DNA from: Acidobacteriaceae bacterium
GTDB taxonomy: Bacteria > Acidobacteriota > Terriglobia > Terriglobales > Acidobacteriaceae
Assembly: GCA_021323655.1 (NCBI GenBank)
Contig: JAJPKO010000057.1
Span: forward strand, 1 to 64,000
DNA: 64,000 nucleotides
Reading direction: 5' to 3'
Shown piece after piece: positions 1 to 64,000 of the stretch. The notes below the pieces were generated by a model that had not been told where the DNA came from, did not search any database, and saw nothing but the letters and a program-made list of their open reading frames with translations. Position numbers and translations under genes: made by a program. Position 1 is the stretch's first letter. The number at the start of each line of letters is the position of its first letter.

Positions 1-123
1 CAGGCAAACCCTCAACCAGTAGGAGATACCGGGTGCCTGGGCCAATCCAGCCCCTGCGCACCCCGCCCCAAATAAACCGCAACTCCCATCAGCTCAGGAC
101 TTTACCAACAAACCAGGGGGTAC

Positions 124-591
124 TCAATTCTTGACAGTCATGGCATCGGAATTCACGGCCTTTTTGCCTGTCACGCCTTCCAGCCCTGCTAAAATGCCGC
201 GGTAATCATTCTTATCGCACTGCATGGCAAAGCCCCCTTTCTGGTCTCCGTTGGACCAGGTGATTCCCACGTAATGCTTCTTGGATTTCGTGAGAGCCAT
301 AAGGCCGCCGATCCCGAGTGAAACAACAGCCAGTCCAATGGCCGCACCAACGCGGCGGTGAACATCCTGACCATAAGAAATTTCGGTAACGGAGGAAGCA
401 GGAATGACTGCAATGTCTTTCCCATCCGCATTCAATCGGATCTGGTTTGATTCAATATAGATCTCGGTTTTATTACCGGCCTTGATACCTGTAACAGATC
501 CGCCGTCGTAAATGACTTTGTATCCGCTGTCAGCGGCCAGAACATTGAGGGTAAAGACAAAACAGAGAGCCAGGGCAAAAATACGCTTCAT
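124..591 (-). CDS. hypothetical secreted or membrane-anchored protein
   Basis: A 155-residue protein that I cannot assign to a function. Residues 1-19 form a signal peptide (MKRIF, hydrophobic core, ending in LAA). Residues about 20-75 are a beta-rich segment with alternating polar residues. A hydrophobic glycine-rich helix (about 84-101) follows, then a short segment that includes two aspartates and a cysteine. It may be anchored in the envelope by the central helix. Its upstream neighbour is a decayed oxidase gene on the other strand, so it appears monocistronic. Coding is inferred from the intact frame and the classic signal peptide. Confidence 0.6.
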   Translation of the reverse strand: MKRIFALALCFVFTLNVLAADSGYKVIYDGGSVTGIKAGNKTEIYIESNQIRLNADGKDIAVIPASSVTEISYGQDVHRRVGAAIGLAVVSLGIGGLMALTKSKKHYVGITWSNGDQKGGFAMQCDKNDYRGILAGLEGVTGKKAVNSDAMTVKN

Positions 592-671
592 TTGCTTGCA
601 AACCTTTCAGAAAATTTACGTAATCCTATCCACTTGCGCCAGAGATGCTGGTAGATAGCAAATGAGTAAAT

Positions 672-1042
672 GTGCAATCCACCCCCCTCGCAATCGAGAA
701 GCTGCGGGACCACATCACCCCACACCTGTTTATCACTGAGCTGGCGCACCGTCGCCGCCGACGGCCTCTGGATGAGCATGGATACAAGCGCCATTCGCTT
801 GTCATTCACTTTACGGGGAAACCAGATTGGCCCGCCGTAAAAGAGGGCCCTCCCGCTGATCGAAAAGCCACTGGAACCATTCGCTCCGCGCCCGCGCCGG
901 GGGCAAGCTTTTCACCATGTCCGCCGCGCAGTTGGAATCGAGATAATGAAAGGGTGCGGGCTTCAATACACTGCTGCAGCACTACGACCCGAATGGCAAA
1001 TTCAGAAATACGTTTGTGAGCAGAAACATCTGGAACGCATAG
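672..1042 (+). pseudogene. relic of FAD-linked lactone/alditol oxidase (ALO family), C-terminal part
   Basis: Fragments in changing frames together spell the C-terminal domain of the D-arabinono-1,4-lactone oxidase/alditol oxidase family. From the left these are an EKLRDHITPHLFI segment, then TVAADGLWMS in another frame, then YKRHSLVIHFTGKPDWPAVK, then LEPFAPRPR. A frame change where the family has HWGK leads into KLFTMSAAQLESR, two in-frame stops, and FNTLLQHYDPNGKFRN. It ends at TAG 1040-1042. The order matches the family C terminus (FTWKPDWPAV, APFxPRPHWGK, YDPxGKFRN). At least two frameshifts and two stops mean it is not functional. The FAD-binding N-terminal half is absent. The identification rests on recalled motif order, not a search. 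Confidence 0.65.
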
Positions 1043-1049
1043 CTGTCCT

Positions 1050-3452
1050 TCAGCGTATGGCCTGTTCGACTTCGCTCAGCCAGTCCGGCGGCTTCAGGAT
1101 TTCGCGCGGTTTCGATCCTTCCGCCGGGCCGACAATGCCATCGCGTTCCATCATGTCAATCAAGTGTGCCGCGCGGCCGTAGCCAATGCGCAGCCGCCGC
1201 TGAAGCAGCGATGTTGAGGCCTTGCCAAACTCCAGCACCAGCCGGACTGCATCTTCATACAGTTCATCATTCGCATCCTCGCCATCTTCTTCCATGTCGG
1301 GGTCGCGGCCCTTTTCATCCTTCGGAGATTCGAGGAAGCCCTGTACATATTCGGCCTCACCCTGCTTCTTCCAGAACTCCGTCACTGCCGAGATTTCCTT
1401 CTCCGTGACAAACGGAGCATGAACGCGCTGCAAGCGTGACGTTCCCGGCGGCAAAAAGAGCATGTCGCCGCGCCCGAGAAGCGATTCCGCGCCATTGGAA
1501 TCAAGGATCGTGCGCGAGTCCACCTTTGTGGCCAGACGGAAGGACATGCGTGTAGGCACATTGGCCTTGATGAGCCCCGTAATGACGTCCACAGAAGGCC
1601 GCTGCGTCGCCAGCACCAGATGAATGCCAACCGCGCGCGCCATCTGCGCCAGACGCGTGATGGACTCTTCCACGTTCGCTTTGTCCAGCATCATCAGGTC
1701 GGCCAGCTCGTCAATGATGATGACGATGTAAGGCAGCGGCTTCTGCTCCTGCTCGTTGTCGTCAAACAGACTCGGAGTGCCGTTTTCAAACAGCTTGTTG
1801 TACTGGTCAATGTTGCGCACACTGCGTGAGGCCAGCAGCTTCAGGCGGCGCTCCATTTCTCGCACCGCATTGCGCAGCGCGTTTGCCGCGAGCTTCGGCT
1901 CGGTAATGATGGGCGTAAAAAGGTGCGGAATGCCCTCGTACATCCCCAGCTCAACGCGCTTGGGATCCACCAGGATCATGCGCACCTGCTCGGGCGTCGC
2001 CTTGTAGAGCACTGACATGATCATGGCATTGATCGCAACCGATTTACCGCTTCCCGTCGAACCAGCAATCAGAACGTGCGGCATGGTCGCCAGGTCAGCG
2101 ACCACAATACGTCCATTGATGTCCTTGCCCATCGCCAGCGTGAGCTTGCTTTTCGAGTGGGCGAAGTTTTCTGCTTCAATCACATCGCGCAGCCAGATGG
2201 TTTCGCGCTCGCGGTTCGGGACCTGGATGCCGACCGTGCTCTTCCCGGCCATGCGCTCAATCAGGATGCTTTCGGCACGCATCGCCAGGCACAGGTCCTC
2301 GGCCAGCCCGGTAACGCGGCTGTACTTCACGCCCGCTTCAGGCTTGAACTCGAAGGTCGTGACCACCGGGCCTGGATTGATCTGCGTGATCTGCCCGTGA
2401 ACATCAAACTCGGCGCATTTTTCCACCAGCACCCGCGCTTCTTCGCGCAGCTCGTCTTCACGGACCACCTGCGTATCATCACTGCGATGCAACAGCGTGC
2501 TGGGAGGCAGGCGGTACCCATTATGTGCCTTCGGCGCAAGCGTGACCTTCTGCACTTCCGTGTCCGCACGCTCTTTTACAGCAATTGCTGGAGCAGCTTC
2601 GGGTTCCGGTTCAGGATCGGGAACCGTCGCACGCGGTATCTGCTGCCAGACACTCTTCTGCAGCGCTGGCTCTTCCGGCATCTCGGCAAAACTCGCCTGG
2701 GCGGCTGCGGCAACAGGCTCCTCCGGATTTGTGGGCGGCTGCTTCTTCGGCACAGTGACCGCTGCGACCTTCAGGTCTTTGGCAGCCTCTTTTTCACGCC
2801 GCATGGCTTTGCGGGCCTTCTTCTCTTCACGACGGCGCGCACGCATCTGGCGCCAGTTGGCCAACCGGTCCCGCCACGCCATCAAAAACGCAAACCGGAC
2901 CGAGAGCCACTCCCGGGCGGTATTGAAGCTGAAGGTCGTCGAGAGATAGATCGCCACAGCCACCATGGCAATCGCAAAGACGCACGCGCCCGGGTAATTC
3001 AGATAATGGACCAGCGTGTCAGCAAGCAGACGCCCGGTCAGTCCTTCCAGCGGCAGTCCATGAAGAAATCGGGGATGTCCGGGCAGAAGTCCAAACAGCG
3101 CGGGCACAAACAGCATCGTGAGCGCCGCGCCCGTAAATTTCGCCCACACCGAACCCGCCGGCAGCGAACGCATCCACGTCCAACCCAGGGCCGCCAGCAG
3201 AAGCGGCAGGCAAAAGGCGGCTGCCCCTTCCAGTTGCAGCAGAAAGTCGCTGATATACGCCCCCACCAGGCCAGTCCAGTTCTGTGGCCTCGCTGCCGGG
3301 TTGCCAACGACGGTATTAAAGGACGGGTCCGTAGGCTGATAAGAGAAAAGCGCCAGCAAAAGGAGGCCCGCAGCAACCAGCACCAGCAGCCCGATCATTT
3401 CATTCAGGCGGCGGTTGCGCGTCGGCGTAAGGACGATTTTGAGGGGCTTCAT
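1050..3452 (-). CDS. ftsK: DNA translocase FtsK/SpoIIIE
   Basis: Septal DNA pump that clears chromosome ends through the closing division septum and activates XerCD dimer resolution. About 800 residues. Membrane helices lie at roughly 22-41, 68-95, 108-128 and 155-175. A charged and Pro/Ala-rich linker (200-320) follows, then the RecA-like motor with Walker A GSTGSGKS near residue 470 and Walker B IIIDELADLM near 585. A winged-helix gamma domain (about 735-795) would read KOPS sequences. An ATG at 3450-3452 and a GTG three codons upstream (3459-3461) are both possible starts; neither has a clear Shine-Dalgarno, and I prefer the ATG. It lies downstream of uppP on the same strand, across a 190-base gap with a strong hairpin. 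Confidence 0.95.
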   Translation of the reverse strand: MKPLKIVLTPTRNRRLNEMIGLLVLVAAGLLLLALFSYQPTDPSFNTVVGNPAARPQNWTGLVGAYISDFLLQLEGAAAFCLPLLLAALGWTWMRSLPAGSVWAKFTGAALTMLFVPALFGLLPGHPRFLHGLPLEGLTGRLLADTLVHYLNYPGACVFAIAMVAVAIYLSTTFSFNTAREWLSVRFAFLMAWRDRLANWRQMRARRREEKKARKAMRREKEAAKDLKVAAVTVPKKQPPTNPEEPVAAAAQASFAEMPEEPALQKSVWQQIPRATVPDPEPEPEAAPAIAVKERADTEVQKVTLAPKAHNGYRLPPSTLLHRSDDTQVVREDELREEARVLVEKCAEFDVHGQITQINPGPVVTTFEFKPEAGVKYSRVTGLAEDLCLAMRAESILIERMAGKSTVGIQVPNRERETIWLRDVIEAENFAHSKSKLTLAMGKDINGRIVVADLATMPHVLIAGSTGSGKSVAINAMIMSVLYKATPEQVRMILVDPKRVELGMYEGIPHLFTPIITEPKLAANALRNAVREMERRLKLLASRSVRNIDQYNKLFENGTPSLFDDNEQEQKPLPYIVIIIDELADLMMLDKANVEESITRLAQMARAVGIHLVLATQRPSVDVITGLIKANVPTRMSFRLATKVDSRTILDSNGAESLLGRGDMLFLPPGTSRLQRVHAPFVTEKEISAVTEFWKKQGEAEYVQGFLESPKDEKGRDPDMEEDGEDANDELYEDAVRLVLEFGKASTSLLQRRLRIGYGRAAHLIDMMERDGIVGPAEGSKPREILKPPDWLSEVEQAIR

Positions 3453-3572
3453 TGGAGACACTGGTTCCCGACGGTTTTGACCCCCAGAGCAGTTTTATTA
3501 TTCCAGAACAGCAGGACCACCTATGCGGAAAACTTTTCAGGGGGAACCCAGTTTGACAGGGCACAGGGCCCA

Positions 3573-3598
3573 GGGAGTTACCGGTTACGGTAACTCCC
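3573..3598. repeat. perfect 11-bp inverted repeat between uppP and ftsK
   Basis: GGGAGTTACCG (3573-3583) is the exact reverse complement of CGGTAACTCCC (3588-3598), with a 4-base loop GTTA. No T-run follows on either strand, so it does not look like a simple intrinsic terminator. A further GTTACTGTAA lies just downstream (about 3624-3633), so GTTAC-type half-sites recur. It could be an operator for ftsK or an mRNA hairpin that uncouples ftsK from uppP. Confidence 0.5.
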
Positions 3599-3654
3599 CG
3601 CTCTCCGCAGTTGACTCGTGGGTCCGTTACTGTAAGCTCGGGCCCTGAACCCCG

Positions 3655-4524
3655 TCACGCCAGCCGCGCTGCAAATATCAGCAGCAGAATCCCCACGATG
3701 ATGCGATAGACCGCAAACGGTACAAACCCATGCTTGCGGACCCACTGCAGGAACCACTCAACCACCCCGAGAGCCACAAAAAAGGAGACGATAAAACCTA
3801 CGGCCAGGACAATCCATCCATGTCCGTTGATCATCAGAGGGGCGATGGCCTCTGCGCCTTCGGCGTGTTTCGGATGCACCGTCTTGAGCAGATCGTAGCC
3901 AGTGGCGGCAATCATCGTCGGAATCGAGACCAGAAAACTGAACTCAAGGGCCGACGGGCGGTCCATTCTCACAATCTGTCCTGCCGCAATGGTGGACATG
4001 GAGCGCGACGTTCCTGGGAAGACGGCCGAGAGTACCTGACACAATCCAATCCAGATGGCCTGGAACAGCGACATCTGCTCAACATGCTTTGTAACGGGTT
4101 CGCTGCGCGTACTCCATTCGTCTACGACCCACATCACCACGCCGCCAATCAGCAGCGCCCAACCCATCACCTTCAGGCTCTCCAGGTGCTTGCCAATCGT
4201 CTTGGTAAGCAGAAAGGCAGGTATTGCAGTGCAGAGAAAAGCCACCAGCGTCAGCGTCAGCGGATGGTTCCATACCGTGCGGTCATGCTCTTCGCCTTCA
4301 GGAAAGGTACGCAGGAACTCGATAATGCGTCCGGCAAAGACCAGCAGCAGGGCCAGAATCGCGCCCAACTGAATCACGATGGTGTACATCTTCCAGTAGG
4401 GGTCGGCCAGGTTAATGTGCAACAGCGCTTCACTGATGCGCAGATGCGCGGTCGAACTGACCGGAAGAAATTCCGTCAGGCCTTCCACAATGCCGAGCAG
4501 AACAGAAATCAAATAGTCGTTCAA
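3655..4524 (-). CDS. uppP: undecaprenyl-diphosphatase UppP/BacA
   Basis: Integral membrane phosphatase that recycles undecaprenyl pyrophosphate to the monophosphate carrier for peptidoglycan and LPS O-unit export. The N-terminal signature GIVEGLTEFLPVSSTAH and the second motif with PGTSRS (FPGTSRSMSTIAAGQ) are both present, and the rest is strongly hydrophobic (about eight helices). I place the start at TTG 4522-4524: GGAGG (4529-4533 complement) sits four bases upstream, and translation then begins LNDYLISVLLG as in the family. An ATG ten codons further upstream would add an unusual polar tail. The length from TTG is 289 residues, close to the family norm. ftsK follows on the same strand. 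Confidence 0.93.
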   Translation of the reverse strand: MNDYLISVLLGIVEGLTEFLPVSSTAHLRISEALLHINLADPYWKMYTIVIQLGAILALLLVFAGRIIEFLRTFPEGEEHDRTVWNHPLTLTLVAFLCTAIPAFLLTKTIGKHLESLKVMGWALLIGGVVMWVVDEWSTRSEPVTKHVEQMSLFQAIWIGLCQVLSAVFPGTSRSMSTIAAGQIVRMDRPSALEFSFLVSIPTMIAATGYDLLKTVHPKHAEGAEAIAPLMINGHGWIVLAVGFIVSFFVALGVVEWFLQWVRKHGFVPFAVYRIIVGILLLIFAARLA

Positions 4525-4927
4525 AAATCCTCCAGGACTTCGCGTTTCGCGCAAACTCTCGCATCGAAAAACTGCAACGGTTCAGGACCGCTCCAGCGCC
4601 ACACCTGTGCTCCTGTCTTGTGGAAATTTCCTTGTCAAGCCCTCAGGAACGAGTCTGCCCGCTAACTTCCACAAAGCAAAGTATTTATTTTTCAGCTCAG
4701 GTGTCCGGTAATTTTCACCTGATTCGTTATTCTGAATATAAGAGGTAACTGTCACTCAAACGTCCGCTGCGTGCGGGCGTTTTTCTTTGCGTGAGACAAG
4801 GGACCCCAGCGTAATTGTTGAAAATACTAGAAACAGGTTAAACCGAGTAGAATCTATGGGACAGCAGGGGATAATCCCCCACAAAGTCATTGAAAATAAA
4901 GGAAACCGATCCTTCCACCTAGGGGGC
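4525..4927. other. non-coding gap with plus-strand hairpins; possible small RNA
   Basis: There is no plausible protein gene here. The gap contains an inverted repeat TCAGGTG/CACCTGA (4697-4703 and 4716-4722, 12-base loop) on an AT-rich background, followed 40 bases later by an intrinsic terminator reading on the plus strand (4761-4784). No plus-strand gene lies upstream to use that terminator. A short untranslated RNA starting somewhere in 4600-4700 is therefore possible. I see no convincing plus-strand promoter, so this stays tentative. Confidence 0.3.
4761..4784 (+). terminator. intrinsic terminator, plus strand
   Basis: The stem CGTCCGC (4761-4767) pairs with GCGGGCG (4773-4779) around a 5-base loop, with one G-T pair. 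A T-run continues from 4780. The hairpin and T-run favour termination of plus-strand transcription, yet the nearest genes on both sides are on the minus strand. Confidence 0.6.
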
Positions 4928-5926
4928 CTACTCCTCCTGAGTGCCATAGATTGGAATCTTCTGTTCCATCATAAACACGAGGCCTGCTGCACGTGCCGCA
5001 TAATCGCTCTGGGCGTATTTGCTTTGCAGGCGCCCGGCAAGCTCTTTGGCCTTCGCTCTGGCTTCTTCTGCCTTCTTGTCGTCGTTGTCTGCCTGGTACA
5101 TGTCCCCGGCGGAGGCCTCTCGCCATGCTGCCTGGTAGATGGCCTGCGCGGCCTTCGGCGAGTCAGGATACTCATCGGAATATTTGGCGTAGAGTCCCGC
5201 CTCTTTTTCCGGGCACTTCTCAGAGCCCTGCCAATCGCCACAGATCTTGTTATCAATCATGTCGAACGCGGCCAGAGCGGCCCAGCGCGAGTGCGGATAC
5301 AGCTTGAGGATCTTCTTCATCTCGCTCTCATCAATCTGCTCGCGAAGGTACGCTTCCTTTTCATGCGCAGAAGGCAGAGAGAAGGCATCCGCCTTCTGCA
5401 GCTGCCAGCGGATGTCCGCCGCCCGCCACATTGCTTCAGGGGTTCGCTGCGATTGCGGGAAAAGTTCTACAACCATGCGGTAAAGCCCGCGCGCGCTCAG
5501 GGCCGCTCCCGGCGGAGGATGCGGCTCACTCGCCTGGATCTCCATCGTGGCGGCAGCGCCAAAAAGTATCTCGTCTCCGTTGGGAGTGCTTGCCGTCACG
5601 ATGCCTTTATCGATCATCCAGCCAGAAACAGGAGGCGTATTCGTCTGGTTTCCAAAGACGGGAACGTCCTGCTCATTCACAATCGAGACATCGGTGTTCG
5701 CAAAGACGCGCAGCCATTTGCCGCTGCGCTCAGCAATCACCATCTCACGCCCGGGCTGGATCGTCGCCACCTGAGAAGCAGATTCATCCGCCTCAACATA
5801 CAGTTTTGTTGCATGGACACAAGTCGCTTTGGCCGCATTCGGTGGAGGCGCGTTCTTCTGGCCGAATGCGGCTGCGGTCACCAGCAACGCCACCACGCAG
5901 ATAGAGATTTTATGTATCACGCTCAT
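4928..5926 (-). CDS. periplasmic SH3-domain/TPR protein (BamD/YbgF-like architecture)
   Basis: About 332 residues. The start ATG at 5924-5926 gives a clean signal peptide (MSVIHKIS, hydrophobic core, AAAFGQ); a longer frame would precede it with non-signal sequence. After cleavage comes a bacterial SH3-type domain (about residues 30-80: VEADESASQVATIQPG, then GKWLRVFANTDV), which in other proteins binds wall peptides. Helical repeats follow in which Tyr/Pro/Asp-rich turns (LYPHSRWA, EYPDSPKAA) resemble the tetratricopeptides of BamD and YbgF. A role in envelope assembly or wall sensing is an inference. The gene diverges from the MarR-GNAT gene across about 100 bases that hold a palindromic operator candidate, so the two may be co-regulated. 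Confidence 0.65.
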   Translation of the reverse strand: MSVIHKISICVVALLVTAAAFGQKNAPPPNAAKATCVHATKLYVEADESASQVATIQPGREMVIAERSGKWLRVFANTDVSIVNEQDVPVFGNQTNTPPVSGWMIDKGIVTASTPNGDEILFGAAATMEIQASEPHPPPGAALSARGLYRMVVELFPQSQRTPEAMWRAADIRWQLQKADAFSLPSAHEKEAYLREQIDESEMKKILKLYPHSRWAALAAFDMIDNKICGDWQGSEKCPEKEAGLYAKYSDEYPDSPKAAQAIYQAAWREASAGDMYQADNDDKKAEEARAKAKELAGRLQSKYAQSDYAARAAGLVFMMEQKIPIYGTQEE

Positions 5927-5982
5927 TGGACTGTACAACACCGCTTCCAGTTTAGGGCACATCTGGAGGTGATGTAGCACAC

Positions 5983-6011
5983 TTGGTTTTATTGACTTAG
6001 TCAATTATATT
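5983..6011 (+). promoter_or_regulatory. promoter with embedded palindromic operator for the MarR-GNAT gene
   Basis: A -35-like TTGGTT (5983-5988) and a -10-like TATATT (6006-6011) are 17 bases apart. The spacer is filled by a perfect 15-base palindrome with a one-base centre, ATTGACT-T-AGTCAAT (5991-6005). This is the classic layout for MarR autorepression, with the dimer occluding RNA polymerase. It also lies upstream of the divergent SH3/TPR gene. Confidence 0.6.
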
Positions 6012-6030
6012 GGTTGACAGGGGGCGATAG

Positions 6031-6969
6031 ATGACTACCGTGCCGGCACAGAATGGAAATGAGGAAGTCGTTGTTTTCCGCCGATTCAACCGTCTTTATA
6101 CCCGTATGATCGGGGCCCTTCAAGAAGGGCTGCTTGACAGCCACTACTCTTTGACCGAGGCACGAGTACTCTACGAATTAGCTCATGGGCGCGTAACCGC
6201 AAAGGAAATTGCGGAAGAACTCGGCCTTGACCCTGGTTATCTAAGCCGCATTCTGCGCCGTTTTGAAGACACAGGACTTTTGAAAAAGACTGCATCTGCA
6301 AAAGATGCGCGGCAGATACAGCTTTTCCTGACTGCCAAAGGAAAAACGGCATTTAACGAACTTGATCGGCGCTCTGATAAGCAGGCGGCCAACCTTCTGA
6401 GTCAGCTCACGCCATCGAAACGCGAGGTCTTGCTGCGCTCGATGAGCGAAATAGAGCGCGCCCTCAGTCCAGACAGCTCCGCCGCTCCTTATGTCCTGCG
6501 CCAGCACCGGCCTGGTGATATGGGTTGGGTTGTCAGCCGTCATGGGATTCTCTACGCGCAGGAATATGGCTGGGACGAGCATTTTGAGGCGTTGGTAGCG
6601 CGAATTGTGGCTGATTTTATTCTTCAATATGAACCGAAACGCGAACGATGCTGGATTGCCGAAAGAAATGGTGACCGCCTTGGGTGCATCTTCCTCGTGA
6701 AGCACCCGGAACAGAGTGATACGGCAAAGTTGAGGCTCTTGTTAGTGGAACCGAGCGCACGCGGCATAGGGCTGGGCAAGGCCCTGGTGAATGAATGCAT
6801 ACAATTTGCACGCACCGCGGGATATAAGAAAATGACACTCTGGACACAGAACATTCTCACAGCCGCCCATCATATCTATCAACAGGCCGGCTTCAGACTT
6901 GTCCGCGAGGAACCGCATCACAGCTTTGGCGTGGATCTCATAGGACAAACATGGGAACTCGAACTTTGA
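6031..6969 (+). CDS. MarR-type regulator fused to a GNAT acetyltransferase
   Basis: A 312-residue two-domain protein. Residues about 15-145 are a MarR winged helix: a recognition helix region AKEIAEELGLDPGYLSRILR, then the wing with TASAKDARQIQLFLTAKG. Residues about 155-312 are a GNAT fold with the acetyl-CoA loop ARGIGLGKAL and the C-terminal YQQAGFRLVREEPH segment typical of the family. Such fusions are known; the regulator presumably senses or modifies a small amine or a protein, but the substrate is unknown. Start ATG 6031 has AGGGGG six bases upstream. A palindrome lies in its promoter, which suggests autoregulation. Confidence 0.88.
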   Translation: MTTVPAQNGNEEVVVFRRFNRLYTRMIGALQEGLLDSHYSLTEARVLYELAHGRVTAKEIAEELGLDPGYLSRILRRFEDTGLLKKTASAKDARQIQLFLTAKGKTAFNELDRRSDKQAANLLSQLTPSKREVLLRSMSEIERALSPDSSAAPYVLRQHRPGDMGWVVSRHGILYAQEYGWDEHFEALVARIVADFILQYEPKRERCWIAERNGDRLGCIFLVKHPEQSDTAKLRLLLVEPSARGIGLGKALVNECIQFARTAGYKKMTLWTQNILTAAHHIYQQAGFRLVREEPHHSFGVDLIGQTWELEL

Positions 6970-6981
6970 ATCGAGAGGTTC

Positions 6982-7623
6982 TTATCTTCGGCCTTCCCGC
7001 TTTTGTGCAATGACCAGTCCCCGCGGAGTAGGCAGAAACACACAGGAGAGCAACCCTTCCTGCTCAAGCTCAAAGGCCGCTTCACGAACAACTTTCAGGT
7101 GTGAACTGGCGTCGTGAATAAGGACAACTCCCGTGGAAGAAATCTGCGGCAGGAAACGCTTTACTTCCGCAGCCCGGATGGGCATGTCACTGTCAGAAAA
7201 AAACAGATCGATCGTCCCCTCGACCCGCATTTCCAGGCTTGATTCATTCCGAAGCTCAATCCACTCTGACAAACCCGAGGCTGCTATCTTCTCCCTTGCC
7301 TTTGCAAAAACCACGGAATCAAATTCACAGCTGATAATTTTTCCCAAACCGTTCGCCTTCAGGGCCCGAGCAATCCAGATAGTACTGACACCAAGAAAGG
7401 AGCCTGTTTCCACTACCAGAGCGGGTTTTATGGTTGTCACCAGCGTATAGAGAAACTCCAGCACCTCGGCCTCGGCCGTCATGGAATCATACATGTGCCA
7501 GCGCTCGGGATGAGGGCATTCCGGCGTAGGACGGTGATACTCGGGGAGCAGCGCTCCGGCTGCGCGCTCCGCCTGCAACATGACCTTGTGCTCCTGCTTG
7601 AACTTTTTGCGGAAGAGTCTCAT
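6982..7623 (-). CDS. class I SAM-dependent methyltransferase
   Basis: A 213-residue Rossmann-type methyltransferase. The glycine-rich SAM loop is VVETGSFLGVSTIWIARAL (about residues 70-88). Motif II is IISCEFDSVVFAKAREKI, and the acidic strand is TIDLFFSDSDMP. The overall plan resembles class I O-methyltransferases related to the CmoA/MdmC-like group. The substrate is not predictable. The gene is convergent with the MarR-GNAT gene (12 bases apart) and divergent from aroK. Confidence 0.75.
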   Translation of the reverse strand: MRLFRKKFKQEHKVMLQAERAAGALLPEYHRPTPECPHPERWHMYDSMTAEAEVLEFLYTLVTTIKPALVVETGSFLGVSTIWIARALKANGLGKIISCEFDSVVFAKAREKIAASGLSEWIELRNESSLEMRVEGTIDLFFSDSDMPIRAAEVKRFLPQISSTGVVLIHDASSHLKVVREAAFELEQEGLLSCVFLPTPRGLVIAQKREGRR

Positions 7624-7696
7624 AGAGAATGTTCATATTCTACCGGTCGGTCTTCGGTCACTCGGAATAGGAAAATCAGAGTACAAACGCGCAACT

Positions 7697-7702
7697 TATA
7701 AT
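7697..7702 (+). promoter_or_regulatory. consensus -10 hexamer TATAAT directly before aroK
   Basis: A perfect TATAAT ends 8 bases before ATG 7711. Transcription would start at or within a base or two of that ATG, so the aroK mRNA is probably leaderless. I see no good -35 at the usual distance. Confidence 0.5.
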
Positions 7703-7710
7703 GCGTGTAC

Positions 7711-8274
7711 ATGGCAGCGAAGGTACATCTTCCAGCAGCGGTTTCGCGCATCGTGCTGATTGGCTTTATGGGGGCCGGGAAGTCTACTGTGGGCGCACTG
7801 CTTGCGCCCTTGCTCGGCTGGCAGTTTCTCGATGCTGATGCGGTGCTTGAAGAGCGTACCGGTTCAACCATTGCTGAAATCTTTGCGCGGCATGGTGAGG
7901 CAGTCTTCCGCCAAATGGAAACAGAAGTCATTCGAGAACTACTGCAGGAGCGCAGACTTGTTCTGGCGCTGGGAGGCGGCGCCGTGGAAACACCTTCTAC
8001 TCGTGAGGCGATTTTCTCTTCGCCTGAAACCTGTGTAGTGTTTCTTGAGGCGCCGCTCGAAACCATGATCTCGCGGTGTGAGCAGCAGCCAAATGCGGCC
8101 GTGCGTCCGGTCCTGAAAGAGCGCGAACAGCTGAGGTCCAGATTTGAAAGCAGGCTACCCCACTACCGCAATGCGCATCTTGTGGTAGAGACTACCGCGC
8201 GCACTCCAGACGAGACGGCGCAGCGCATTATTGACTCATTGGGTCTGTTGTTGAAGGAAGGCCAGTCTGCATGA
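7711..8274 (+). CDS. aroK: shikimate kinase
   Basis: Catalyses ATP-dependent phosphorylation of shikimate to shikimate-3-phosphate in chorismate and aromatic amino acid synthesis. It has P-loop GFMGAGKSTVG, the shikimate-binding aspartate in FLDADAVLEERTG, a LGGGAVE motif, and the lid arginine in RPVLKEREQLRSRFESRLPHY (split here by family convention). About 187 residues is typical. A GTG two codons upstream (7705) is possible, but the consensus -10 ends at 7702, which favours ATG 7711. It overlaps the next gene by ATGA, so translation of the AI-2E family permease is probably coupled. Confidence 0.93.
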   Translation: MAAKVHLPAAVSRIVLIGFMGAGKSTVGALLAPLLGWQFLDADAVLEERTGSTIAEIFARHGEAVFRQMETEVIRELLQERRLVLALGGGAVETPSTREAIFSSPETCVVFLEAPLETMISRCEQQPNAAVRPVLKEREQLRSRFESRLPHYRNAHLVVETTARTPDETAQRIIDSLGLLLKEGQSA

Positions 8275-9347
8275 CGAACCCGGCGCCCCGCAGCCGAACA
8301 CTTCGCAGTGATATTGTTTTTACCTTTGCGCTCGCTTTGGGGCTTGCACTGGCGTGGTATGTCCGAAATGTACTGCTGCTGATCTATGTCAGCGCGCTCT
8401 TTGCCGTGGTCCTGATGCCGATTGTTCAGGCCATCATGAAGCTGCGGATCGGCAAATGGGGTCCAAACCGGGGCGTGGCCATCCTGGTCCTGTTTCTGCT
8501 GGCGGGCGGCTTTGTGACACTGTTCATCGTATTCGCGCTGCCTCCCGTAATTCACGACATGAAGCAGTTTGTGAACGAGTTGCCGGAGCGTGGGCCACAA
8601 CTGCTTGCACGCATTCGCAGGCTGCCACTGATGCAGCGTGTTGACCTCAGCTCTCTCAATGCGAAAATTCAGGATTTCGCAACAAATTTTGCTACTTATA
8701 TATTGCTTTCCGCCAAACAATGGGCAAGCAAGCTGTTCGACCTGATCACCGGGATCGTACTGACGGTCTACTTCATGGTCGAGGGCGAAAAAGCATATCA
8801 CTGGCTGCTGAGCTTTTTCCCGGTGGACATGCGTCAGCGTCTGGACCAGACCCTGGTCCGTGCAGAAGCAAGAATGAGCAAATGGTTGATCGGCCAGGGA
8901 ATACTCATGCTCATTCTGGGCGTCTCCAGCACGATTGTGTATGTCGCGCTGCATGTTCGTTATGCATATGCGCTCGGCGTGCTCATGGGACTCTTTAACA
9001 TCATTCCCATCGCCGGTGCGGTTGTAACGGTCTCTTTGTCTCTTATGGTGGCCGCCATTGATTCGTGGGGACGGGTAGCTGGAGTGGCTATTTTTTATCT
9101 CATTTACGCGCAGGTGGAAACCTCTTATCTGACCCCTCGCATCATGCGGTCGAGCGTAGACCTTCCCGGGCTTGCAGTCATCGTCGCCTTGCTTCTTGGC
9201 GCCGCTATGGATGGAGTGCGCGGAGCTCTGGTCGCCGTACCTACTGCTGTCCTGGTTGCGGTCTTGCTGGATGAGTATGCGGTAAATGATGAGCCAGTGA
9301 TCTCCGGGCCGAAACCGCTGGATGAGGTAGAAGAGCTGCATTCGTAG
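8271..9347 (+). CDS. AI-2E family transporter (PerM/YdiK-like permease)
   Basis: 358 residues with about eight membrane helices and the family arrangement: two N-terminal helix pairs, an extracytoplasmic alpha-helical segment (about 95-150, VIHDMKQFVNELPERGPQL), then a C-terminal helix cluster containing ALGVLMGLFNIIPIAGAV, which matches the conserved signature with the NxIPxxG turn. Family members have been linked to export of AI-2 or to sodium/proton antiport, so the substrate is uncertain. It starts inside the aroK stop codon (ATGA) and is probably in the same transcript. Confidence 0.85.
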   Translation: MTNPAPRSRTLRSDIVFTFALALGLALAWYVRNVLLLIYVSALFAVVLMPIVQAIMKLRIGKWGPNRGVAILVLFLLAGGFVTLFIVFALPPVIHDMKQFVNELPERGPQLLARIRRLPLMQRVDLSSLNAKIQDFATNFATYILLSAKQWASKLFDLITGIVLTVYFMVEGEKAYHWLLSFFPVDMRQRLDQTLVRAEARMSKWLIGQGILMLILGVSSTIVYVALHVRYAYALGVLMGLFNIIPIAGAVVTVSLSLMVAAIDSWGRVAGVAIFYLIYAQVETSYLTPRIMRSSVDLPGLAVIVALLLGAAMDGVRGALVAVPTAVLVAVLLDEYAVNDEPVISGPKPLDEVEELHS

Positions 9348-9403
9348 GCGAAAATTTCAGTCATGTGCTCGAAGCGGACCTTCGCCCGGTTTGGCTTGAT
9401 ATC

Positions 9404-10426
9404 ATGGAGAGTGGTTCCGACATCAGCACCAAAACTATTTCGAGCCGATCGCCCATGACGCCTGCTGCACCTGCGTCCGTTGCCGATGACCAGACCATCG
9501 TTGAGAGGCCCGCACATCTGCGGGCAGGTGAGACGGCCTCGCGCATCGCTGATTATGCCGAACTCTTTAAGTTTCGCGTGACCGCGCTGGTCGTAATGAC
9601 GGCATGGGCAGGCTTCTTCCTTGCTTCCATGCGAAGCGGTATCAGTAGCGTGCAGCCTGGTTTGATTGCCGCATTGCTGGGAATCGGATTGGTCTCAGCG
9701 GGCTCAGCTGCGCTGAATGAGGCGCTCGAGCGCCGGCTTGATGCCAGGATGATTCGGACGGCGCAACGGCCGATGGCCACAGGTCGCATCAGTCTTCCTC
9801 ACGGACTGTTACTGGGAATGGCCGCGATTATTGCTGGGTCCCTGTGGCTGACGTATGCTACCAATCTGCTCACCGGAGTGCTGACGCTCCTTACCGCTTT
9901 CAGTTATGTGGCGGTATATACTCCGTTGAAGCGGTATACGACCCTGGCCACATTTATCGGCGCGTTTCCCGGCGCAATGCCTCCTCTGTTGGGATGGACG
10001 GCCGTACGGGGCGCGATCGAGTGGCCCGCGGTCGCGCTATTTGCCATTCTGTTTGTATGGCAGTTTCCACACTTCATGGCCATCGCATGGCTCTATAAGG
10101 AAGACTACGGACGTGCCGGCATCCGCATGTTGCCTGTGGTGCAACCCGATGGATGGTCCACCGTTCTCGAGGCCATTACGTATGCAGTGCTGATGATTCC
10201 AGTGAGCCTGCTTCCGGTTTATCTGCATGTGGCAGGCCGTATCTATGGGGTCACGGCATTGCTGCTCGGCATTTTTTATCTTGGATACACGCTGCGGTTT
10301 GCGCGCATCACGCGAGCGCGGGGCGTGGTTGAATCCAAAATGTATGCCCGCGATCTTTTAAAGGTGAGCGTGATCTACCTGCCCGTCCTGCTCACCGTTC
10401 TTATGCTGAATGCGGCAGGAAAGTAG
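9404..10426 (+). CDS. ctaB: protoheme IX farnesyltransferase (heme O synthase)
   Basis: UbiA-family prenyltransferase that adds a farnesyl group to heme b, giving heme o for haem-copper oxidases. The first Asp-rich region reads NEALERRLDARMIRTAQRPM and the second is KEDYGRAGIRMLP. WQFPHFMAIAW between them is diagnostic for CtaB/CyoE. About nine membrane helices. Starts at ATG 9404, ATG 9455 and GTG 9365 are all possible because no Shine-Dalgarno is clear; family proteins begin just before HLRAGE, so a short variable tail is expected. It heads an operon with an ABC-2 exporter and a DUF420 protein. Confidence 0.93.
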   Translation: MESGSDISTKTISSRSPMTPAAPASVADDQTIVERPAHLRAGETASRIADYAELFKFRVTALVVMTAWAGFFLASMRSGISSVQPGLIAALLGIGLVSAGSAALNEALERRLDARMIRTAQRPMATGRISLPHGLLLGMAAIIAGSLWLTYATNLLTGVLTLLTAFSYVAVYTPLKRYTTLATFIGAFPGAMPPLLGWTAVRGAIEWPAVALFAILFVWQFPHFMAIAWLYKEDYGRAGIRMLPVVQPDGWSTVLEAITYAVLMIPVSLLPVYLHVAGRIYGVTALLLGIFYLGYTLRFARITRARGVVESKMYARDLLKVSVIYLPVLLTVLMLNAAGK

Positions 10427-10432
10427 TAGACA

Positions 10433-11434
10433 ATGGCTTCCTTGACCCAGAGTTCCGTCCATCTTGAAGCGGGTGCGGCGCATCTTGAGTCCAGCGCGCC
10501 AATCTCGCTGCTTAACCTTACCCATAATTACGGAGACCGGCTGGCGCTGGATCACCTCTCTTTCGAGGTGCGCCCGGCAGAAATTTTTGGCCTATTGGGG
10601 CCGAATGGCAGCGGCAAGACCACTCTGTTCAGGATCCTTTCTACGCTCATGGTTCCAACCGGCGGTTCGGCGCTGATTCAGGGCTTTGATGTGGCCCACG
10701 AGCCAAACCGGGTCCGGCAACAGATCGGCATTGTCTTCCAGGCGCGCAGTCTGGACATCAAACTCACGGTCGGCGAAAACCTGAAACATCAGGGGCATCT
10801 TTATGGCCTGAAGGGCGGGACGCTCAAACGGCGCATGGAAGAGGTGCTTTCGCGTGTAGGACTGCTCGATCGAATCAAAGACACGGTTGAGACGCTCTCT
10901 GGCGGAATGCAGCGCCGGGTTGAGCTGGCCAAAGGGCTGATTCACTCCCCGTCTGTGCTGCTGCTGGATGAACCTTCGACGGGGCTCGACCCCGGAGCGC
11001 GCCGCGATGTCTGGCAGTATTTGCGGATGCTTCGCGATGAAGAGGGTGTGACCATACTCGTAACAACGCACCTGATGGAAGAGGCCGAACACTGCGACCG
11101 CCTCGCCATTCTGAACACCGGGAAACTGGTTGCGCTGGGCGCTCCGGCCGGGCTGAAATCTGAAATTGGCGGCGATGTAGTGCTGTTTGAAACAGCCAAT
11201 GAACAGGCAGCTGCTGAGCTTTCAGTAAAAATTGCCAACCGCTTCATCGTCTCGCCAACCGTGTTGGGTAACACCGTCCGCCTGGAGCGCGAGCAAGGAC
11301 ATAAGTTTGTGACCGATGTAGTGGAGGCCTTCCCAGGACTGGTAGAGGGCATTTCAGTGGCGAAGCCCAGCCTGGAGGATGTATTTATTCAACGCACAGG
11401 ACACCGCTTCTGGACTGAAAAGGAGGAGAAATAG
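10433..11434 (+). CDS. ABC-2 type transporter, ATP-binding subunit
   Basis: A 333-residue nucleotide-binding protein. Walker A is GPNGSGKTT (about residues 58-66), the Q-loop is in GIVFQARSLD, the signature LSGGMQRR, and Walker B with the D-loop LLLDEPSTGLDPG; the switch His is in TTHLMEEAEHCD. A C-terminal extension of about 90 residues follows, as in DrrA/CcmA-like exporters. It lies 6 bases after ctaB and 2 bases before its membrane partner, so this is one operon. Cargo is unknown; the setting between ctaB and a CtaM-like gene suggests a part in cytochrome oxidase or haem maturation. Confidence 0.9.
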   Translation: MASLTQSSVHLEAGAAHLESSAPISLLNLTHNYGDRLALDHLSFEVRPAEIFGLLGPNGSGKTTLFRILSTLMVPTGGSALIQGFDVAHEPNRVRQQIGIVFQARSLDIKLTVGENLKHQGHLYGLKGGTLKRRMEEVLSRVGLLDRIKDTVETLSGGMQRRVELAKGLIHSPSVLLLDEPSTGLDPGARRDVWQYLRMLRDEEGVTILVTTHLMEEAEHCDRLAILNTGKLVALGAPAGLKSEIGGDVVLFETANEQAAAELSVKIANRFIVSPTVLGNTVRLEREQGHKFVTDVVEAFPGLVEGISVAKPSLEDVFIQRTGHRFWTEKEEK

Positions 11435-11436
11435 AC

Positions 11437-12267
11437 ATGGCCAGCGTTGCCACAACCGCATCCGCAACACGCATCCTCCCCTCACGCAATGCCAGCCTGT
11501 GGACAGCGGCCTGGACCCTTTGGGAGCGGGAAATTGTCCGCTTTTACCGGCAGAAGGCACGCGTGATCGGTGTGATTGCCTCGCCGCTGCTTTTCTGGTT
11601 CGTGCTTGGCTCAGGCTTTGCGCACAGCTTTCGCAGCGGGGCCACCGGTTCTGACCAATACCTGAGCTATTTCTTCCCCGGCGCCGTGGTCATGATTGTT
11701 CTGTTTACGGCAATCTTCAGCATGATGTCGCTGATTCAGGACCGCAATGAGGGCTTTTTGCTTTCTGTGATGGCGGCGCCTGTGAGCCGCTCGGCGATTG
11801 TTCTGGGGAAGGTGCTCGGCGGTGCAACTCTGGCGGCCATTCAGGGAATCATTTTTCTGATATTTACGCCCCTGATAGGCGTGCATCCGGGGCTGGAAGC
11901 CATTGGCATCAGCGTTCTTGCCATTGCCCTGATCAGTTTTGAGCTGACCGCCCTGGGCTTCGTCATTGCGTGGCCAATGGATTCTCCACAGGCATTTCAT
12001 GCCATTGTGAATCTTCTGTTGTTGCCATTGTGGATGCTCTCGGGCGCCATTTTCCCCGCCAGCGGGGCTACGGGCTGGCTACGCGCGCTCATGCGGGTGA
12101 ACCCTCTGACGTATGGGACTGATGCTTTGCGTAATGCGCTCTTTCCAGCTCAAAAGACGGATTTTTTGCTCAGCGTGAATCTGGGTGTGACAATTGGGTT
12201 CTGTTTGCTGGTCTTTGCAGCATCGTGGGCCATTGTGAACCGCAGGACCAACAGACCTGCGGCATAG
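11437..12267 (+). CDS. ABC-2 type transporter, permease subunit
   Basis: 276 residues with an N-terminal cytoplasmic stretch (1-40, LWEREIVRFYRQKARVIG) and six membrane helices. The helix-4/5 region, QAFHAIVNLLLLPLWMLSGAIFP, is the ABC-2 signature. It forms the transmembrane pore with the preceding ATPase; the gap between the genes is two bases and AGGAGGA lies just before its start. Its similarity is to the DrrB/NodJ class. The transported molecule is not known. Confidence 0.88.
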   Translation: MASVATTASATRILPSRNASLWTAAWTLWEREIVRFYRQKARVIGVIASPLLFWFVLGSGFAHSFRSGATGSDQYLSYFFPGAVVMIVLFTAIFSMMSLIQDRNEGFLLSVMAAPVSRSAIVLGKVLGGATLAAIQGIIFLIFTPLIGVHPGLEAIGISVLAIALISFELTALGFVIAWPMDSPQAFHAIVNLLLLPLWMLSGAIFPASGATGWLRALMRVNPLTYGTDALRNALFPAQKTDFLLSVNLGVTIGFCLLVFAASWAIVNRRTNRPAA

Positions 12268-12282
12268 AGGGGATCCAAAAGT

Positions 12283-12825
12283 ATGCAGAGCGTAGAAACA
12301 GCAGCGCAAACCCGGGCACCAATTGCTACCTTGATTCTTATCAGCGCGGCAGCAAGTGCCTTTCTGTTCTGGCTGATTTATGTACATCCGCCATCGCAGG
12401 CATATTCAACACGCCTGCTGTTTCTGCCTGCGCTCAACGCCCTGTTCAATGGAATGAGCGCGATTGCGCTGGCGCTGGGTTTTTCATTTATTCGCAAGCG
12501 CAATATAGCTGCGCACCGCGCAGCTATGCTGACGGCCTTCGTTTTCTCCGTGCTTTTTCTTGTCTCCTATAGCATTCATCACGCGCTGCATGGAGAAATG
12601 CGATTCGCCGGGCAGGGTGCGTTCCGTGGCGCCTACCTGGCGTTACTGATCAGCCATATTCTGCTTTCTGTTGTTGCGCTGCCGATGGTGCTGATTACGT
12701 TTTTCTTTTCGCTGACCGGACGCTTCCCTCAACATAAGAAGATTGCGCCCTATACGTTTCCGGTCTGGATGTATGTTTCTGTGACTGGAGTGATTGTTTA
12801 TGTCATGCTGACAGTATGGCGCTGA
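12283..12825 (+). CDS. DUF420 membrane protein (CtaM/YozB-like)
   Basis: 180 residues with five membrane helices and the family histidines in HRAAMLTAFVFSVLFLVSYS and the HHALHGE and HILLSVVALPMVL segments. DUF420 includes CtaM of Firmicutes, which is required for haem-a oxidase maturation; transferring that role here is an inference supported by the upstream ctaB. It lies 15 bases downstream of the ABC permease and overlaps the next small gene. Confidence 0.82.
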   Translation: MQSVETAAQTRAPIATLILISAAASAFLFWLIYVHPPSQAYSTRLLFLPALNALFNGMSAIALALGFSFIRKRNIAAHRAAMLTAFVFSVLFLVSYSIHHALHGEMRFAGQGAFRGAYLALLISHILLSVVALPMVLITFFFSLTGRFPQHKKIAPYTFPVWMYVSVTGVIVYVMLTVWR

Positions 12826-13112
12826 AAGAAGATATGCCTTTCGTGGCTGAAGTTTCCCCGAATCCGGCAGAAAGTACGGCGCCTTCCGCCGGAGACGGTA
12901 CGCGCCAGCTTCTGCACTCGGGCATATGCACACTGGCGGCGGGACTTCTGGCTGTTGCTCTGGCGAAGTTCGTCTTCGGCGGCATCGGTCCGCAGGGCCC
13001 GCACACAAATTCCGGCTGGATCGCCCTGATCGTGGCCATGATGTGCCTTCCCTTTGGTTCCTTGCTGCTTCTGCTGGGGCTGGCCAAGTGGGTAAAGAAC
13101 CGGTCGCGCTAA
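12816..13112 (+). CDS. small two-helix membrane protein
   Basis: 98 residues with a polar, Pro/Glu-rich N terminus of about 35 residues, then two hydrophobic helices (about 38-58 and 66-90) ending in a basic tail KWVKNRSR. It starts inside the end of the DUF420 gene (10-base overlap, different frame), which implies translational coupling. The function is unknown; its position suggests an accessory part of the oxidase maturation operon. An in-frame ATG at 12834 is an alternative start. Confidence 0.6.
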   Translation: MALKEDMPFVAEVSPNPAESTAPSAGDGTRQLLHSGICTLAAGLLAVALAKFVFGGIGPQGPHTNSGWIALIVAMMCLPFGSLLLLLGLAKWVKNRSR

Positions 13113-13223
13113 AGCAGTACGTTTCATGAAAATCGTTCCAGGACTAGAATGAATAGTGTGCGGGGCAGGGGGAACCTTTCATGGGAGTTTTGCGTATCCC
13201 CACCTGAGGTAGAGGAGTATTGT

Positions 13224-13556
13224 ATGGCTGTGTTTTGCAGCGACTGCGGCAAATCTCTGGGCGACGACGCCCGTTTCTGTTCAGGATGCGGAAAGCCCCT
13301 TTATACCGCGCCACCTTCCTATGTACAGACAAGGATGGTGCGTCCACGCGCGGGCCGCATGGTGGCTGGCGTCTGCCAGGGGCTGGCAAATAATTACCAC
13401 TGGGACGTGGTTTGGGTCCGCGTGATTACGGTGCTGGCTACGATCTTTTCCAGCGGCGCCGGACTGATCGCTTATATTGTGTTCTGGCTGGTCATGCCGG
13501 AGGAACCGCTGGCGCTTCCTCCCGCCTCCACCTACACACAAACTACGGGCAGCTAG
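13224..13556 (+). CDS. PspC-domain protein with N-terminal zinc ribbon
   Basis: 110 residues. Residues 1-30 are a zinc ribbon with two CxxC pairs (CSDCGKSLGDDARFCSGCGK). After a short linker comes the PspC domain (about 45-100): RMVAGVCQGLANNYHWD, then one long membrane helix ending in WLVMPEEP. PspC proteins act in envelope stress responses, here probably through the membrane. Start ATG 13224 has AGAGGAG upstream; an upstream in-frame ATG (13149) would add 25 residues with no family match. Confidence 0.88.
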   Translation: MAVFCSDCGKSLGDDARFCSGCGKPLYTAPPSYVQTRMVRPRAGRMVAGVCQGLANNYHWDVVWVRVITVLATIFSSGAGLIAYIVFWLVMPEEPLALPPASTYTQTTGS

Positions 13557-13559
13557 ACC

Positions 13560-14366
13560 GTGTTTTATGTTTCAGATGGAGCGAGGCTCTTCACTGAGAT
13601 AATGGGCGAGGGGCAGGACGTTGTCCTGCTCCACCCGACTCCGGTGCATCATGCTTTCTGGACTCCTGTAGCGGAAATTCTGGCGCAGAAATATCGAGTG
13701 ATCATGCCGGATTTGCGCGGACATGGACAATCTGATGCAGGCGAAGGTCCCATCACAGTCCGGAAAATAGGCGCTGATGTCGAAAGGTTGCTCAATGAGC
13801 TTGGTATTCGGAGGGCGCTGTTTGCAGGGTGCTCGGTCGGTGGATATACCCTTTTTGAGCTCTGGCGCAGAATGCCGGAACGCATCAGCGGGTTGGCTTT
13901 CTGTTGCAGCAAGCCACAAGCCGACACGGAAGCAGCCCGCCTTAAACGGCATGAGTGGATAGAGAGCATTCGGCTGCGTGGCACGGGCGATTTTTTTGAG
14001 CAGATGCTGCACACCCTGATCGGGCCTACGGCGCAACGGCGCTTTCCGCAGAAGTTAAGTGAGGCCCGCGAAATGATGCAGGCCATGTCTGCCGCAGCCG
14101 TGATTGCGATGCAAGAGGGGCTTGCAGCGCGGCCGGATTCGGTGGGAACGGCCTACACGATTGCCGTGCCCTGTTGCGTAGTCGCAGCGGCAGAAGACCC
14201 CGGCAGTACGGTGGAAGATATGAAACTGCTGGCGGAAACGGTCCGCAATGGTGGGCATGGGGCGGAATTTCATGTTCTGCACGATGCCGGACATTACGCA
14301 CCATGGGAGCAGCCGGAGACAGTGGGGCCTCTTCTGCGCCGCTTTTTCGACTCAGTAGTGGGCTAA
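13560..14366 (+). CDS. alpha/beta hydrolase
   Basis: 268 residues of the alpha/beta-hydrolase fold. The oxyanion region is LLHPTPVHHAFW, the nucleophile elbow is GCSVGGYT (serine about 92), the acid is probably in the AAEDPGSTVEDM strand, and the catalytic histidine is in HDAGHYAPWEQPE near the end. DLRGHGQSDAGEG is typical of the haloperoxidase/3-oxoadipate enol-lactonase branch. The start is GTG 13560, four bases after the PspC stop. The substrate is unknown. Confidence 0.85.
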   Translation: MFYVSDGARLFTEIMGEGQDVVLLHPTPVHHAFWTPVAEILAQKYRVIMPDLRGHGQSDAGEGPITVRKIGADVERLLNELGIRRALFAGCSVGGYTLFELWRRMPERISGLAFCCSKPQADTEAARLKRHEWIESIRLRGTGDFFEQMLHTLIGPTAQRRFPQKLSEAREMMQAMSAAAVIAMQEGLAARPDSVGTAYTIAVPCCVVAAAEDPGSTVEDMKLLAETVRNGGHGAEFHVLHDAGHYAPWEQPETVGPLLRRFFDSVVG

Positions 14367-14411
14367 GGAAATCCAAGTATACGAGTTTACGTAGTGCAGA
14401 CTGGAGGATGG

Positions 14412-14897
14412 ATGACGCGCCGTTTGCTTTATCTTTGCTTCGTATTGCTGCTGGCTGCAGCCATCGCTCCGCGCGCTCACGCTTCAGCTGACCGCGTTTC
14501 CTTTTTTCATGACATCGCGGTAAGCGAACCAGACCAAGCCGATGATCTGGTTTGTTTTTTCTGCTCTGTTCGTGCTGAAGGTAAAGTTCATGGCGATGTG
14601 GTCTCCTTCTTCGGGGGTGTCCGGCTGGAAAATTCAGACGTCAGTGGCGATGTCGTTTCCTTTTTAGGTCCGGTCCGCATGGAAGGTCAATCGAGCATCG
14701 GCGGTGACTGTGTGGTCTTCGGCTTTCCGCTGAACAGAAGTGAGGATGCCACAATCCGGGGCGATACGGTGCAGTTTCCGCTGGTGATTCTGCTGCTTCC
14801 GGTCATCATTCTGGTGCTGGTCCTGTACGGCGTCGTCGCTCTGGCCCGGCGCAGGAAATATGCGTATCCCATCCCTCCACCTCCTCCCATGCGGTGA
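14412..14897 (+). CDS. exported bactofilin-like repeat protein with C-terminal membrane helix
   Basis: 161 residues: signal peptide (MTRRLLYLCFVLLLAAAIAPRAHA), then short beta repeats of about 17 residues in which V-x-G-D-V-V-S-F-F/L-G recurs (HGDVVSFFGG, SGDVVSFLGP, GGDCVVFGFP, RGDTVQFP). A hydrophobic helix (about 120-142) and a basic, proline-rich tail follow. The repeats recall bactofilin beta-helix rungs but the protein is exported and membrane-anchored. Start ATG 14412 has GGAGG four bases upstream. The function is unknown. Confidence 0.65.
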   Translation: MTRRLLYLCFVLLLAAAIAPRAHASADRVSFFHDIAVSEPDQADDLVCFFCSVRAEGKVHGDVVSFFGGVRLENSDVSGDVVSFLGPVRMEGQSSIGGDCVVFGFPLNRSEDATIRGDTVQFPLVILLLPVIILVLVLYGVVALARRRKYAYPIPPPPPMR

Positions 14898-14946
14898 CAG
14901 AAATGCTGTAGTCTCAAATTAACTTCTCTGATTTCTTTGAGGCAGC

Positions 14947-16224
14947 TTGAATTCGTCACGTCCTTTTCTTCATCCTGATGCAGGGTCTCCGCTCGCCTGT
15001 GATGGTGTCCGCCTGGACACGCTGGCAAAGAAATATGGCACGCCGCTGTATGTGTATTCGGCAAACCAGATACTGGAACGGCTGCGGCTGTTTACGCAGG
15101 CCTTCCAACCTGTGCCGCACCTGGTCTGCTATGCCGTAAAGGCCAATTCGTCGCTGGCCATTCTGAAGCTGCTGGCGAAACATGGCGCAGGCTTTGATAT
15201 CGTTTCCGGAGGCGAGTTGGAGCGGGTATTGCGCGTGAGCCAAGAGGCGGCGGAACGCGTGGTCTTTTCCGGAGTCGGAAAAACTGCGCCGGAAATGGAC
15301 CTGGCGCTGCGGTCCGGTATCCTGCTCTTCAATGTAGAAAGCGCGGGCGAACTGGAGCTTTTGGCAGAGCGCGCCAGCAAACTTCGCATTCGTGCCCGCG
15401 TGTCACTGCGTGTCAATCCAGATGTCTTTGCTGAAACGCATCCTTATATTTCAACCGGACTTCGCGAACATAAATTTGGCATAGACATTCGTGAGGCGAG
15501 GAAGGTGTACAAATCTGCGGCGCGACAGAAGTATCTGGAACCATATGGAGTGAGCGTTCATATCGGGTCGCAGATTCGGAGCGCAGACCCCTTCGGCGCT
15601 GCTGCGGAACGCATCGCCCGGCTTGTCCAGGAACTGCGCGCCGATGGACTGTCCATTCGCGTTGTAGATGTGGGCGGAGGATTGGGGATTGAATATCACC
15701 GCGAACACAGCTTTGATCCAGAGCAGAAGGTTCGGCAATATGCGTCCGCTTTGCTAAAGGCGCTCCGTCCCCTGAAAGAATTGCAATTACTTCTGGAGCC
15801 CGGAAGATTTATTGTGGCGCAGGCAGGAGCACTGCTGACACGGGTGCTTTACGTGAAAAAAAACGGCAAAAAGACCTTCGTTATTACAGATGCGGCCATG
15901 AACGATCTTATCCGCCCAGCGTTATACCAGGCACACCATGAGATCATTCCCGTTGTCCCTCGGAAAGGGGCGCGCAAGCGCACGGTAGATGTCGTCGGGC
16001 CAGTGTGTGAGACGGGAGATTTTTTCGCCCGCGATCGTTCCATGCCCGAGCTGCAACCTGGTGATCTCGCGGCAATCCTGGATGCTGGCGCTTACGGTCT
16101 TTCTCTGAGCTCGAACTACAATTCCCGTCCGCGTCCGGCGGAAGTACTTGTGGAAGGTACACGACACCGCTTGATTCGGAAGCGTGAGACGATAGATGAC
16201 CTGTTGGCAGCGGAAATGCCCTGA
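14947..16224 (+). CDS. lysA: diaminopimelate decarboxylase
   Basis: PLP enzyme converting meso-diaminopimelate to lysine. The PLP lysine is in CYAVKANSS (K65). SGGELERVL, the HIGSQI histidine motif, VDVGGGLGIEY and LEPGRFIVAQAG follow, and the substrate/dimer motif GPVCETGDFFARDR contains the active-site cysteine. 425 residues fits the family. The start is TTG 14947 with GAGGC upstream; no ATG exists near the conserved N terminus. The gene is followed by a 340-base regulatory gap. Confidence 0.95.
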   Translation: MNSSRPFLHPDAGSPLACDGVRLDTLAKKYGTPLYVYSANQILERLRLFTQAFQPVPHLVCYAVKANSSLAILKLLAKHGAGFDIVSGGELERVLRVSQEAAERVVFSGVGKTAPEMDLALRSGILLFNVESAGELELLAERASKLRIRARVSLRVNPDVFAETHPYISTGLREHKFGIDIREARKVYKSAARQKYLEPYGVSVHIGSQIRSADPFGAAAERIARLVQELRADGLSIRVVDVGGGLGIEYHREHSFDPEQKVRQYASALLKALRPLKELQLLLEPGRFIVAQAGALLTRVLYVKKNGKKTFVITDAAMNDLIRPALYQAHHEIIPVVPRKGARKRTVDVVGPVCETGDFFARDRSMPELQPGDLAAILDAGAYGLSLSSNYNSRPRPAEVLVEGTRHRLIRKRETIDDLLAAEMP

Positions 16225-16235
16225 GTTCAGCATCT

Positions 16236-16277
16236 GTTTCAAATTGGGACTTCCCATATCGCGTTCCAATTTGGAAC
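16236..16277 (+). promoter_or_regulatory. pair of palindromic sites upstream of the sigma-54 regulator
   Basis: GTTCCAA-T-TTGGAAC (16263-16277) is a perfect 15-base palindrome. GTTTCAA-A-TTGGGAC (16236-16250) is a weaker copy of the same pattern. Their centres are 27 bases apart. They sit about 180-205 bases upstream of the expected start from the -24/-12-like site, the usual place for enhancer sites of a sigma-54 activator. They may be autoregulatory sites for the downstream NtrC-type protein. Confidence 0.5.
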
Positions 16278-16421
16278 TTTCCTCCAAATCCAATCAAATA
16301 GGGCTTTTGCCGATCCTTTTCTAATTCTCTTTCCTGTTTTGGGAAATGCCTGCTTTCCATCAGGATTCATCACTTCTCCTTAAATCTATTTATTTCAGCA
16401 GCATACAGATGCCATAACGAA

Positions 16422-16438
16422 TGGCCATCCGCATGCAA
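16422..16438 (+). promoter_or_regulatory. possible sigma-54 (-24/-12) promoter
   Basis: TGGCCATCCGCATGCAA keeps the invariant GG (16423-16424) and GC (16435-16436) with exactly 10 bases between them, plus TGGC and TGCA flanks. It lies 127 bases before the enhancer-binding protein start. The middle of the site departs from consensus (TGGCACG), so confidence is modest. Confidence 0.4.
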
Positions 16439-16564
16439 ATGAGAGCGACGAGCGGCAACACGAGCCGCACGACTTCAGCAGGCTAAGACGGTTGTTACCA
16501 ATGTTTTTCATTCTTAGAGCTGCACTGCCCTTTGCGCACAAGATTCAGAGAAGGATTCCATACA

Positions 16565-17998
16565 ATGCTAACCACAACTCCCTTTTTGAATATGACTGAA
16601 GAAAGCCGGATACGGGCGAGTGTTCTGATTGTGGATGAAGATGGCGCGGTGCGATACGCCTGCAACGAAATCGCGTCTTCCAAAGGGTACAACGTATATA
16701 GCGCGGAGAATATATCCGCGGCCCTTTCCCTGTTGAGAGGAAATGGTGTTGATATCGTTTTGCTCGACCTGAAGGGGCCGCAAAGTCTTCACCTGGAGCT
16801 CCTGGAACAGATCAAGGCACTGCATCCGGAAACCGCGGTCATTGTGATGACTGCTTATGCAACCATTGCCTCAGCAGTAGAAGCCATGCGCGTGGGTGCG
16901 GCAGACTATTTGACCAAGCCTTTCACGGTGGATGAGCTGACAACGGTCCTTGACCGTGCGGCAGAGCGGCGCGCGCTGGATGTAGCAAGCCGTCGGCTGC
17001 GGGAAAAGCTGCGGACGGAGCAAGGACTGAGCAACATCATCGGGCGCAGCGCCGAGATGGACAGGATTTACCGCATTCTGTCGAAGGTGGCGCTTACCTC
17101 GCACCCTGTACTGATTCTTGGAGAAAGTGGTACCGGAAAAGAGTTGATAGCACGGGCCATACACAGTCATGGTCCCAATGCTGGAAAACCCTTCGTTCCT
17201 GTGGATTGCAGCTCGATCGTGCCTACGCTGATCGAAAGCGAGCTGTTCGGCCACGTAAAAGGAGCATTTACCGGGGCGAACCGCTCCAAAGATGGCCTGC
17301 TGGTTTCCGCCGAAGGCGGGACCGTTTTCCTGGATGAGATTGGAGAGATGCCGCTGGATCTCCAGTCCAAATTGCTTCGCGCCCTTCAGGAGAAAGAGGT
17401 TCGTCCAGTGGGAGCAACGAATCGCGTGCCGATCAACGTGCGTATTCTTGCTGCTACCAATCGCAATTTGACCGAGATGGTGGAGCAAGGGCGCTTCCGC
17501 AAAGACTTATATTACCGGCTCAATGTGGTGAATCTCCGTCTGCCCGCCCTGCGGCAAAGGCGGGAAGATGTGCCGCTGCTGATCGCCCATTTCCTGGAGC
17601 GCAAGAACCGCGAATACGGGAAGAACTTCCGGATGAGCGATGAGATGCTGCGCGTCCTGATGGAATATGACTGGCCAGGAAATGTGCGCGAGTTGGAGCA
17701 CCTGATTGACCGCGCGTGCGCCTACTGCTCGGGCAATGTTTTGCAGCTCGGGGATGCGCCAACTTCAGTGGTGGAGTATTACTCGAATACGCGTCGGCGG
17801 ACTTTCTCGCCTGAGGCAAAGACTGATACTTCCCTGATTGCTCCATCCATCACTTCGCTGGTGGAACTCGAAAAGCAGGCCATACAGAAGGCGTTGGACA
17901 CCCTTCAGGGAGACAAGCTGGCTGCTGCAAAGCTGCTGGGAATCGGTAAAACGACCCTGTATCGCAAGATCAAGGAATACGGTCTGAATCAAGCATGA
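16565..17998 (+). CDS. sigma-54-dependent response regulator (NtrC family)
   Basis: About 477 residues. Receiver domain 18-130: acid pair D24/D26, phospho-acceptor D68 (VLLDLKGP), conserved Lys in LTKPF. The AAA+ domain (about 155-390) has Walker A GESGTGKE, the sigma-54 contact loop KGAFTGA and Walker B VFLDEIGEMP. A Fis-type helix-turn-helix closes the protein (KLAAAKLLGIGKTTLYRKIKE). All parts needed for sigma-54 activation are present. I prefer ATG 16565 over an upstream ATG that adds an unrelated basic leader. No histidine kinase lies nearby; the next gene is a receiver-like protein. Confidence 0.93.
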   Translation: MLTTTPFLNMTEESRIRASVLIVDEDGAVRYACNEIASSKGYNVYSAENISAALSLLRGNGVDIVLLDLKGPQSLHLELLEQIKALHPETAVIVMTAYATIASAVEAMRVGAADYLTKPFTVDELTTVLDRAAERRALDVASRRLREKLRTEQGLSNIIGRSAEMDRIYRILSKVALTSHPVLILGESGTGKELIARAIHSHGPNAGKPFVPVDCSSIVPTLIESELFGHVKGAFTGANRSKDGLLVSAEGGTVFLDEIGEMPLDLQSKLLRALQEKEVRPVGATNRVPINVRILAATNRNLTEMVEQGRFRKDLYYRLNVVNLRLPALRQRREDVPLLIAHFLERKNREYGKNFRMSDEMLRVLMEYDWPGNVRELEHLIDRACAYCSGNVLQLGDAPTSVVEYYSNTRRRTFSPEAKTDTSLIAPSITSLVELEKQAIQKALDTLQGDKLAAAKLLGIGKTTLYRKIKEYGLNQA

Positions 17999-18049
17999 AC
18001 GGCTGGTAAGCAGCATTCACAATTCTGAACCAATTTGAGGAGCCAGAGT

Positions 18050-18574
18050 ATGCGAACGATGTTGATGATTACCCCAATTTTAGGAGCGGAGAACTGCGCG
18101 TCCATGCTGACGAAACAACTTGCAATGGAGGTGGAAATTGCCACGAACCGCAGGGACGGACTGGCGAAGTTGCGGCGTAAAGAATACTCCATTGTTGTTA
18201 TAGACGGTGCGATTGTGGACGCCGACCCGGAAGCAGCCGAAGCGCTCTGGAAATACGCAGGGTTTGCTGTTCCGATGCAGTTCAACTTCGCCATTTCCGG
18301 AACGGCGCGATTGGTACGTGAAGTCCGCGCTGTTCTTGACCGCCGCGAACAGGAGAAGACGGTGGCCATGCGCGCGGCAACCATGGCAGTAGAAAATGAG
18401 TTGCGCGATGTGGTTACCGGTCTGGTGCTGCATTCCCAACTTGCGCTTACCGAACCTGAGATCCCTGCAGCACTTTCCGCGCGCCTCAAAACTGTTGCAG
18501 CGCTGGCTGGCGCGCTACGCGAAAAGCTGGGAAGTGAAGCACCGAACGCGGCTAATGCATCAGGTGCTCGTTAA
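18050..18574 (+). CDS. pseudo-receiver plus DHp-like protein
   Basis: 174 residues. Residues 1-105 look like a CheY-type receiver: the strand ending in D (YSIVVIDGAIVDAD) is kept, but the acid pair after strand 1 is replaced by MITPI, so phosphorylation is doubtful. Residues about 110-165 form two helices like a kinase dimerisation domain (ENELRDVVTGLVLHSQLAL, then a second helix with ARLKTVAALAGALREKL), but the catalytic His is not at the usual place and no ATPase domain follows. ATG 18050 has GAGGAG seven bases upstream. It lies 51 bases after the sigma-54 regulator and is probably its partner or modulator. Confidence 0.6.
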   Translation: MRTMLMITPILGAENCASMLTKQLAMEVEIATNRRDGLAKLRRKEYSIVVIDGAIVDADPEAAEALWKYAGFAVPMQFNFAISGTARLVREVRAVLDRREQEKTVAMRAATMAVENELRDVVTGLVLHSQLALTEPEIPAALSARLKTVAALAGALREKLGSEAPNAANASGAR

Positions 18575-18699
18575 AGGCCAGCGTAGTTCGGCATGGCCTG
18601 CCTGAATTTGTTTTATCTTCGTCCGCACACGGTATTCTTATGCCGTTCTTTACAGTTACAAGGATGACGAGATCGTTGTAGGAGCTTGCGGTTGTGGTT

Positions 18700-18776
18700 T
18701 CCACCCTTCGCTGTGCGAAGAATGGGGCACCCGGGGAGACTGAGGCATCCGCATTGTGTGGGCTTATTCCGGGTGC
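18700..18776. repeat. structured intergenic repeat-like sequence
   Basis: CTTCGC-TGT-GCGAAG (18706-18720) forms a hairpin extended by CCACC/GGGG, and GCACCCGG (18727-18734) pairs with CCGGGTGC (18769-18776). The central GGGGCACCCGGG string recurs inside scpA near 61589-61600. It fills most of the 219-base gap between the pseudo-receiver gene and the convergent secretin gene. Confidence 0.45.
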
Positions 18777-18793
18777 GCTGACATAGGAATGCG

Positions 18794-20650
18794 TTAGTGG
18801 ACGGGGAGCATGACCATTTGACCGGCGGGTTGAGTGTGTCCGAGGCGGACTATGTAGGGCGTAATCAGCACGATCAGCTTTGTGGTGCTGACCTGCGTGT
18901 CTTTGTTGGTGGTGGACTGGAGGAAGCCTGGCAGCTCGCTGAGTCCGGGAATTCCGCTGATGGCGGCGCTTTGCTGTTTGGTGATATTGCTGACTACGAG
19001 CGCGCTTTCGCCCCGTGCCAGCGTGATATTGCCTGTGTACTGCCGGTTACTGAGGACCGGGTTGCCGTCGAGGGTCTGTCCTGTGAGAGACACGATTTTT
19101 AGGTCGAGCTTGAGCGAAACATCGTGGTCCTGCTGGATGCGTGGAGTGGCGGTGAGTGTCAGTCCCAGGTCCTGATATTGCACCTGCGGAATGGTTGTGC
19201 TCAGGCTGCTTTGCAGCGACGCTGCGCTGATGCCAAGGTTCTGGAGATAGCTGGAAAGGCCAGCCTGCGAGATTCCAGGAATATTGAGAGAGCTTCCCGC
19301 CAGGTTTGAGTAGGTCGAGGTGACGATGGGGTATCGAGTGCCGCTGCGGAAGGTGGCTTGGTCCTGGTCCTGGACGCGGAGCTGGACGTTGTCTATTGCG
19401 CGGGTGTCAGACGAGTTGAGGCTGAGATTGAGTGTGGCGCTTTGGTTAAGCGTGAGGCCGCTCTCGGTGATTCCGCCGCCGAAGAGGGCAAAGGGCTGGT
19501 TGAAGACGGTGCCGGAGACGACGCCTGACGCTATCAAAATGGCCACGATTGCGAGATTGTCGCCGGCATTGGCGAGGCCCGAGGAAATGATTTGCTGCAC
19601 GGCGCTCTGGTTGTTCTGAATGATCTGATTGACTTCAGAGGGGACGTTGAAGACTGTTGTCTGCTGGGGCAACTGCGCACCGAGATTCACGAGGCGCGAT
19701 TGGTCTATTTCATAGAGGCGAAGATTCAGAAGGACCTGGCCGCGTCCGGCGAGTAATTCTGCTAGCGTATGGTTCAGCGCCTCAACGCGTTCTTTTGGAC
19801 CACGCACGGTGAGGGTGTGCTGGTCCTGCTGAATGGTCGCCTGCTGAATTTCAAAGACCTGGCGCACGGCATTGCCGAGACCGGTGGCCTCATCTGGCGT
19901 CAGACCGGGAAGATAGATCGTTTCCATGACCTGACGCTCAAATTTTGCACGATTGTCTTTTGTGTCGGCGGCAACGAGCACGCGTTTTTCATCGAGCGGG
20001 ACAAAAAATGTTCCGGTGGCGAGCTTGAGCATTTGCGCGGCCTGGGCGAAGTCCACATTGTCTACATCGAAGCGGACGAGCTGGCTGGGGACAGATGAGT
20101 CGAGAGTCGGAACGATGCCATAGGCACTGAGCACCTGGCGCAGGACATCGGTCCCTGCGCTGCGCAGATGAAAGCTCATTTTTCCATTAGAGGGAGAAAG
20201 GTTGACGGGAGGAGAGGATGTTTCTACCGCGGGGGCGAGCAAGGCATCGTGTGGCTCATAGTCGCGCGCGAGCTCATCGAGATGCTGGGCCACGATAGGA
20301 TTTTGCGGGTCGAGGGTATAAGCCTCGGCCAGATCTGCGCGTGCAGCGGCATTATTTCCGAGCAAACGCGATTTGCTGGCATCCTGCACAAGCTTAGTAA
20401 GCAGGTGCTCTCTGGCAATGGTGAGAGAGGTGGCGTAATCGCGATTTTGCGGGGCGAGCTGGAAGGCACGCTGAAAGTCTTTGACTGCGGTGCGGAGGTC
20501 GTCTTTCTCGAGGGCCTTTGCCCCTTCAAGAAAGGCTTTTGTTGCTCCAGAAGGGTCGGGCTTGACGGTCGGTGTTTGACCATAACTGCAGAGGCCGGTC
20601 AGCAACAGCGCGATCAAAACTGCCCCATGACTGGAACGGCGGAGCATCAT
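18794..20650 (-). CDS. secretin (GspD/PilQ superfamily) with N-terminal TPR region
   Basis: 618 residues: signal peptide 1-24, a TPR-like region (about 35-130, FLEGAKALEKDDLRTAVKDF), a secretin/TonB short N-terminal type domain (about 165-235, LRQVLSAYGIVPTLDSS), a KH-like N domain (about 240-305) and the C-terminal secretin barrel with its conserved ending (ISGIPGLSELPGF, then TKLIVLITPYIV). Secretins form outer-membrane gates for type II/III secretion, type IV pili or phage. No other secretion genes lie nearby. Its start overlaps the stop of the HAD gene (ATGA), so the two are co-translated. Confidence 0.88.
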   Translation of the reverse strand: MMLRRSSHGAVLIALLLTGLCSYGQTPTVKPDPSGATKAFLEGAKALEKDDLRTAVKDFQRAFQLAPQNRDYATSLTIAREHLLTKLVQDASKSRLLGNNAAARADLAEAYTLDPQNPIVAQHLDELARDYEPHDALLAPAVETSSPPVNLSPSNGKMSFHLRSAGTDVLRQVLSAYGIVPTLDSSVPSQLVRFDVDNVDFAQAAQMLKLATGTFFVPLDEKRVLVAADTKDNRAKFERQVMETIYLPGLTPDEATGLGNAVRQVFEIQQATIQQDQHTLTVRGPKERVEALNHTLAELLAGRGQVLLNLRLYEIDQSRLVNLGAQLPQQTTVFNVPSEVNQIIQNNQSAVQQIISSGLANAGDNLAIVAILIASGVVSGTVFNQPFALFGGGITESGLTLNQSATLNLSLNSSDTRAIDNVQLRVQDQDQATFRSGTRYPIVTSTYSNLAGSSLNIPGISQAGLSSYLQNLGISAASLQSSLSTTIPQVQYQDLGLTLTATPRIQQDHDVSLKLDLKIVSLTGQTLDGNPVLSNRQYTGNITLARGESALVVSNITKQQSAAISGIPGLSELPGFLQSTTNKDTQVSTTKLIVLITPYIVRLGHTQPAGQMVMLPVH

Positions 20651-21381
20651 TGGGCGCTCGCAAGCAGGTCCGCCAGAGTGGTGGCGCAGACCTCAGGGTG
20701 ATGTTCCAACAGGTCGTCGAAGGAGTAGTGTCCGGTGGCGACGGCGATGGTTGGAAGGCCATTGGCGCGCGCGGCGACGATGTCGGACGGAGTGTCGCCA
20801 ATGACGCAGACGGTGGCATTCTGACCGGCGAGGGAGCGCCCGAGCGAAGCAGCGTGCGCGATCATGTCTGAACGCTGGACGAAGCGGTCACTGAATCCTC
20901 CAAAGCTGAACCAATGGCGGACCCCTACGGCTTCAAGCTTGAGCCAGCCGATGACTTCGAGGTTTCCGGTGCCGACGCCGAGAGTGGCACCTTTCGCATG
21001 CAGGTAAGCAAGGATTTCGTCTACGCCGGGCATCTTCATAAGGTCCATTTGTTCGCGGCGTTCGGCGACGAAGGAGCACATGGAGCGAAAGACCGATTCA
21101 AGATGCGGCTCCCAATGTTCGGGGTCGAGCGCAGCAAGGCGGAAGGCATCTCGCAGGATGCCGGGGTCAGTGTTTCCGCTGAGGGTGACGCCGTCGAGGA
21201 CAAGCTCACGCCCCATGATGCTGCGGACGCTTTCAAAAAATGAATCATAGTGGATGCGGTCACGGCTGCGCAGGATGGTGCCGTCGATATCAAACAGGTA
21301 GGCCTTCTGCTGGTCCCAGAGGAAGCCATCCTGAATGTGGATACGCGGAGTTGTCTGTGCGGAAGTGAGTGTGGTGCTCAA
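20647..21381 (-). CDS. HAD-superfamily phosphatase (phosphoglycolate phosphatase-like)
   Basis: 244 residues. Motif I is LFDIDGTILRSRDR (nucleophile Asp at the first D). A helical cap (about 45-120) contains TLSGNTDPGILRDAF. Motif II Thr/Ser falls in LGVGTGNLEVIGW, motif III is the basic region before it, and motif IV is VCVIGDTPSDIVAARANG. This fits small-molecule phosphatases such as Gph. The gene overlaps the secretin start by four bases, an unusual pairing. The substrate is unknown. Confidence 0.82.
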   Translation of the reverse strand: MSTTLTSAQTTPRIHIQDGFLWDQQKAYLFDIDGTILRSRDRIHYDSFFESVRSIMGRELVLDGVTLSGNTDPGILRDAFRLAALDPEHWEPHLESVFRSMCSFVAERREQMDLMKMPGVDEILAYLHAKGATLGVGTGNLEVIGWLKLEAVGVRHWFSFGGFSDRFVQRSDMIAHAASLGRSLAGQNATVCVIGDTPSDIVAARANGLPTIAVATGHYSFDDLLEHHPEVCATTLADLLASAQ

Positions 21382-21477
21382 GGAAGATGCAGCCCCTTCA
21401 AAATATCTGTTTCCAGTAAAACAGAAGAGACCACATCTCTGCGAGAGCGACGCGGGAAGACCGGGCTGGCCCGGGCT

Positions 21478-21774
21478 TCAGGAGGTGATGCCGAAGCGTG
21501 TGGTCCCCTGCCGTACTTCAAATACAGGACGTTCGCTGCGCGGCGGGCGCTTGAGGCCGATGCGAATCTGCGCGGTGTCTATATCAAGCTCAGCGAGGGT
21601 GCGGCTGAGGGTGTTGCGGTGCATGCCGAGTTCTTTGGCGGCTTTGCACTGGTTTCCCTTGTGGTGCGCAAGGACGGTGATGAGGTAGCGGCGCTTGAAT
21701 TCGCGCACAGCTTCAGCGTAAGTGATACCACCCGCGTGCATCGCGGCCACAAGATTTTCCAGTTCGCGTTTCAC
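21478..21774 (-). CDS. Fis-type helix-turn-helix protein
   Basis: 98 residues. The middle (about 20-65) is the Fis/NtrC C-terminal helix-turn-helix: YLITVLAHHKGNQCKAAKEL then GMHRNTLSRTLAELDI. An amphipathic helix lies before it and a short basic tail (RPPRSERPVFEVRQG) after it. It could be a nucleoid protein or the stand-alone DNA-binding part of a sigma-54 activator. It is upstream of the HAD-secretin pair on the same strand and could regulate them; that is an inference. Confidence 0.75.
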   Translation of the reverse strand: MKRELENLVAAMHAGGITYAEAVREFKRRYLITVLAHHKGNQCKAAKELGMHRNTLSRTLAELDIDTAQIRIGLKRPPRSERPVFEVRQGTTRFGITS

Positions 21775-21813
21775 AAATGCCTCTCTTCGCCGTGTATACT
21801 TCCGGCTGCTGCT

Positions 21814-22350
21814 TTATGCCTGTGGCTTCAGCCAATCGGGCTGCGCATCGCGGATGAGCTTGACGCCATCGCGGATCCGCTGGCTCAGGTCCATGGGTGT
21901 AACAATGGCGGCCTCGTGCGCGGCGGAGAGAAAATAAGGCGCGAGCCTTGAGTTTTCCATCCACGTGGCGTGAGGAAGAAATGCGGCCACGGCCATTACG
22001 CCCAATGTGATGAGCACACAACCTTTCAGCAGGCCAAAAGCGGCGCCTGCCAGCCGGTCAGCCCAACCCAGTCCTATTGTCCGGACGGACCAGCGAATGA
22101 ATCGCCCGGTCAATCCGGCAGCAATCATTACTGCAATGGCGATTGCGATAAATGCAATTGCCTCAGCCGCCCCGACGGAATGGACCCAGTTTTCCACCCA
22201 TGGGAGCAGCTTTTGATAATTCCAGCTTGCGAGGAGAAGTCCGAGAACGACTCCGGCAAGCGAGAAGGCCTCAACAAAAAAACCATGTTTTGCCGCGCTT
22301 AATACGGAAACGGTCAGGATGATGACAATCGCCCAATCCATTAACGCCAT
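21814..22350 (-). CDS. cvpA: CvpA family membrane protein
   Basis: 178 residues with four membrane helices (about 4-25, 30-48, 66-90, 105-125) and the CvpA pattern LADRLAGAAFGLLKGCVLI in the third/fourth region. In Escherichia coli cvpA is next to purF and affects colicin V production and bile resistance; the mechanism is unclear. Here it follows purC by 33 bases on the same strand, so the link to purine genes is retained. Confidence 0.85.
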   Translation of the reverse strand: MALMDWAIVIILTVSVLSAAKHGFFVEAFSLAGVVLGLLLASWNYQKLLPWVENWVHSVGAAEAIAFIAIAIAVMIAAGLTGRFIRWSVRTIGLGWADRLAGAAFGLLKGCVLITLGVMAVAAFLPHATWMENSRLAPYFLSAAHEAAIVTPMDLSQRIRDGVKLIRDAQPDWLKPQA

Positions 22351-22383
22351 GCGTGGTCTTTTCCTTAAAGCAAATACGCTTTG

Positions 22384-23277
22384 CTAGAGTGCCAACACTT
22401 TTCCGGTTAGCAACTCATACGCCTGCAGATATTTTTCCTGCGTTTTCTTCACTACGTCGTCGGGCAAGCCGGGCGCGGGGGCCTGCTTGTTCCAGCGAAT
22501 ACTTTCGAGGTAATCACGTACATACTGCTTGTCGAAGGATGGCTGCGCTCCTCCGGGTCTATAACCTTCACGCGGCCAGAAACGGGACGAATCGGGCGTG
22601 AGGACTTCGTCGGCAAGAATGATGCCTTCGGCAGTTGTACCAAACTCAAACTTGGTGTCTGCGAGAATCAGGCCGCGGCTTTCGGCATGTTCTGATGCTT
22701 TGGCATAGATGGCGAGGCTGAGATCGCGGAGCTGTTCCGCGCTGCGGGTGCCTACGAGTTTGACCATCTCATCAAAAGAAATATTTTCGTCGTGCTTGCC
22801 GTGGAGGCTCTTTGTCGCAGGGGTAAAGAGCGGTTCAGGCAGCTTGTCTGACTCCTGTAGTCCCTGGGGCAGGCGAATGCCGCATACGGCGCCGGTTGCC
22901 TGATAATCTTTCCATCCGGAGCCGGAAAGATAGCCGCGTACGACGCACTCTACAGGGAACATCTGCGCGCGCTTTACGAGCATGGAGCGGTCGCGGAGCA
23001 CATCTTTGTAGCTGGCCAGTTCGCGCGGATATTCATCCACATTGGCAGTGACGAGATGGTTGGGAACGATGTCCTTGAGGAAATCAAACCAGAAGAGTGA
23101 TATCTGGGTGAGGACTTTTCCTTTGCCTGGAATTCCGGTGGCAAGTACATGGTCAAAAGCGGAGATGCGGTCTGTGGCCACGAGCAGGAGGAACTCACCT
23201 ACCGAGTAGAGGTCGCGCACTTTTCCGCGTGCATGCAGAACCAGATCGCTGAACTCGGTTTCATGAAGGGCTGGCAA
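22384..23277 (-). CDS. purC: phosphoribosylaminoimidazole-succinocarboxamide synthase (SAICAR synthetase)
   Basis: Joins CAIR and aspartate with ATP to make SAICAR in de novo purine synthesis. The ATP-binding beginning is ARGKVRDLYSV. Then come ATDRISAFDHVLATGIPGKG, ECVVRGYLSGSGWKDYQ, and the second SAICAR signature LILADTKFEFG. 297 residues is the long bacterial/eukaryotic-type form. The start is TTG 23275-23277 with AAAGG about eight bases upstream. A good promoter (TTGACA, 17-base spacer, CAGAAT) precedes it. cvpA follows. Confidence 0.95.
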   Translation of the reverse strand: MPALHETEFSDLVLHARGKVRDLYSVGEFLLLVATDRISAFDHVLATGIPGKGKVLTQISLFWFDFLKDIVPNHLVTANVDEYPRELASYKDVLRDRSMLVKRAQMFPVECVVRGYLSGSGWKDYQATGAVCGIRLPQGLQESDKLPEPLFTPATKSLHGKHDENISFDEMVKLVGTRSAEQLRDLSLAIYAKASEHAESRGLILADTKFEFGTTAEGIILADEVLTPDSSRFWPREGYRPGGAQPSFDKQYVRDYLESIRWNKQAPAPGLPDDVVKKTQEKYLQAYELLTGKVLAL

Positions 23278-23310
23278 TGAGGAAACCTTTCGCAGAGAGG
23301 CTGAAAGTTG

Positions 23311-23339
23311 ATTCTGCTTCTGCCGGAAAAGTTTGTCAA
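23311..23339 (-). promoter_or_regulatory. sigma-70-type promoter for purC
   Basis: On the minus strand, TTGACA (23339-23334) is 17 bases from CAGAAT (23316-23311), which leaves about 34 bases to the purC start. The -35 is a perfect match and the -10 matches four of six. Confidence 0.5.
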
Positions 23340-23481
23340 CGCGTTACAAATGTGGATTTCATGCAGTGTTTGTGCTGCTATGCCACCGCCGGGGAGGACT
23401 GTCAAGAGGAAATCTCTACCTTTGCTGTAAGCAGATACAATAAGAAAAGGGCCGACGCCCCCTTAGAGAGTAATCAAGAAT

Positions 23482-23859
23482 ATGTATGAAGTAACGGTAG
23501 AGCGCGGGTTCTCTTCAGGGCATTACCTGCGTAATTACAAAGGCAAGTGTGAGAACCCGCACGGCCATAATTATAAGGTCCGCATAACGCTGCGCGGCGA
23601 GAAGCTGGACACGGCGGGCCTGTTGCTGGACTTTAAGGACCTGAAGCAGGTGATGCGTCCGGTGATTGACCGTCTTGACCACCAGATGCTGAATGATCTG
23701 GAACCATTTACGGAGATCAATCCGTCGGCTGAAAACCTGGCCCGGTATTTCTATGACGAGACGAACAAGCAGCTGGCAGAGATGACGGGCGGCCGTGTCC
23801 ACGTGAAGGACTGCACCATCTATGAAACCGACACCACGACTGCTACCTACTACGAGTAA
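23482..23859 (+). CDS. queD: 6-carboxy-5,6,7,8-tetrahydropterin synthase
   Basis: Converts dihydroneopterin triphosphate to CPH4 in queuosine precursor synthesis. 125 residues. Zinc histidines lie in FSSGHYL and ENPHGHNY; the catalytic cysteine is in YKGKCENPHG; the Asp-His pair is in VIDRLDHQMLND; and the glutamate in INPSAENLARY plus the closing VKDCTIYETDTTTATY fit the family. AGAGAG precedes ATG 23482. queE follows six bases later. Confidence 0.93.
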   Translation: MYEVTVERGFSSGHYLRNYKGKCENPHGHNYKVRITLRGEKLDTAGLLLDFKDLKQVMRPVIDRLDHQMLNDLEPFTEINPSAENLARYFYDETNKQLAEMTGGRVHVKDCTIYETDTTTATYYE

Positions 23860-23865
23860 TTACCT

Positions 23866-24546
23866 GTGTATCTGATTGAAATTTACAAATCAGTGCAAGG
23901 CGAATCGAGCTTTGCCGGGCGTCCGTGTATTTTTGTGCGGCTGGCTGGGTGCAACCTGCGCTGCACCTGGTGCGACTCAGAATACACATTCAAAGGCGGG
24001 CACAAGCTTTCTGAAGACGAAGTTGTGGCCGAAATTGAGAAACTTGCGCCCGGGAAGCTGATTGAGTTTACGGGCGGCGAGCCGCTTTTGCAGGAGCGCG
24101 AGCTAGTTCCGTTGATGCAGCGCCTGCTGGCAGATGGTTACGAACTCATGATTGAGACGAGCGGTGAGCGGCCGCTGGACCATGTGCCTGCCGCAGTCCA
24201 CAAGATTGTGGATGTGAAGTGCCCGGCTTCTGGTGAAGGCGGCAGCTTCAGAATGAGCAATCTTGAGTTTCTGGGCAAGGGCGATGAGGTGAAGTTTGTC
24301 ATTGCTAATCGTAATGACTATGAATTCGCTCGCGAATTTATCCGGCAACATGCGCTGGAGGCACGAGCAGGAGATGTTTTATTATCTCCTGCCTTTCAGA
24401 AGATGCCTTCCATTGCGCGAAGCACGGAGAATTGCGTGCTGGACCCGCGAGAGCTGGTGGAATGGATGCTGGCCGATGGCCTGGACGCGAGGCTCAGCTT
24501 GCAGATCCACAAATTTGTATGGGAGCCGCAGAAGAAGGGCGTGTAA
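23866..24546 (+). CDS. queE: 7-carboxy-7-deazaguanine synthase (radical SAM)
   Basis: Radical-SAM enzyme that rearranges CPH4 to 7-carboxy-7-deazaguanine. The iron-sulfur cysteines are in CNLRCTWCDSEYTF (Cx3Cx2C). The opening IYKSVQGESSFAGRPCIFVRLAGC and the EFTGGEPLLQ motif are diagnostic. 226 residues. The start is GTG 23866, six bases after queD. queC and queF are not in the window. Confidence 0.95.
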   Translation: MYLIEIYKSVQGESSFAGRPCIFVRLAGCNLRCTWCDSEYTFKGGHKLSEDEVVAEIEKLAPGKLIEFTGGEPLLQERELVPLMQRLLADGYELMIETSGERPLDHVPAAVHKIVDVKCPASGEGGSFRMSNLEFLGKGDEVKFVIANRNDYEFAREFIRQHALEARAGDVLLSPAFQKMPSIARSTENCVLDPRELVEWMLADGLDARLSLQIHKFVWEPQKKGV

Positions 24547-24558
24547 GCCCGGACACTC

Positions 24559-25206
24559 TTACTGCGGCTGTGTTTGCAAGTATTTGTCGAAGGGAATCTC
24601 AAAGTAGAACAGATCTTTACCATCTGCGTCCTTCAACTGCCGCAGGAGCAATTTAGCACCATGGAGGGGAGAGGAACCCAGCCCCTGAATGTCAAAGAAG
24701 AGAAATCCTGCCCGGGTGGTGTGCGGCTCGACGACCAAGGCTTGATATTCGAATTCAGAGAAGTCCCGCTCGACCTTGCTGTTCGGAGTTTTGGGTTTGG
24801 TGTGAAGGTGGATGGGGCCGACAGGAATGTCTGAGCCCTTTTTATCGCGTAAGGAGATGCGGCGTTCGACGTCGTCGGGTTCGGCGGCGGGGATGCGGTC
24901 GCCTGCGGCACTAATGAAGTAAATGCGTGCCTGATCGAGAGAGATGGGCCTGTCTCCGCTGTTGGTGATGATGATGCGGACGGGCAGGAATTGATGGTCG
25001 AGGTAACTGACGCGGAAGAATTTGCCCTTTTCCGCAGTATTATACGGCTCGGCGGCGATGGCGACGTGCTCGTTGGCGTGTACATCCACAGCGGGGTAGG
25101 TGTTTGCATCTTTTGCCGGGGGCGGGCCATGCTCAAAGGCGGCGGACAAGGGAACACAGGAAGCGGCCAGCAACGCAACCGACAGCAGAGAACGCAGACG
25201 CATCAT
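24559..25206 (-). CDS. hypothetical exported protein
   Basis: About 215 residues with a signal peptide (MMRLRSLLSVALLAASCVPLSAAF). The mature part has a beta-sandwich look: VDVHANEHVAIAAEPYN, PVRIIITNSGDRPISLDQAR, then VVEPHTTRAGFLFFDIQGL. That pattern, a soft adhesin-like domain followed by a surface ending in a predicted strand pair, is common in acidobacterial envelope proteins. I cannot name a function. It is convergent with queE and divergent from waaA. A start six codons further upstream is possible but spoils the signal peptide. Confidence 0.6.
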   Translation of the reverse strand: MMRLRSLLSVALLAASCVPLSAAFEHGPPPAKDANTYPAVDVHANEHVAIAAEPYNTAEKGKFFRVSYLDHQFLPVRIIITNSGDRPISLDQARIYFISAAGDRIPAAEPDDVERRISLRDKKGSDIPVGPIHLHTKPKTPNSKVERDFSEFEYQALVVEPHTTRAGFLFFDIQGLGSSPLHGAKLLLRQLKDADGKDLFYFEIPFDKYLQTQPQ

Positions 25207-25263
25207 TCTGCCGACCATTATCATCGTTGATTAAGACTTCGCAAAGTGGGTTTTGGTAAGCCG

Positions 25264-26520
25264 ATGATTTTTTACAGCCTTGCTCTCGCTCTGGCGCTGG
25301 TGGTGTGCGCACCGTACTGGCTCATGCGCATGGCCAGCGGTGGAAAGTACCGAGAGGGGACCAGGGAGCGGCTGGGGTTTGTGCCAGCCAGACTGCTTTA
25401 CGAAAAAAGCAAGCCGGTCCTGTGGGTGCACGCTGTCTCGGTGGGTGAGTTGCTGGCGGCCTCGCACATGATCGCAGAATTGCAGTCAAGGCGTCCGGAA
25501 TGGCGCATCGTGGTTTCTACTACGACGAAAACCGGGCAGGCACTGGCGAGAGAACGGTTTGGGAACGAAAACGTTTTTTACTTTCCGCTGGATTTTGCTT
25601 TTGCTGTGCGGAGATATCTGCGCGCTCTCAGACCGCGCCTGCTGGTGTTGATGGAGAGCGAGTTCTGGCCGAGGCTGCTGGTGGAATGCGAACGCATGCA
25701 GATTCCAGTGGCGGTGGTCAATGCGCGCATCTCAAGCCGTTCGTGGCCACGCTACCAGCGGCTGCGGTTTTTCTGGAAACGGCTGCTGAATGGACTGGCG
25801 TTGGTGCTGGCGCAGAGCGAAACGGATGCAAAAAGACTGAAGGCGATCGGCGCTGCTCATGTTTGTTACGGCGGGAACCTGAAATTTGATATCAGGACGG
25901 TTGAGCCTGCGCCTGTAACGCAGGTGCTGAAAGAGACGATTCCACCTGGAACAAAAGTGCTTGTGTGTGGGAGCACGCTGGAGGGTGAAGAGAGAATTCT
26001 GCTGGGTGCTGCGCCGCGAGATGTTCTGATTATTTTTGCTCCCCGGCATCCGGAGAGGTTTGAAGAAGTAGCGCAGTTGTTTGACCGCAGCGGGAGACGA
26101 TGGATGCGGCGTTCACAGTGGCTGAAGCAGCCGGAGCCTCCTGGCCGGGGGGACGTGCTTCTGCTGGATTCGATTGGGGAACTGGCGTCAGTTTATTCGC
26201 TTGCTACGGTTGCGTTTATCGGCGGCAGCCTTGTTCCTGCGGGAGGGCACAATCCGCTGGAGGCAGTACAGTTTGGTGTCCCGGTAGTGATGGGGCCGCA
26301 TTACGAAAACTTTGATGCGATTGTTACAAAGCTGCTGGAGGCAAATGCGATTCGGATTGCCTCGCCAGAGAACGTGAATGCAGAGCTGGCAGAATTGCTG
26401 AACGATGCGCAGACGAGTTTTGCCCTGGGAGAGCGTGGTTTCGAGGTCTTTGCCAAAGAAGCCGGAGCTACGAGACGCGCGGTGGAAGCTCTGCTGGAAC
26501 TTGCTGGAGACAGAGCGTGA
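25264..26520 (+). CDS. waaA: 3-deoxy-D-manno-octulosonic acid (Kdo) transferase
   Basis: Inner-membrane-bound GT-B glycosyltransferase that adds Kdo to lipid IVA. An N-terminal anchor helix (MIFYSLALALALVVCAPYWL) is followed by the N-domain signature WVHAVSVGELLAA with the catalytic Glu, LMESEFWPRLL, and a C-terminal donor site VAFIGGSLVPAGGHNPLEA. The protein is about 418 residues. ATG 25264 is preferred; a GTG six codons upstream is also in frame. It overlaps lpxK (GTGA), so lipid A completion genes are coupled. Confidence 0.93.
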   Translation: MIFYSLALALALVVCAPYWLMRMASGGKYREGTRERLGFVPARLLYEKSKPVLWVHAVSVGELLAASHMIAELQSRRPEWRIVVSTTTKTGQALARERFGNENVFYFPLDFAFAVRRYLRALRPRLLVLMESEFWPRLLVECERMQIPVAVVNARISSRSWPRYQRLRFFWKRLLNGLALVLAQSETDAKRLKAIGAAHVCYGGNLKFDIRTVEPAPVTQVLKETIPPGTKVLVCGSTLEGEERILLGAAPRDVLIIFAPRHPERFEEVAQLFDRSGRRWMRRSQWLKQPEPPGRGDVLLLDSIGELASVYSLATVAFIGGSLVPAGGHNPLEAVQFGVPVVMGPHYENFDAIVTKLLEANAIRIASPENVNAELAELLNDAQTSFALGERGFEVFAKEAGATRRAVEALLELAGDRA

Positions 26521-27497
26521 TACGCCGCGTGGTGTTGCCGCTGAATCCGATCTATGCCATAGGCGTTGGCATGAAAAACGCTGCCTATGCGCGGGGGTGG
26601 GCACGATCCAGGCGGTTGCAATGGCCGGTGGTCAGTGTAGGGAACATCTCAGTAGGCGGATCAGGCAAGACGCCTTTTGTGATCGCAATGGTAAAGCTGC
26701 TTACGCAGCGCGGCGTGCAGGTGGATGTACTTTCGCGCGGATACAAGCGAAGTGCGGGCGGTACGGAGAAAGTAGATCCCACTGGCGATGTGGGCCGGTT
26801 TGGGGATGAACCGCTGCTGATTGCACAAGCGGCGGGTGTGCCGGTGTATGTGGGGGCCGACCGTTATGAGGCAGGCGTGCTGGCGGAGAACAGGGAGGAT
26901 GGGCCGAGGGTCCACCTGCTGGATGATGGTTTTCAGCATCGGCAGCTTGCGCGCCAGCTGGACATCGTGCTGGTGCACCGCGATGATTTCTCTGAAGCGC
27001 TGCTGCCCGCCGGGAACCTGCGCGAACCGCTCCCTGCATTACGACGCGCATCCGTCATTGTGCTGAGGGAGGAAGATGCCGAGCTTGAGGGAAAGCTTAG
27101 GCGGTTGCAGATGACAGCGCCGGTTTGGTACGTCCGGCGCGTTCTGGATGTGCCCTGTATCGGAAAGGGCGTAGCATTTTGCGGGATTGCGCGTCCGGTG
27201 GAGTTTATTTCGTCATTGCAAAGAGGCGGGATGGAGGTTTTAGATGAGTTCGTGTTCAGCGATCATCATCGCTATTCGGAACAGGACTTGAAGAAGCTTG
27301 CGCGGGCGGCGCGTGAAGCGGGTGCGGATTTTCTGATTACAACGGAAAAGGATTTTGTGCGGCTCTCTGATGCGCAGAAGAAGCTGCTTACGGAAGCAGT
27401 GCCTGTGAAAGTGGCGCGGCTGGAAACGCAATTGATGGATGAGGAAGCGGTGTTTCGTAAGATTCAACAGGCGATTGGCGCGGGAGATTGCATTTGA
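26517..27497 (+). CDS. lpxK: tetraacyldisaccharide 4'-kinase
   Basis: Phosphorylates the 4' position of lipid A disaccharide. P-loop NISVGGSGKTPF (about residues 40-51), the catalytic Asp-rich motif DVLSRGYKRSAGG, GDEPLLIAQAAGVPVYVGADR, and HLLDDGFQHRQLARQLDIVL are all family markers; the C-terminal LITTEKDFVRL is also present. 326 residues. The GTG start overlaps the waaA stop. With waaA and lpxD this proves an LPS-type outer membrane. Confidence 0.95.
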   Translation: MIRRVVLPLNPIYAIGVGMKNAAYARGWARSRRLQWPVVSVGNISVGGSGKTPFVIAMVKLLTQRGVQVDVLSRGYKRSAGGTEKVDPTGDVGRFGDEPLLIAQAAGVPVYVGADRYEAGVLAENREDGPRVHLLDDGFQHRQLARQLDIVLVHRDDFSEALLPAGNLREPLPALRRASVIVLREEDAELEGKLRRLQMTAPVWYVRRVLDVPCIGKGVAFCGIARPVEFISSLQRGGMEVLDEFVFSDHHRYSEQDLKKLARAAREAGADFLITTEKDFVRLSDAQKKLLTEAVPVKVARLETQLMDEEAVFRKIQQAIGAGDCI

Positions 27498-27673
27498 ACT
27501 GGTGGTGGATGGGGCGATTATCCAGTCATATACGTTGTTGAATCTGAAGACTTATGGAGCAGTCATGATGCACGGTTATTCTGCTCGTGGTGTGGTGTGC
27601 TCTTTTCTGACTGAGGCGTAATTTACTCGGTCAAAACCATTTCACGGTGATATACATTTGAGGTTCAAGCGTT

Positions 27674-28750
27674 ATGGTCAAGAAGAAACCCGCCAGCGAG
27701 AACAAAAGCGAGCCTGTCACACTGAAAGTGCTTGCGGCGTACCTCAAGCTTGATCCTGCAACGGTTTCTGTTGTTCTGAATGATGTTCCCGGACGCTCCA
27801 TTCCAGAGGCCACACGCGAGCGCATTCGGGCCGCCGCGAAGAAGTTCAATTATCAGCCGAGTTTTGTTGCGCGCTCGTTACGCAATCGCCGTACGATGAC
27901 GATCGGAATTCTGGTTCCGGTGCTGGCAGATGGGTACCACACGGAAGTGATGGGAGGGATTGGCGATCACCTTCTGGAGAAAGGGTATTTTTACTTCATC
28001 GCGCACCACAGGCACCGCAGCGATCTGATAGAGCAGTATCCTCAAATGCTGATCAGTCGAGGCGCTGAGGGCATCATTGTGATTGACACGCACCTCGACC
28101 ATAAATTCCCTGTGCCGGCAGTGGCAGTGGCGGGGCACCGCACCATTCAGGGTATTACGAATGTTGTGCTGGACCACAATACCGCTGCGGAACTTACCAT
28201 GCGCCATTTATATGATCTGGGACATCGCAGCATTGCATTTATGCGCGGGCAGCCCTATAGCTCTGATTCAGAGGTGCGCTGGCAGGGAATTGTGAAGGCA
28301 GCGCATGACCTTGGTCTGGCTATCCGGCCAGAACTTACGGTGCAACTAACGGAAGACCTTACCTCGCCTGAGCTTGGTTATCCTGTGGTGCAGCAACTGT
28401 TGGCGCACCACCGCCGCTTTACTGCAATAGTGTGCTTTAACGATATGGCGGCCATTGGGGCAATCCGCGCGCTGCACGATGCACAGTTGCGTGTTCCCGA
28501 GGACATTTCTGTGATCGGTTTTGATGACATTCCCCAGGCGGCCTTTCAAACACCGAGCCTGACGACGATCCGGCAGCCGCTGCATGAGATGGGGAAACTC
28601 TCTGCGCAGCTGCTGCTGCAACGGCTGCGATCGAGCGAATCCATGCCTGCTGAGGTGGCGGTGAAACCGCAGATTGTTGTGCGGGAGTCTACGGGGCCGG
28701 TGCGGGATGGCGTAAAGAGCCGCAGAAAGCGTCAGCTTACCAAACAATAG
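27674..28750 (+). CDS. LacI family transcriptional regulator
   Basis: 358 residues. DNA-binding domain about 15-70: VTLKVLAAYLKLDPATVSVVL helix-turn-helix, then the hinge region FNYQPSFVARSLR. The periplasmic-binding-protein-like core has TMTIGILVPVLADGYHTEV, DLGHRSIAFMRGQPYSSDSE, FDDIPQAAFQTPSLTTIRQP. Effector probably a sugar or a derived compound. Start ATG 27674 has GAGG ten bases upstream. It sits right before the TonB receptor, in whose promoter a palindrome could be its operator. Confidence 0.9.
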   Translation: MVKKKPASENKSEPVTLKVLAAYLKLDPATVSVVLNDVPGRSIPEATRERIRAAAKKFNYQPSFVARSLRNRRTMTIGILVPVLADGYHTEVMGGIGDHLLEKGYFYFIAHHRHRSDLIEQYPQMLISRGAEGIIVIDTHLDHKFPVPAVAVAGHRTIQGITNVVLDHNTAAELTMRHLYDLGHRSIAFMRGQPYSSDSEVRWQGIVKAAHDLGLAIRPELTVQLTEDLTSPELGYPVVQQLLAHHRRFTAIVCFNDMAAIGAIRALHDAQLRVPEDISVIGFDDIPQAAFQTPSLTTIRQPLHEMGKLSAQLLLQRLRSSESMPAEVAVKPQIVVRESTGPVRDGVKSRRKRQLTKQ

Positions 28751-28860
28751 AAGCCATCTCATACATGGCCTCGAAGCGAAATCCGGGCCAAAAGACCTCT
28801 TTTTTGAAGCATCGGCCTGAATGCCGATACTTCCATCGGACCTATGGATGAGATAGCTTC
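28750..28860. repeat. 111-base element with terminal inverted repeats and internal hairpin
   Basis: The left arm (28750-28768, beginning GAAGCCATCTCAT) and the right arm (28841-28860, ending ATGAGATAGCTTC) are imperfect inverted repeats. Inside, ATCGGC/GCCGAT (28811-28816 and 28821-28826) forms a small hairpin. The same ATGAGATAGCT string appears at about 39655-39665 in another gap. The left end includes the last base of the LacI stop codon. It may be a small non-autonomous repeat or a terminator-like structure. Confidence 0.5.
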
Positions 28861-28955
28861 AAGGCGCCGAGGCTGCAGAGAGCTGCGGTGAGCCCTAAGT
28901 TTATCGGTTTTCTGAGGACAAAGGTTTGTCTACGTATCCATAATGACCAATATGC

Positions 28956-28985
28956 TTGACAAGCCTATCCGTGGCTTGTTCTTAT
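28956..28985 (+). promoter_or_regulatory. promoter for the TonB receptor gene
   Basis: TTGACA (28956-28961), an 18-base spacer that itself contains AAGCC/GGCTT, and TCTTAT (28980-28985). Transcription would start near 28992. This leaves about 85 bases of leader before the ATG at 29077. Confidence 0.45.
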
Positions 28986-29001
28986 CGTAGAGGCCCCCCA
29001 G

Positions 29002-29017
29002 AACAAACGATTGTTTG
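29002..29017 (+). promoter_or_regulatory. candidate LacI-family operator
   Basis: AACAAACGATTGTTTG contains CAAAC and GTTTG arms around a 4-base centre with a CG near the middle. It would lie at about +10 to +26 of the predicted transcript, a repressing position, and the LacI gene is immediately upstream. Confidence 0.4.
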
Positions 29018-29076
29018 ATGGCGCTCTTTATTGTGCGGGGCGCGTTACACAAGGAAACAGAACCAAGAGGGATGTT

Positions 29077-32000
29077 ATGAGAACAAGAACCACGTTGTCT
29101 TTTTGGAGAGGTCAGAGCTTCATACGGTTTGCTGGGTTCCTGATTGCGGTGTTGGCCGCGTTGGGCCTCGGCGCATTTGCGCAGTTGAACTCCGGCACGA
29201 TTTTTGGAACGGTGCAGGACGCTACGGGCGCCGTGATCCCAGGTGCTACGGTGACTGCGGCGGCACCCGCTCTTGGAGTGACGCGGACTGTTACGAGCAC
29301 GGGGAATGGGACTTTCTCAATGCCGAACCTGCCGCCTGGTACTTACACCATTGAAGTGGATGCGGGCGGTTTTGAGAAGCTGAAGAAGTCGGGCATCATT
29401 CTGAACCCGGCAGACAATCTGAATGCCGGCGTGTTCGCGTTGAAGATCGGCGCGGCCACGAGCACGGTCGAGGTTACTGCGGATACCGGGCAGATGCAGG
29501 TGCAGACCAATTCAGGTGAACGCTCTGATCTGATCACTGGCAAGCAGTTGAATGATATCGCGCTGAACGGCCGCAATGTGCTGGACCTTATGCGCCTTAT
29601 TCCAGGTGTGGCCGGCGTTGGAGAATTTGGAGCATCGGGAACGGGCGGTCTGGACAGCTACAACATCAATGGCACTCGCGCTAATGCGCATGAGTTTACG
29701 CTGGATGGCGCTTCGAACGTAGATACGGGCAACAATGGCGGGACACACGTCACCATCAACACGGACGCGATTGCTGAAGTGAAGGTGCTGACGTCGAACT
29801 ATCAGGCTGAGTTTGGGAAAGCTTCGGGCGGCACGATCTCTGTGACTTCGCGCGGAGGTACAAATGAGTTTCATGGAAACGCGCACTACTTTCATCGCAA
29901 CGAAGGCATGGATGCGAATGACTGGGTCAGCAACCATAACGGAACTGCCAAGCCACTGTACCGCTACAACACTGAAGGCTACATGATTGGCGGACCCATT
30001 AAGAAGGACAAGCTGTTCTTCTTCTGGTCGAACGAGTTCTATCAGCAGCTTGTTCCTGGGGGTCTTGCGCAATACCGCACACCCACCGCGCTGGAGCGGC
30101 AGGGAGATTTTTCGCAGAGCGTGGACAGCGGTGGTGATCCGCTGATTATTTATAATCCGGCAACGCATGCTCCATATCCGGGCAACAAAATTGACCAGTC
30201 CGGACTGACCCCTGACCAGCAGAACATTTTTAATCAGGTGCAGAAGGTCATGAATCTGTATCCGTTGCCGAATGTGACAGGCAACAATTCCTATAACCGC
30301 CAAGACCCATTGTCGTACAGCAATCCGCGGTCGGAGTATATTCTGCGCATTGATTATCAGATTACGCCGTCGGAACGGTTGTTTGGCCGCTGGATCAAGA
30401 ACAACCAGAGCACGACGGCGCCCATTGGCCAGCTGGGACTGCCTTGCGATGGCGAACTGCAGATTCCGGGCGGCTGCAAAAATACGCAGCCGGGGTGGAA
30501 CCTTTCGATTGATCTGACCAGCACCATCAGTCCCACGATGGTGAACGAACTCAGCGTGGGGCCCAGCACTTATCGTGGAACCACGACGGACAACAACGGC
30601 AATCTTTCGGTAGGAAAGAACAACATAAATTTACCGCTGCTGTATCCGGTCACTTCCACCACTCCGATTCCGGACTTCAGCTTCGGCGGCAATGGTGCGA
30701 ATTATCCGTGGTCTTACTTTGGGGCAACTCCGTGGTACCAGGCGAACACTACGATCAATGTGAATGACAGCTTTTCGTGGTCGAAGAAGGCGCACACGAT
30801 GAAGTTTGGCATTTTCTATCAGCGGAACCGAAAAGACCAGATTGCGTGGGGAAATTTCAACAGCCAATTCAACTTTAATAACTGCGCCACCGGCGATTCG
30901 GGATGCTCTCCGGCAAGTGGTTCGCCTTATGCGAGTGCTCTGCTTGGCTACTTCCAATCGTTTGATCAGTCCAGTTCGCGGCCGATTGGATATTTCCGTT
31001 ACAACCAGTTTGAGTTCTATGCGCAGGACACGTGGCAGATTTCTCCGCGCCTGACGCTGGATTACGGTGTGCGTTTTGTTTGGATTCCGCCGCAGTACGA
31101 CGACAGAAACCAGATTGCGCTGTTCACGCCGGCTGCTTATGATCCGGCGAAGGCGGTTGGGATTGATGCAAATGGCAACATTATTCCGAACTCCGGCAAT
31201 CCGCTGAATGGTATGACTTATGCCGCAAATGGAACGTTGCCGAAGGGCGGATGGGATAGCCGCGGGATCATGCCTGAGCCGCGGTTGGGCTTTGCATGGG
31301 ACCCGGTTGGAGACCACAAAGGTGTGCTTCGCGGCGGTTTTGGGATGTCACACGATCGCGAGCAGGGAAACCTGGTCTTCAACACGGTCTTTGGCAATCC
31401 GAAGAACGTAACTACGCCTTCGTACTCGAACGGTAACATTGCAGACATCGCCAATCAAGCGGCGAATCCGGCTGGTGTTTTGAATGGTATCTACGGCGCT
31501 GACCGAAGAGGACAGGTGCCGACGGTGTACAGCTACAGTCTGGGCATGCAGCGTGAAATTGGCGGCGGTTTCAGCTATGACATTGCGTACGTAGGCACTA
31601 CGTCTCGACATCTTGTGACGGCGCGGGACCTGAACACAATTCCATATGGAACCACACTGACTGCCGCTGCGCAGAATCCAGCGAATTTTCCGGGTGGTGT
31701 TGTACCGGCAGTCGAACCCAATCTTCCGCCGGAGTATGCTGCCGCAGGATACAAGTTCAGCGGTCAGTATGCGTATCCGCAGAACTATCTGTCGCCGTTT
31801 AAGGGCTATGGCCAGATGGAATACTACGAGTTCAACGGGACCTCGAACTACAACTCGCTTCAGGCATCGCTCCAGCGGCGCTTCAGCAAAGGTCTGACCA
31901 TGGGCGCGACCTATACCTGGTCGAAATCCATGACAACTGCCAGCGAGGATGAGGACTTCCAGGATCCGTTTAACCCGCGCCTCTACAGCTACCGCGTTGC

Positions 32001-32595
32001 GGACTGGGACCGCACGAACGTTGCAGCACTGAACTATGTGTATGACTTGCCCAGTGTGACACGCCGTTTTGGAGGACCTCACTGGCTCTCTTATGTCACG
32101 GATGACTTCCAGCTTTCCGGGTTCAGCAACTTCATGACGGGCACGCCGACGCGTGTTCCGTTCTGGGTGCCTGCGAACCAGTTGACTGGCGGGTCGCAGT
32201 GGAGCAAGGTACCACCGGCGTATCTTGGGCTGGATGCGGGCGGGAGGCCGGTTCTTCCGACGATTGGGGTCCCTTATAAGGGCACTCCGGAAAAGCTGCG
32301 CGAGGGCGGCATGCAGACCTGGGACATGTCGTTGTTCAAGAACTTCCCGCTTGGCGAACACAAGGAGCGGTATATTCAGCTTCGCGGTGAGTTCTTCAAC
32401 GTCTTCAATCATCCGAACATTCAGGCACGTGATTATGGCGCGAGTCTGACGCTGCCGTCGTACAACGGAGATGGAACCTACACGCCGGAATCCATTCAGA
32501 AGAGCAGCACGTTCGGACAGCCAACATCTGCGTACTCACCCACTGGGCCGGGAGGACCGCGCGTCATTCAGCTTGGAGCCAAAGTGTACTTCTGA
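29077..32595 (+). CDS. TonB-dependent receptor with carboxypeptidase-regulatory-like domain (Oar-like)
   Basis: About 1172 residues. An N-terminal signal/anchor helix (IRFAGFLIAVLAALGLGAFAQ) is followed by a carboxypeptidase-regulatory-like beta domain (about 25-105: GTIFGTVQDATGAVIPGATV). The plug (about 120-250) contains NDIALNGRNVLDLMRLIPGV and KVLTSNYQAEFGKASGGTIS. The remainder is an outer-membrane beta barrel ending in IQLGAKVYF (terminal Phe). This architecture is expanded in Acidobacteriota and usually imports sugars or large organic compounds. ATG 29077 has AGAGGG upstream. It is probably controlled by the adjacent LacI protein and ends at a strong terminator. Confidence 0.93.
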   Translation: MRTRTTLSFWRGQSFIRFAGFLIAVLAALGLGAFAQLNSGTIFGTVQDATGAVIPGATVTAAAPALGVTRTVTSTGNGTFSMPNLPPGTYTIEVDAGGFEKLKKSGIILNPADNLNAGVFALKIGAATSTVEVTADTGQMQVQTNSGERSDLITGKQLNDIALNGRNVLDLMRLIPGVAGVGEFGASGTGGLDSYNINGTRANAHEFTLDGASNVDTGNNGGTHVTINTDAIAEVKVLTSNYQAEFGKASGGTISVTSRGGTNEFHGNAHYFHRNEGMDANDWVSNHNGTAKPLYRYNTEGYMIGGPIKKDKLFFFWSNEFYQQLVPGGLAQYRTPTALERQGDFSQSVDSGGDPLIIYNPATHAPYPGNKIDQSGLTPDQQNIFNQVQKVMNLYPLPNVTGNNSYNRQDPLSYSNPRSEYILRIDYQITPSERLFGRWIKNNQSTTAPIGQLGLPCDGELQIPGGCKNTQPGWNLSIDLTSTISPTMVNELSVGPSTYRGTTTDNNGNLSVGKNNINLPLLYPVTSTTPIPDFSFGGNGANYPWSYFGATPWYQANTTINVNDSFSWSKKAHTMKFGIFYQRNRKDQIAWGNFNSQFNFNNCATGDSGCSPASGSPYASALLGYFQSFDQSSSRPIGYFRYNQFEFYAQDTWQISPRLTLDYGVRFVWIPPQYDDRNQIALFTPAAYDPAKAVGIDANGNIIPNSGNPLNGMTYAANGTLPKGGWDSRGIMPEPRLGFAWDPVGDHKGVLRGGFGMSHDREQGNLVFNTVFGNPKNVTTPSYSNGNIADIANQAANPAGVLNGIYGADRRGQVPTVYSYSLGMQREIGGGFSYDIAYVGTTSRHLVTARDLNTIPYGTTLTAAAQNPANFPGGVVPAVEPNLPPEYAAAGYKFSGQYAYPQNYLSPFKGYGQMEYYEFNGTSNYNSLQASLQRRFSKGLTMGATYTWSKSMTTASEDEDFQDPFNPRLYSYRVADWDRTNVAALNYVYDLPSVTRRFGGPHWLSYVTDDFQLSGFSNFMTGTPTRVPFWVPANQLTGGSQWSKVPPAYLGLDAGGRPVLPTIGVPYKGTPEKLREGGMQTWDMSLFKNFPLGEHKERYIQLRGEFFNVFNHPNIQARDYGASLTLPSYNGDGTYTPESIQKSSTFGQPTSAYSPTGPGGPRVIQLGAKVYF

Positions 32596-32603
32596 CAAAA
32601 AAG

Positions 32604-32640
32604 AAGGCCCCATCCCTAAGTCGGAGGACGGGGCCTTTTT
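32604..32640 (+). terminator. intrinsic terminator after the TonB receptor gene
   Basis: AAGGCCCC (32604-32611) pairs with GGGGCCTT (32630-32637), and the T-run continues to 32640 and beyond. It begins nine bases after the receptor stop codon. Confidence 0.85.
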
Positions 32641-33028
32641 CTTTATACGGACGCTTTCGCTGATTTCTTTTCGCCGCCTGGGCGTGCCTGCTTTAACTCA
32701 TCGCGTAAAAGAACCACCTCAGCAATTTCACGCATACGCTTGCAACATCATAGGAACATTCATATCGCCACTATGGCGGTGCTTTGCTTGCCGCTGTTTC
32801 CGAGGAAAGGGCAAGTTCGATTTTCTATTGTGGGGGCGGTGCAGAACGGGAGCTGGGGCAATCTCGACCATCGTGCGGGCGCTGCCGCTTAGGAAATCGG
32901 ATGCAGGTTTAGCCAGGTGGCAAGCGCTCCGTGGCTGCGGGAGGGTGGTTTCGTAGAAGTGGTGACAATAACCCGCCGATACCAAGCACGGCACATTCCT
33001 CCAGATAGGGCCTGCGCCACGTATTTAT
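32641..33028. other. gap without recognisable gene
   Basis: Reading frames are open in places but none gives a protein I recognise, and none has a convincing start with a ribosome-binding site. It lies between the receptor terminator and the NarK-type relic and may contain the eroded 5' part of that gene. Nothing in it can be assigned. Confidence 0.3.
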
Positions 33029-33405
33029 GCACGTGTATCCCGGAGCAGCGGCACCGCGGTTGCCGCTCTATTTGCGCCACGACTTGCCCTGCATTATGGA
33101 TGGCACATTGTCTATGGATTTGCTACGCTTTTTATACTGCTTCCACTTGCTGTCATGGAGTTTTTTACAACAAAGCCGCCAGACATTGAACGCCAGACAC
33201 TGAAAGAGCACCTAAGCTGTTTATCTGAGCGCGATGGATGGGCCTTCAACCTGATCTACATCATCACATTTACATCGGAATTGCCTTTATTGCCTTTCTT
33301 GTGCTGGTTATGATCCGCATGATTGGCCGACAATGGATACGCTCCTGGGTGGGGGCGGGCAGTAGGGCGATTGTCGCTCCTATGCCGGAAGAGGCTCAGG
33401 TGTAG
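33029..33405 (+). pseudogene. relic of a NarK-type nitrate/nitrite MFS transporter
   Basis: Frame 1 (33029-33271) reads SGTAVAALFAPRLALHYGWH, then a hydrophobic helix and KPPDIERQTLKEHLSCLSER followed by DGWAFNLIYIITF, which corresponds to the central loop and flanking helices of NarK/NasA-type MFS proteins. The sequence then changes frame (about 33262-33405) to YIGIAFIAFLVLVMIRMIG, RQWIRSWVGAGSRA and TAG 33403-33405, which fits the last helix and C terminus. The five or so helices between are missing. This is an internal deletion with frameshift and no start codon. Family assignment is from remembered sequence patterns. Confidence 0.6.
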
Positions 33406-33565
33406 GCGAAGGAACCACATCGGGATCCTTTGCTGGCTCTTCCTGTGGCTCCGGTTCAGTGGGGGGAATGATCACGTCCGGATCATCGCCCGGATGCGGT
33501 TCCGGATCAGGAGGGGGTATGGGGCGAGGATCAGGGACGCTTGAGGGAGTGTTTGCTTGTTTCAT
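33380..33565 (-). CDS. small proline- and acid-rich protein
   Basis: 61 residues from ATG 33563-33565: MKQANTPSSV followed by a run dominated by Pro, Asp and Glu (PDPRPIPPPDPEPHPGDDP, DVIIPPTEPEPQEEP). No signal peptide. The composition is that of a flexible spacer or a small acidic protein seen in many soil bacteria, with no known function. Its last codons overlap the 3' end of the NarK relic on the other strand. It lies 7 bases after the lipoprotein gene, suggesting an operon. Ribosome-binding site weak. Confidence 0.4.
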   Translation of the reverse strand: MKQANTPSSVPDPRPIPPPDPEPHPGDDPDVIIPPTEPEPQEEPAKDPDVVPSPTPEPLPA

Positions 33566-33572
33566 GGCTGTA

Positions 33573-33938
33573 CTACTTAGATGCATTCAGGTGAAGGTTC
33601 CACGAAACCTTTGCATTCTCGTCCAGCTCGATTTTTAAAGAGCCTTCCTCTTTTTCTTTGAGAACGGGGCCGGATGCGGTATGGAGGACCCCTTTCGCGT
33701 CTGTAAATTGGATTTTTACTGGCCCTTCTCCCAGGATCTTGAAACGGTACTGGTACTGCGCCCCAGGGGCGAGGGAACCTGTTCCAAAACTGGCGCTGGG
33801 GTAGTCCACTTCAATGAGAGAAACCGGTGCGCTGCTTCTGTTTGTAATCGAAACCGTTACAAATGCTGAATGACAGCCGGGGAGCCCAGCCAGCGAGAGC
33901 AGCGCCGCCAGCGTCGCACTATTTCTAAGTTTTGTCAT
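33573..33938 (-). CDS. predicted small lipoprotein
   Basis: 121 residues with a lipoprotein signal ending in the lipobox LAGLPGC (Cys about 22). The mature part is a single beta-sandwich-like domain: VTVSITNRSSAPVSLIEVDY, SFGTGSLAPGAQYQYRFKIL, GPVKIQFTDAKGVLHT. The pattern (tissue-like NRSS, then a paired hydrophobic strand) resembles small periplasmic domains of unknown role. The proline-rich gene follows. No function can be assigned. Confidence 0.6.
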   Translation of the reverse strand: MTKLRNSATLAALLSLAGLPGCHSAFVTVSITNRSSAPVSLIEVDYPSASFGTGSLAPGAQYQYRFKILGEGPVKIQFTDAKGVLHTASGPVLKEKEEGSLKIELDENAKVSWNLHLNASK

Positions 33939-34320
33939 ACCGATCTATGGTAAATACTTCTGCAAGTCCATGTCCTCTGCTACAAATGCAGTAAACAAAA
34001 ATCTGGAGGCAATACGCCGATGTTGAGTACGCTGGGGCCGTGGGCTTGCTCAGGAATGGAGCGGCATGGAATTCACATGATATAGAAGCGATTTTTTTTT
34101 CATTACACCGCTGAGGTAATTCTGACTTCTCCCGCTGCCGCACAACCCTGAATGATACCCCCCCCCGGGAAAGTAACAGGAAAAGGGGCATTGGCCAGCC
34201 ATTTCAAACGGGCCTGAATGCCTATCCTGTTCTTAAGTTCGAGCTGCTGGATGTGATGCGCGGCCTCACTTCGGTTGTTTCAGAGTTGTGCGAACTATAG
34301 TGTGTAGACGGCGGTTGAGA
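33939..34320. other. gap containing a 57-base multi-stem hairpin
   Basis: No gene is visible. A three-tier inverted repeat occupies 34175-34231 (see that entry), preceded by a run of nine C (about 34158-34166) that may be prone to slippage. The rest is unstructured as far as I can see. Confidence 0.4.
34175..34231. repeat. three-tier stem-loop, possible structured RNA
   Basis: AACAGGA (34175-34181) pairs with TCCTGTT (34225-34231). GGCATT (34187-34192) pairs with AATGCC (34217-34222). GGCC (34193-34196) pairs with GGCC (34211-34214). The three helices are nested with small internal loops and a 14-base top loop. It lies about 90 bases beyond the 3' end of the receiver-PAS gene on the minus strand and upstream of nothing on the plus strand; no T-run follows. 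Confidence 0.5.
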
Positions 34321-35121
34321 CTATAAAATACTTTTCCGCTCGAGGATGCGGGCCGTTAACACTACGCCGGTCTTGCCTGAATGCAGGGTGAGGGGGAAGG
34401 CCAGGACGTTCCAGACCCACTCTTCGCCTTTGCGGGGGAGATTCAGCAGGCCACGATAAGTGCGGTCAATATAGGTTTCACGCGTTTCGGCTACGGTGTG
34501 CAGGATTGCGCGCCAGTCAGGCGCCAGGTCTGGCATTTCTTCAAACATATTGCGCCCGGGAAACCACTCGCGGGGATGATCGAGCAGTTTGGCGCAGGTG
34601 TCGTTTACATATTGCCAGATGCCGTCTCCGTCGAGCACTTCCAGCACCACATCATCGCCCATGGCCATGTTGATGCGGGAATAGAAGAACTCGCGTGCGT
34701 CGACGACTACGGGTTTGCCGCGTTTTTTCGCCTCGAAAGAGCGGAGTGCCGCCACCAGATCATCTATCGAGCTGTAGCCTTTGAGCAGGTGCATGTCTTC
34801 AGGGCCGCCAAAGCGCCGCTCCAGCGTGGCTGACAGGATGATGATGGGGACTTCGGGATGCCTTTGGCGTAGACTTGCGGCCACTTCGGTCCCAAATTTT
34901 CCAGCGCCGAGGTGATAATCCAGTACGGCAATATCAATTTCGTCCAGGAGCTTCTCAGCTTCTCCGATTGTGGAGGCGGTTTCTGTCAGATAGCCGTATT
35001 TGCGCAAAATAGTAGAGCGCAGGAGAAGATTGTCTTCCTGGTCATCCAGTAAAAGGACGCGCACGGGCTGTTCGGGCGTTGTCTGCACGCCGACTTCTGC
35101 CTGGCCTGTTTCCTTCAGCAT
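34321..35121 (-). CDS. response regulator with receiver and PAS domains
   Basis: 266 residues. Receiver (about 17-130): acid pair in VLLLDDQEDN, phospho-acceptor Asp in IAVLDYHLGAG, Ser/Thr in PIIILSATLE. PAS-like domain (about 150-260): VVLEVLDGDGIWQYVNDTCA, then WFPGRNMFEEMPD and a C-terminal strand pair ending GVVLTARILER. There is no kinase, HTH or enzyme output, so the PAS domain may pass the signal to a partner. It is monocistronic between lpxD and a structured gap. Confidence 0.82.
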   Translation of the reverse strand: MLKETGQAEVGVQTTPEQPVRVLLLDDQEDNLLLRSTILRKYGYLTETASTIGEAEKLLDEIDIAVLDYHLGAGKFGTEVAASLRQRHPEVPIIILSATLERRFGGPEDMHLLKGYSSIDDLVAALRSFEAKKRGKPVVVDAREFFYSRINMAMGDDVVLEVLDGDGIWQYVNDTCAKLLDHPREWFPGRNMFEEMPDLAPDWRAILHTVAETRETYIDRTYRGLLNLPRKGEEWVWNVLAFPLTLHSGKTGVVLTARILERKSIL

Positions 35122-35208
35122 TTCCTATGTGGGATGCAGCAAGGCGCTTTTGCGCTGCTAAAGAATTTCTTCCGTGTTCCGCGCTGATTCTGCTGGATCA
35201 GTCGGACT

Positions 35209-36207
35209 TCACTGTTTGAGGGCCCTCTCGAGACGCTTCAGTAACTCAGGAAGGCGAGGCATCAGCGCTGAGACCCGTAACCATTGCTTGTTGTCGTACG
35301 CGGGTGAGCCACTTACGATTTTTCCTGGCGGGACGTCGCCGCCAACCCCGGACTGGGCCGTGACGATGACTCTGTCGCCAATATGGCAATGGCCCGCGAC
35401 GCCGACCTGCCCGGCAAGGATGGCGCTTTTGCCAATATGCGTGGATCCGGCGAGCCCTACCTGTGCGCACAGCAGAGTGTCGGCGCCTACGGTTGAGCTG
35501 TGGCCCACCTGTACGAGATTGTCTATCTTGGCGCCGCGGGCGATGCGCGTTTCTCCCACGCTGGCGCGATCAATGCAGGCATTTGCCTGGACTTCCACGT
35601 CATCTTCGAGGACCACGGGGCCGGGCTGCACTATCTTGCGCCAGTGCCCTTCATTGTCTTTTGCGAAACCAAACCCGTCTGCGCCGACGATGGCGCCATT
35701 CTGCAGGATGACGCGATCTCCGATGATGCATCCTTCCCGGACAACGGCATTGGCGTGGGCAAAGAAATCGTCGCCGATGCGGACGTTAGGATAAATCACC
35801 ACGTGGGGAAGGAGAGTTGCGCGTTTGCCGATGACGCAGTTTTCTCCCACAACGACATATGCGCCGATGGAGGCGCTTTCCCCGATCTGTGCTGAAGCGG
35901 CAATGACCGCAGTCGGATGTACTCCTGCCGGGTATTCCGGTGCTGGATGAAACACTTCAATGGCGCGGGCCCAGGCCAGGTATGGATTGGGAATGCGCAA
36001 GGTTGTTGCTTCAATTTCAGGGAAATCGGGCGCGACCAGCACGGCGCCAGCCTTTGTGGTCTTCGCCAACCCGACGTATCGCGGATTGGCAACAAACGTA
36101 ACGTCGGTGGGGCCGGCATTCTCAATTGCGGCGACACCGGTAATTTCCAGCTGGGAATTTCCTCTGCATTCCGCGCCCAGACGCTTTGCAAGCTCTCCTG
36201 ACGTCAT
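35209..36207 (-). CDS. lpxD: UDP-3-O-acylglucosamine N-acyltransferase
   Basis: Adds the N-linked acyl chain in lipid A synthesis. After a uridine-binding N domain (residues 1-100, MTSGELAKRLGAECRGNSQL) come left-handed beta-helix hexapeptides (from about 105: VIAASAQIGESASIGAYVVV). The catalytic histidine is in NLVQVGHSSTVGAD. A C-terminal helix (RLPELLKRLERALK) follows. ATG 36205-36207 gives the usual 332-residue form. An in-frame extension up to 36357 exists but has no family match. It diverges from acyP. Confidence 0.93.
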   Translation of the reverse strand: MTSGELAKRLGAECRGNSQLEITGVAAIENAGPTDVTFVANPRYVGLAKTTKAGAVLVAPDFPEIEATTLRIPNPYLAWARAIEVFHPAPEYPAGVHPTAVIAASAQIGESASIGAYVVVGENCVIGKRATLLPHVVIYPNVRIGDDFFAHANAVVREGCIIGDRVILQNGAIVGADGFGFAKDNEGHWRKIVQPGPVVLEDDVEVQANACIDRASVGETRIARGAKIDNLVQVGHSSTVGADTLLCAQVGLAGSTHIGKSAILAGQVGVAGHCHIGDRVIVTAQSGVGGDVPPGKIVSGSPAYDNKQWLRVSALMPRLPELLKRLERALKQ

Positions 36208-36294
36208 GCCGAGATTGTATCGGAAGCCATGCGCTGCCTCGCTTGCATCTCTGCCCGTCATCTGAAAAACTGACATCGGTTTCCGTCTGACTTT

Positions 36295-36576
36295 ATGGTT
36301 CGTCATTACCTGGTGAAAGGGCGCGTGCAGGGAGTGGGTTTTCGCTGGTATGTGCATCGCGAAGCGGCCGCGCTTGCCCTACGAGGGTGGGTGCGGAATA
36401 CAGAAGATGGCCATGTTGAGGTGGTTGCTTCAGGCCCATCCGAAGACCTGGCGGCACTGCGAGAGGCGCTTGAAAAGGGCTCACGCGGCAGCCGTGTAGA
36501 CGCTGTCATTGAGCATGAACTGGATGATGCGGAAGCCAAAGACCTGGGACCATTTCAGATTGAAGGAGCCTGGTAA
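36295..36576 (+). CDS. acyP: acylphosphatase
   Basis: 93 residues. Hydrolyses acyl phosphates. The active-site loop is [12 protein letters not shown] with the phosphate-binding Arg, and the second-strand Asn is in [13 protein letters not shown]. The apt gene starts eight bases after its stop codon. The physiological role of acylphosphatases is uncertain. Confidence 0.93.
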
Positions 36577-36583
36577 GACCAGC

Positions 36584-37123
36584 ATGAACCATTCTCTTGA
36601 TTGTGAGCCGTTGAAGGCGCTTGTTCGCACTGTGCCCGATTTTCCAAAGCCGGGAATTCTTTTTTATGACATCACTACGCTGCTGAAAGACAAGATCGGC
36701 TTTGCTCAACTGATTGATGCGCTAGCGGCCCACTATATTGGGAAGGAAGTTGACCTTGTGCTGGGGATTGAGGCGCGCGGGTTCATCTTTGGCCCTGCGC
36801 TGGCTTATCGCCTGAATGCGGGATTTGTGCCGGTGCGCAAGCCGAAGAAGCTTCCCGCGCAGGTTGCCCGCGTGACCTATGACCTGGAATATGGCAGCGA
36901 CTCGCTGGAAATCCATCTGGATGCGATTGAGCCGGGGCAGAACGTGGTCATCGTAGACGACCTGCTTGCGACCGGGGGGACGATGGAAGCGACGGTCAAG
37001 CTGGTGCAGCAGTTGGGCGGCCATATTACCGGGTTAGGATTTGCTGTTGAACTGGATTTCCTGAAAGGCAGGGAGAAGTTCACGGATTACGACGTTTTCA
37101 GCCTTTTGCACTACAACGAATAG
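36584..37123 (+). CDS. apt: adenine phosphoribosyltransferase
   Basis: Salvages adenine to AMP using PRPP. The opening [20 protein letters not shown] is characteristic of Apt, [12 protein letters not shown] supports the base pocket, and the PRPP motif [14 protein letters not shown] is intact. 179 residues from ATG 36584; an upstream in-frame ATG would overlap acyP and adds no family sequence. A terminator follows. Confidence 0.95.
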
Positions 37124-37152
37124 CGAATAAGGTACAAGCTGGAAAAGGAAAA

Positions 37153-37177
37153 AAGGCCCGCCGATAAAGCGGGCCTT
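37153..37177. terminator. bidirectional terminator between apt and the phosphoesterase gene
   Basis: AAGGCCCGC (37153-37161) and GCGGGCCTT (37169-37177) form a 9-bp stem with a 7-base loop. Read on the minus strand it is followed by TTTTTTCC, so it should stop the phosphoesterase transcript efficiently. Read on the plus strand, after apt, the T-content is weaker. Confidence 0.8.
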
Positions 37178-37183
37178 CTCTTA

Positions 37184-38803
37184 TTACCAGCCAGGATGAC
37201 CAGTTTCGTCGAAGAGAACCAATCCGGTGTTCTGGTCCAGAAGATACAGGCCGTGGTTGTGGGCATGACGGAAATTGAACATATTGTTCAATGTTCCGGC
37301 CAGAGCATCGAATGAGCCCTGGATGCGCTGCCCTTCGAGCCAATTGTCTTCAATAAAGCGCAGGATGGAACTCTGGTCGGTGATGGTGTGGTCCACGTAA
37401 TTGCGTTTTGCCCAAGGTGAGATCACCAGCAGAGGAAGGCGCGGACCGTAGCCGCAACGTCCCTGAGCGTGGGGAGCATTGACTCCCGGAAGGGCTGTGT
37501 TCGTTCCGTTGCCGCACTGGCCTGCTGCGGTAAGCGCGTCTGCTCCGGTGGTGGACTGGTTCACGATGGGACTCATCTGGTGGTCGTACCAGCCGTCGGA
37601 GTCGTCATAGGCGATGATGACAGCGGTGGAATGCCATTCCGGACGCTGCTGAAGGAAATTGATGACCTGCACGATGAAGGACTGTTCATCGAGAGGATCG
37701 GAATATCCGGCATGGGCGTCCTGATATCCGGCGGCCTTCAGAAAGCTGACTGCGGGCATATTGCCGTTGCGCACTGCGTCAAAAAAGTCGTCTATGTCGT
37801 ACTGATGGTTTGCCTGGTCGGTGCTACCGATGGCACCTACAGACGATGGCCGAAGGTGCTTCGGGTTGGCGGTGGATTTGTAGTACTGGAAGGGCTGATG
37901 GTGGGGGATGTAGTCGGCTTTTGCCACCTTAGTAATGGACGAGGTGTGCGAACGCTTGCAGCTGGTGGTGCCGTTTGGATTTTTCTTTGTCAGGTCGAAG
38001 CCACCCTCAAAGAATCCCCAGGTGATGCCTTTTGCATTGAGGAGGTCGCCGATGTTCTGTCCGCTGAGCTGTACGAGTGCGCCCGTGGTGGTGGAGCAGA
38101 CGTCGCCGAGCGGGTCGGCATCGCTGATGAGAGTGTAGCCGCCGTTGCCATCTTCGACGACATCGCCACCAGCGTTGATCTGGTCACTGATGCCGTTGGT
38201 CTGGCCAGAGATAAGGTTGATTGCGCCGGGAGTAGATGGGCCGAATGTCGTGTTGTAGGAATTATCACTCAGTGCGTAGCGCTGGGCGTAGTTCCATAAT
38301 GCTGTGACGGTATTGCCGTCGTAGTAGCCCATGACGAGTGCGTTTGTGGTCTGTCCGGCGGGTGGAGGGCCGGCGGTTCCGGTATAGGCGGGGAAGGAAT
38401 CCATGAGGCCGTTGTGGAAAGCCTGCTGCTCAGCCGTGTAGTCGTGGTCCTGATCGGCGGTTGCTGCCTGAGTGCGGTCGAGGCGGAAGGGATTGGACGC
38501 TGCGCCGCCATTGGCGGCCGTGTTCAGGTAGTTGGGATTGCTATAGAGAAGAGCATCAGTGAATCCATTGACCGAGGGAGTGCTTGGTGCGGGAACAAAG
38601 CGCGGCTCATGAGGAGGATTGGCTGCGTGAGGGTAGGTGCCGAAGTAGTGGTCAAAGGAGATGTTTTCTCCAAAAATAACGACAACATGTTTGATGGGAG
38701 TGGCGGTTTCGCTTTCCCGCTGCGCATTTGCGCCCACTGGGGCCATGATGAACTGGCCAGAAACCAGCAACGCTGCAAGCGAACTGGCAACAAGCTTTTG
38801 CAT
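37184..38803 (-). CDS. phospholipase C-like phosphoesterase
   Basis: 539 residues of the phosphoesterase family (non-haemolytic phospholipase C/acid phosphatase AcpA type). Signal peptide 1-27. The catalytic metal region is PIKHVVVIFGENISFDHYFG (Glu/Asn followed by Phe-Asp-His-Tyr), later ALSDNSYNTTFGPSTPGAINL, IIAYDDSDGWYDHQMSP and GYGPRLPLLVISPWAKRNYV are the family's other metal and substrate stretches. It is exported and may release phosphate from organic compounds. Ends at the shared terminator with apt. Confidence 0.9.
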   Translation of the reverse strand: MQKLVASSLAALLVSGQFIMAPVGANAQRESETATPIKHVVVIFGENISFDHYFGTYPHAANPPHEPRFVPAPSTPSVNGFTDALLYSNPNYLNTAANGGAASNPFRLDRTQAATADQDHDYTAEQQAFHNGLMDSFPAYTGTAGPPPAGQTTNALVMGYYDGNTVTALWNYAQRYALSDNSYNTTFGPSTPGAINLISGQTNGISDQINAGGDVVEDGNGGYTLISDADPLGDVCSTTTGALVQLSGQNIGDLLNAKGITWGFFEGGFDLTKKNPNGTTSCKRSHTSSITKVAKADYIPHHQPFQYYKSTANPKHLRPSSVGAIGSTDQANHQYDIDDFFDAVRNGNMPAVSFLKAAGYQDAHAGYSDPLDEQSFIVQVINFLQQRPEWHSTAVIIAYDDSDGWYDHQMSPIVNQSTTGADALTAAGQCGNGTNTALPGVNAPHAQGRCGYGPRLPLLVISPWAKRNYVDHTITDQSSILRFIEDNWLEGQRIQGSFDALAGTLNNMFNFRHAHNHGLYLLDQNTGLVLFDETGHPGW

Positions 38804-39754
38804 AGGGATCCTCCATGCCGGACATATATGTTCCGGCTTGCTCTTGAGTAAAAGGCGCCGATGTATGAGCGTTTACAGCGGTGTTACAGGGAGAAGAAAA
38901 GTGTGGGGACTACTCTGCTGCGCTTCTGGTTGAGGTCAGCGCGCCTTTTGCCGCGCCACGCGGTGAAGCGGCAACACCCGAAAATATACCCATGGACGAA
39001 TCTGCGCCAGACGTTCCCTACTTTATTTTTGTAAAGTCCTGTTAGTAAAAGACTTATGGATTTAAGTCGGGCAAAGTACTGTATTTAAATGGGTTGCGGG
39101 TAAAGTCCTGTAACAAATGGGTTGCCGCTTCAACTTACAGTAGAAGGAATTTGAGCTCTCATTTTTAGTTTAGCAGTTTGCGGAGGTGTTTTCGGACAAT
39201 TGTCGTTTTAACGAATATTCTCTGGTATGGATAAGAAGCCCGGCCCGGGTAAAAAGACCCTTGATCTTGAATCCGCCCACCCTGGTTTTTGCGGCTTCAC
39301 TCGCCAAGGATGACGATGTTTGAAGTCAGGGCATATGGTTCTCAGGCTTCCGAGAGGGTCGTGTTCGTGCTGGCTGATGTGAAGCAGGAACGCTCGCAGA
39401 GTACTTGCACAGCGCAGCCCACAGGGCGCTTTCAATACAGTAGGCGGGTAGAAAGCTGAAGAGTTTCCGGCAGCAGGCTTCCAGCGTGAGCGGAAGTATG
39501 CTGCACGATCAGGATGGCTGCATCTAAATTAACGGGAGTGCTTTAAGTGATCTGCTGGATCGCTTCAATGCCTCCTGCAGATGTGCCTATTTACGATGAT
39601 GTCCTGCTGGGCCATGGTCGTACCTCTTATGGTTGGGGCGTGCCGAGATGTGAAATGAGATAGCTGGCCTCTGCTTATTTGAGGCTGATTGCCGTATGAT
39701 ATGAGCCAAATTCGGAGGGAATACCAGCGAAAAAGAACTAGAAAGAGAAATAGT
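38804..39754. other. 951-base gap with short tandem-like repeats
   Basis: I find no gene in this stretch. A set of short direct repeats lies at 39030-39126 (separate entry). ATGAGATAGCT at about 39655-39665 matches one arm of the element at 28750-28860. Stop codons are frequent and short open frames have no start signals. Parts of it may be eroded coding sequence but I cannot identify any. Confidence 0.4.
39030..39126 (+). repeat. three short direct repeats (AAAGTCCTGT-type)
   Basis: TAAAGTCCTGTTA (39032-39044), CAAAGTACTGTAT (39072-39084) and TAAAGTCCTGTAA (39101-39113) share a 10-base core with one variable position. The second and third are each followed by AAATGGGTTGC (39087-39097 and 39115-39125). 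The starts are 40 and 29 bases apart. They could be an intergenic repeat family or protein-binding sites. Confidence 0.55.
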
Positions 39755-40120
39755 ATGAATACTTCCCCAGTTCTTACCTCATGGAAAGAAATCGCGCAGT
39801 ATCTGGGTAAGGGCGTTCGGACTGTGCAGCGATGGGAGCAGGAGATGGGACTTCCGGTAAGAAGGCCCCGCGGTCCCGGTCATAAGAAGGCAGTTTTGGC
39901 GCGCCCGGATGATCTGGACACGTGGATGTCGCTCCAGTGGCTGCCGAAGGAGCAAGATGGAAATGACCCGACGGCGGATGAGATGCGCAGTGAGATTGTG
40001 GCCGAGTTGAACGATGAGATTCGGCAGGCGCGCGCGTTACGGCAGGCGAACCAGGTACTGATGAATGAAATGCATCAACTGATCCAGGAGCTCCAGGAAT
40101 TGGAGCATCGCGTTTACTGA
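39755..40120 (+). CDS. helix-turn-helix protein of acidobacterial type
   Basis: 121 residues. Residues about 4-55 form a MerR/AlpA-like helix-turn-helix and wing: LTSWKEIAQYLGKGVRTVQR, then WEQEMGLPVRRPRGPGHKK and ARPDDLDTWM. This domain is frequent in Acidobacteriota, often ahead of sensor or TPR domains. The C-terminal half (70-121) is a charged, probably coiled-coil helix. It starts at ATG 39755; a longer frame from 39689 lacks homologous sequence. A hairpin terminator follows. The role is presumably DNA binding. Confidence 0.75.
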   Translation: MNTSPVLTSWKEIAQYLGKGVRTVQRWEQEMGLPVRRPRGPGHKKAVLARPDDLDTWMSLQWLPKEQDGNDPTADEMRSEIVAELNDEIRQARALRQANQVLMNEMHQLIQELQELEHRVY

Positions 40121-40140
40121 ACAGTTATCGTGGATATGAC

Positions 40141-40166
40141 AAAAGCGCAGCCGTGGCTGCGCTTTT
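40141..40166. terminator. bidirectional intrinsic terminator
   Basis: AAAAGCGCAGCC and GGCTGCGCTTTT form a perfect 12-bp stem with only two bases between arms (effective loop CGTG). It has A-runs and T-runs on both sides and lies between the convergent HTH and ferredoxin genes. Confidence 0.88.
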
Positions 40167-40182
40167 GCACGAATGAAAAAGC

Positions 40183-40443
40183 TTAGCGGCCGAAATAGGT
40201 GGCGTTTTTCTGGGCATAATCCTGCCATTTTTCCGGCAGATCGTCGGCGGCGAAGATGGCTGAGACGGGGCAGACAGGAACGCAGGCGCCGCAGTCTATA
40301 CACTCAACGGGGTCAATATAGAGCTGGGGCTGGTCGGCGTAGGGGGCCTCATCTTTTTTAGGATGGATGCAGTCTACCGGGCACGCATCCACGCAGGCCG
40401 TGTCTTTTGTGCCGATACAGGGTTCCGCGATTACATAAGCCAT
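40183..40443 (-). CDS. 7Fe ferredoxin ([3Fe-4S][4Fe-4S])
   Basis: 86 residues. Cysteines 9, 17, 21 and 25 (PCIGTKDTACVDACPVDC) show the pattern in which the second Cys of CxxC is absent, typical of a [3Fe-4S] site. Cysteines 48, 51, 54 and 58 (ECIDCGACVPVCP) supply the [4Fe-4S] cluster. Such low-potential ferredoxins serve cytochrome P450 systems and general electron transfer. No partner enzyme is adjacent. Ends 16 bases from the terminator. Confidence 0.92.
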   Translation of the reverse strand: MAYVIAEPCIGTKDTACVDACPVDCIHPKKDEAPYADQPQLYIDPVECIDCGACVPVCPVSAIFAADDLPEKWQDYAQKNATYFGR

Positions 40444-40561
40444 GAAAGCCTCTCCGGATGTGGGTGATTAAGATTTATTGTAGCAGGGGACTGGCGGTTG
40501 AGGGGCAGCGCTCCGCGCGAATTTGGAAAAGCACGATGCAGAGGCCACTCTTCTGATGTCA

Positions 40562-41455
40562 TTATCGAGACCGTTCCGCGCGGCGTTCGGCGAACTTCTT
40601 TGGGGTGAGGATGGGGTCGAGGTCGCGGCCTGCGAACATGGCTTGGAAGAGCGTTTTTACCTCATTCAGAATGAGGCCATTGGTGGCCAGGACCTCTTTG
40701 CTGTTCAGGCGGAAAGGGCCGCCATCGAAAGTTGTGACGGTACCGCCTGCCTCCTGCACCAGAAGAACGCCCGCTGAGGTGTCCCACGGGTTCAGATTGA
40801 ATTCCCAGTAGCCATCGAAGCGTCCGCAGGCTGTATAGGCGAGGTCGAGCGCGGCAGAGCCAGCGCGGCGCACGCCGTGGGAGCGGAGGGTAATCTGCTG
40901 ATAGAAGTGGATGTTTGGGTTTTCATGGCGCTTGCGGCTGGGGAATCCGGTGGCCATGAGGCATTCGGCGAGGTCGTTTATGCGTGAGGCGTGGATCTTT
41001 TTTCCGTTGAGATATGCGCCCCTGCCTTTTTCTGCGATGAAGAGCTCATCGCGCATGGGGTCGTAGACGATGCCTGCTGTCAAAGTGCCATCGGCATCGG
41101 GGGCAATGCCTGCGGGACGGTGCTCCAGCCCGAGAGAGACGCAGAAGACGGGAAAACCATGCGCAAAGTTGGTGGTGCCGTCGAGAGGGTCTACGTACCA
41201 GCGATATTCGCTCTCTATGTTGTCACGAGTGCCTTCTTCCCCATAAATTCCGTGGTCAGGAAACTGCTGGTGCAGGCGCTCGACGATGAGCTTTTCTGAA
41301 GAGCGGTCGGCTTCGGTGACCAGGTCTACGTCGCCTTTGTATTCAGTGGCGACTCCCTTTTGGTAGAAGTTGCGGACAAGGGCACCAGCTTCAAGCGCAA
41401 TGGCAGCGGCAGGAGCGGCGAATTCCAGAGAAACACCAGAAGGTAAATGTGTCAC
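40562..41455 (-). CDS. suhB: inositol-1-monophosphatase family protein
   Basis: 297 residues. Metal sites: Glu in IYGEEGTRD, DPLDGTTNFAHGFP and WDTSAGVLLVQEAGG near the end. The phosphatase could act on inositol or another phosphate; SuhB proteins also contact ribosomal RNA transcription complexes in enterobacteria. It overlaps the Hfq-like gene by four bases (ATGA), so the two are translationally coupled. Confidence 0.92.
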   Translation of the reverse strand: MTHLPSGVSLEFAAPAAAIALEAGALVRNFYQKGVATEYKGDVDLVTEADRSSEKLIVERLHQQFPDHGIYGEEGTRDNIESEYRWYVDPLDGTTNFAHGFPVFCVSLGLEHRPAGIAPDADGTLTAGIVYDPMRDELFIAEKGRGAYLNGKKIHASRINDLAECLMATGFPSRKRHENPNIHFYQQITLRSHGVRRAGSAALDLAYTACGRFDGYWEFNLNPWDTSAGVLLVQEAGGTVTTFDGGPFRLNSKEVLATNGLILNEVKTLFQAMFAGRDLDPILTPKKFAERRAERSR

Positions 41456-41775
41456 TTTTGTTCTCCCGTTGCAGGCTCACCGGTTTCTTCCGATGCGCGG
41501 CGGTTGCGGTTGCGCGCTGGGTGCCGGCCTGTCTGTTCGATGATGGTGCGGATCTGCTGCTTGTAGATGAACAGGTTGGGTTTGCCCTCGCGGGTGAGGC
41601 GCACCATGCGGTCGTCGAAGTACTCGATCCAGCCGGTGACGGTTTCACCGTCGCGGAGCTTGATTGCCACGGGCACCTGCTTGTCGCTCAGGAAGCGAAG
41701 ATAGAGGGCTTCCTGGCCGGTTTCTCCGGGAGGAGGGGCCTTTTGTTTTCTGCGGGACGAATAAGGAGGGGCCAT
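41452..41775 (-). CDS. hfq: Hfq-like RNA chaperone
   Basis: 107 residues with the Sm fold at about 20-80: QEALYLRFLSDKQVPVAIKL (Sm1), then GWIEYFDDRMVRLTREGKP, and the C-terminal LFIYKQQIRTIIE (Sm2-like; usual Hfq has YKHAIST). It binds small regulatory RNA and mRNA tails as a hexamer. The N-terminal basic tail (PYSSRRKQK) and the C-terminal charged tail extend beyond the core. It is 5' to suhB, with start and stop overlapping. Confidence 0.75.
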   Translation of the reverse strand: MAPPYSSRRKQKAPPPGETGQEALYLRFLSDKQVPVAIKLRDGETVTGWIEYFDDRMVRLTREGKPNLFIYKQQIRTIIEQTGRHPARNRNRRASEETGEPATGEQK

Positions 41776-41784
41776 GCAGACATT

Positions 41785-42684
41785 TTATCGAGTTGCGGGG
41801 CCGGCGTAATATCCGGTGCGGTGATGCACGGTGTAATGTGCATTTGCAGGCTGTTTGACGGTCACGGTGATGGTGTGAAAGTCCGAGTCTGTGCGGCGGT
41901 GCTCAGGGTAATAGGCGAGCAGATACTGGGTGCGGAGGTCATCGGAAACCTTCTGAAAGGCGTCGGAAAGATGCGCTGCATCGGCGTAAAAATACTTGCC
42001 GCCGGTTTCCTGCGAGAGCGTGATCATGGCATGCTCTCCGCCGGTATCGCGCCCGGCGTCTGCCTCAATAGGAACGTCAATGATGCTATAGACCATTGTT
42101 TCTGAGCGGACGGCCTGTTCGAGAGCATCGGCATAGTCTACGCCCTTTACGGTGTTGCCGCCGTCGGAGATGAGGACGAGTACTTTGCGTCCGGGGCGGC
42201 TGGCCAGGTTCTGCGCGGAGAGATACACGGCATCATAGAGCGCGGTTGCGGGGCCTGTGCGCAGGCCTTCAATGCCTGAGTCTATGCGGCTGAGTTTGTT
42301 CGTGAAGGGCACGACCTCACGCACGTCATCGGAAAACTCGATCAGGTCGAGTGTGTCCTGCGCGCGCAGCAAAGAATGCACGAAGTTGTGGGCGGCATGC
42401 TTTTCAATGACGAGGTCTTTATTCACGCTGCCGCTGGTATCAATGGCCAGCACAATGGACAGCGGCATGTCCGCCTGTTTTTCAAAGACGGCAATTTTTT
42501 GAGGATGGCCGTCTTCGGCAATGGTGAAGTCATCTTTGGTGAGTCCACCGACCGGGGAGCCGTTGGCATCGGTCACGTTGACAAAGACGTTTACCAGATG
42601 AACATCTACGCGGATGGGGGGGATGTTCTGCGCGTGCAGCGCGAGCGCGGAAAGGAAGAGCGCAATGGCGGTGAGGGACTTCAT
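41785..42684 (-). CDS. VWFA-related acidobacterial domain protein
   Basis: 299 residues. Signal peptide (MKSLTAIALFLSALALHAQ). An N-terminal beta domain (about 25-75: VRVDVHLVNVFVNVTDANG) precedes a von Willebrand A domain with an intact MIDAS start (IVLAIDTSGSVNKD) and later GPATALYDAVY and VLVLISDGGN. This N+A arrangement is the one described for acidobacterial VWFA-related proteins. It probably mediates protein contacts in the envelope. Its start overlaps the end of moaDE by four bases. Confidence 0.88.
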   Translation of the reverse strand: MKSLTAIALFLSALALHAQNIPPIRVDVHLVNVFVNVTDANGSPVGGLTKDDFTIAEDGHPQKIAVFEKQADMPLSIVLAIDTSGSVNKDLVIEKHAAHNFVHSLLRAQDTLDLIEFSDDVREVVPFTNKLSRIDSGIEGLRTGPATALYDAVYLSAQNLASRPGRKVLVLISDGGNTVKGVDYADALEQAVRSETMVYSIIDVPIEADAGRDTGGEHAMITLSQETGGKYFYADAAHLSDAFQKVSDDLRTQYLLAYYPEHRRTDSDFHTITVTVKQPANAHYTVHHRTGYYAGPATR

Positions 42685-43379
42685 TGAGCCAAAGGACCTC
42701 GCAGTTCCGGGGGGAATGGCTCGCCATCAGCCCATACGGCACCGTCCTCAAAATATTCTTTTTTCCAGATGGGCACAGATTTCTTGAGCGTATCAATGAG
42801 CCAGCGGCAGGCGTCAAAGGCGGCAGGACGATGGGGCGATGCGACGGCAATAAGGACGCTGGTTTCACCGACTTCCAGTTTGCCGAGGCGATGGACGAGG
42901 AGCACGTCGCGGATGGGGAAGCGTGACAGCGCCTCATGGGCCAGAGACTGCATCTGTTTGAGCGCCATCTCCTCATAAGCTTCATAGAGGAGAAAGAGCG
43001 TGCGCCTGCCGTGGGTATTGTTGCGCACGATGCCATCGAAAACAACGACGGCCCCGTCTTCACCCGCTTTCAGTTTGCTGATGAGAAAGCCGGCCTGGAT
43101 GGGGTCGCGTACAAGGGCGACGTGGGATGAGAGATTGCCTCCGCTGACTGGGGGGAGCAGCGCAACTTCATCGCCCTCAGCCAACGGATGCGAGAGGGCG
43201 GCGTATTGCTGGTTGACGGCGACGGCGAGCGATTGCCAGAGATTGCCATGCTGCGAGGCGCGCACGCGGAAGTGGTCGAGCAGAGTAGCGACCGTTGCTC
43301 CGGCAGGCATTTCCAGGGATTCGATGGGTTCGGGAAAGAGGTCCCTGAGGACGCCAAACAACAGGACGCGCACGTGCAT
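42681..43379 (-). CDS. moaDE: fused molybdopterin synthase (MoaD-MoaE)
   Basis: 232 residues in two domains. Residues 1-81 are MoaD: ubiquitin-like fold ending in ALLPPVSGG (glycines 80-81). Residues about 87-225 are MoaE: VFDGIVRNNTHGRRTLFLLY, VLLVHRLGKLEVGETSVLIA, HRPAAFDACRWLIDTLKKSV and PIWKKEYFEDG. Together they insert sulfur into precursor Z to make molybdopterin. Since MoaD needs a free C-terminal Gly-Gly, the fusion must be cut after residue 81 or work by another route; mycobacterial MoaX is a known precedent for cleavage. The next gene overlaps it by four bases. Confidence 0.9.
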   Translation of the reverse strand: MHVRVLLFGVLRDLFPEPIESLEMPAGATVATLLDHFRVRASQHGNLWQSLAVAVNQQYAALSHPLAEGDEVALLPPVSGGNLSSHVALVRDPIQAGFLISKLKAGEDGAVVVFDGIVRNNTHGRRTLFLLYEAYEEMALKQMQSLAHEALSRFPIRDVLLVHRLGKLEVGETSVLIAVASPHRPAAFDACRWLIDTLKKSVPIWKKEYFEDGAVWADGEPFPPELRGPLAQ

Positions 43380-43440
43380 ACCTAACAGAATACTGTTGTT
43401 TAGACGCAGTCGCGAAGGAGGAAGAAAGCGTGGCCCAGGT

Positions 43441-43669
43441 TTATGCAGCCTTTAGCTTGAAGTCCACCCGTACTGTATCGAAGGGGAAGATTACGCCATG
43501 GTGTAACGGTCCGGCAGGCCCGCGCGGATGAGGGTTGCGACATCTCCATGTACGGCCTTTACGTCTCGATGGACACGGCGCGCTACCTCACGGATAGACA
43601 TCTCTCCCTGACCGGTCATGGCGTGGAGATCCTCCCAGCGCTTTGGGTGTCGTCAATAGCTCCAACAGG
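43441..43669 (-). pseudogene. relic of an HTH (HVO_A0114-like) regulator/antitoxin
   Basis: On the minus strand, reading down from 43669, LLELLTTPK stays in one frame, then a shift leads to RWEDLHAMTGQGEMSIREVA then RRVHRDVKAVHGDVATLIRAGLPDR, and a second shift leads to HGVIFPFDTVRVDFKLKAA with TAA at 43441-43443. This order matches the short HTH proteins of the HVO_A0114 type, often found as antitoxin-like partners. Two frame changes rule out a working product. The neighbouring 5' part may continue upstream but I cannot read it with confidence. Confidence 0.6.
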
Positions 43670-43764
43670 GTATCGGTGCAGTCTGAGCAGTGGCCTCTTC
43701 TTTCGTTGGGAAATTCACACAGTCTGGTCGTTGTAGTTGGCCGCCTCTGTTTATACTCACTGTG

Positions 43765-44709
43765 ATGAAAACCACCGCCTCCACTGTTCTTCGACGCGCT
43801 GCTGTTGCTGTTTTGCTGCCCCTGGTGGCCGTTCCGCCCTTGTTTGGGTGGGGAAATACGGGTCATCGTCTGGTGAACCGGATTGCCGCTGAGAGTCTGC
43901 CTGCTGACGTGCCTGCTTTTATGCGCACGCAGGTGGCTGTGAATGAGATTGAGTATCTTGGCCCGGAACCGGACCGCTGGCGCTCTCCGGCAGAGCCAGA
44001 GCTGAGTGCGATGCAGGCCCCGGACCATTACATTGACCTGGAAGTGGCAGACCTGATTCATCCGCTCCCGCGCCGACGCCATGACTTTATTGCCGCGGCT
44101 TATGCTGCGAGCCTGACCCGTCCGGCACAGGCGAGGGAGCTGCGTCCGGAACGCATCGGGTTCCAGCCGTACATCACCAATGAGGTGTGGGAGAGGCTGA
44201 AGGCGGCCATGCGTGAATACCGGGACCTGAACGCGAAGCATGAAGATACGAAACCAGTTGAGGCAGCCATTCTTTTTTATGCCGGATGGTTGGGCCACTA
44301 TGTCGGTGATGGAGCGCAGCCCCTGCATACGACGGTGAATTACAACGGATGGGTGGGGAAGGAAAATCCAAACGGATATACAACAGAGCACAAGATCCAC
44401 TGGAAGTTTGAAGGCGTGTATGTGGACGCAAACCTGAAAGAGGCTGATGTAAAGCCGCTGGTTTCGCCGCTCCATCCGGTTGGGGATGAATTTGATGATT
44501 ACATGGGATATCTGCGGCGCTCATCCACGTTTGCAGAAAAGGTCTATCAACTGGAAAAGGCTGGTGCATTTGATAACGCAGGGACGCCGGAGGGCAAGCA
44601 ATTTACGGCTGAGCGCCTAGCCGCAGGAGCAAGCATGCTGCGCGACCTGATCTACGCCGCATGGGTGGAGAGCGGGAAACCTGTTCCAGAACAGCGCTTT
44701 GACAACTGA
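43765..44709 (+). CDS. S1/P1 nuclease family protein
   Basis: 314 residues. A signal peptide (MKTTASTVLRRAAVAVLLPL to LFG) ends so that the mature protein begins with Trp, the first zinc ligand (WGNTGHRLVNRIAA). Other ligands: DHYIDLEVADLIHPLP, then AGWLGHYVGDGAQPLHTTVN. The S1/P1 family cleaves single-stranded nucleic acids or phospholipids with three zinc ions. It is secreted or periplasmic. ATG 43765 is chosen because it starts the signal peptide. Confidence 0.85.
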   Translation: MKTTASTVLRRAAVAVLLPLVAVPPLFGWGNTGHRLVNRIAAESLPADVPAFMRTQVAVNEIEYLGPEPDRWRSPAEPELSAMQAPDHYIDLEVADLIHPLPRRRHDFIAAAYAASLTRPAQARELRPERIGFQPYITNEVWERLKAAMREYRDLNAKHEDTKPVEAAILFYAGWLGHYVGDGAQPLHTTVNYNGWVGKENPNGYTTEHKIHWKFEGVYVDANLKEADVKPLVSPLHPVGDEFDDYMGYLRRSSTFAEKVYQLEKAGAFDNAGTPEGKQFTAERLAAGASMLRDLIYAAWVESGKPVPEQRFDN

Positions 44710-44712
44710 TGC

Positions 44713-45870
44713 TCAATTGCCGGAGGGCACGGGCGTAATTTCAGGAATTGGCACCTGCTCCACGATCTCCACGTCGAAACCCTGCAAAGCCGGTACGTGG
44801 GTTGGGGTATTGGAAAGCAGGCGGACTTTGTGGATGCCGAGGTCGGCGAGGATCTGGCCGCCGAGACCTACCTGGCGCAAAATGCGCTGATGACGGTCGT
44901 CACGCGCTTCGCGGTGCAGAATGATGCGGTGAGGAGTGACCGCCCGGTCAATATCAAAACCGCGGCTGGTGTTATGCAGATAAATGAGTGCGCCGCGTCC
45001 TGCATCGGCAATGGCCTTGAGTGATCGCTGTACGATGTTCTGGCAATCGCAGAGCGTGGCGCCGAAGACGTCTCCGGCGAGGCAGTGGGAATGCACGCGT
45101 ACCAGCACGGACTGGTCGCCTGAGCTGACATTGCCTCGCACCAGGGCCAGATGGCTTTCGTCTCCATTGATTTCGCTCTCGTAGGCGATCATGCGGAACT
45201 CACCGAAAGGCGTCGGGATCTCACTTTCTGCAACGCGCACGATATAGCGCTCGTTCTGCAGGCGATAACGGATGAGCTCGGCGACGGTCAGCATTTTGAG
45301 GCCGTGCTGATTGCAGAACTCGACCAGATCGGGCACGCGGGCCATTGTGCCATCGTCCTTCATGATTTCGCAGATCACGCCGGCGGGGATGAGTCCGGCC
45401 ATGCGGGCGAGATCCACGGAGGCTTCGGTCTGTCCGGCGCGGACGAGGACGCCTCCCTTGCGCGCGCGAAGAGGAAAGGTGTGGCCAGGGCGAACAAGGT
45501 CATTTGCGGTGGAACGGGGGTCAATAGCGACTTTGATGGTGTGGGCGCGATCGTGTGCCGAAATGCCTGTGGTCACGCCTTCACGGGCCTCGATGGTCTC
45601 AGTAAACGCTGTGCCGAAACGCGAGGAGTTCTGCTGCACCATAGGAGCCAGGCGGAGATAGTCGGCACGTTCTTCGGTCAGGGTGAGGCAAATGAGGCCG
45701 CGTCCGTACTTTGCCATGAAGTTGATGGCTTCCGGAGTGACGCATTCAGCAGCAAGCGTAAGGTCGCCTTCATTCTCGCGGTCCTCGTCGTCTACCACGA
45801 CGATCATGCGTCCTGCTTTGATCTCTTCGAGGGCGCCCGGGACATCAACGAATGGTGGTTTTACGGACAT
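44713..45870 (-). CDS. ribBA: bifunctional RibBA (DHBP synthase/GTP cyclohydrolase II)
   Basis: 385 residues. RibB domain 1-205: [38 protein letters not shown] and [16 protein letters not shown] are intact. RibA domain 210-375: zinc cysteines 263, 274 and 276 ([17 protein letters not shown]). The usual RQEGRGIGL loop reads [10 protein letters not shown] (299-308), retaining the arginine but losing Gln-Glu and the following glycine. A D-x-R pair at about 324-326 is kept. Riboflavin synthesis is the likely role; the changed loop raises doubt about the cyclohydrolase activity. It ends 3 bases from the convergent nuclease gene. Confidence 0.9.
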
Positions 45871-45908
45871 AACCTTTTATTCTCTGCCAGAAGGGCGAAG
45901 TTTGCCAC

Positions 45909-47048
45909 TTAAGAGCGCTTCAGGTTGCCGGTTACGAGTTCGTATTGCGCAAAGATAAAGTTGTCCGTCATGCCGGCAATGTAGTCAGCGACGACGCGCG
46001 GAGCGCCTTCTTCTTCGACGCGAGAGGCATAGCCAGATGGGAGAAGCTCGGGGTCCGCAATCCAGGTGTCGAACAGCTCATGAATGATGCGCGTGGCCTC
46101 TTCGTGGTCGCGGATCAGGTCATCGCAGTTGTAAAGATTGTCGTAGAGATATCGCTTTGCTTCCATGCGCAGTTCTTCCATGGCAGGAGAGAACCGCGCA
46201 AGCCGTTCGGGGGCGGTGCGGATGCCGTGCAGTGTAGTGATATTGCCCGTGTAGACCTGGCGGCTGGTTTCTGCAATCAGGTCATCCACGAGAGCATTGA
46301 GCACGCGTTTCAAGGCTTCATTGAAGATGAGTTTTTGCGGTGCATCAGGGTAAGTTTCCTGCATGGGGAGATAAAACTGCTCGAAAAGACGCACGCGGGC
46401 GCGGATATCTTCGACGTCCAGGATTCCGGCTTCCATGCCATCGTCGAGGTCGGCGGTGAGATAAGCAATCTCATCTACGAGGTCTATCAACTGGGCTTCC
46501 AGCGGAGGGCGCTGGTTGAGAAAAAAGGCGGCCAGTTCAGGATGCTGCGCTTCGCTGTAATCGCGTGAATGCTTGATGATGCCTTCCCGCACGGCAAGGG
46601 TGAGATTGAGTCCGCGAAAAGCAGCATAGCGCCACTCAAAGTGCTCGACTGTACGAAGAGCATGCAGGTTGTGGTCAAAGCCAAGGCCATACTTTTTGAG
46701 GGCTTCGTCCAAAGCGCGTTCGCCGGCATGTCCAAAGGGCGGATGACCGATATCATGCACGAGGGCGAGGGATTCGCAAAGGTCTTCATTCAGCCCAAGG
46801 GCAGAGGCGACTGTGCGGGCGATCTGGGCGACTTCCATGGTATGCGTCAGGCGGCTGCGGAAGTGGTCAGAATAGCGGTGAGTAAAGACCTGCGTTTTAC
46901 CCGCGAGACGGCGAAAGGCGCGTGCGTGGATGATGCGTCCACGATCGCGCTGGAAAGGGGAGCGGTAGGGATGCGGGTCTTCAGGGTAGGCGCGCGCCGT
47001 CAATAACGGATCGGCGTCAGAGACGTCGCAGTTAGCCGGGAGTCGCAT
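45909..47048 (-). CDS. dgt: deoxyguanosine triphosphate triphosphohydrolase-like protein
   Basis: 379 residues. HD-domain phosphohydrolase: the first His is in [20 protein letters not shown], the HD pair is in [15 protein letters not shown], and the last Asp in [15 protein letters not shown]. Removes triphosphate from dGTP or other dNTPs. The N-terminal [20 protein letters not shown] is conserved. It follows the TPR gene by 3 bases and precedes ribBA by 38 bases on the same strand. Confidence 0.92.
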
Positions 47049-47051
47049 GAG

Positions 47052-49199
47052 CTATTTGGGGCCGGCGATAGCAGCGCCGGAAGATTCTCTTGCGAGACGC
47101 ACACGGGCGCTGTCCAGCTTCTTCTGGACCTTGCTTACATCGCTGGGGTCGGCATCGGCTGAGAGCGAATGAGCGTAGTTATTGAGCGACTGCTCCCACT
47201 GTGTGGCGGCGAGCCTGAGACGGTTGGTCTTTTCGTAGACTTCCCCGAGATGATCGTGGACTGTCGGGTCGCCGCTGTTGCGCGCGAGGGCCTTGGTGAG
47301 GTTTTCTTCGGCCAGTGTGTATTGGCCGAGTTTGAAGTAGGCCCAGCCAAGGGAATCGAGGTAAGCGTACTGCTGCGGGTCGAGCTGGACGGCCTTTTTG
47401 ATCATGGCCAATGCTTCATTGAGCTTGACGCCGCGGTCAGCGAGCATGTAGCCGAGATAATTCAGGGTGACGGCTGAGTTGGGCTCGATGTCGAGGACTT
47501 TCCGGAACCAGGTTTCCGCCTGGTCGTAGTGCTTCTGCCGCTCTTCAAGCTCGCCCCGCTCGAAGTAGACGTTGGCCTTGTCCTCCTGTCTGGAGGAAAG
47601 CTCATCAGCCTTGTCTATGGCCTCTCCGGCGTCTTTCCAGCGCTTCAGGCGGATGTACATTTCCGCGATCTGGTTATAGACGCTCCGGTCATTGTCAGGA
47701 GAACCATTCAGCAGTGACTTAGCCAGCGCGATGCCTTCCTCAGATTTGCCTGTATCGCAGAGCTGGCTGGCGAGCGTGAGCTTCGCGTCGCGGACCGCAT
47801 CCTTGTCGTTACCCGCTTTGGTGACGGCTTCGCGCGCTGCGGCAGTGGCCTTGTCGTACTGGTGTGCGTCGCGGTAGGTCAGGACTATATTCTGATAGGC
47901 CCGGGAGGTGTAGTCGCCGCCAAGGTCGGCCATCTTCTGGTAAGTAGTAACAGCCAGGTCTGTTTTGCCCTGCTCGCGGTAGACGTTGGCAAGACGATCC
48001 AGGAAGACGGCCCGATTGTTCTTTTCCCCTTCGGAATAGGCCCCGCTGGTGTGTTCCGAGCCTGCCACCATTTTTGACAGAATCTGCGCCGACTGGTCGA
48101 ACTGGCCGAGGGCATCGTAGTCGAGCGCCTCTTCAAAATTGATTTCGAGGGAATCAGTTACCAGATCCTTCGCCTTTTTCAATGATGCGAGGGCGTCTTC
48201 ATATTTGCCTTGCTGGCGTTCGATTTTAGCGATGTTCAGAAGAGACTGGGCATCACTGGGGTCACTGTTGGCGATGTCCTGAAAGGACTTGAGCGCGGCG
48301 TCTTTCTGGCCGTTGCTTAACTGCGACTGTGCCAAGGCCCTCTCGACGTCGAGATTGTCCGGCTCAAGATCAAAGGCTTTCTGATAAGCTTCGAGCGCCT
48401 TCTTGTTGTCTTTGAGCTGATCGTAAATCTGACCGAGGGCGTAGAGCGTCTTTGGGGTCTGGTCGTCCTGCGGAAGGGAGTTGAGTATCTGCACTGCCCG
48501 CTGGACGTCGCCTTGCTCACTGTAAAGTCCGGCGATGTTCAGGACAACATCTTCGGAATCAGGGTCAATCTTCTGCGCGGACTTGAATTGTTCCTCTGCA
48601 TGGATCGAATCGTGGTCGAGCATGTAGAGGCGGCCCAGGAAAAGATGATTTTCAGTGCTGTTTGGCTCCAGACGAACGATTTCCTTGTATTCGTCGATTG
48701 CTTTTTTCAGCATCTGTTCAGAAGGGCCGCCGTTCTGAAGGTTTCCAAGAGAACGGAGATAAATGCGGCCCAGCAGCTTGTGTGCTTCGAGGTTGTCGGG
48801 GTTCTTCTGGATTTCAGATTGCGCGGCGGCGATGGCATCGCGCACGCGACCGGTGTCGAAGTAGAGTTCGGCAAGATGCGCATTCAGATACGGCGAGTCG
48901 GGGTCGGCGCTTAAGGCCAGCTTGTACTCTTCAATCGCGCGGTTGGCGTACTCGGGGCGGCCGTAGGTTGTGGCCATTTCCTCATACATATGCGCGAGCG
49001 TGTAGTGGTAGTAGGCATTCGCGCGATCGGACTGCTGGGGCTGCGCAGAGCTACCGACTTGAGCCTGGGGGGATTTCTCTGGCTGGGCTTGTGTGGTCTG
49101 GGCGTAAATTGCCGGGCAGCAGAAAGCGGTCAGTGCCAGCGTTGCTACAGAAAGAAGGCGGTAGTGCGATGCCAAACGGGCCTTGCTGTTGATTTTCAA
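47052..49199 (-). CDS. exported tetratricopeptide-repeat protein
   Basis: 715 residues. A signal peptide (hydrophobic core LLSVATLALTAFCCPA, ending IYAQ) and a Gln-rich linker are followed by at least twelve TPR units from about residue 60 to 690, for example AYYHYTLAHMYEEMATTYGR, NLEAHKLLGRIYLRSLG, DNLDVERALAQSQLSNGQK and NSAVTLNYLGYMLADRGVK. The last two units are the most regular. It probably assembles periplasmic complexes. Position in an operon with dgt and ribBA is conserved spacing only; no direct functional link is clear. Confidence 0.8.
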   Translation of the reverse strand: MKINSKARLASHYRLLSVATLALTAFCCPAIYAQTTQAQPEKSPQAQVGSSAQPQQSDRANAYYHYTLAHMYEEMATTYGRPEYANRAIEEYKLALSADPDSPYLNAHLAELYFDTGRVRDAIAAAQSEIQKNPDNLEAHKLLGRIYLRSLGNLQNGGPSEQMLKKAIDEYKEIVRLEPNSTENHLFLGRLYMLDHDSIHAEEQFKSAQKIDPDSEDVVLNIAGLYSEQGDVQRAVQILNSLPQDDQTPKTLYALGQIYDQLKDNKKALEAYQKAFDLEPDNLDVERALAQSQLSNGQKDAALKSFQDIANSDPSDAQSLLNIAKIERQQGKYEDALASLKKAKDLVTDSLEINFEEALDYDALGQFDQSAQILSKMVAGSEHTSGAYSEGEKNNRAVFLDRLANVYREQGKTDLAVTTYQKMADLGGDYTSRAYQNIVLTYRDAHQYDKATAAAREAVTKAGNDKDAVRDAKLTLASQLCDTGKSEEGIALAKSLLNGSPDNDRSVYNQIAEMYIRLKRWKDAGEAIDKADELSSRQEDKANVYFERGELEERQKHYDQAETWFRKVLDIEPNSAVTLNYLGYMLADRGVKLNEALAMIKKAVQLDPQQYAYLDSLGWAYFKLGQYTLAEENLTKALARNSGDPTVHDHLGEVYEKTNRLRLAATQWEQSLNNYAHSLSADADPSDVSKVQKKLDSARVRLARESSGAAIAGPK

Positions 49200-49321
49200 G
49201 AGAACCCCTGCCAGAATCTCCGGCCTGAATCAATTGGATGCCTTCGGAAGCGCATCCTTATGCTTAAAGACGATTGTAAACCGGATTGGGCTTCAGAGGC
49301 AGGAGGGGAGTCGGCGAACTT

Positions 49322-49591
49322 TCCTGGTCGCGACGGAAGCTGGACATGAACTGGAGTGAAATTGGCAACGCGTGCGAGGCAATCAGGAGTTTATGCGGCG
49401 AACCGGTTCCGGAGACTCTGCAAACCCATGAGGTGGCGTTCAAAATCGCCGGGAATTACGGGTTCAACATTATTTACGACTTGCTGATGATTGCAGCCGC
49501 ACAGATGGCCGGCTGCACGACCTTTTATACAGAAGACATGCAGCACGGCCAATCCGTTGGCCCTTAGGTTGTGAATCCGTTTTTGTCCTGA
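49322..49591 (+). pseudogene. relic of a PIN-domain ribonuclease (VapC-type toxin)
   Basis: From about 49346 one frame reads MNWSEIGNACEAIRSLCG, then [39 protein letters not shown], and QHGQSVGP followed by TAG (49565-49567). Past that stop the same frame continues VVNPFLS to TGA at 49589-49591, where PIN proteins have the conserved GPLxxxNPF tail. Only the C-terminal half is present. Just upstream, VATEAGHELE is readable in another frame, which matches the PIN sequence before it. A missing N-terminus, a frameshift and a premature stop mark it as inactive. Confidence 0.6.
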
Positions 49592-49592
49592 A

Positions 49593-51176
49593 TCAATGCC
49601 GGAAGTGGCGCATGCCAGTAAACACCATGGCTGCGCCCAGTTTGTTGGCGGCAGCGATGACTTCTTCGTCCCGGACGGAGCCTCCTGGCTGAATAACTGC
49701 TGTCGCGCCTGCGGCTACGACGGTTTCCAGACCGTCGGGGAAAGGGAAGAAGGCGTCAGAGGCAGCGACACATCCTTTGAGTGGCAGAACAGCCTTCATT
49801 GCGCCGAATTTCGCGGCATCTACGCGACTCATCTGGCCTGCGCCGACGCTGATGGTCTGGCCGTTGCGCGCGTAGACAATGGCATTGGATTTGACGTGCT
49901 TGCAGACGCGCCAGGCAAAGAGCAGGGCGGCCAGTTCGTCCTCGGTAGGCTTGCGTTCGGTTACGGTCTTCAGTCCAGAAGCCGTGACGTAGCCACGGTC
50001 GGCATCCTGCAGTAGAAGACCTCCTGAGACCTGTTTGATGACGCGTGGAGTCTGAGCGGGCTTGATTTCCACCAGACGCAGGTTTTTCCTGGCAGCGAAA
50101 CGCACCAGGGCACCCTCAGAAAAGCCGGGGGCAGCGATGGCTTCTACAAAGAGCTTGGCGATTTCCTCTGCCGCCGCTTCGTCTACTTCGCGATTGATAC
50201 CAATGACTCCGCCAAAGGCCGAAACTGGATCTGCCTCGAGGGCCTTTTTGTAGGCTTCGAGTACAGTCGAGCCGGTGGCGGCGCCGCAGGGGTTGGTGTG
50301 CTTGATGATGGCGACTGCGATCTGGTCAAACTCCTGCACGAGCTCCCAGCAGGCATCCAGATCTACCAGATTGTTGTAGCTAAGTTCTTTGCCCTGAAGC
50401 TGCTTTCCTCCGGCAATGCCCGTTCCAGTGCCGTCGGAGTACAGCGCTGCCTTCTGGTGTGGGTTTTCGCCGTAACGGAGGCCCATGGCGAGCGGGTAAT
50501 TGATGCGAAGGGCCTCAGGGAATGCGGCCGAGGCCGGATCAACGAATTTTACCGGAGCTTCAGCGGGCCCAGGAGAAGAGATTTGTTCAAGCGTGTTGGC
50601 AATCGCGGTGTCATATGCAGCTGTGACGGCAAAGGCCTTTTTCGCGAGTCGCCAACGGGTTTCGCGGCTGAGTGAGCCTTTGTTCGCAGCGAGCTCTTCG
50701 GAGAGGAGAGGGTAATCGTCAGGGGAAGTGACGATGGCTACGTCCTCGAAGTTCTTGGCGGCAGAGCGGAGCATGGAGGGACCGCCGATATCAATGTTTT
50801 CGATCACCTCGGCGAACTTTGCGCCGGGGCGAGCCGCGGTCTTCTCAAAGGCGTAGAGATTGACCACGACCATGTCTATAGGCTGGATACTGTGCTCTTC
50901 TACGGCGGCTACGTGCTGCGGATTTTCACGGACGTGCAGAATGCCTCCGTGGACTTTAGGGTGCAGGGTCTTTACGCGGCCATCGAGCATTTCAGGGAAT
51001 CCGGTGAGTTCGGAGATATCGCGAACCGACAGGCCGGCTTCACGCAGGGCCTTTGCCGTTCCTCCAGTGGAAACCAGTTCCACGCCATGCTTTTCCAATT
51101 GATGGGCGAAATCCACCAGCCCGGTTTTGTCTGTGACACTGAGTAATGCACGCCGCACCTGTTTGTTGCCGCTCAA
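49593..51176 (-). CDS. purH: bifunctional AICAR formyltransferase/IMP cyclohydrolase
   Basis: Last two steps of IMP synthesis. 527 residues. IMP cyclohydrolase domain 1-200 ([46 protein letters not shown]). The formyltransferase domain contains [25 protein letters not shown] and [16 protein letters not shown] 51174-51176 is the start: AAGGAG (51183-51188 complement) is six bases upstream and the family sequence begins there. A longer frame with 71 extra residues lacks family sequence. It diverges from the rhomboid gene. Confidence 0.95.
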
Positions 51177-51263
51177 GCTGTGCTCCTTGGAAATAAAAAG
51201 GTTGAAATTTGATTGTAAAAGCAGAAGCGGCAGAAGTGGGGTAAGGTTAAATGAGACTGTTCT

Positions 51264-52163
51264 ATGGGCGCATGGCAGAGCAACGGAGATCATCAGGGCG
51301 AGCGCCCATACCCCACGCACACGGGGCCGGAGATTCTGCCGCCAGAGGGCAGGGAAGCGGAGCAGAGCTGGTATTATCAGCCGGCGCAAACGGAGTATGT
51401 GCCTCCGTCTGAGCCGCAGCGGCGTTCGCGCTGGGCCTATGCTCCGGCGACCTATGTGCTGGTTGGGATCAACTGTTTTGCCTTTCTTATGATGCTGCTA
51501 ACGGGCGGCTCTTTGATTGAGCCGACGTTGCGCAGCCCCTTGTTCTCAGCATTTGCTCTGAACGGGGGAGTGGTCCTCGACTACGGTCAGTGGTGGCGGC
51601 TGTTTACAGCGACCTTCACGCATGTGGGCTGGATCCACCTGTTGAGCAATATGTGGTGCTTGTGGAACCTGGGTCTTTTGGGTGAACCGCTGGTGGGGCC
51701 GTTCGGAATTGTTGCTGCCTATGTGTTGACCGGGCTGGGAGGCAATCTGCTGAGCACGGCGGTCCATCCAGGACTTCCTGGAGCGCCGAACGGCATTATT
51801 GGCGCGGGAGCGTCGGGTGCGGTCTTTGGGCTGGCAGGTGTGTTGATTGTCCTGCTGAAGTCGCCGCTGCTGCCGTTGCCGAGAATGGAAGTGATGCGGC
51901 TGCGGAGAAGCGTGATCTGGTTCGCGGTGCTGAACTTCGTTATTGGCGCGGGAACATGGGTGGCACGCACTCGCGTTCAGATTGACAACATGGCGCATCT
52001 TGGAGGCTTTTTGAGCGGGCTGGCCTTTGCTTTGCCACTTGTTCCGCGGATCGGCGCCCCGAGAGAAACCTTCCTGCGGCGACGTCGCCTAGCGGTCTTG
52101 GGCATGAGTTTCTTGCTTCTGCTGATTGCGTTTGGCGTGTATTCGTTTTATGTGGGCCGGTGA
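51264..52163 (+). CDS. rhomboid family intramembrane serine protease
   Basis: 299 residues. The first 60 are cytoplasmic and rich in Pro, Gln and Glu. Seven hydrophobic segments follow. Catalytic serine S184 is in GAGASGAVFGL and the histidine H245 in DNMAHLGGFLSGL. HVGWIHLLSNMWCLWNLG contains the conserved HxxxN-type region. Rhomboids cut membrane proteins within the bilayer. It diverges from purH; target unknown. Confidence 0.9.
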   Translation: MGAWQSNGDHQGERPYPTHTGPEILPPEGREAEQSWYYQPAQTEYVPPSEPQRRSRWAYAPATYVLVGINCFAFLMMLLTGGSLIEPTLRSPLFSAFALNGGVVLDYGQWWRLFTATFTHVGWIHLLSNMWCLWNLGLLGEPLVGPFGIVAAYVLTGLGGNLLSTAVHPGLPGAPNGIIGAGASGAVFGLAGVLIVLLKSPLLPLPRMEVMRLRRSVIWFAVLNFVIGAGTWVARTRVQIDNMAHLGGFLSGLAFALPLVPRIGAPRETFLRRRRLAVLGMSFLLLLIAFGVYSFYVGR

Positions 52164-52260
52164 ATGCGTCTGCAGATGTCCTTCTCTGAGGTGCCCAAGC
52201 AGACAACTTGCAGACACGCGAAGTAGTGCGGACCTCTTCCGAGGCCCGCAGTCGCATTGA

Positions 52261-52608
52261 TTACCGTACGGCGGTAGTGGCGAACTTCTTCACCATGGCG
52301 AGCAGCAGCTTGCGGTCACTGTCGTTCAGGTTGGAAGAGTAGCGGCGAATCTGCGTAAGGAAACGAAGCTCTTCGTCCGTCAGTTTGTGCGTATTCAGTT
52401 CCTGTCCGAGTGCGTCTTCAGCGAAAAGTTGTGAGAGCGGTAAATCCAACGCGTTGGCGATCTTGGAGAGAGTGTCAAGCGAAGGGACGGTGTGGCCGTT
52501 CTCCACTCTTGACAGGTAGCAGCGCAGCAGGCCAGTGCGCTTTTCTATATCACCCTGCGACAACCCCTTTTGCAACCGATAACCCCGAATGGTAGTTCCA
52601 ATTTTCAT
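52261..52608 (-). CDS. XRE-family transcriptional regulator
   Basis: 115 residues. Helix-turn-helix residues 3-62: IGTTIRGYRLQKGLSQGDIE, RTGLLRCYLSRVENGHTVPS, LDTLSKIANALDLPLSQLF. The C-terminal tail (75-115) is helical with KLTDEELRFLTQIRRY. It probably binds as a dimer. A 22-base inverted repeat 51 bases upstream of the start could be its own operator. Confidence 0.88.
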   Translation of the reverse strand: MKIGTTIRGYRLQKGLSQGDIEKRTGLLRCYLSRVENGHTVPSLDTLSKIANALDLPLSQLFAEDALGQELNTHKLTDEELRFLTQIRRYSSNLNDSDRKLLLAMVKKFATTAVR

Positions 52609-52658
52609 GGCTGACTCTTTCCGCCTTCTTCCTGTGTGGAATGAGCGGTTTTTTTATT

Positions 52659-52680
52659 GTGTTAGCTGCATAGTTAACAC
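52659..52680. promoter_or_regulatory. inverted repeat upstream of the XRE regulator
   Basis: GTGTTA (52659-52664) and TAACAC (52675-52680) are exact inverse arms of a 22-base near-palindrome in which further inner positions also match (8 of 11 per arm). It lies in the promoter region of the XRE gene. Confidence 0.5.
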
Positions 52681-52763
52681 GCCGGAAGGGCGTAAGCAAG
52701 AAAAATTTTCTGAATCTTCCGGGCAGTGCCGTCAGAGGAACCAGTGATGGTTCCTCTGAAAAG

Positions 52764-53504
52764 TTATGATTTCAATGTGCGAGCAAAGAACAGGCGCATA
52801 CGCTCCTGTGCGTCTTTCGCGTCTTCCGGTTTATATCCCTGAGTATTATTAGGGTTCTCAAAGGCGTGGCCGGCGTCGGGATAAATCTTTGCATTCACCT
52901 GCTTGCCTAGGCTTTTCATGGCGTCAACAAAGGCGTTTACGGAGGAGGGAGGGATTCCCCGGTCCTGTCCGCCGAAATTGCCCAGAATGCTGGCGTGGAT
53001 TTTTTCAAGGGAGGTCTTGTCTGTTGGCAGAGGACCATAGTTGATGGCCACGGCACGCAGATCTGGTTCAGCCACGGCGAATTGTGCAGCGTAGCCTCCG
53101 CCCATGCACCAGCCGACGGCGCCGATGCGCTTCGGGTCCACGTCCTTGCGCTTTGCCAGATAATCGAAGGCCGAGACGAGGTCGCGCACGCCACGGTCCG
53201 GCGGCAGTCCGCGGGAAAGCTCGTGGGCCATCTCGGGATCCGATGCCACCTGTCCACGATAGAGGTCTACGGCGAGAGCGACATAGCCCTCGCTGGCGAG
53301 ATTGCTGGCCTGTTCCTTGACCCAGTCGTTGAGGCCCCACCACTCATGAATGACGATGATGGCGGGATGGCTTCCGCTTCCGGAAGGGAGATATAGGAGG
53401 CCGGAGGCGTTGCCGTTGCCGCTGGGAAATGTGACCTGCTGTGGAGTGGAAGCGAGGGCTGGAATGGAGAAAAGAAGCAGAACGAGTGTAAAAAGATGCT
53501 TCAT
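52764..53504 (-). CDS. dienelactone hydrolase family protein, exported
   Basis: 246 residues. Signal peptide (MKHLFTLVLLLFSIPALAS). Catalytic Cys133 is in VGWCMGGGYAA, with Asp181 (GGQDRGIP) and His213 (PDAGHAFEN) completing the DLH triad; the conserved HEWWGLNDW precedes them. Family members hydrolyse dienelactone or other lactones and esters. ATG 53502-53504 is chosen because GGAG lies six bases upstream and the signal peptide begins there. Confidence 0.87.
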   Translation of the reverse strand: MKHLFTLVLLLFSIPALASTPQQVTFPSGNGNASGLLYLPSGSGSHPAIIVIHEWWGLNDWVKEQASNLASEGYVALAVDLYRGQVASDPEMAHELSRGLPPDRGVRDLVSAFDYLAKRKDVDPKRIGAVGWCMGGGYAAQFAVAEPDLRAVAINYGPLPTDKTSLEKIHASILGNFGGQDRGIPPSSVNAFVDAMKSLGKQVNAKIYPDAGHAFENPNNTQGYKPEDAKDAQERMRLFFARTLKS

Positions 53505-53622
53505 GGAAAGCTCCAGAAAAGATTTTGATGTGCCAGCATCTTGCACCGTTGAGGATGGGATGGCAAGTCGGCGCATCCCGACCAGCGAGAATATTCATCG
53601 GAACAAACAAATGAGCTGAGGG

Positions 53623-54516
53623 ATGCGCGAATCTCTGAAGAGCGGCATACGGTGTTTTGGAGGACGGTCGTGGACGATCACGGTCCGCGTCTATAACGAG
53701 CTGTGGCGGACACGGGTCTTTACGGCAGCGGCTGGACTTGCCTATTACTTTCTGCTTTCGCTGGTGCCACTGGTGATTGTTTTTGCTTCGCTGCTGCGGT
53801 TTCTTCCGGTGAACAATCTGGCCTTTCAACTGCTGGGACTGCTGGCGGCGCTGGCCCCGCCGGAGTCTATGAGTCTTGTGTTTTCGGTTGTGGCTGGAAT
53901 CCTGGAACCGGGGCATGGGAAGGTGCTGTCGTTCGGCATTGTTGGGTACATCTGGGCGGCAACGGGTGGGTTTTCTGCGCTGATAGAAGCGCTGAATATT
54001 GCCTACGATGTGGAGGACACCCGTCCATGGTGGCGGGACCGAGTGCAGGCATTCCTGATGACGTTCACGGTTGGCGTGCTGGGGCTGCTGGCACTGTTTG
54101 CCATTCTGGCTGGCCCACATTTTGGACATCTGCTGATGCTGGTCTTTCCCTTGCCGAGTAGCTTTGCCCTGATCTGGCCGATTCTGAGGTGGACCATTAT
54201 TGTTTCGACGTTTGTGGTGGGGATTGAACTGATGTACTACCTTGGCCCGCACGGCAGGCACAGTTTCTGGTCCACGCTGCCGGGGGCGTTCCTGGCTGTG
54301 GGGATGTGGTTTCTGGGTTCGTTCGGGCTCAGCTTTTATCTCAGCAATATCTCAAATTACAACAAGACCTATGGATCGCTTGGGGCGGTGATCGCGCTGA
54401 TGCTGTGGCTGTATATCAGCGGACTGGCCGTTCTGATTGGGGCCGAGCTGAATGCGGAATGGAGCAAGGAGAAGCGGGCCATGCGGGCTGAGAAGCAAGC
54501 GGTTGAGTTTTCATGA
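53623..54516 (+). CDS. YihY/BrkB family membrane protein
   Basis: 297 residues with six membrane helices. The conserved segment TRVFTAAAGLAYYFLLSLVP is near the start, FSALIEALNIAYDVEDTRPW in the middle, and NKTYGSLGAVIALMLWLYIS near the end. The BrkB family is often mis-named ribonuclease BN, and a transport or envelope role is more likely. It diverges from the dienelactone hydrolase gene. Confidence 0.87.
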   Translation: MRESLKSGIRCFGGRSWTITVRVYNELWRTRVFTAAAGLAYYFLLSLVPLVIVFASLLRFLPVNNLAFQLLGLLAALAPPESMSLVFSVVAGILEPGHGKVLSFGIVGYIWAATGGFSALIEALNIAYDVEDTRPWWRDRVQAFLMTFTVGVLGLLALFAILAGPHFGHLLMLVFPLPSSFALIWPILRWTIIVSTFVVGIELMYYLGPHGRHSFWSTLPGAFLAVGMWFLGSFGLSFYLSNISNYNKTYGSLGAVIALMLWLYISGLAVLIGAELNAEWSKEKRAMRAEKQAVEFS

Positions 54517-54696
54517 GACCCTCCTCTGTTTGCACTAAGATTGTTTGTTTTCAATGACTTACGGTTTTTGCGATGCATTAGAGGTCATCTTTTGGCGCGC
54601 TCTTATTTATTTAAAGGACAGCAATTTCGGATGTAATTTCCGGACATTGGTTGTTTTCACGAGTAATTCTGCCTTTGATGGCCTGTGGCGCTCTAT

Positions 54697-57099
54697 TCAT
54701 TCTTTTAAGCGAACGGTCTGCTCGCCAGGGCGAAGTGAGTAGCTTTTTCCTGCCCAGACGAGTTCTCCGGTCAGGCCAGGCGGGAGGCTTACCTGGGCCG
54801 TCCACCGGCTGGATTGGAGGCGGTAGCTTACGCGGATGTCACCGTTCGCGTTGGGCATCACGGCGTCGAGGTGAGTAAGTTTGCCGAGATGTGGTTCGAT
54901 GCGGACGGTCCTGAATCCCGGTGAGGTGGGATGGATGCCTGCGACCACGGTGAGCAGGTCGTAGTTGGGGCTGGCGCTCCAGGCGTGGCAGTCAGAGCGG
55001 GTGGGTTCGGGCTGCTCGGCCCAGGTGCTGAGGCCGAGTTGGAGCATGTTACGCCACGGACCAAGCTGGTCGAGGTAGCGGTCGGCCAGGCCGGAGTGTT
55101 CGAGCGCGCGGGCGAGATAGAAGCGGAAGTAGTAGCTCATGGCGGAAAGAGGCGGGACCTCGTGGCCTTCCACCTGCACGCTCTGGTTTTCCTGTGAGGC
55201 GAGGATGCGCTCGAGGATTTTCTGCTGCTGGTCGCGCGGAGCCACGTCCTGCCATACGGCGAGAACGTTGACCTGCTGGCTGTAACTCTTCTTTGCGGGA
55301 GTGTCGGCGTAGAGGCCGTAGCGCGCGTCCCAGCAGAGGCGGTTGAGCGCCTCGGATGATTTCTGGATCATGGCCTGATAATTCTCTGCGCGCTCTTTGC
55401 TGCCGAAGTGCGATTCGAGGGCCCAGGCGTCGTGCAGGGCCTCAATAAATTGCAGCGTGAGGAAGGCGGAGCCGCCATCGGCTTCCTGTGGAGGAACGCC
55501 GTCGCGATAGCCGCTGGTCCAGTCGCCGAACTCCCACCAGCGCACTCTGCCCATGAGGCCGTCGGGACGCAGATGGGCGGTGTACCAGTCTATGACTCCG
55601 CGAGTGCGGGGGAGGGTTTCGCGTACGAGGGCCTCGTCATCCACATACATCCAGTAGTCGTGGAGCATGTCTACCCAGAGCAGAGAGAAGGTGGGAATGA
55701 ACTGCGGCAGGCGCGAGGGATAGCGGCTCTGGGTGATTCCTTCAGGGACGATGGAGGCTTCAATATTATTGATGGCCTGACGCGCGAGGCGGCTGTCTCC
55801 GGTGTCGGCGTAGGAGATGAGGGCTTGGATGCGGGTGTCGCCTACGTACTGAAGCTGCTCCCAATAGGGGGCGTCCATGTAGGTTTCATGCGCGCAGAGG
55901 CGGGCGGTGCGCCAGCCGGTGTCCCACAATTTTTTGAGATCGGGGATGTCGCCGTCTATGCTGGCCTTCTGCTGAAACGGGTAGGCGTTGAACCAGCCGC
56001 GAAGGCTTTCAAGGCGCAGAGGCTGGTCTTTAGTGGTCACATCTATTTGCAGATAACGCCATGTACGCCACCAGAGCGGTTGGTAGGAGCGGTGATTACC
56101 GCCATCGCTGATGAACTCGTCTGAAACGCCTTCGATGTGGCGTCCGGTGATTTCATTGCGATTACCTTTCTGGCCGTTGGTGTCGTAGAGGGCCTCTGAG
56201 TAGGTGAGGCGTATGTCCGCGTCTCGGCCGCCGGTGATGGTCAGATCGGGGTAGGCGGTCTGAAGCACGGAGTTATCGAGCAGCAGAGTGAGATGGGTGT
56301 TGGCCGGGACTTCGAGCGGCTGTGCGGGAAATGTGGGTGCGGCGTTGAGACCTTCGACACGCACGGGTTTGCCGGCCTCGACGAGGCGGTGCTCCATGGG
56401 CGGAAGCTGATCCTGCACAAGCTCCCAGTTGTTGTCGGCGTCCTGTGCCTCGCGGGTAGCGGCGCGACCAATGGTGATGGCGTTGTGCCACTGGCTGGCG
56501 TTGGAGATATTGTCGGCGTCCCAGTCCCAAATGGTGAGGCGGCCGTCTACGCGTTCGGCTGGGCCGGCGGCGTAGTAGCCGCGAGCGTCGTTGAGGGCGG
56601 CGAGGCGACGGCCCTTGTCCTCGAGGACGAGCCATGATTTGTCAGTATTTGCGATTTCCTCTGCAGGTGTGTCTCCCTGGAGCATGAAGCCGGTGCGGTC
56701 GCTCATTTGCGCGACGGGAGCGCGTGTGCCGTAGTTCCAGATGGTGGCCGCGAGGATGTTCCTGCCGGAGTGGAGAAGCGGGGCGAGGTCTATGGTCTCA
56801 AAGCGCCAGTGAAAGAGGTCGCCGCGGGAAGGGCCTTCGCCCGCGTACTGCCCGTTGACGTGAAGCAGGAAGCGATTGTCTGCGCTGACGTGTACCCAGA
56901 AGTGATCGGGTTTCGACGGCAAGGTGATTTCCTTGCGGAAATAGTAGACGCCTTCGTCTTTTTGCGGAGCGTTGGGGCAGGCGATCCAATGGGCATGCCA
57001 TACGGAAGCGACCAGGGATGGATTGAGCGGCTTTTGTTCCTGCGCGAAGAGCTGGGCAGAGAAGAAACAGAGCAGAGCCAGGACGAACGGACGAACCAT
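54697..57099 (-). CDS. exported alpha-L-rhamnosidase-like glycosidase
   Basis: About 800 residues. Signal peptide (MVRPFVLALLCFFSAQLFAQ). N-terminal beta-sandwich (about 30-150) with HAHWIACPNAPQKDEGVYYF and NRFLLHVNGQYAGEGPSRGD. The catalytic alpha/alpha barrel holds WFNAYPFQQKASIDGDIPDL, then CAHETYMDAPYWEQLQYVGD, in which the DAPYWEQ-like stretch corresponds to the general acid region of GH78. Late motifs: SDCHAWSASPNYDLLTVVAG and PGFRTVRIEPHLGKLTHLDA. It likely cleaves terminal rhamnose from plant glycans. The start at ATG 57097-57099 begins the signal peptide. Confidence 0.85.
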   Translation of the reverse strand: MVRPFVLALLCFFSAQLFAQEQKPLNPSLVASVWHAHWIACPNAPQKDEGVYYFRKEITLPSKPDHFWVHVSADNRFLLHVNGQYAGEGPSRGDLFHWRFETIDLAPLLHSGRNILAATIWNYGTRAPVAQMSDRTGFMLQGDTPAEEIANTDKSWLVLEDKGRRLAALNDARGYYAAGPAERVDGRLTIWDWDADNISNASQWHNAITIGRAATREAQDADNNWELVQDQLPPMEHRLVEAGKPVRVEGLNAAPTFPAQPLEVPANTHLTLLLDNSVLQTAYPDLTITGGRDADIRLTYSEALYDTNGQKGNRNEITGRHIEGVSDEFISDGGNHRSYQPLWWRTWRYLQIDVTTKDQPLRLESLRGWFNAYPFQQKASIDGDIPDLKKLWDTGWRTARLCAHETYMDAPYWEQLQYVGDTRIQALISYADTGDSRLARQAINNIEASIVPEGITQSRYPSRLPQFIPTFSLLWVDMLHDYWMYVDDEALVRETLPRTRGVIDWYTAHLRPDGLMGRVRWWEFGDWTSGYRDGVPPQEADGGSAFLTLQFIEALHDAWALESHFGSKERAENYQAMIQKSSEALNRLCWDARYGLYADTPAKKSYSQQVNVLAVWQDVAPRDQQQKILERILASQENQSVQVEGHEVPPLSAMSYYFRFYLARALEHSGLADRYLDQLGPWRNMLQLGLSTWAEQPEPTRSDCHAWSASPNYDLLTVVAGIHPTSPGFRTVRIEPHLGKLTHLDAVMPNANGDIRVSYRLQSSRWTAQVSLPPGLTGELVWAGKSYSLRPGEQTVRLKE

Positions 57100-57314
57100 G
57101 TGGCCCAGAGTACCAGAACAGGGTTGCGATTTCTCGGCTGAAATAAATCGCAGGGGGAAAAATGTGGAGAGGGTGGCGAGGGCGAGAGTTCGGAGCGCGC
57201 TTTCGCGCGGACTGGATTGGCCCACGTTAGCTTCGCGAACGTGGAGCACCAGCCTAAATCCACATCTTTTCAAGATGTGGTACACCCGGGGTTGGTGTTC
57301 TGCGCTTGTGGGTA

Positions 57315-57977
57315 TCAGCGGGTGATCATGACTTCGTAAAGGTTGTCTTTGGCGAGGAAGAAGCTGTAGTTGCTGTAGCTGGAGAAGAGCTTCTCAATAT
57401 TGCGGTTGGTGTAGACGCGCTGGATGGGGAATGGCTCGCTTTCCTGCATCTCAATCATCTCGCTTTCAGTGAGGTGATAGCGGCAGAAGGTGGTGGCCTC
57501 CCCGGTTTTTTTTGTGTGGAAGAGGGCGAGGACGCGGCCGCCGGAGTGGAGCGAGCGGTAGAGCTTGTCTACGAGCGGGGCGACGAGTGGCTCAGGGATG
57601 TAGTCGAGAGTGGTCCAGAGGAGGACGACATCGAATTCGCGCCCGCCGAAGTCCATGTTCTGGGAGAGAAAGCCTTCGACGTTGAAGCCGGGTTCGGCGC
57701 CTTGCTCGGCGGGGGGCAGTTCCCAACCGCCTTTGAGGGCTTCGTGGACAAGGTCGGCCATCCAGACGCTGTGGCCGAGGCTGGTGAGGTAATTAATGTT
57801 GGAGGGCGAGGTGGGGCCGATGTCGAGGACGCGGAGTGCCTGCTCGCTCCTGAGATGCTTTTGCAGGGCGGCCCATCCGCTGGAATGGCGCGGAACACGG
57901 GGGCCGGTGAGGACGGTGGGCTTGTCGTGCCGGGTCTCTGTCTGTCCACGGCCAAATAAAGTACGCAGTACGCTCAT
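57315..57977 (-). CDS. class I SAM-dependent methyltransferase
   Basis: 220 residues. The SAM site is RVLDIGPTSPSNINYLTSLG, motif II DLVHEALKGG, then FDVVLLWTTLDYIPEPLVAP and a C-terminal PEP-like strand. No targeting signal. The ending (SYFFLAKDNLYEVMITR) is typical of small-molecule methyltransferases. Substrate unknown. It follows bactofilin on the same strand, with about 100 bases between. Confidence 0.75.
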   Translation of the reverse strand: MSVLRTLFGRGQTETRHDKPTVLTGPRVPRHSSGWAALQKHLRSEQALRVLDIGPTSPSNINYLTSLGHSVWMADLVHEALKGGWELPPAEQGAEPGFNVEGFLSQNMDFGGREFDVVLLWTTLDYIPEPLVAPLVDKLYRSLHSGGRVLALFHTKKTGEATTFCRYHLTESEMIEMQESEPFPIQRVYTNRNIEKLFSSYSNYSFFLAKDNLYEVMITR

Positions 57978-58078
57978 GGGTATTCGAATTGGCGGCTTCT
58001 CGCGGCGTGACGCTGCGAAGTTCTGGGGGCCCCGCCAGCATTCCCTATAGCAATTCTATCGGCAGCGGCGCGGTTTTC

Positions 58079-58492
58079 TTAGTTGGAGGCGCCGAAGAGT
58101 GCTCCGGGCTTGTCGCCGGCAGCGGCGGGGTCCGCAGCCCGCTCGCCTGGTGTTCCGCTCTGGATCAGGTCCACTTTGCCGCGATAGATGGCGTTTTCCT
58201 CGATGGAGAGGCGCTGCGCCTGCAGGTCACCGGTGACGCGTGAGCCTGCACGGAGTTCGACGCGTCCGGTGGCGTGGATGTTTCCATCCAGAGTGCCATT
58301 GACGACCACGTCGCGCGCTGAGACATTGGCCTGCACACGGGCATTTGCGCCAATGGTCAGCCGACTGTCACTGAGCGTAATGGTGCCCTCGACCACGCCA
58401 TCTACCAGGAGGTCTTCGTTGCCCTTTACTTCTCCGCGAATCTGGACCGATTTACCAATTGCCGCGACTGCACCCTCACCAGCACCTGCCAT
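58079..58492 (-). CDS. bactofilin (polymer-forming cytoskeletal protein)
   Basis: 137 residues. The DUF583 beta-helix core (about 10-115) is VQIRGEVKGNEDLLVDGVVE then GTITLSDSRLTIGANARVQA and NVSARDVVVNGTLDGNI. Bactofilins polymerise without nucleotide and often organise cell-wall enzymes or chromosomes. The N and C termini are flexible and the C terminus is rich in Pro/Ala/Gly. ATG 58490-58492 has AAGGAG nine bases upstream; an upstream in-frame ATG is possible. Confidence 0.9.
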   Translation of the reverse strand: MAGAGEGAVAAIGKSVQIRGEVKGNEDLLVDGVVEGTITLSDSRLTIGANARVQANVSARDVVVNGTLDGNIHATGRVELRAGSRVTGDLQAQRLSIEENAIYRGKVDLIQSGTPGERAADPAAAGDKPGALFGASN

Positions 58493-58671
58493 CGAAATTT
58501 TCTCCTTGGGAATCACTTCTGGGGCGTTGCAACGAATATACGCAACTGAAATGAATGCCGCAAGAAAAGAACGGGCAGTTGTGGGAGCGGAGCGCTTAAA
58601 TCAATATGGAAGACCATTCCGGGAAAACTCCCGGGCCTTGCGCAGCGTCTAACGGGAGGACATCATAATAG

Positions 58672-59583
58672 ATGCGCAAGTCACAAAGTATGAAAGCTCG
58701 ATCTCTACTTTTTGCCTGGAAACCAGCGGGAATTGTTCTTCCACTCTATGCTGCTGTCTGCTGTTTGTTTCTTTCGAAGCCACTGTGTGCGCGGGCACAG
58801 TCGGAAGTGGCCAGGGATCCGGCGGCGATTGTTCGCAGGGCCTCCCACAATGAACTGGCTGCCAGTAACGGGAACCATCCCTTCCGGTATCAACTGCACA
58901 AAATTGATGACGGCAAAATCACGACGAAGGAAATTGTCGAGACGAAGGACGGCGATGTGGCGCGCCTGATTGCGGTGAATGACAAGCCGTTGGATCCGGA
59001 TGCAGAGAAGGCGGAAATTGCCCGGCTGGACAATCTTGCGGCGCATCCGGAATTGCAGAAGCACAGGCGGCAGAAAGAGCAGGAGGACAGCGACCGAGCC
59101 AACAAGATGGTGCGGCTGTTGCCGGATGCTTTTGTCTACAAATTTGAAGGCATGGTGGAAGGGCCGAATGGGCCTTGCTACAAGCTGAGTTTTCAGCCGA
59201 ACCCGAAATTTGATCCTCCGGACCGCGAGTCGCAGGTGTTTGCAGGGATGGCGGGCGAGTTGTGGATAGACAAAGAGCAGGAGCGCATGGTGCGGTTGGA
59301 TGCTCACCTGATTGATGATGTGGATTTTGGGTGGGGCATTCTGGGCAAGCTGTACAAGGGCGGCAGCATTCTGGTGGAGCAGGCCGATGTGGGCGAGCAC
59401 CACTGGGAGGCAACCCATATGAAGCTGAACCTGACGGGCAAGGCATTGATGATTAAACCGCTCAGTTTTCAGACGACGGAAGATGCCAGCCACTTTGAGC
59501 CTGTTCCGCCGGACATGGGGTATCAGAAGGCGATTGAGTTGTTATTGAGCGACAAGTCTGGATCTCAGGTGGCGCGGCGGTAG
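58672..59583 (+). CDS. hypothetical exported protein
   Basis: 303 residues. Signal anchor 10-42 (GIVLPLYAAVCCLFLSKPLC). The mature protein has two parts: a mixed helix/charged region (50-150, DGDVARLIAVNDKPLDPDAE then RRQKEQEDSDRANKM), and beta-rich C-terminal 150-300 (FKGMVEG-like YKFEGMVEGPNGPCYKLSFQ, SILVEQADVGEHHWEATHMK, NLTGKALMIKPLSFQT). The second part resembles LolA/outer-membrane sorting folds. ATG 58672 has GGGAGGA 11 bases upstream. Function not known. Confidence 0.65.
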   Translation: MRKSQSMKARSLLFAWKPAGIVLPLYAAVCCLFLSKPLCARAQSEVARDPAAIVRRASHNELAASNGNHPFRYQLHKIDDGKITTKEIVETKDGDVARLIAVNDKPLDPDAEKAEIARLDNLAAHPELQKHRRQKEQEDSDRANKMVRLLPDAFVYKFEGMVEGPNGPCYKLSFQPNPKFDPPDRESQVFAGMAGELWIDKEQERMVRLDAHLIDDVDFGWGILGKLYKGGSILVEQADVGEHHWEATHMKLNLTGKALMIKPLSFQTTEDASHFEPVPPDMGYQKAIELLLSDKSGSQVARR

Positions 59584-59658
59584 CGGGATGTTAGAAATGA
59601 CCCAGGTTGGAGTGGTCTGCTGAATCGCATGGCGCCCTGATACCATCAAGACTGTTGC

Positions 59659-60360
59659 ATGAGTCAGCAAGAGATTGTCCTGAAGATCTTCGAGTATGTC
59701 ATTCTGCTGTTTGCCTTGAGCCTGCATGAGGCGGCGCACGCCTGGATGGCATCGCGGCTGGGTGATCCGACGGCGCGGATGCTGGGCCGGATCACGTTAA
59801 ATCCTGTCAAGCACATAGACATGTTCGGGACAGTGCTGATTCCGCTGGCGATGCTCTTTCTCTCTCATGGGATTTTGTTTGGGTGGGCGAAGCCGACTCC
59901 GGTGACGACGAGGAACTTCAGAAAGCCAGTGCGTGATGACATTCTGGCCACACTGGCCGGGCCGGTGAGCAATATTCTGGCCGCGGTCGCTTCGCTGGTT
60001 GCACTGGCGGTGATTGCGAAAACTACGCCGATCGGGAACGCCATGATTAAACAACTGGTGATGTTTGGCGGGCCTTCGCCGGAGTTGATGGCAGCAAGTC
60101 CCATTATTGCCCCCCTGATTGTGTTGCTGTATCTGGGCATCCTGCTGAACCTGTTTCTGGCAGCATTCAATCTCATTCCGCTGCCGCCGCTGGATGGCTC
60201 GCATGTTCTGCGCCATCTGCTGCCATATAAGGCGCTGCGTTTTTATGATTCCCTTGGCATGATCAGCCTGGTGCTGATTCTCTTCTTTGGTGGACCCATT
60301 GTCAGCGCCATTATCGCGCCGGCCCTGAGCGCTTTTGATCGTGTCCTTCTGGCGCTTTGA
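59659..60360 (+). CDS. site-2 protease family protein (peptidase M50)
   Basis: 233 residues with about six membrane helices. Zinc motif HEAAH (23-27: LSLHEAAHAW) and, later, the third-ligand region NLIPLPPLDGSHVL (equivalent of NPxPPLDG). The family cuts membrane-bound proteins, for example anti-sigma factors. There is no PDZ domain. ATG 59659. trpS follows after about 60 bases on the same strand. Confidence 0.9.
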   Translation: MSQQEIVLKIFEYVILLFALSLHEAAHAWMASRLGDPTARMLGRITLNPVKHIDMFGTVLIPLAMLFLSHGILFGWAKPTPVTTRNFRKPVRDDILATLAGPVSNILAAVASLVALAVIAKTTPIGNAMIKQLVMFGGPSPELMAASPIIAPLIVLLYLGILLNLFLAAFNLIPLPPLDGSHVLRHLLPYKALRFYDSLGMISLVLILFFGGPIVSAIIAPALSAFDRVLLAL

Positions 60361-60419
60361 GCTGATGGCCGTTCAGGGAGATACTGCCGATTTCCCTTAC
60401 AATAGGCAAAGCAATTTCT

Positions 60420-61499
60420 TTGGTGAGTCATTCGGTGTCAAACACTTCTTCTGCACAGAAAAAGCGCGTGCTGAGCGGCATGCGTCCGACGGGAAAACTT
60501 CATCTTGGCAATTACATGGGGGCGCTCAAGAACTGGGTGGGCCTTCAGGACAAGTATGATTGCTACTTTTTTATTGCCGTCTGGCACGCTTTGACGACGG
60601 ACTATGCCGATCCCTCACAGGTACGCGAGAACACGCTGGACGTAGCGCTGGACTGGCTGGGCGCTGGGCTTGATCCGGAAAAGTGCGTGATTTTTGCGCA
60701 GAACCAGGTGAAGATTCATGCCGAGCTGCACTTGCTGCTTTCGATGATTACGCCTCTGGGTTGGCTGGAACGCGTGCCTACTTATAAGGAGCAGCAGGAA
60801 AATATCACAGGTAAAGATCTCTCTACCTATGGATTTTTGGGATATCCGCTGTTGCAGGCAGCCGATATTCTGATTTATCAGGCGGATTATGTTCCTGTGG
60901 GGCAGGACCAGGTGGCGCACGTGGAGCTGACGCGCGAGGTAGCGCGGAGGTTTAACCAGTTCTACAAAGTACAAGACGCAGACCGTAGGGCGCAGGGGGC
61001 AGAAATTTTGCCGGAGCCGCAGGTGCTGCTAACGCCGTCACCTAAACTTCCGGGAACGGATGGCCGCAAGATGTCAAAGAGTTACGGGAACACAGTGCTG
61101 CTCACTGACCCTGAGCCGGTGGTGAGGCAGAAGCTGAAGCCCATGGTGACGGACCCGGCGCGCGTGCGGCGCACGGATCCGGGAAATCCGGATGTGTGCC
61201 CGGTGGGCGATCTGCACAAGGTGTTCTCTGACCAGGAGACGATTGCGAAGGTTTATGCGGGTTGCACGACGGCAGGCATTGGCTGTATTGAGTGCAAGGG
61301 CTGGGCGGCGGACTCGATTGTGCGGGAGCTTGTTCCGATTCAGGAGCGGCGCAGTAAGTATGAGCAGAACCCTCAGCTGGTACAGGAGATTCTGAATGCC
61401 GGATCAAAGAAGGCCACGGAGCGCGCTGAGCAGACGATGCAGGAAGTGCGCACGGCGATGGGGCTGGCGGAGAACCTTGTGGGCGAGACGGTGCGGTAA
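60420..61499 (+). CDS. trpS: tryptophanyl-tRNA synthetase
   Basis: 359 residues. Class I Rossmann fold with the HIGH equivalent in PTGKLHLGNYMGALKNW and KMSKS in DGRKMSKSYGNT. The tRNA and Trp pocket includes DILIYQADYVPVGQDQVAHV. Start TTG 60420 or GTG 60423; both lack a clear Shine-Dalgarno. Its stop codon overlaps the scpA ATG by one base (TAATG), so scpA is coupled. Confidence 0.93.
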   Translation: MVSHSVSNTSSAQKKRVLSGMRPTGKLHLGNYMGALKNWVGLQDKYDCYFFIAVWHALTTDYADPSQVRENTLDVALDWLGAGLDPEKCVIFAQNQVKIHAELHLLLSMITPLGWLERVPTYKEQQENITGKDLSTYGFLGYPLLQAADILIYQADYVPVGQDQVAHVELTREVARRFNQFYKVQDADRRAQGAEILPEPQVLLTPSPKLPGTDGRKMSKSYGNTVLLTDPEPVVRQKLKPMVTDPARVRRTDPGNPDVCPVGDLHKVFSDQETIAKVYAGCTTAGIGCIECKGWAADSIVRELVPIQERRSKYEQNPQLVQEILNAGSKKATERAEQTMQEVRTAMGLAENLVGETVR

Positions 61500-62455
61500 T
61501 GGATGAGTTGAAACCCAATTCTTTGCCTGAGAGTTCTTCGCCGGAAGAGAATTCTGCGGACCTCCCGTCTTCTGCTGCGCAAAGGGCGGGGCACCCGGGT
61601 GATTCTTCTGTGGGGCCTTCTTTGGCTGATCGCAAAGCGACGAAGACAGAAAAGGGCAAGGAGCAGAAGGAAGACAGCGCATTTCCTTTTTCGGTCACGG
61701 TAGGCAAGGTATATGACGGGCCGCTGGACCTGCTGCTGGACCTCATTCGCAAGCAGGACATTGATATCTACGACATTCCGATTGCGAAGATTACAGCACA
61801 ATTTTTGTCTTACGTGGAACACCTGAAGGCCACGGACGTGGATGCGGCGGGCGAGTTTATCTACATGGCTGCGCTGCTGATCCACATCAAGAGCAAGATG
61901 CTGCTGCCGCGCTCCCCAATAGAGACGGCGGAAGGCGAGCCGGATGATCCGCGGCGCGAACTTGCGGAGCGCCTGCTGGAGCACGAGCGCTTTAAGAATG
62001 CTGCGCAGATGCTTGCGCAGAAGCAGGTGATTGAAGAGTCCACCTGGTCGAACCCGACACTGAAGCATTTTCGCGATGATGAAGGAACAGAGCCGGAAAT
62101 TGCGGCGGACACGCTGGACCTGGCGCGGGTGTTCCGAGAGATTCTGGACCGCATGCGTGAGCGGCCTGTTCTGAATGTGGAAGAGGACACGGTCACGGTT
62201 GGGCAGATGATTGATTATGTCCGACGCAGGCTGATTACGGAAGACAAGCCTGTTTCTCTGCGCAGGCTACTGGCGAATGCGAAATCAGAGCGTACGCTGA
62301 TTGCGATGTTTCTGGCTCTGCTGGAGCTGGTACGCCTGCAGGCGATTCTGCTGCGGCAGGACCAGATTTTCAGCGATATTTTTATCAAGAAGCATGCCGA
62401 TTTTGAGCAGGTGATGACGGAGCGCATGAACCAGATGCGCGACGACTGGACATAG
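61499..62455 (+). CDS. scpA: segregation and condensation protein A
   Basis: 318 residues. Kleisin subunit of the SMC-ScpA-ScpB condensin. N-terminal 1-60 is low-complexity and contains a repeat-like DNA string. The kleisin core starts at VTVGKVYDGPLDLLLDLIR then KQDIDIYDIPIAKITAQFLS, the middle is acidic, and the C-terminal winged-helix contact for the SMC head is RLLANAKSERTLIAMFLALL then RLQAILLRQDQIFSDIFI. scpB is not next to it; the window ends with a phosphate transporter. It overlaps trpS by one base. Confidence 0.93.
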   Translation: MDELKPNSLPESSSPEENSADLPSSAAQRAGHPGDSSVGPSLADRKATKTEKGKEQKEDSAFPFSVTVGKVYDGPLDLLLDLIRKQDIDIYDIPIAKITAQFLSYVEHLKATDVDAAGEFIYMAALLIHIKSKMLLPRSPIETAEGEPDDPRRELAERLLEHERFKNAAQMLAQKQVIEESTWSNPTLKHFRDDEGTEPEIAADTLDLARVFREILDRMRERPVLNVEEDTVTVGQMIDYVRRRLITEDKPVSLRRLLANAKSERTLIAMFLALLELVRLQAILLRQDQIFSDIFIKKHADFEQVMTERMNQMRDDWT

Positions 62456-62529
62456 GGTGTCATCTTTTCTTGCGCCTGGCAAGGCTATGCTCGTTTTGGC
62501 GATTCGTTTGGTATAGAAATACCGCCCGC

Positions 62530-62546
62530 ATTCATCAAAAATTCAT
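62530..62546 (+). promoter_or_regulatory. possible PhoB box upstream of the PiT transporter
   Basis: Two ATTCAT repeats (62530-62535 and 62541-62546) are spaced 11 bases apart, the helical repeat seen in Pho boxes. They lie about 85 bases before the start codon of the phosphate transporter. The individual hexamers are weaker than the E. coli consensus. Confidence 0.35.
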
Positions 62547-62629
62547 AAAGATTTCGGCTGATTCTTCACACATAGTCCGTATTGGCCCTGATAGGGTGCT
62601 TTCACGAGCCCACCTGGAGCCGAGAATTT

Positions 62630-64000
62630 ATGGATGACGCATCTTCTGCTGTTCTCTCGCCCGGACTGTCTACTAGTGCTGCTAGCGAAAGCCTGCTTGA
62701 TAAGAAACTGAAGAAATCGCCGGGGCTGATTGGCTCGCTGGTATTTGGTGCTGTTCTGCTGGCGGGACTTGCCTATGCGGGGTTTCATCTGGTCAATGAT
62801 ATTTCCGGCGTGCATACCGCGAATGCGTGGCCGTATGTGCTGCTGGGGGTCGCGCTGCTGATTGCGCTTGGATTTGAGTTTGTAAACGGCTTTCATGACA
62901 CGGCAAATGCTGTGGCAACGGTGATCTATACGCACTCGCTGGAGCCGCATGTGGCGGTGGTGTGGTCGGGGACATGGAACCTGATTGGCGTGCTGACTTC
63001 GTCGGGCGGCGTGGCGTTTTCGATCCTGTCACTGTTGCCGGTGGAGCTGATTTTACAGGTGGGCAAGGGCGCCGGCTTTGCCATGGTGTTTGCGCTGCTG
63101 ATTGCGGCGATTCTGTGGAACCTAGGGACCTGGGCGCTGGGGCTGCCGGCATCCAGCTCGCATACGCTGATTGGTTCGATCATTGGCGTGGGCATTGCCA
63201 ACCAGTTGATGAACGGACGCAATGGAACGAGCGGCGTGGATTGGACGCAGGTGTCGAACGTTTTCCGGGTGCTGCTGATTTCGCCCCTGGTGGGGTTTGC
63301 TTGCGCAGCTTTGCTGCTGCTGGTACTCAAGTTTCTGATTAAGGACAAGGCGCTGTACGAGTCGCCGAAGGGCGATGCGCCGCCGCCGTTCTGGATTCGC
63401 GCGATGCTGATTCTGACCTGCACTGGCGTGAGCTTTGGGCACGGATCGAATGACGGACAGAAGGGTATGGGGCTGATCATGCTGATTCTGATTGGCGTTG
63501 TGCCGACGGCTTACGCGCTGAACCACGCGGTTGGAATTCAGCAGGTACCAGACTTCGCCGCAGTGTCAGAACAGGCGGCCGGAGTGCTGGGCCGTTATGT
63601 TTCGCCGGACGCTGTGATGGGAGATGCCCGCAGTGATCTGACGGAGTATATCCGGACCAAAGAGTACACCCCGAATACTCCGCTGGCAGCGCGGCAGCTT
63701 GCGATTGATATTTCGCACGAGGTGGAGCTCTACAAGTCGCTGGCAGCGGTGCCACCGAACCAGCAGCAGAACGTGCGCAACGATATGTACGTGGAAAGCG
63801 AAGCGCTGCGGCTGATGGCGAAGAGCGGCCAGCCGCATTTCTCTTCCGCCGAGACTTCAGTCCTGACCAACTACCGGAAACATCTGGACGTTTCGACGAA
63901 GTTTATTCCGACCTGGGTGAAGGTAATTGTGGCCATAGCGCTGGGACTGGGCACGATGGTGGGCTGGAAGCGCATTGTGGTGACGGTAGGCGAAAAGATC
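62630..64000 (+). CDS. pit: PiT family inorganic phosphate transporter (3' end beyond window)
   Basis: At least 457 residues; the reading frame is still open at the window edge. ATG 62630 has GGAG ten bases upstream. PiT signatures: FEFVNGFHDTANAVATVIYT and, in the second half, SFGHGSNDGQKGMGLIMLIL; the GxPxSSSHTLIGSIIG element lies between. A large soluble insertion (about 305-430, charged and helical) separates the last visible helices, as in other long PiT proteins. It couples phosphate uptake to proton or sodium movement. Confidence 0.92.
   Translation, partial: MDDASSAVLSPGLSTSAASESLLDKKLKKSPGLIGSLVFGAVLLAGLAYAGFHLVNDISGVHTANAWPYVLLGVALLIALGFEFVNGFHDTANAVATVIYTHSLEPHVAVVWSGTWNLIGVLTSSGGVAFSILSLLPVELILQVGKGAGFAMVFALLIAAILWNLGTWALGLPASSSHTLIGSIIGVGIANQLMNGRNGTSGVDWTQVSNVFRVLLISPLVGFACAALLLLVLKFLIKDKALYESPKGDAPPPFWIRAMLILTCTGVSFGHGSNDGQKGMGLIMLILIGVVPTAYALNHAVGIQQVPDFAAVSEQAAGVLGRYVSPDAVMGDARSDLTEYIRTKEYTPNTPLAARQLAIDISHEVELYKSLAAVPPNQQQNVRNDMYVESEALRLMAKSGQPHFSSAETSVLTNYRKHLDVSTKFIPTWVKVIVAIALGLGTMVGWKRIVVTVGEKI

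Follow-up and report, generated by a model that had tools for sequence, protein, structure and literature searches.

The window analysed here, a stretch of 64,000 nucleotides, carries on its forward strand a short gene immediately behind one for an NtrC-type sigma-54 activator. Its product of 174 amino acids is referred to below as RLP (receiver-like/DHp-like protein). The features on which the analysis rests are the following.

16264..16276, + strand: TTCCAATTTGGAA, a palindrome and candidate upstream activator site; this 13-mer recurs before the L085 operon
16422..16437, + strand: TGGCCATCCGCATGCA, candidate -24/-12 element for sigma-54 ahead of the activator gene; weak, a consensus match only
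16565..17998, + strand: NtrC-type sigma-54 activator, with receiver, sigma-54 AAA+ domain and Fis HTH; receiver residues DED, D, T and K intact
18037..18042, + strand: Shine-Dalgarno-like GAGGAG before the RLP gene, from the sequence
18050..18574, + strand: RLP, 174 aa, an open ORF with an ATG start and a predicted model
18050..18301, + strand: predicted pseudo-receiver half, residues 1-84 (AF2), with four strands, lacking the acidic pair and one beta-alpha unit
18203..18205, + strand: codon of D52, which closes strand 3; of 110 relatives, 103 have D here and 7 have E
18302..18535, + strand: predicted DHp-like hairpin, helices 85-133 and 140-162 (AF2), with helix 1 continuous with the last receiver helix
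18395..18397, + strand: codon of N116, at the position of the H-box histidine; His in 0 of 110 relatives

The two genes are co-directional, and a recount of the bases between the activator stop codon (17998) and the RLP gene gave 51, as in the original prediction. The latter also saw no histidine kinase here, and a profile made from the kinases of relatives indeed found none at E<=1e-10 on C16, the contig that holds the window. The genome itself has an rpoN-type gene and 12 strong matches to the activator domain. On the minus strand (18794-20650) the activator-RLP pair is adjoined by a gene for a protein with a C-terminal secretin domain; this gene was not found in the other 29 short loci, each of which reaches only about 1.5 kb past RLP. 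From Pfam nothing credible was obtained for RLP, the only match being RecX_HTH1 at E 0.15, which was disregarded. A chance ORF or artefact is ruled out by the conservation of RLP and its dN/dS, given below.

The structure of RLP was modelled with AF2 from 51 aligned sequences, taken from the window and named relatives, with a mean pLDDT of 91.4 and a pTM of 0.70. The predicted elements are E3-7, H13-24, E27-31, H34-43, E48-52, H53-58, H60-70, E74-78, H85-133 and H140-162. Compared with receivers by VIA, residues 1-100 gave a best Z of 13.8 (rmsd 1.9 over 97 aligned residues) to the PmrA receiver 9of7_B; since they pair with receiver residues 1-120, about 20 residues are missing. From the order of the elements we read the gap as alpha4-beta5, between strand 4 and the last helix: instead of the five beta-alpha units of a receiver (PF00072) the model has four strands, and its last helix begins six residues past strand 4. 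Strand 1 passes straight into T8-P9, so that there is no acidic pair; position 8 is T or S in 103 of 110 relatives, and neither D nor E is among the commonest letters listed for positions 8-10. In contrast, the position of the phospho-acceptor Asp at the end of strand 3 is still occupied by an acid, D52. The N-terminal half thus qualifies, on its predicted model, as a pseudo-receiver, i.e., receiver-like and without the residues needed for phosphotransfer, and it is detected via structure rather than via the Pfam receiver model, which did not list RLP even at E<=10. All this bears out the original description of a receiver-like protein that has lost its acid pair and kept the Asp of strand 3. 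An unrelated fold, neither receiver nor DHp, would have told against that description; the AF2 model and the VIA receiver matches give none.

The C-terminal helix pair had been described as DHp-like without a usable His, and this also holds: a hairpin is predicted, the five His-bearing homologues scanned are of HisKA type, and all 110 relatives of the family lack the His. At position 116 they have S (40), N (20), T (17), A (14), G (11) or others (8), never H; the adjacent position 117 has E (90), Q (10), D (8), G (1) or K (1). In HisKA domains at large, loss of the His amounts to 0.9% in the part of the review that gives the figure (PMC12632262). The structural matches of the isolated hairpin include HK853, ERS1 and GacS/RetS chains among the best, at scores that are weak for a DHp assignment, as unrelated helical chains reach similar values (best Z 8.6, against 8.4 for the unrelated 2pms_C). 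Foldseek returned no match to the hairpin with E below 0.001, and the RetS/GacS chains that head its list have E 0.4. The stronger evidence is a profile-profile match to His-bearing proteins (E 5.4e-12 over 157 columns) that sets their His over N116. An impression by eye that this half had been copied from the operon's own kinase was rejected, as operon kinases match at E 0.0017 only. The profile search against receiver and HisKA families proposed in the original prediction succeeded in part: the Pfam models failed for RLP itself, which is below the HisKA cut-off (PF00512) and unlisted in the scan, but all five His-bearing relatives scanned passed that cut-off (33.5-39.1 bits against 26.9).

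RLP is a protein of the window's GTDB family. Among 61 related genomes it was found in 32 of the 37 of that family, with weak matches in four of another. When 399 genomes of the class were scanned, 69 of them yielded 70 matches below 1e-30; all are within the family, and 39 of the matched loci were added to those already in the set. Relatives occur in Acidipila, Paracidobacterium, Terracidiphilus, Edaphobacter and Granulicella; two culturable strains, Acidipila rosea DSM 103428 and Terracidiphilus gabretensis S55, carry the gene, and the 123 RLP sequences reduce to 110 distinct ones. Some rows were left out: L059, whose C-terminus is odd, from alignment A2; L079 from A5 alone; L070, L071, L082 and L083, which are other proteins, from one 20-locus set; L188, an ordinary kinase, from the paralogue set; and L094, with another start type, from the promoter set. 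In close pairs the dN/dS of RLP is 0.035-0.28, by our own counting method and with dS near saturation in many pairs.

Orthologues away from the activator would have weakened the original reading, but the ntrC gene is directly upstream of RLP in 99 of 101 loci with room to see it; among the first 30 loci the activator was found in 29, the thirtieth ending with its contig. The two exceptions are L043, with the activator about 0.8 kb upstream, and L087 (genome G293), where an intact RLP follows an activator cut to its last ~53 residues and a kinase reduced to a stump of 187 aa, by either a deletion or an assembly fault. Further upstream, in the 96 loci where at least 2.6 kb is available, a kinase with a catalytic domain is present in 63, of which 12 are hybrid kinases; the other 33, the window included, have no adjacent intact kinase. 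On this gene order the ancestral system comprised a kinase and NtrC, with RLP as its third gene. The operon kinase of a relative, used as a query, recovered its full gene in its own genome (G404) at E 1.1e-211 and no orthologue in G000 and G001, two genomes of the window's genus, where the best match (E 2.6e-12) consisted of kinase-domain pieces 31-34% identical. Relocation of the kinase within the window's genome was rejected on the same values. That the ancestral operon has a kinase, not found in the two searched genomes of the window's genus, was not foreseen in the original prediction, nor were the missing beta-alpha unit of the receiver fold and the His-bearing homologues of the DHp half. 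Short ORFs upstream of ntrC in L038 (103 aa) and L062 (256 aa) match the operon kinase in a DHp piece only, and are apparently kinases in decay. Within about 10 kb downstream of RLP, a glycosyltransferase-like gene was seen in eight loci (L036, L038, L039, L042, L043, L045, L046 and L047), six of them with further glycan-type genes, named by eye; this gene is a possible target of the activator.

The ancestry of RLP is indicated by weak class-wide matches outside the family. These include proteins of about 180-270 aa that join a pseudo-receiver to an intact H-box, RHExNNPLTGILGNAELL. In the outer families f7, f15 and f12 the His is present in all 26 RLPs fetched; a kinase is directly before RLP in 25 of them (the twenty-sixth meets a contig end), each of the 25 has a receiver by BLAST, and an ntrC gene lies within the fetched stretch in 19 of the 26. 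A hybrid kinase with a receiver before a His-bearing RLP is the partner set that a phosphorelay needs, and since these homologues with an intact H-box stand behind hybrid kinases, the RLP of the window is the derived form. It looks like the phospho-dead descendant of a DHp-type histidine phosphotransferase, or phosphate carrier, as judged from these sequences. In the sister family f2 the gene follows ntrC with no kinase between in 4 of 4 cases, and keeps its His in one. Two changes of the His label suffice on the tree, in which a long branch leads to the window's family; in the simplest history, a relay protein would have lost its His twice, once in the window's family and once within f2. A second paralogue, about 230 aa long and with the His, occurs at L185, L186, L187, L189 and L190, with an ntrC gene in four of the five stretches. 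Its relatives match in 21 genomes of the family and in G055 (the His was read in five only), with none in G000 or G001.

The activator has changed as well. Its phospho-Asp position, readable in 97 loci, is D in 65, N in 28, E in 2, G in 1 and H in 1, and the 32 without Asp all have RLP; examples with N are L033, L086, L088, L091, L053 and L095. RLP is under purifying selection both where NtrC keeps its Asp and where it has lost it, which fits binding rather than phosphotransfer, though dN/dS tends to be higher with N (0.05-0.28) than in most D pairs (0.05-0.22). Of the 28 loci with N, 24 have an upstream kinase, and 19 of these kinases show the His-box pattern with its His, one of the other five being cut by the contig end. 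Distance-matrix covariation of RLP with the NtrC receiver gave no specific signal, as the AAA+ domain tracked at least as well.

In a sister clade, recognised by RLP starts MIL, MVL or MNL, the RLP gene has a promoter of its own. A sigma-54 element precedes the ATG in 24 of 37 loci, under a rule requiring GG and GC at sigma-54 spacing, at least 7 of 12 consensus letters and the GC 12-14 bases before the ATG; the same rule is passed by 187 of 13,450 control ATGs (1.4%) and 146 of 22,000 shuffles (0.7%). With this placement and the usual start, the MIL-type RLP mRNA is predicted to have a leader of 1-3 bases, i.e., to be near leaderless. Positions -44 to -41 are conserved, as are -89 to -79, which are part of a TTCC-N5-GGGA-like palindrome (10 of 25 loci pass the palindrome rule, compared with 10.6% of shuffles). 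The loci with an RLP promoter, in the 0-110 bases before the ATG, include L039-L043, L045, L047, L049, L050, L055-L058, L060, L061, L084 and others; a TTTC block and a palindrome upstream often accompany the promoter. The RLP gene of the window lacks this promoter, and has a weak sigma-54-like match, CGGCTGGTAAGCAGCA, at 18000. The candidate sites before ntrC may make the window's operon autoregulated; TTCCAATTTGGAA is weak alone, the window having four such palindromes against 0.97 expected. No regulon is claimed from a search of eight genomes for the palindrome with a sigma-54 element, which gave, as matches/control, 2/4 in G000, 1/1 in G001, 8/0 in G005, 3/0 in G012, 2/2 in G027, 5/2 in G007, 0/1 in G376 and 1/2 in G404.

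The best idea for what RLP does remains, in our analysis, the original one of a non-phosphorylated modulator of the activator. Given as a mechanism, it starts from the predicted fold, the residue losses, the conservation, the gene order, the homology to His-bearing proteins and the promoter anatomy of the sister clade. The ancestral relay would have run from the His of a hybrid kinase to the kinase's own receiver Asp, on to the DHp His of RLP, and from there to the receiver Asp of NtrC. In the window's family RLP would have lost its His and one pseudo-receiver unit, and kept the fold, the beta3 acid and the place beside NtrC. It would form a DHp-like dimer, and this dimer would dock on the NtrC receiver and hold the activator back, both docking and sign being modelled on PhyT-PhyR. 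That RLP docks on NtrC and restrains it is a tentative proposal, which we put at somewhat below an even chance. With its gene closely behind ntrC, or under its own sigma-54 promoter in the sister clade, RLP would then act as feedback. Several findings count against this explanation: the covariation without a signal for the NtrC receiver; the tendency of RLP to a higher dN/dS in the N group; the 12 operons of the family that keep a hybrid kinase although their RLP has no His; the long branch between the window's family and the His-bearing group; and the weakness of the sigma-54-like match before the RLP gene of the window. In addition, phylogeny confounds both the loss of the His and the scarcity of hybrid kinases, as the tree needs only two changes. 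L087, where RLP has outlived its activator, speaks against a function via NtrC alone. In the available part of the PhyT study, an Asp mutation in its regulator weakened binding (PMC5898713), which fits poorly with NtrCs that have no Asp.

Other readings share part of this evidence. HisKA-type phosphatases have N or T in their motif, at what is RLP position 120. An RLP serving as a dedicated phosphatase of NtrC-P, with E117 helping to place a water, would agree with the E, Q or D at position 117 in 108 of 110 relatives and with the intact Asp of the window's NtrC, and HisKA domains do not need the His to act as phosphatases (PMC12632262). We nevertheless consider it improbable: the window has D at position 120, just 24 of 110 relatives have N or T there, and RLP is kept in the 32 of 97 readable loci where NtrC has no Asp. 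Those same loci (N 28, E 2, G 1, H 1), and the lack of an operon kinase in two genomes of the window's genus, suit instead a positive partner, whose binding would turn NtrC on in place of Asp phosphorylation. As 65 of 97 NtrCs retain the Asp, and the sequence does not reveal whether the effect is positive or negative, we give this a similarly small chance. Alternatively, RLP may heterodimerise with the DHp of a histidine kinase and block its autophosphorylation, in the manner of RetS and GacS, for which there is precedent in the part of that work at hand (PMC12148439). A kinase is upstream in 63 of 96 loci with room, and RetS/GacS chains came first for the hairpin in Foldseek, albeit at E 0.4; however, an intact adjacent kinase is missing from 33 of the 96 loci, including the window, the operon kinase was not found in G000 or G001, and RLP is nearer to His-bearing RLPs (E 5.4e-12) than to operon kinases (E 0.0017), making this marginally the least probable of the three. 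A functionless, decaying kinase remnant, as the missing His, acid pair and receiver unit could suggest, is hardly tenable given 110 distinct relatives with D or E at position 52 throughout, a dN/dS of 0.035-0.28 and a conserved promoter of its own in the sister clade.

The preferred reading, RLP as a restraint docked on NtrC, has partial parallels. ChpT and Spo0B are dimeric histidine phosphotransferases whose DHp-like dimer moves phosphate between receivers; this would fit the His-bearing RLPs of the outer families, whereas the RLP of the window has no His, no ATPase-like domain, and an N-terminal pseudo-receiver. LvrB, a hybrid response regulator of Leptospira found among the structural matches of the hairpin (8vc9, Z 8.3), likewise has a receiver and then a DHp; unlike RLP, its receiver is phosphorylatable, and it has a catalytic domain. 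CmrT has a DNA-binding output, being a response regulator, unlike RLP, in which the C-terminal half is DHp-like. Both are third-gene pseudo-receiver proteins: in the review, as far as available, CmrT belongs to the CmrRST operon, beside a kinase and a regulator, and its mechanism is open (PMC12632262). RetS of Pseudomonas, in the portion of the work at hand, also has a DHp that serves protein-protein control (PMC12148439), although it is itself a hybrid kinase with a kinase partner. PhyT (formerly PhyP), of the general stress response of Sphingomonas melonis, is a DHp protein whose ATPase domain does not work; its gene lies at the locus of its regulator, and its negative arm is attributed to a complex with PhyR in the accessible part of that paper (PMC5898713). 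It differs from RLP in being membrane-anchored, of HWE type and still in possession of its His and a degenerate ATPase domain, and no pseudo-receiver is named in that part. In the open-access literature no paper was found on sigma-54/NtrC two-component control in Acidobacteria or Terriglobus; print may hold some.

Taken further, the comparison might describe a stepwise shift from a four-step phosphorelay to control by binding only, in which the carrier His was lost first, then about one third of the activator Asps, and the kinase in the window's genus, with RLP staying as the master switch and one clade placing it on a leaderless sigma-54 mRNA; as a whole this history is unlikely. A whole bacterial family of soil acidobacteria carries, beside a sigma-54 activator, a protein in which both signalling modules are disabled, and the way in which bacterial pseudo-receivers are themselves regulated is called a mystery in a 2025 review (PMC12632262). 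Separately, the predicted near-zero leader behind the sigma-54 promoter of the sister clade is another oddity open to test. The family offers a natural series with the His kept or lost, the kinase kept or lost and the activator Asp kept or lost, so that the question of what remains when phosphotransfer is removed can be tested by swapping natural proteins.
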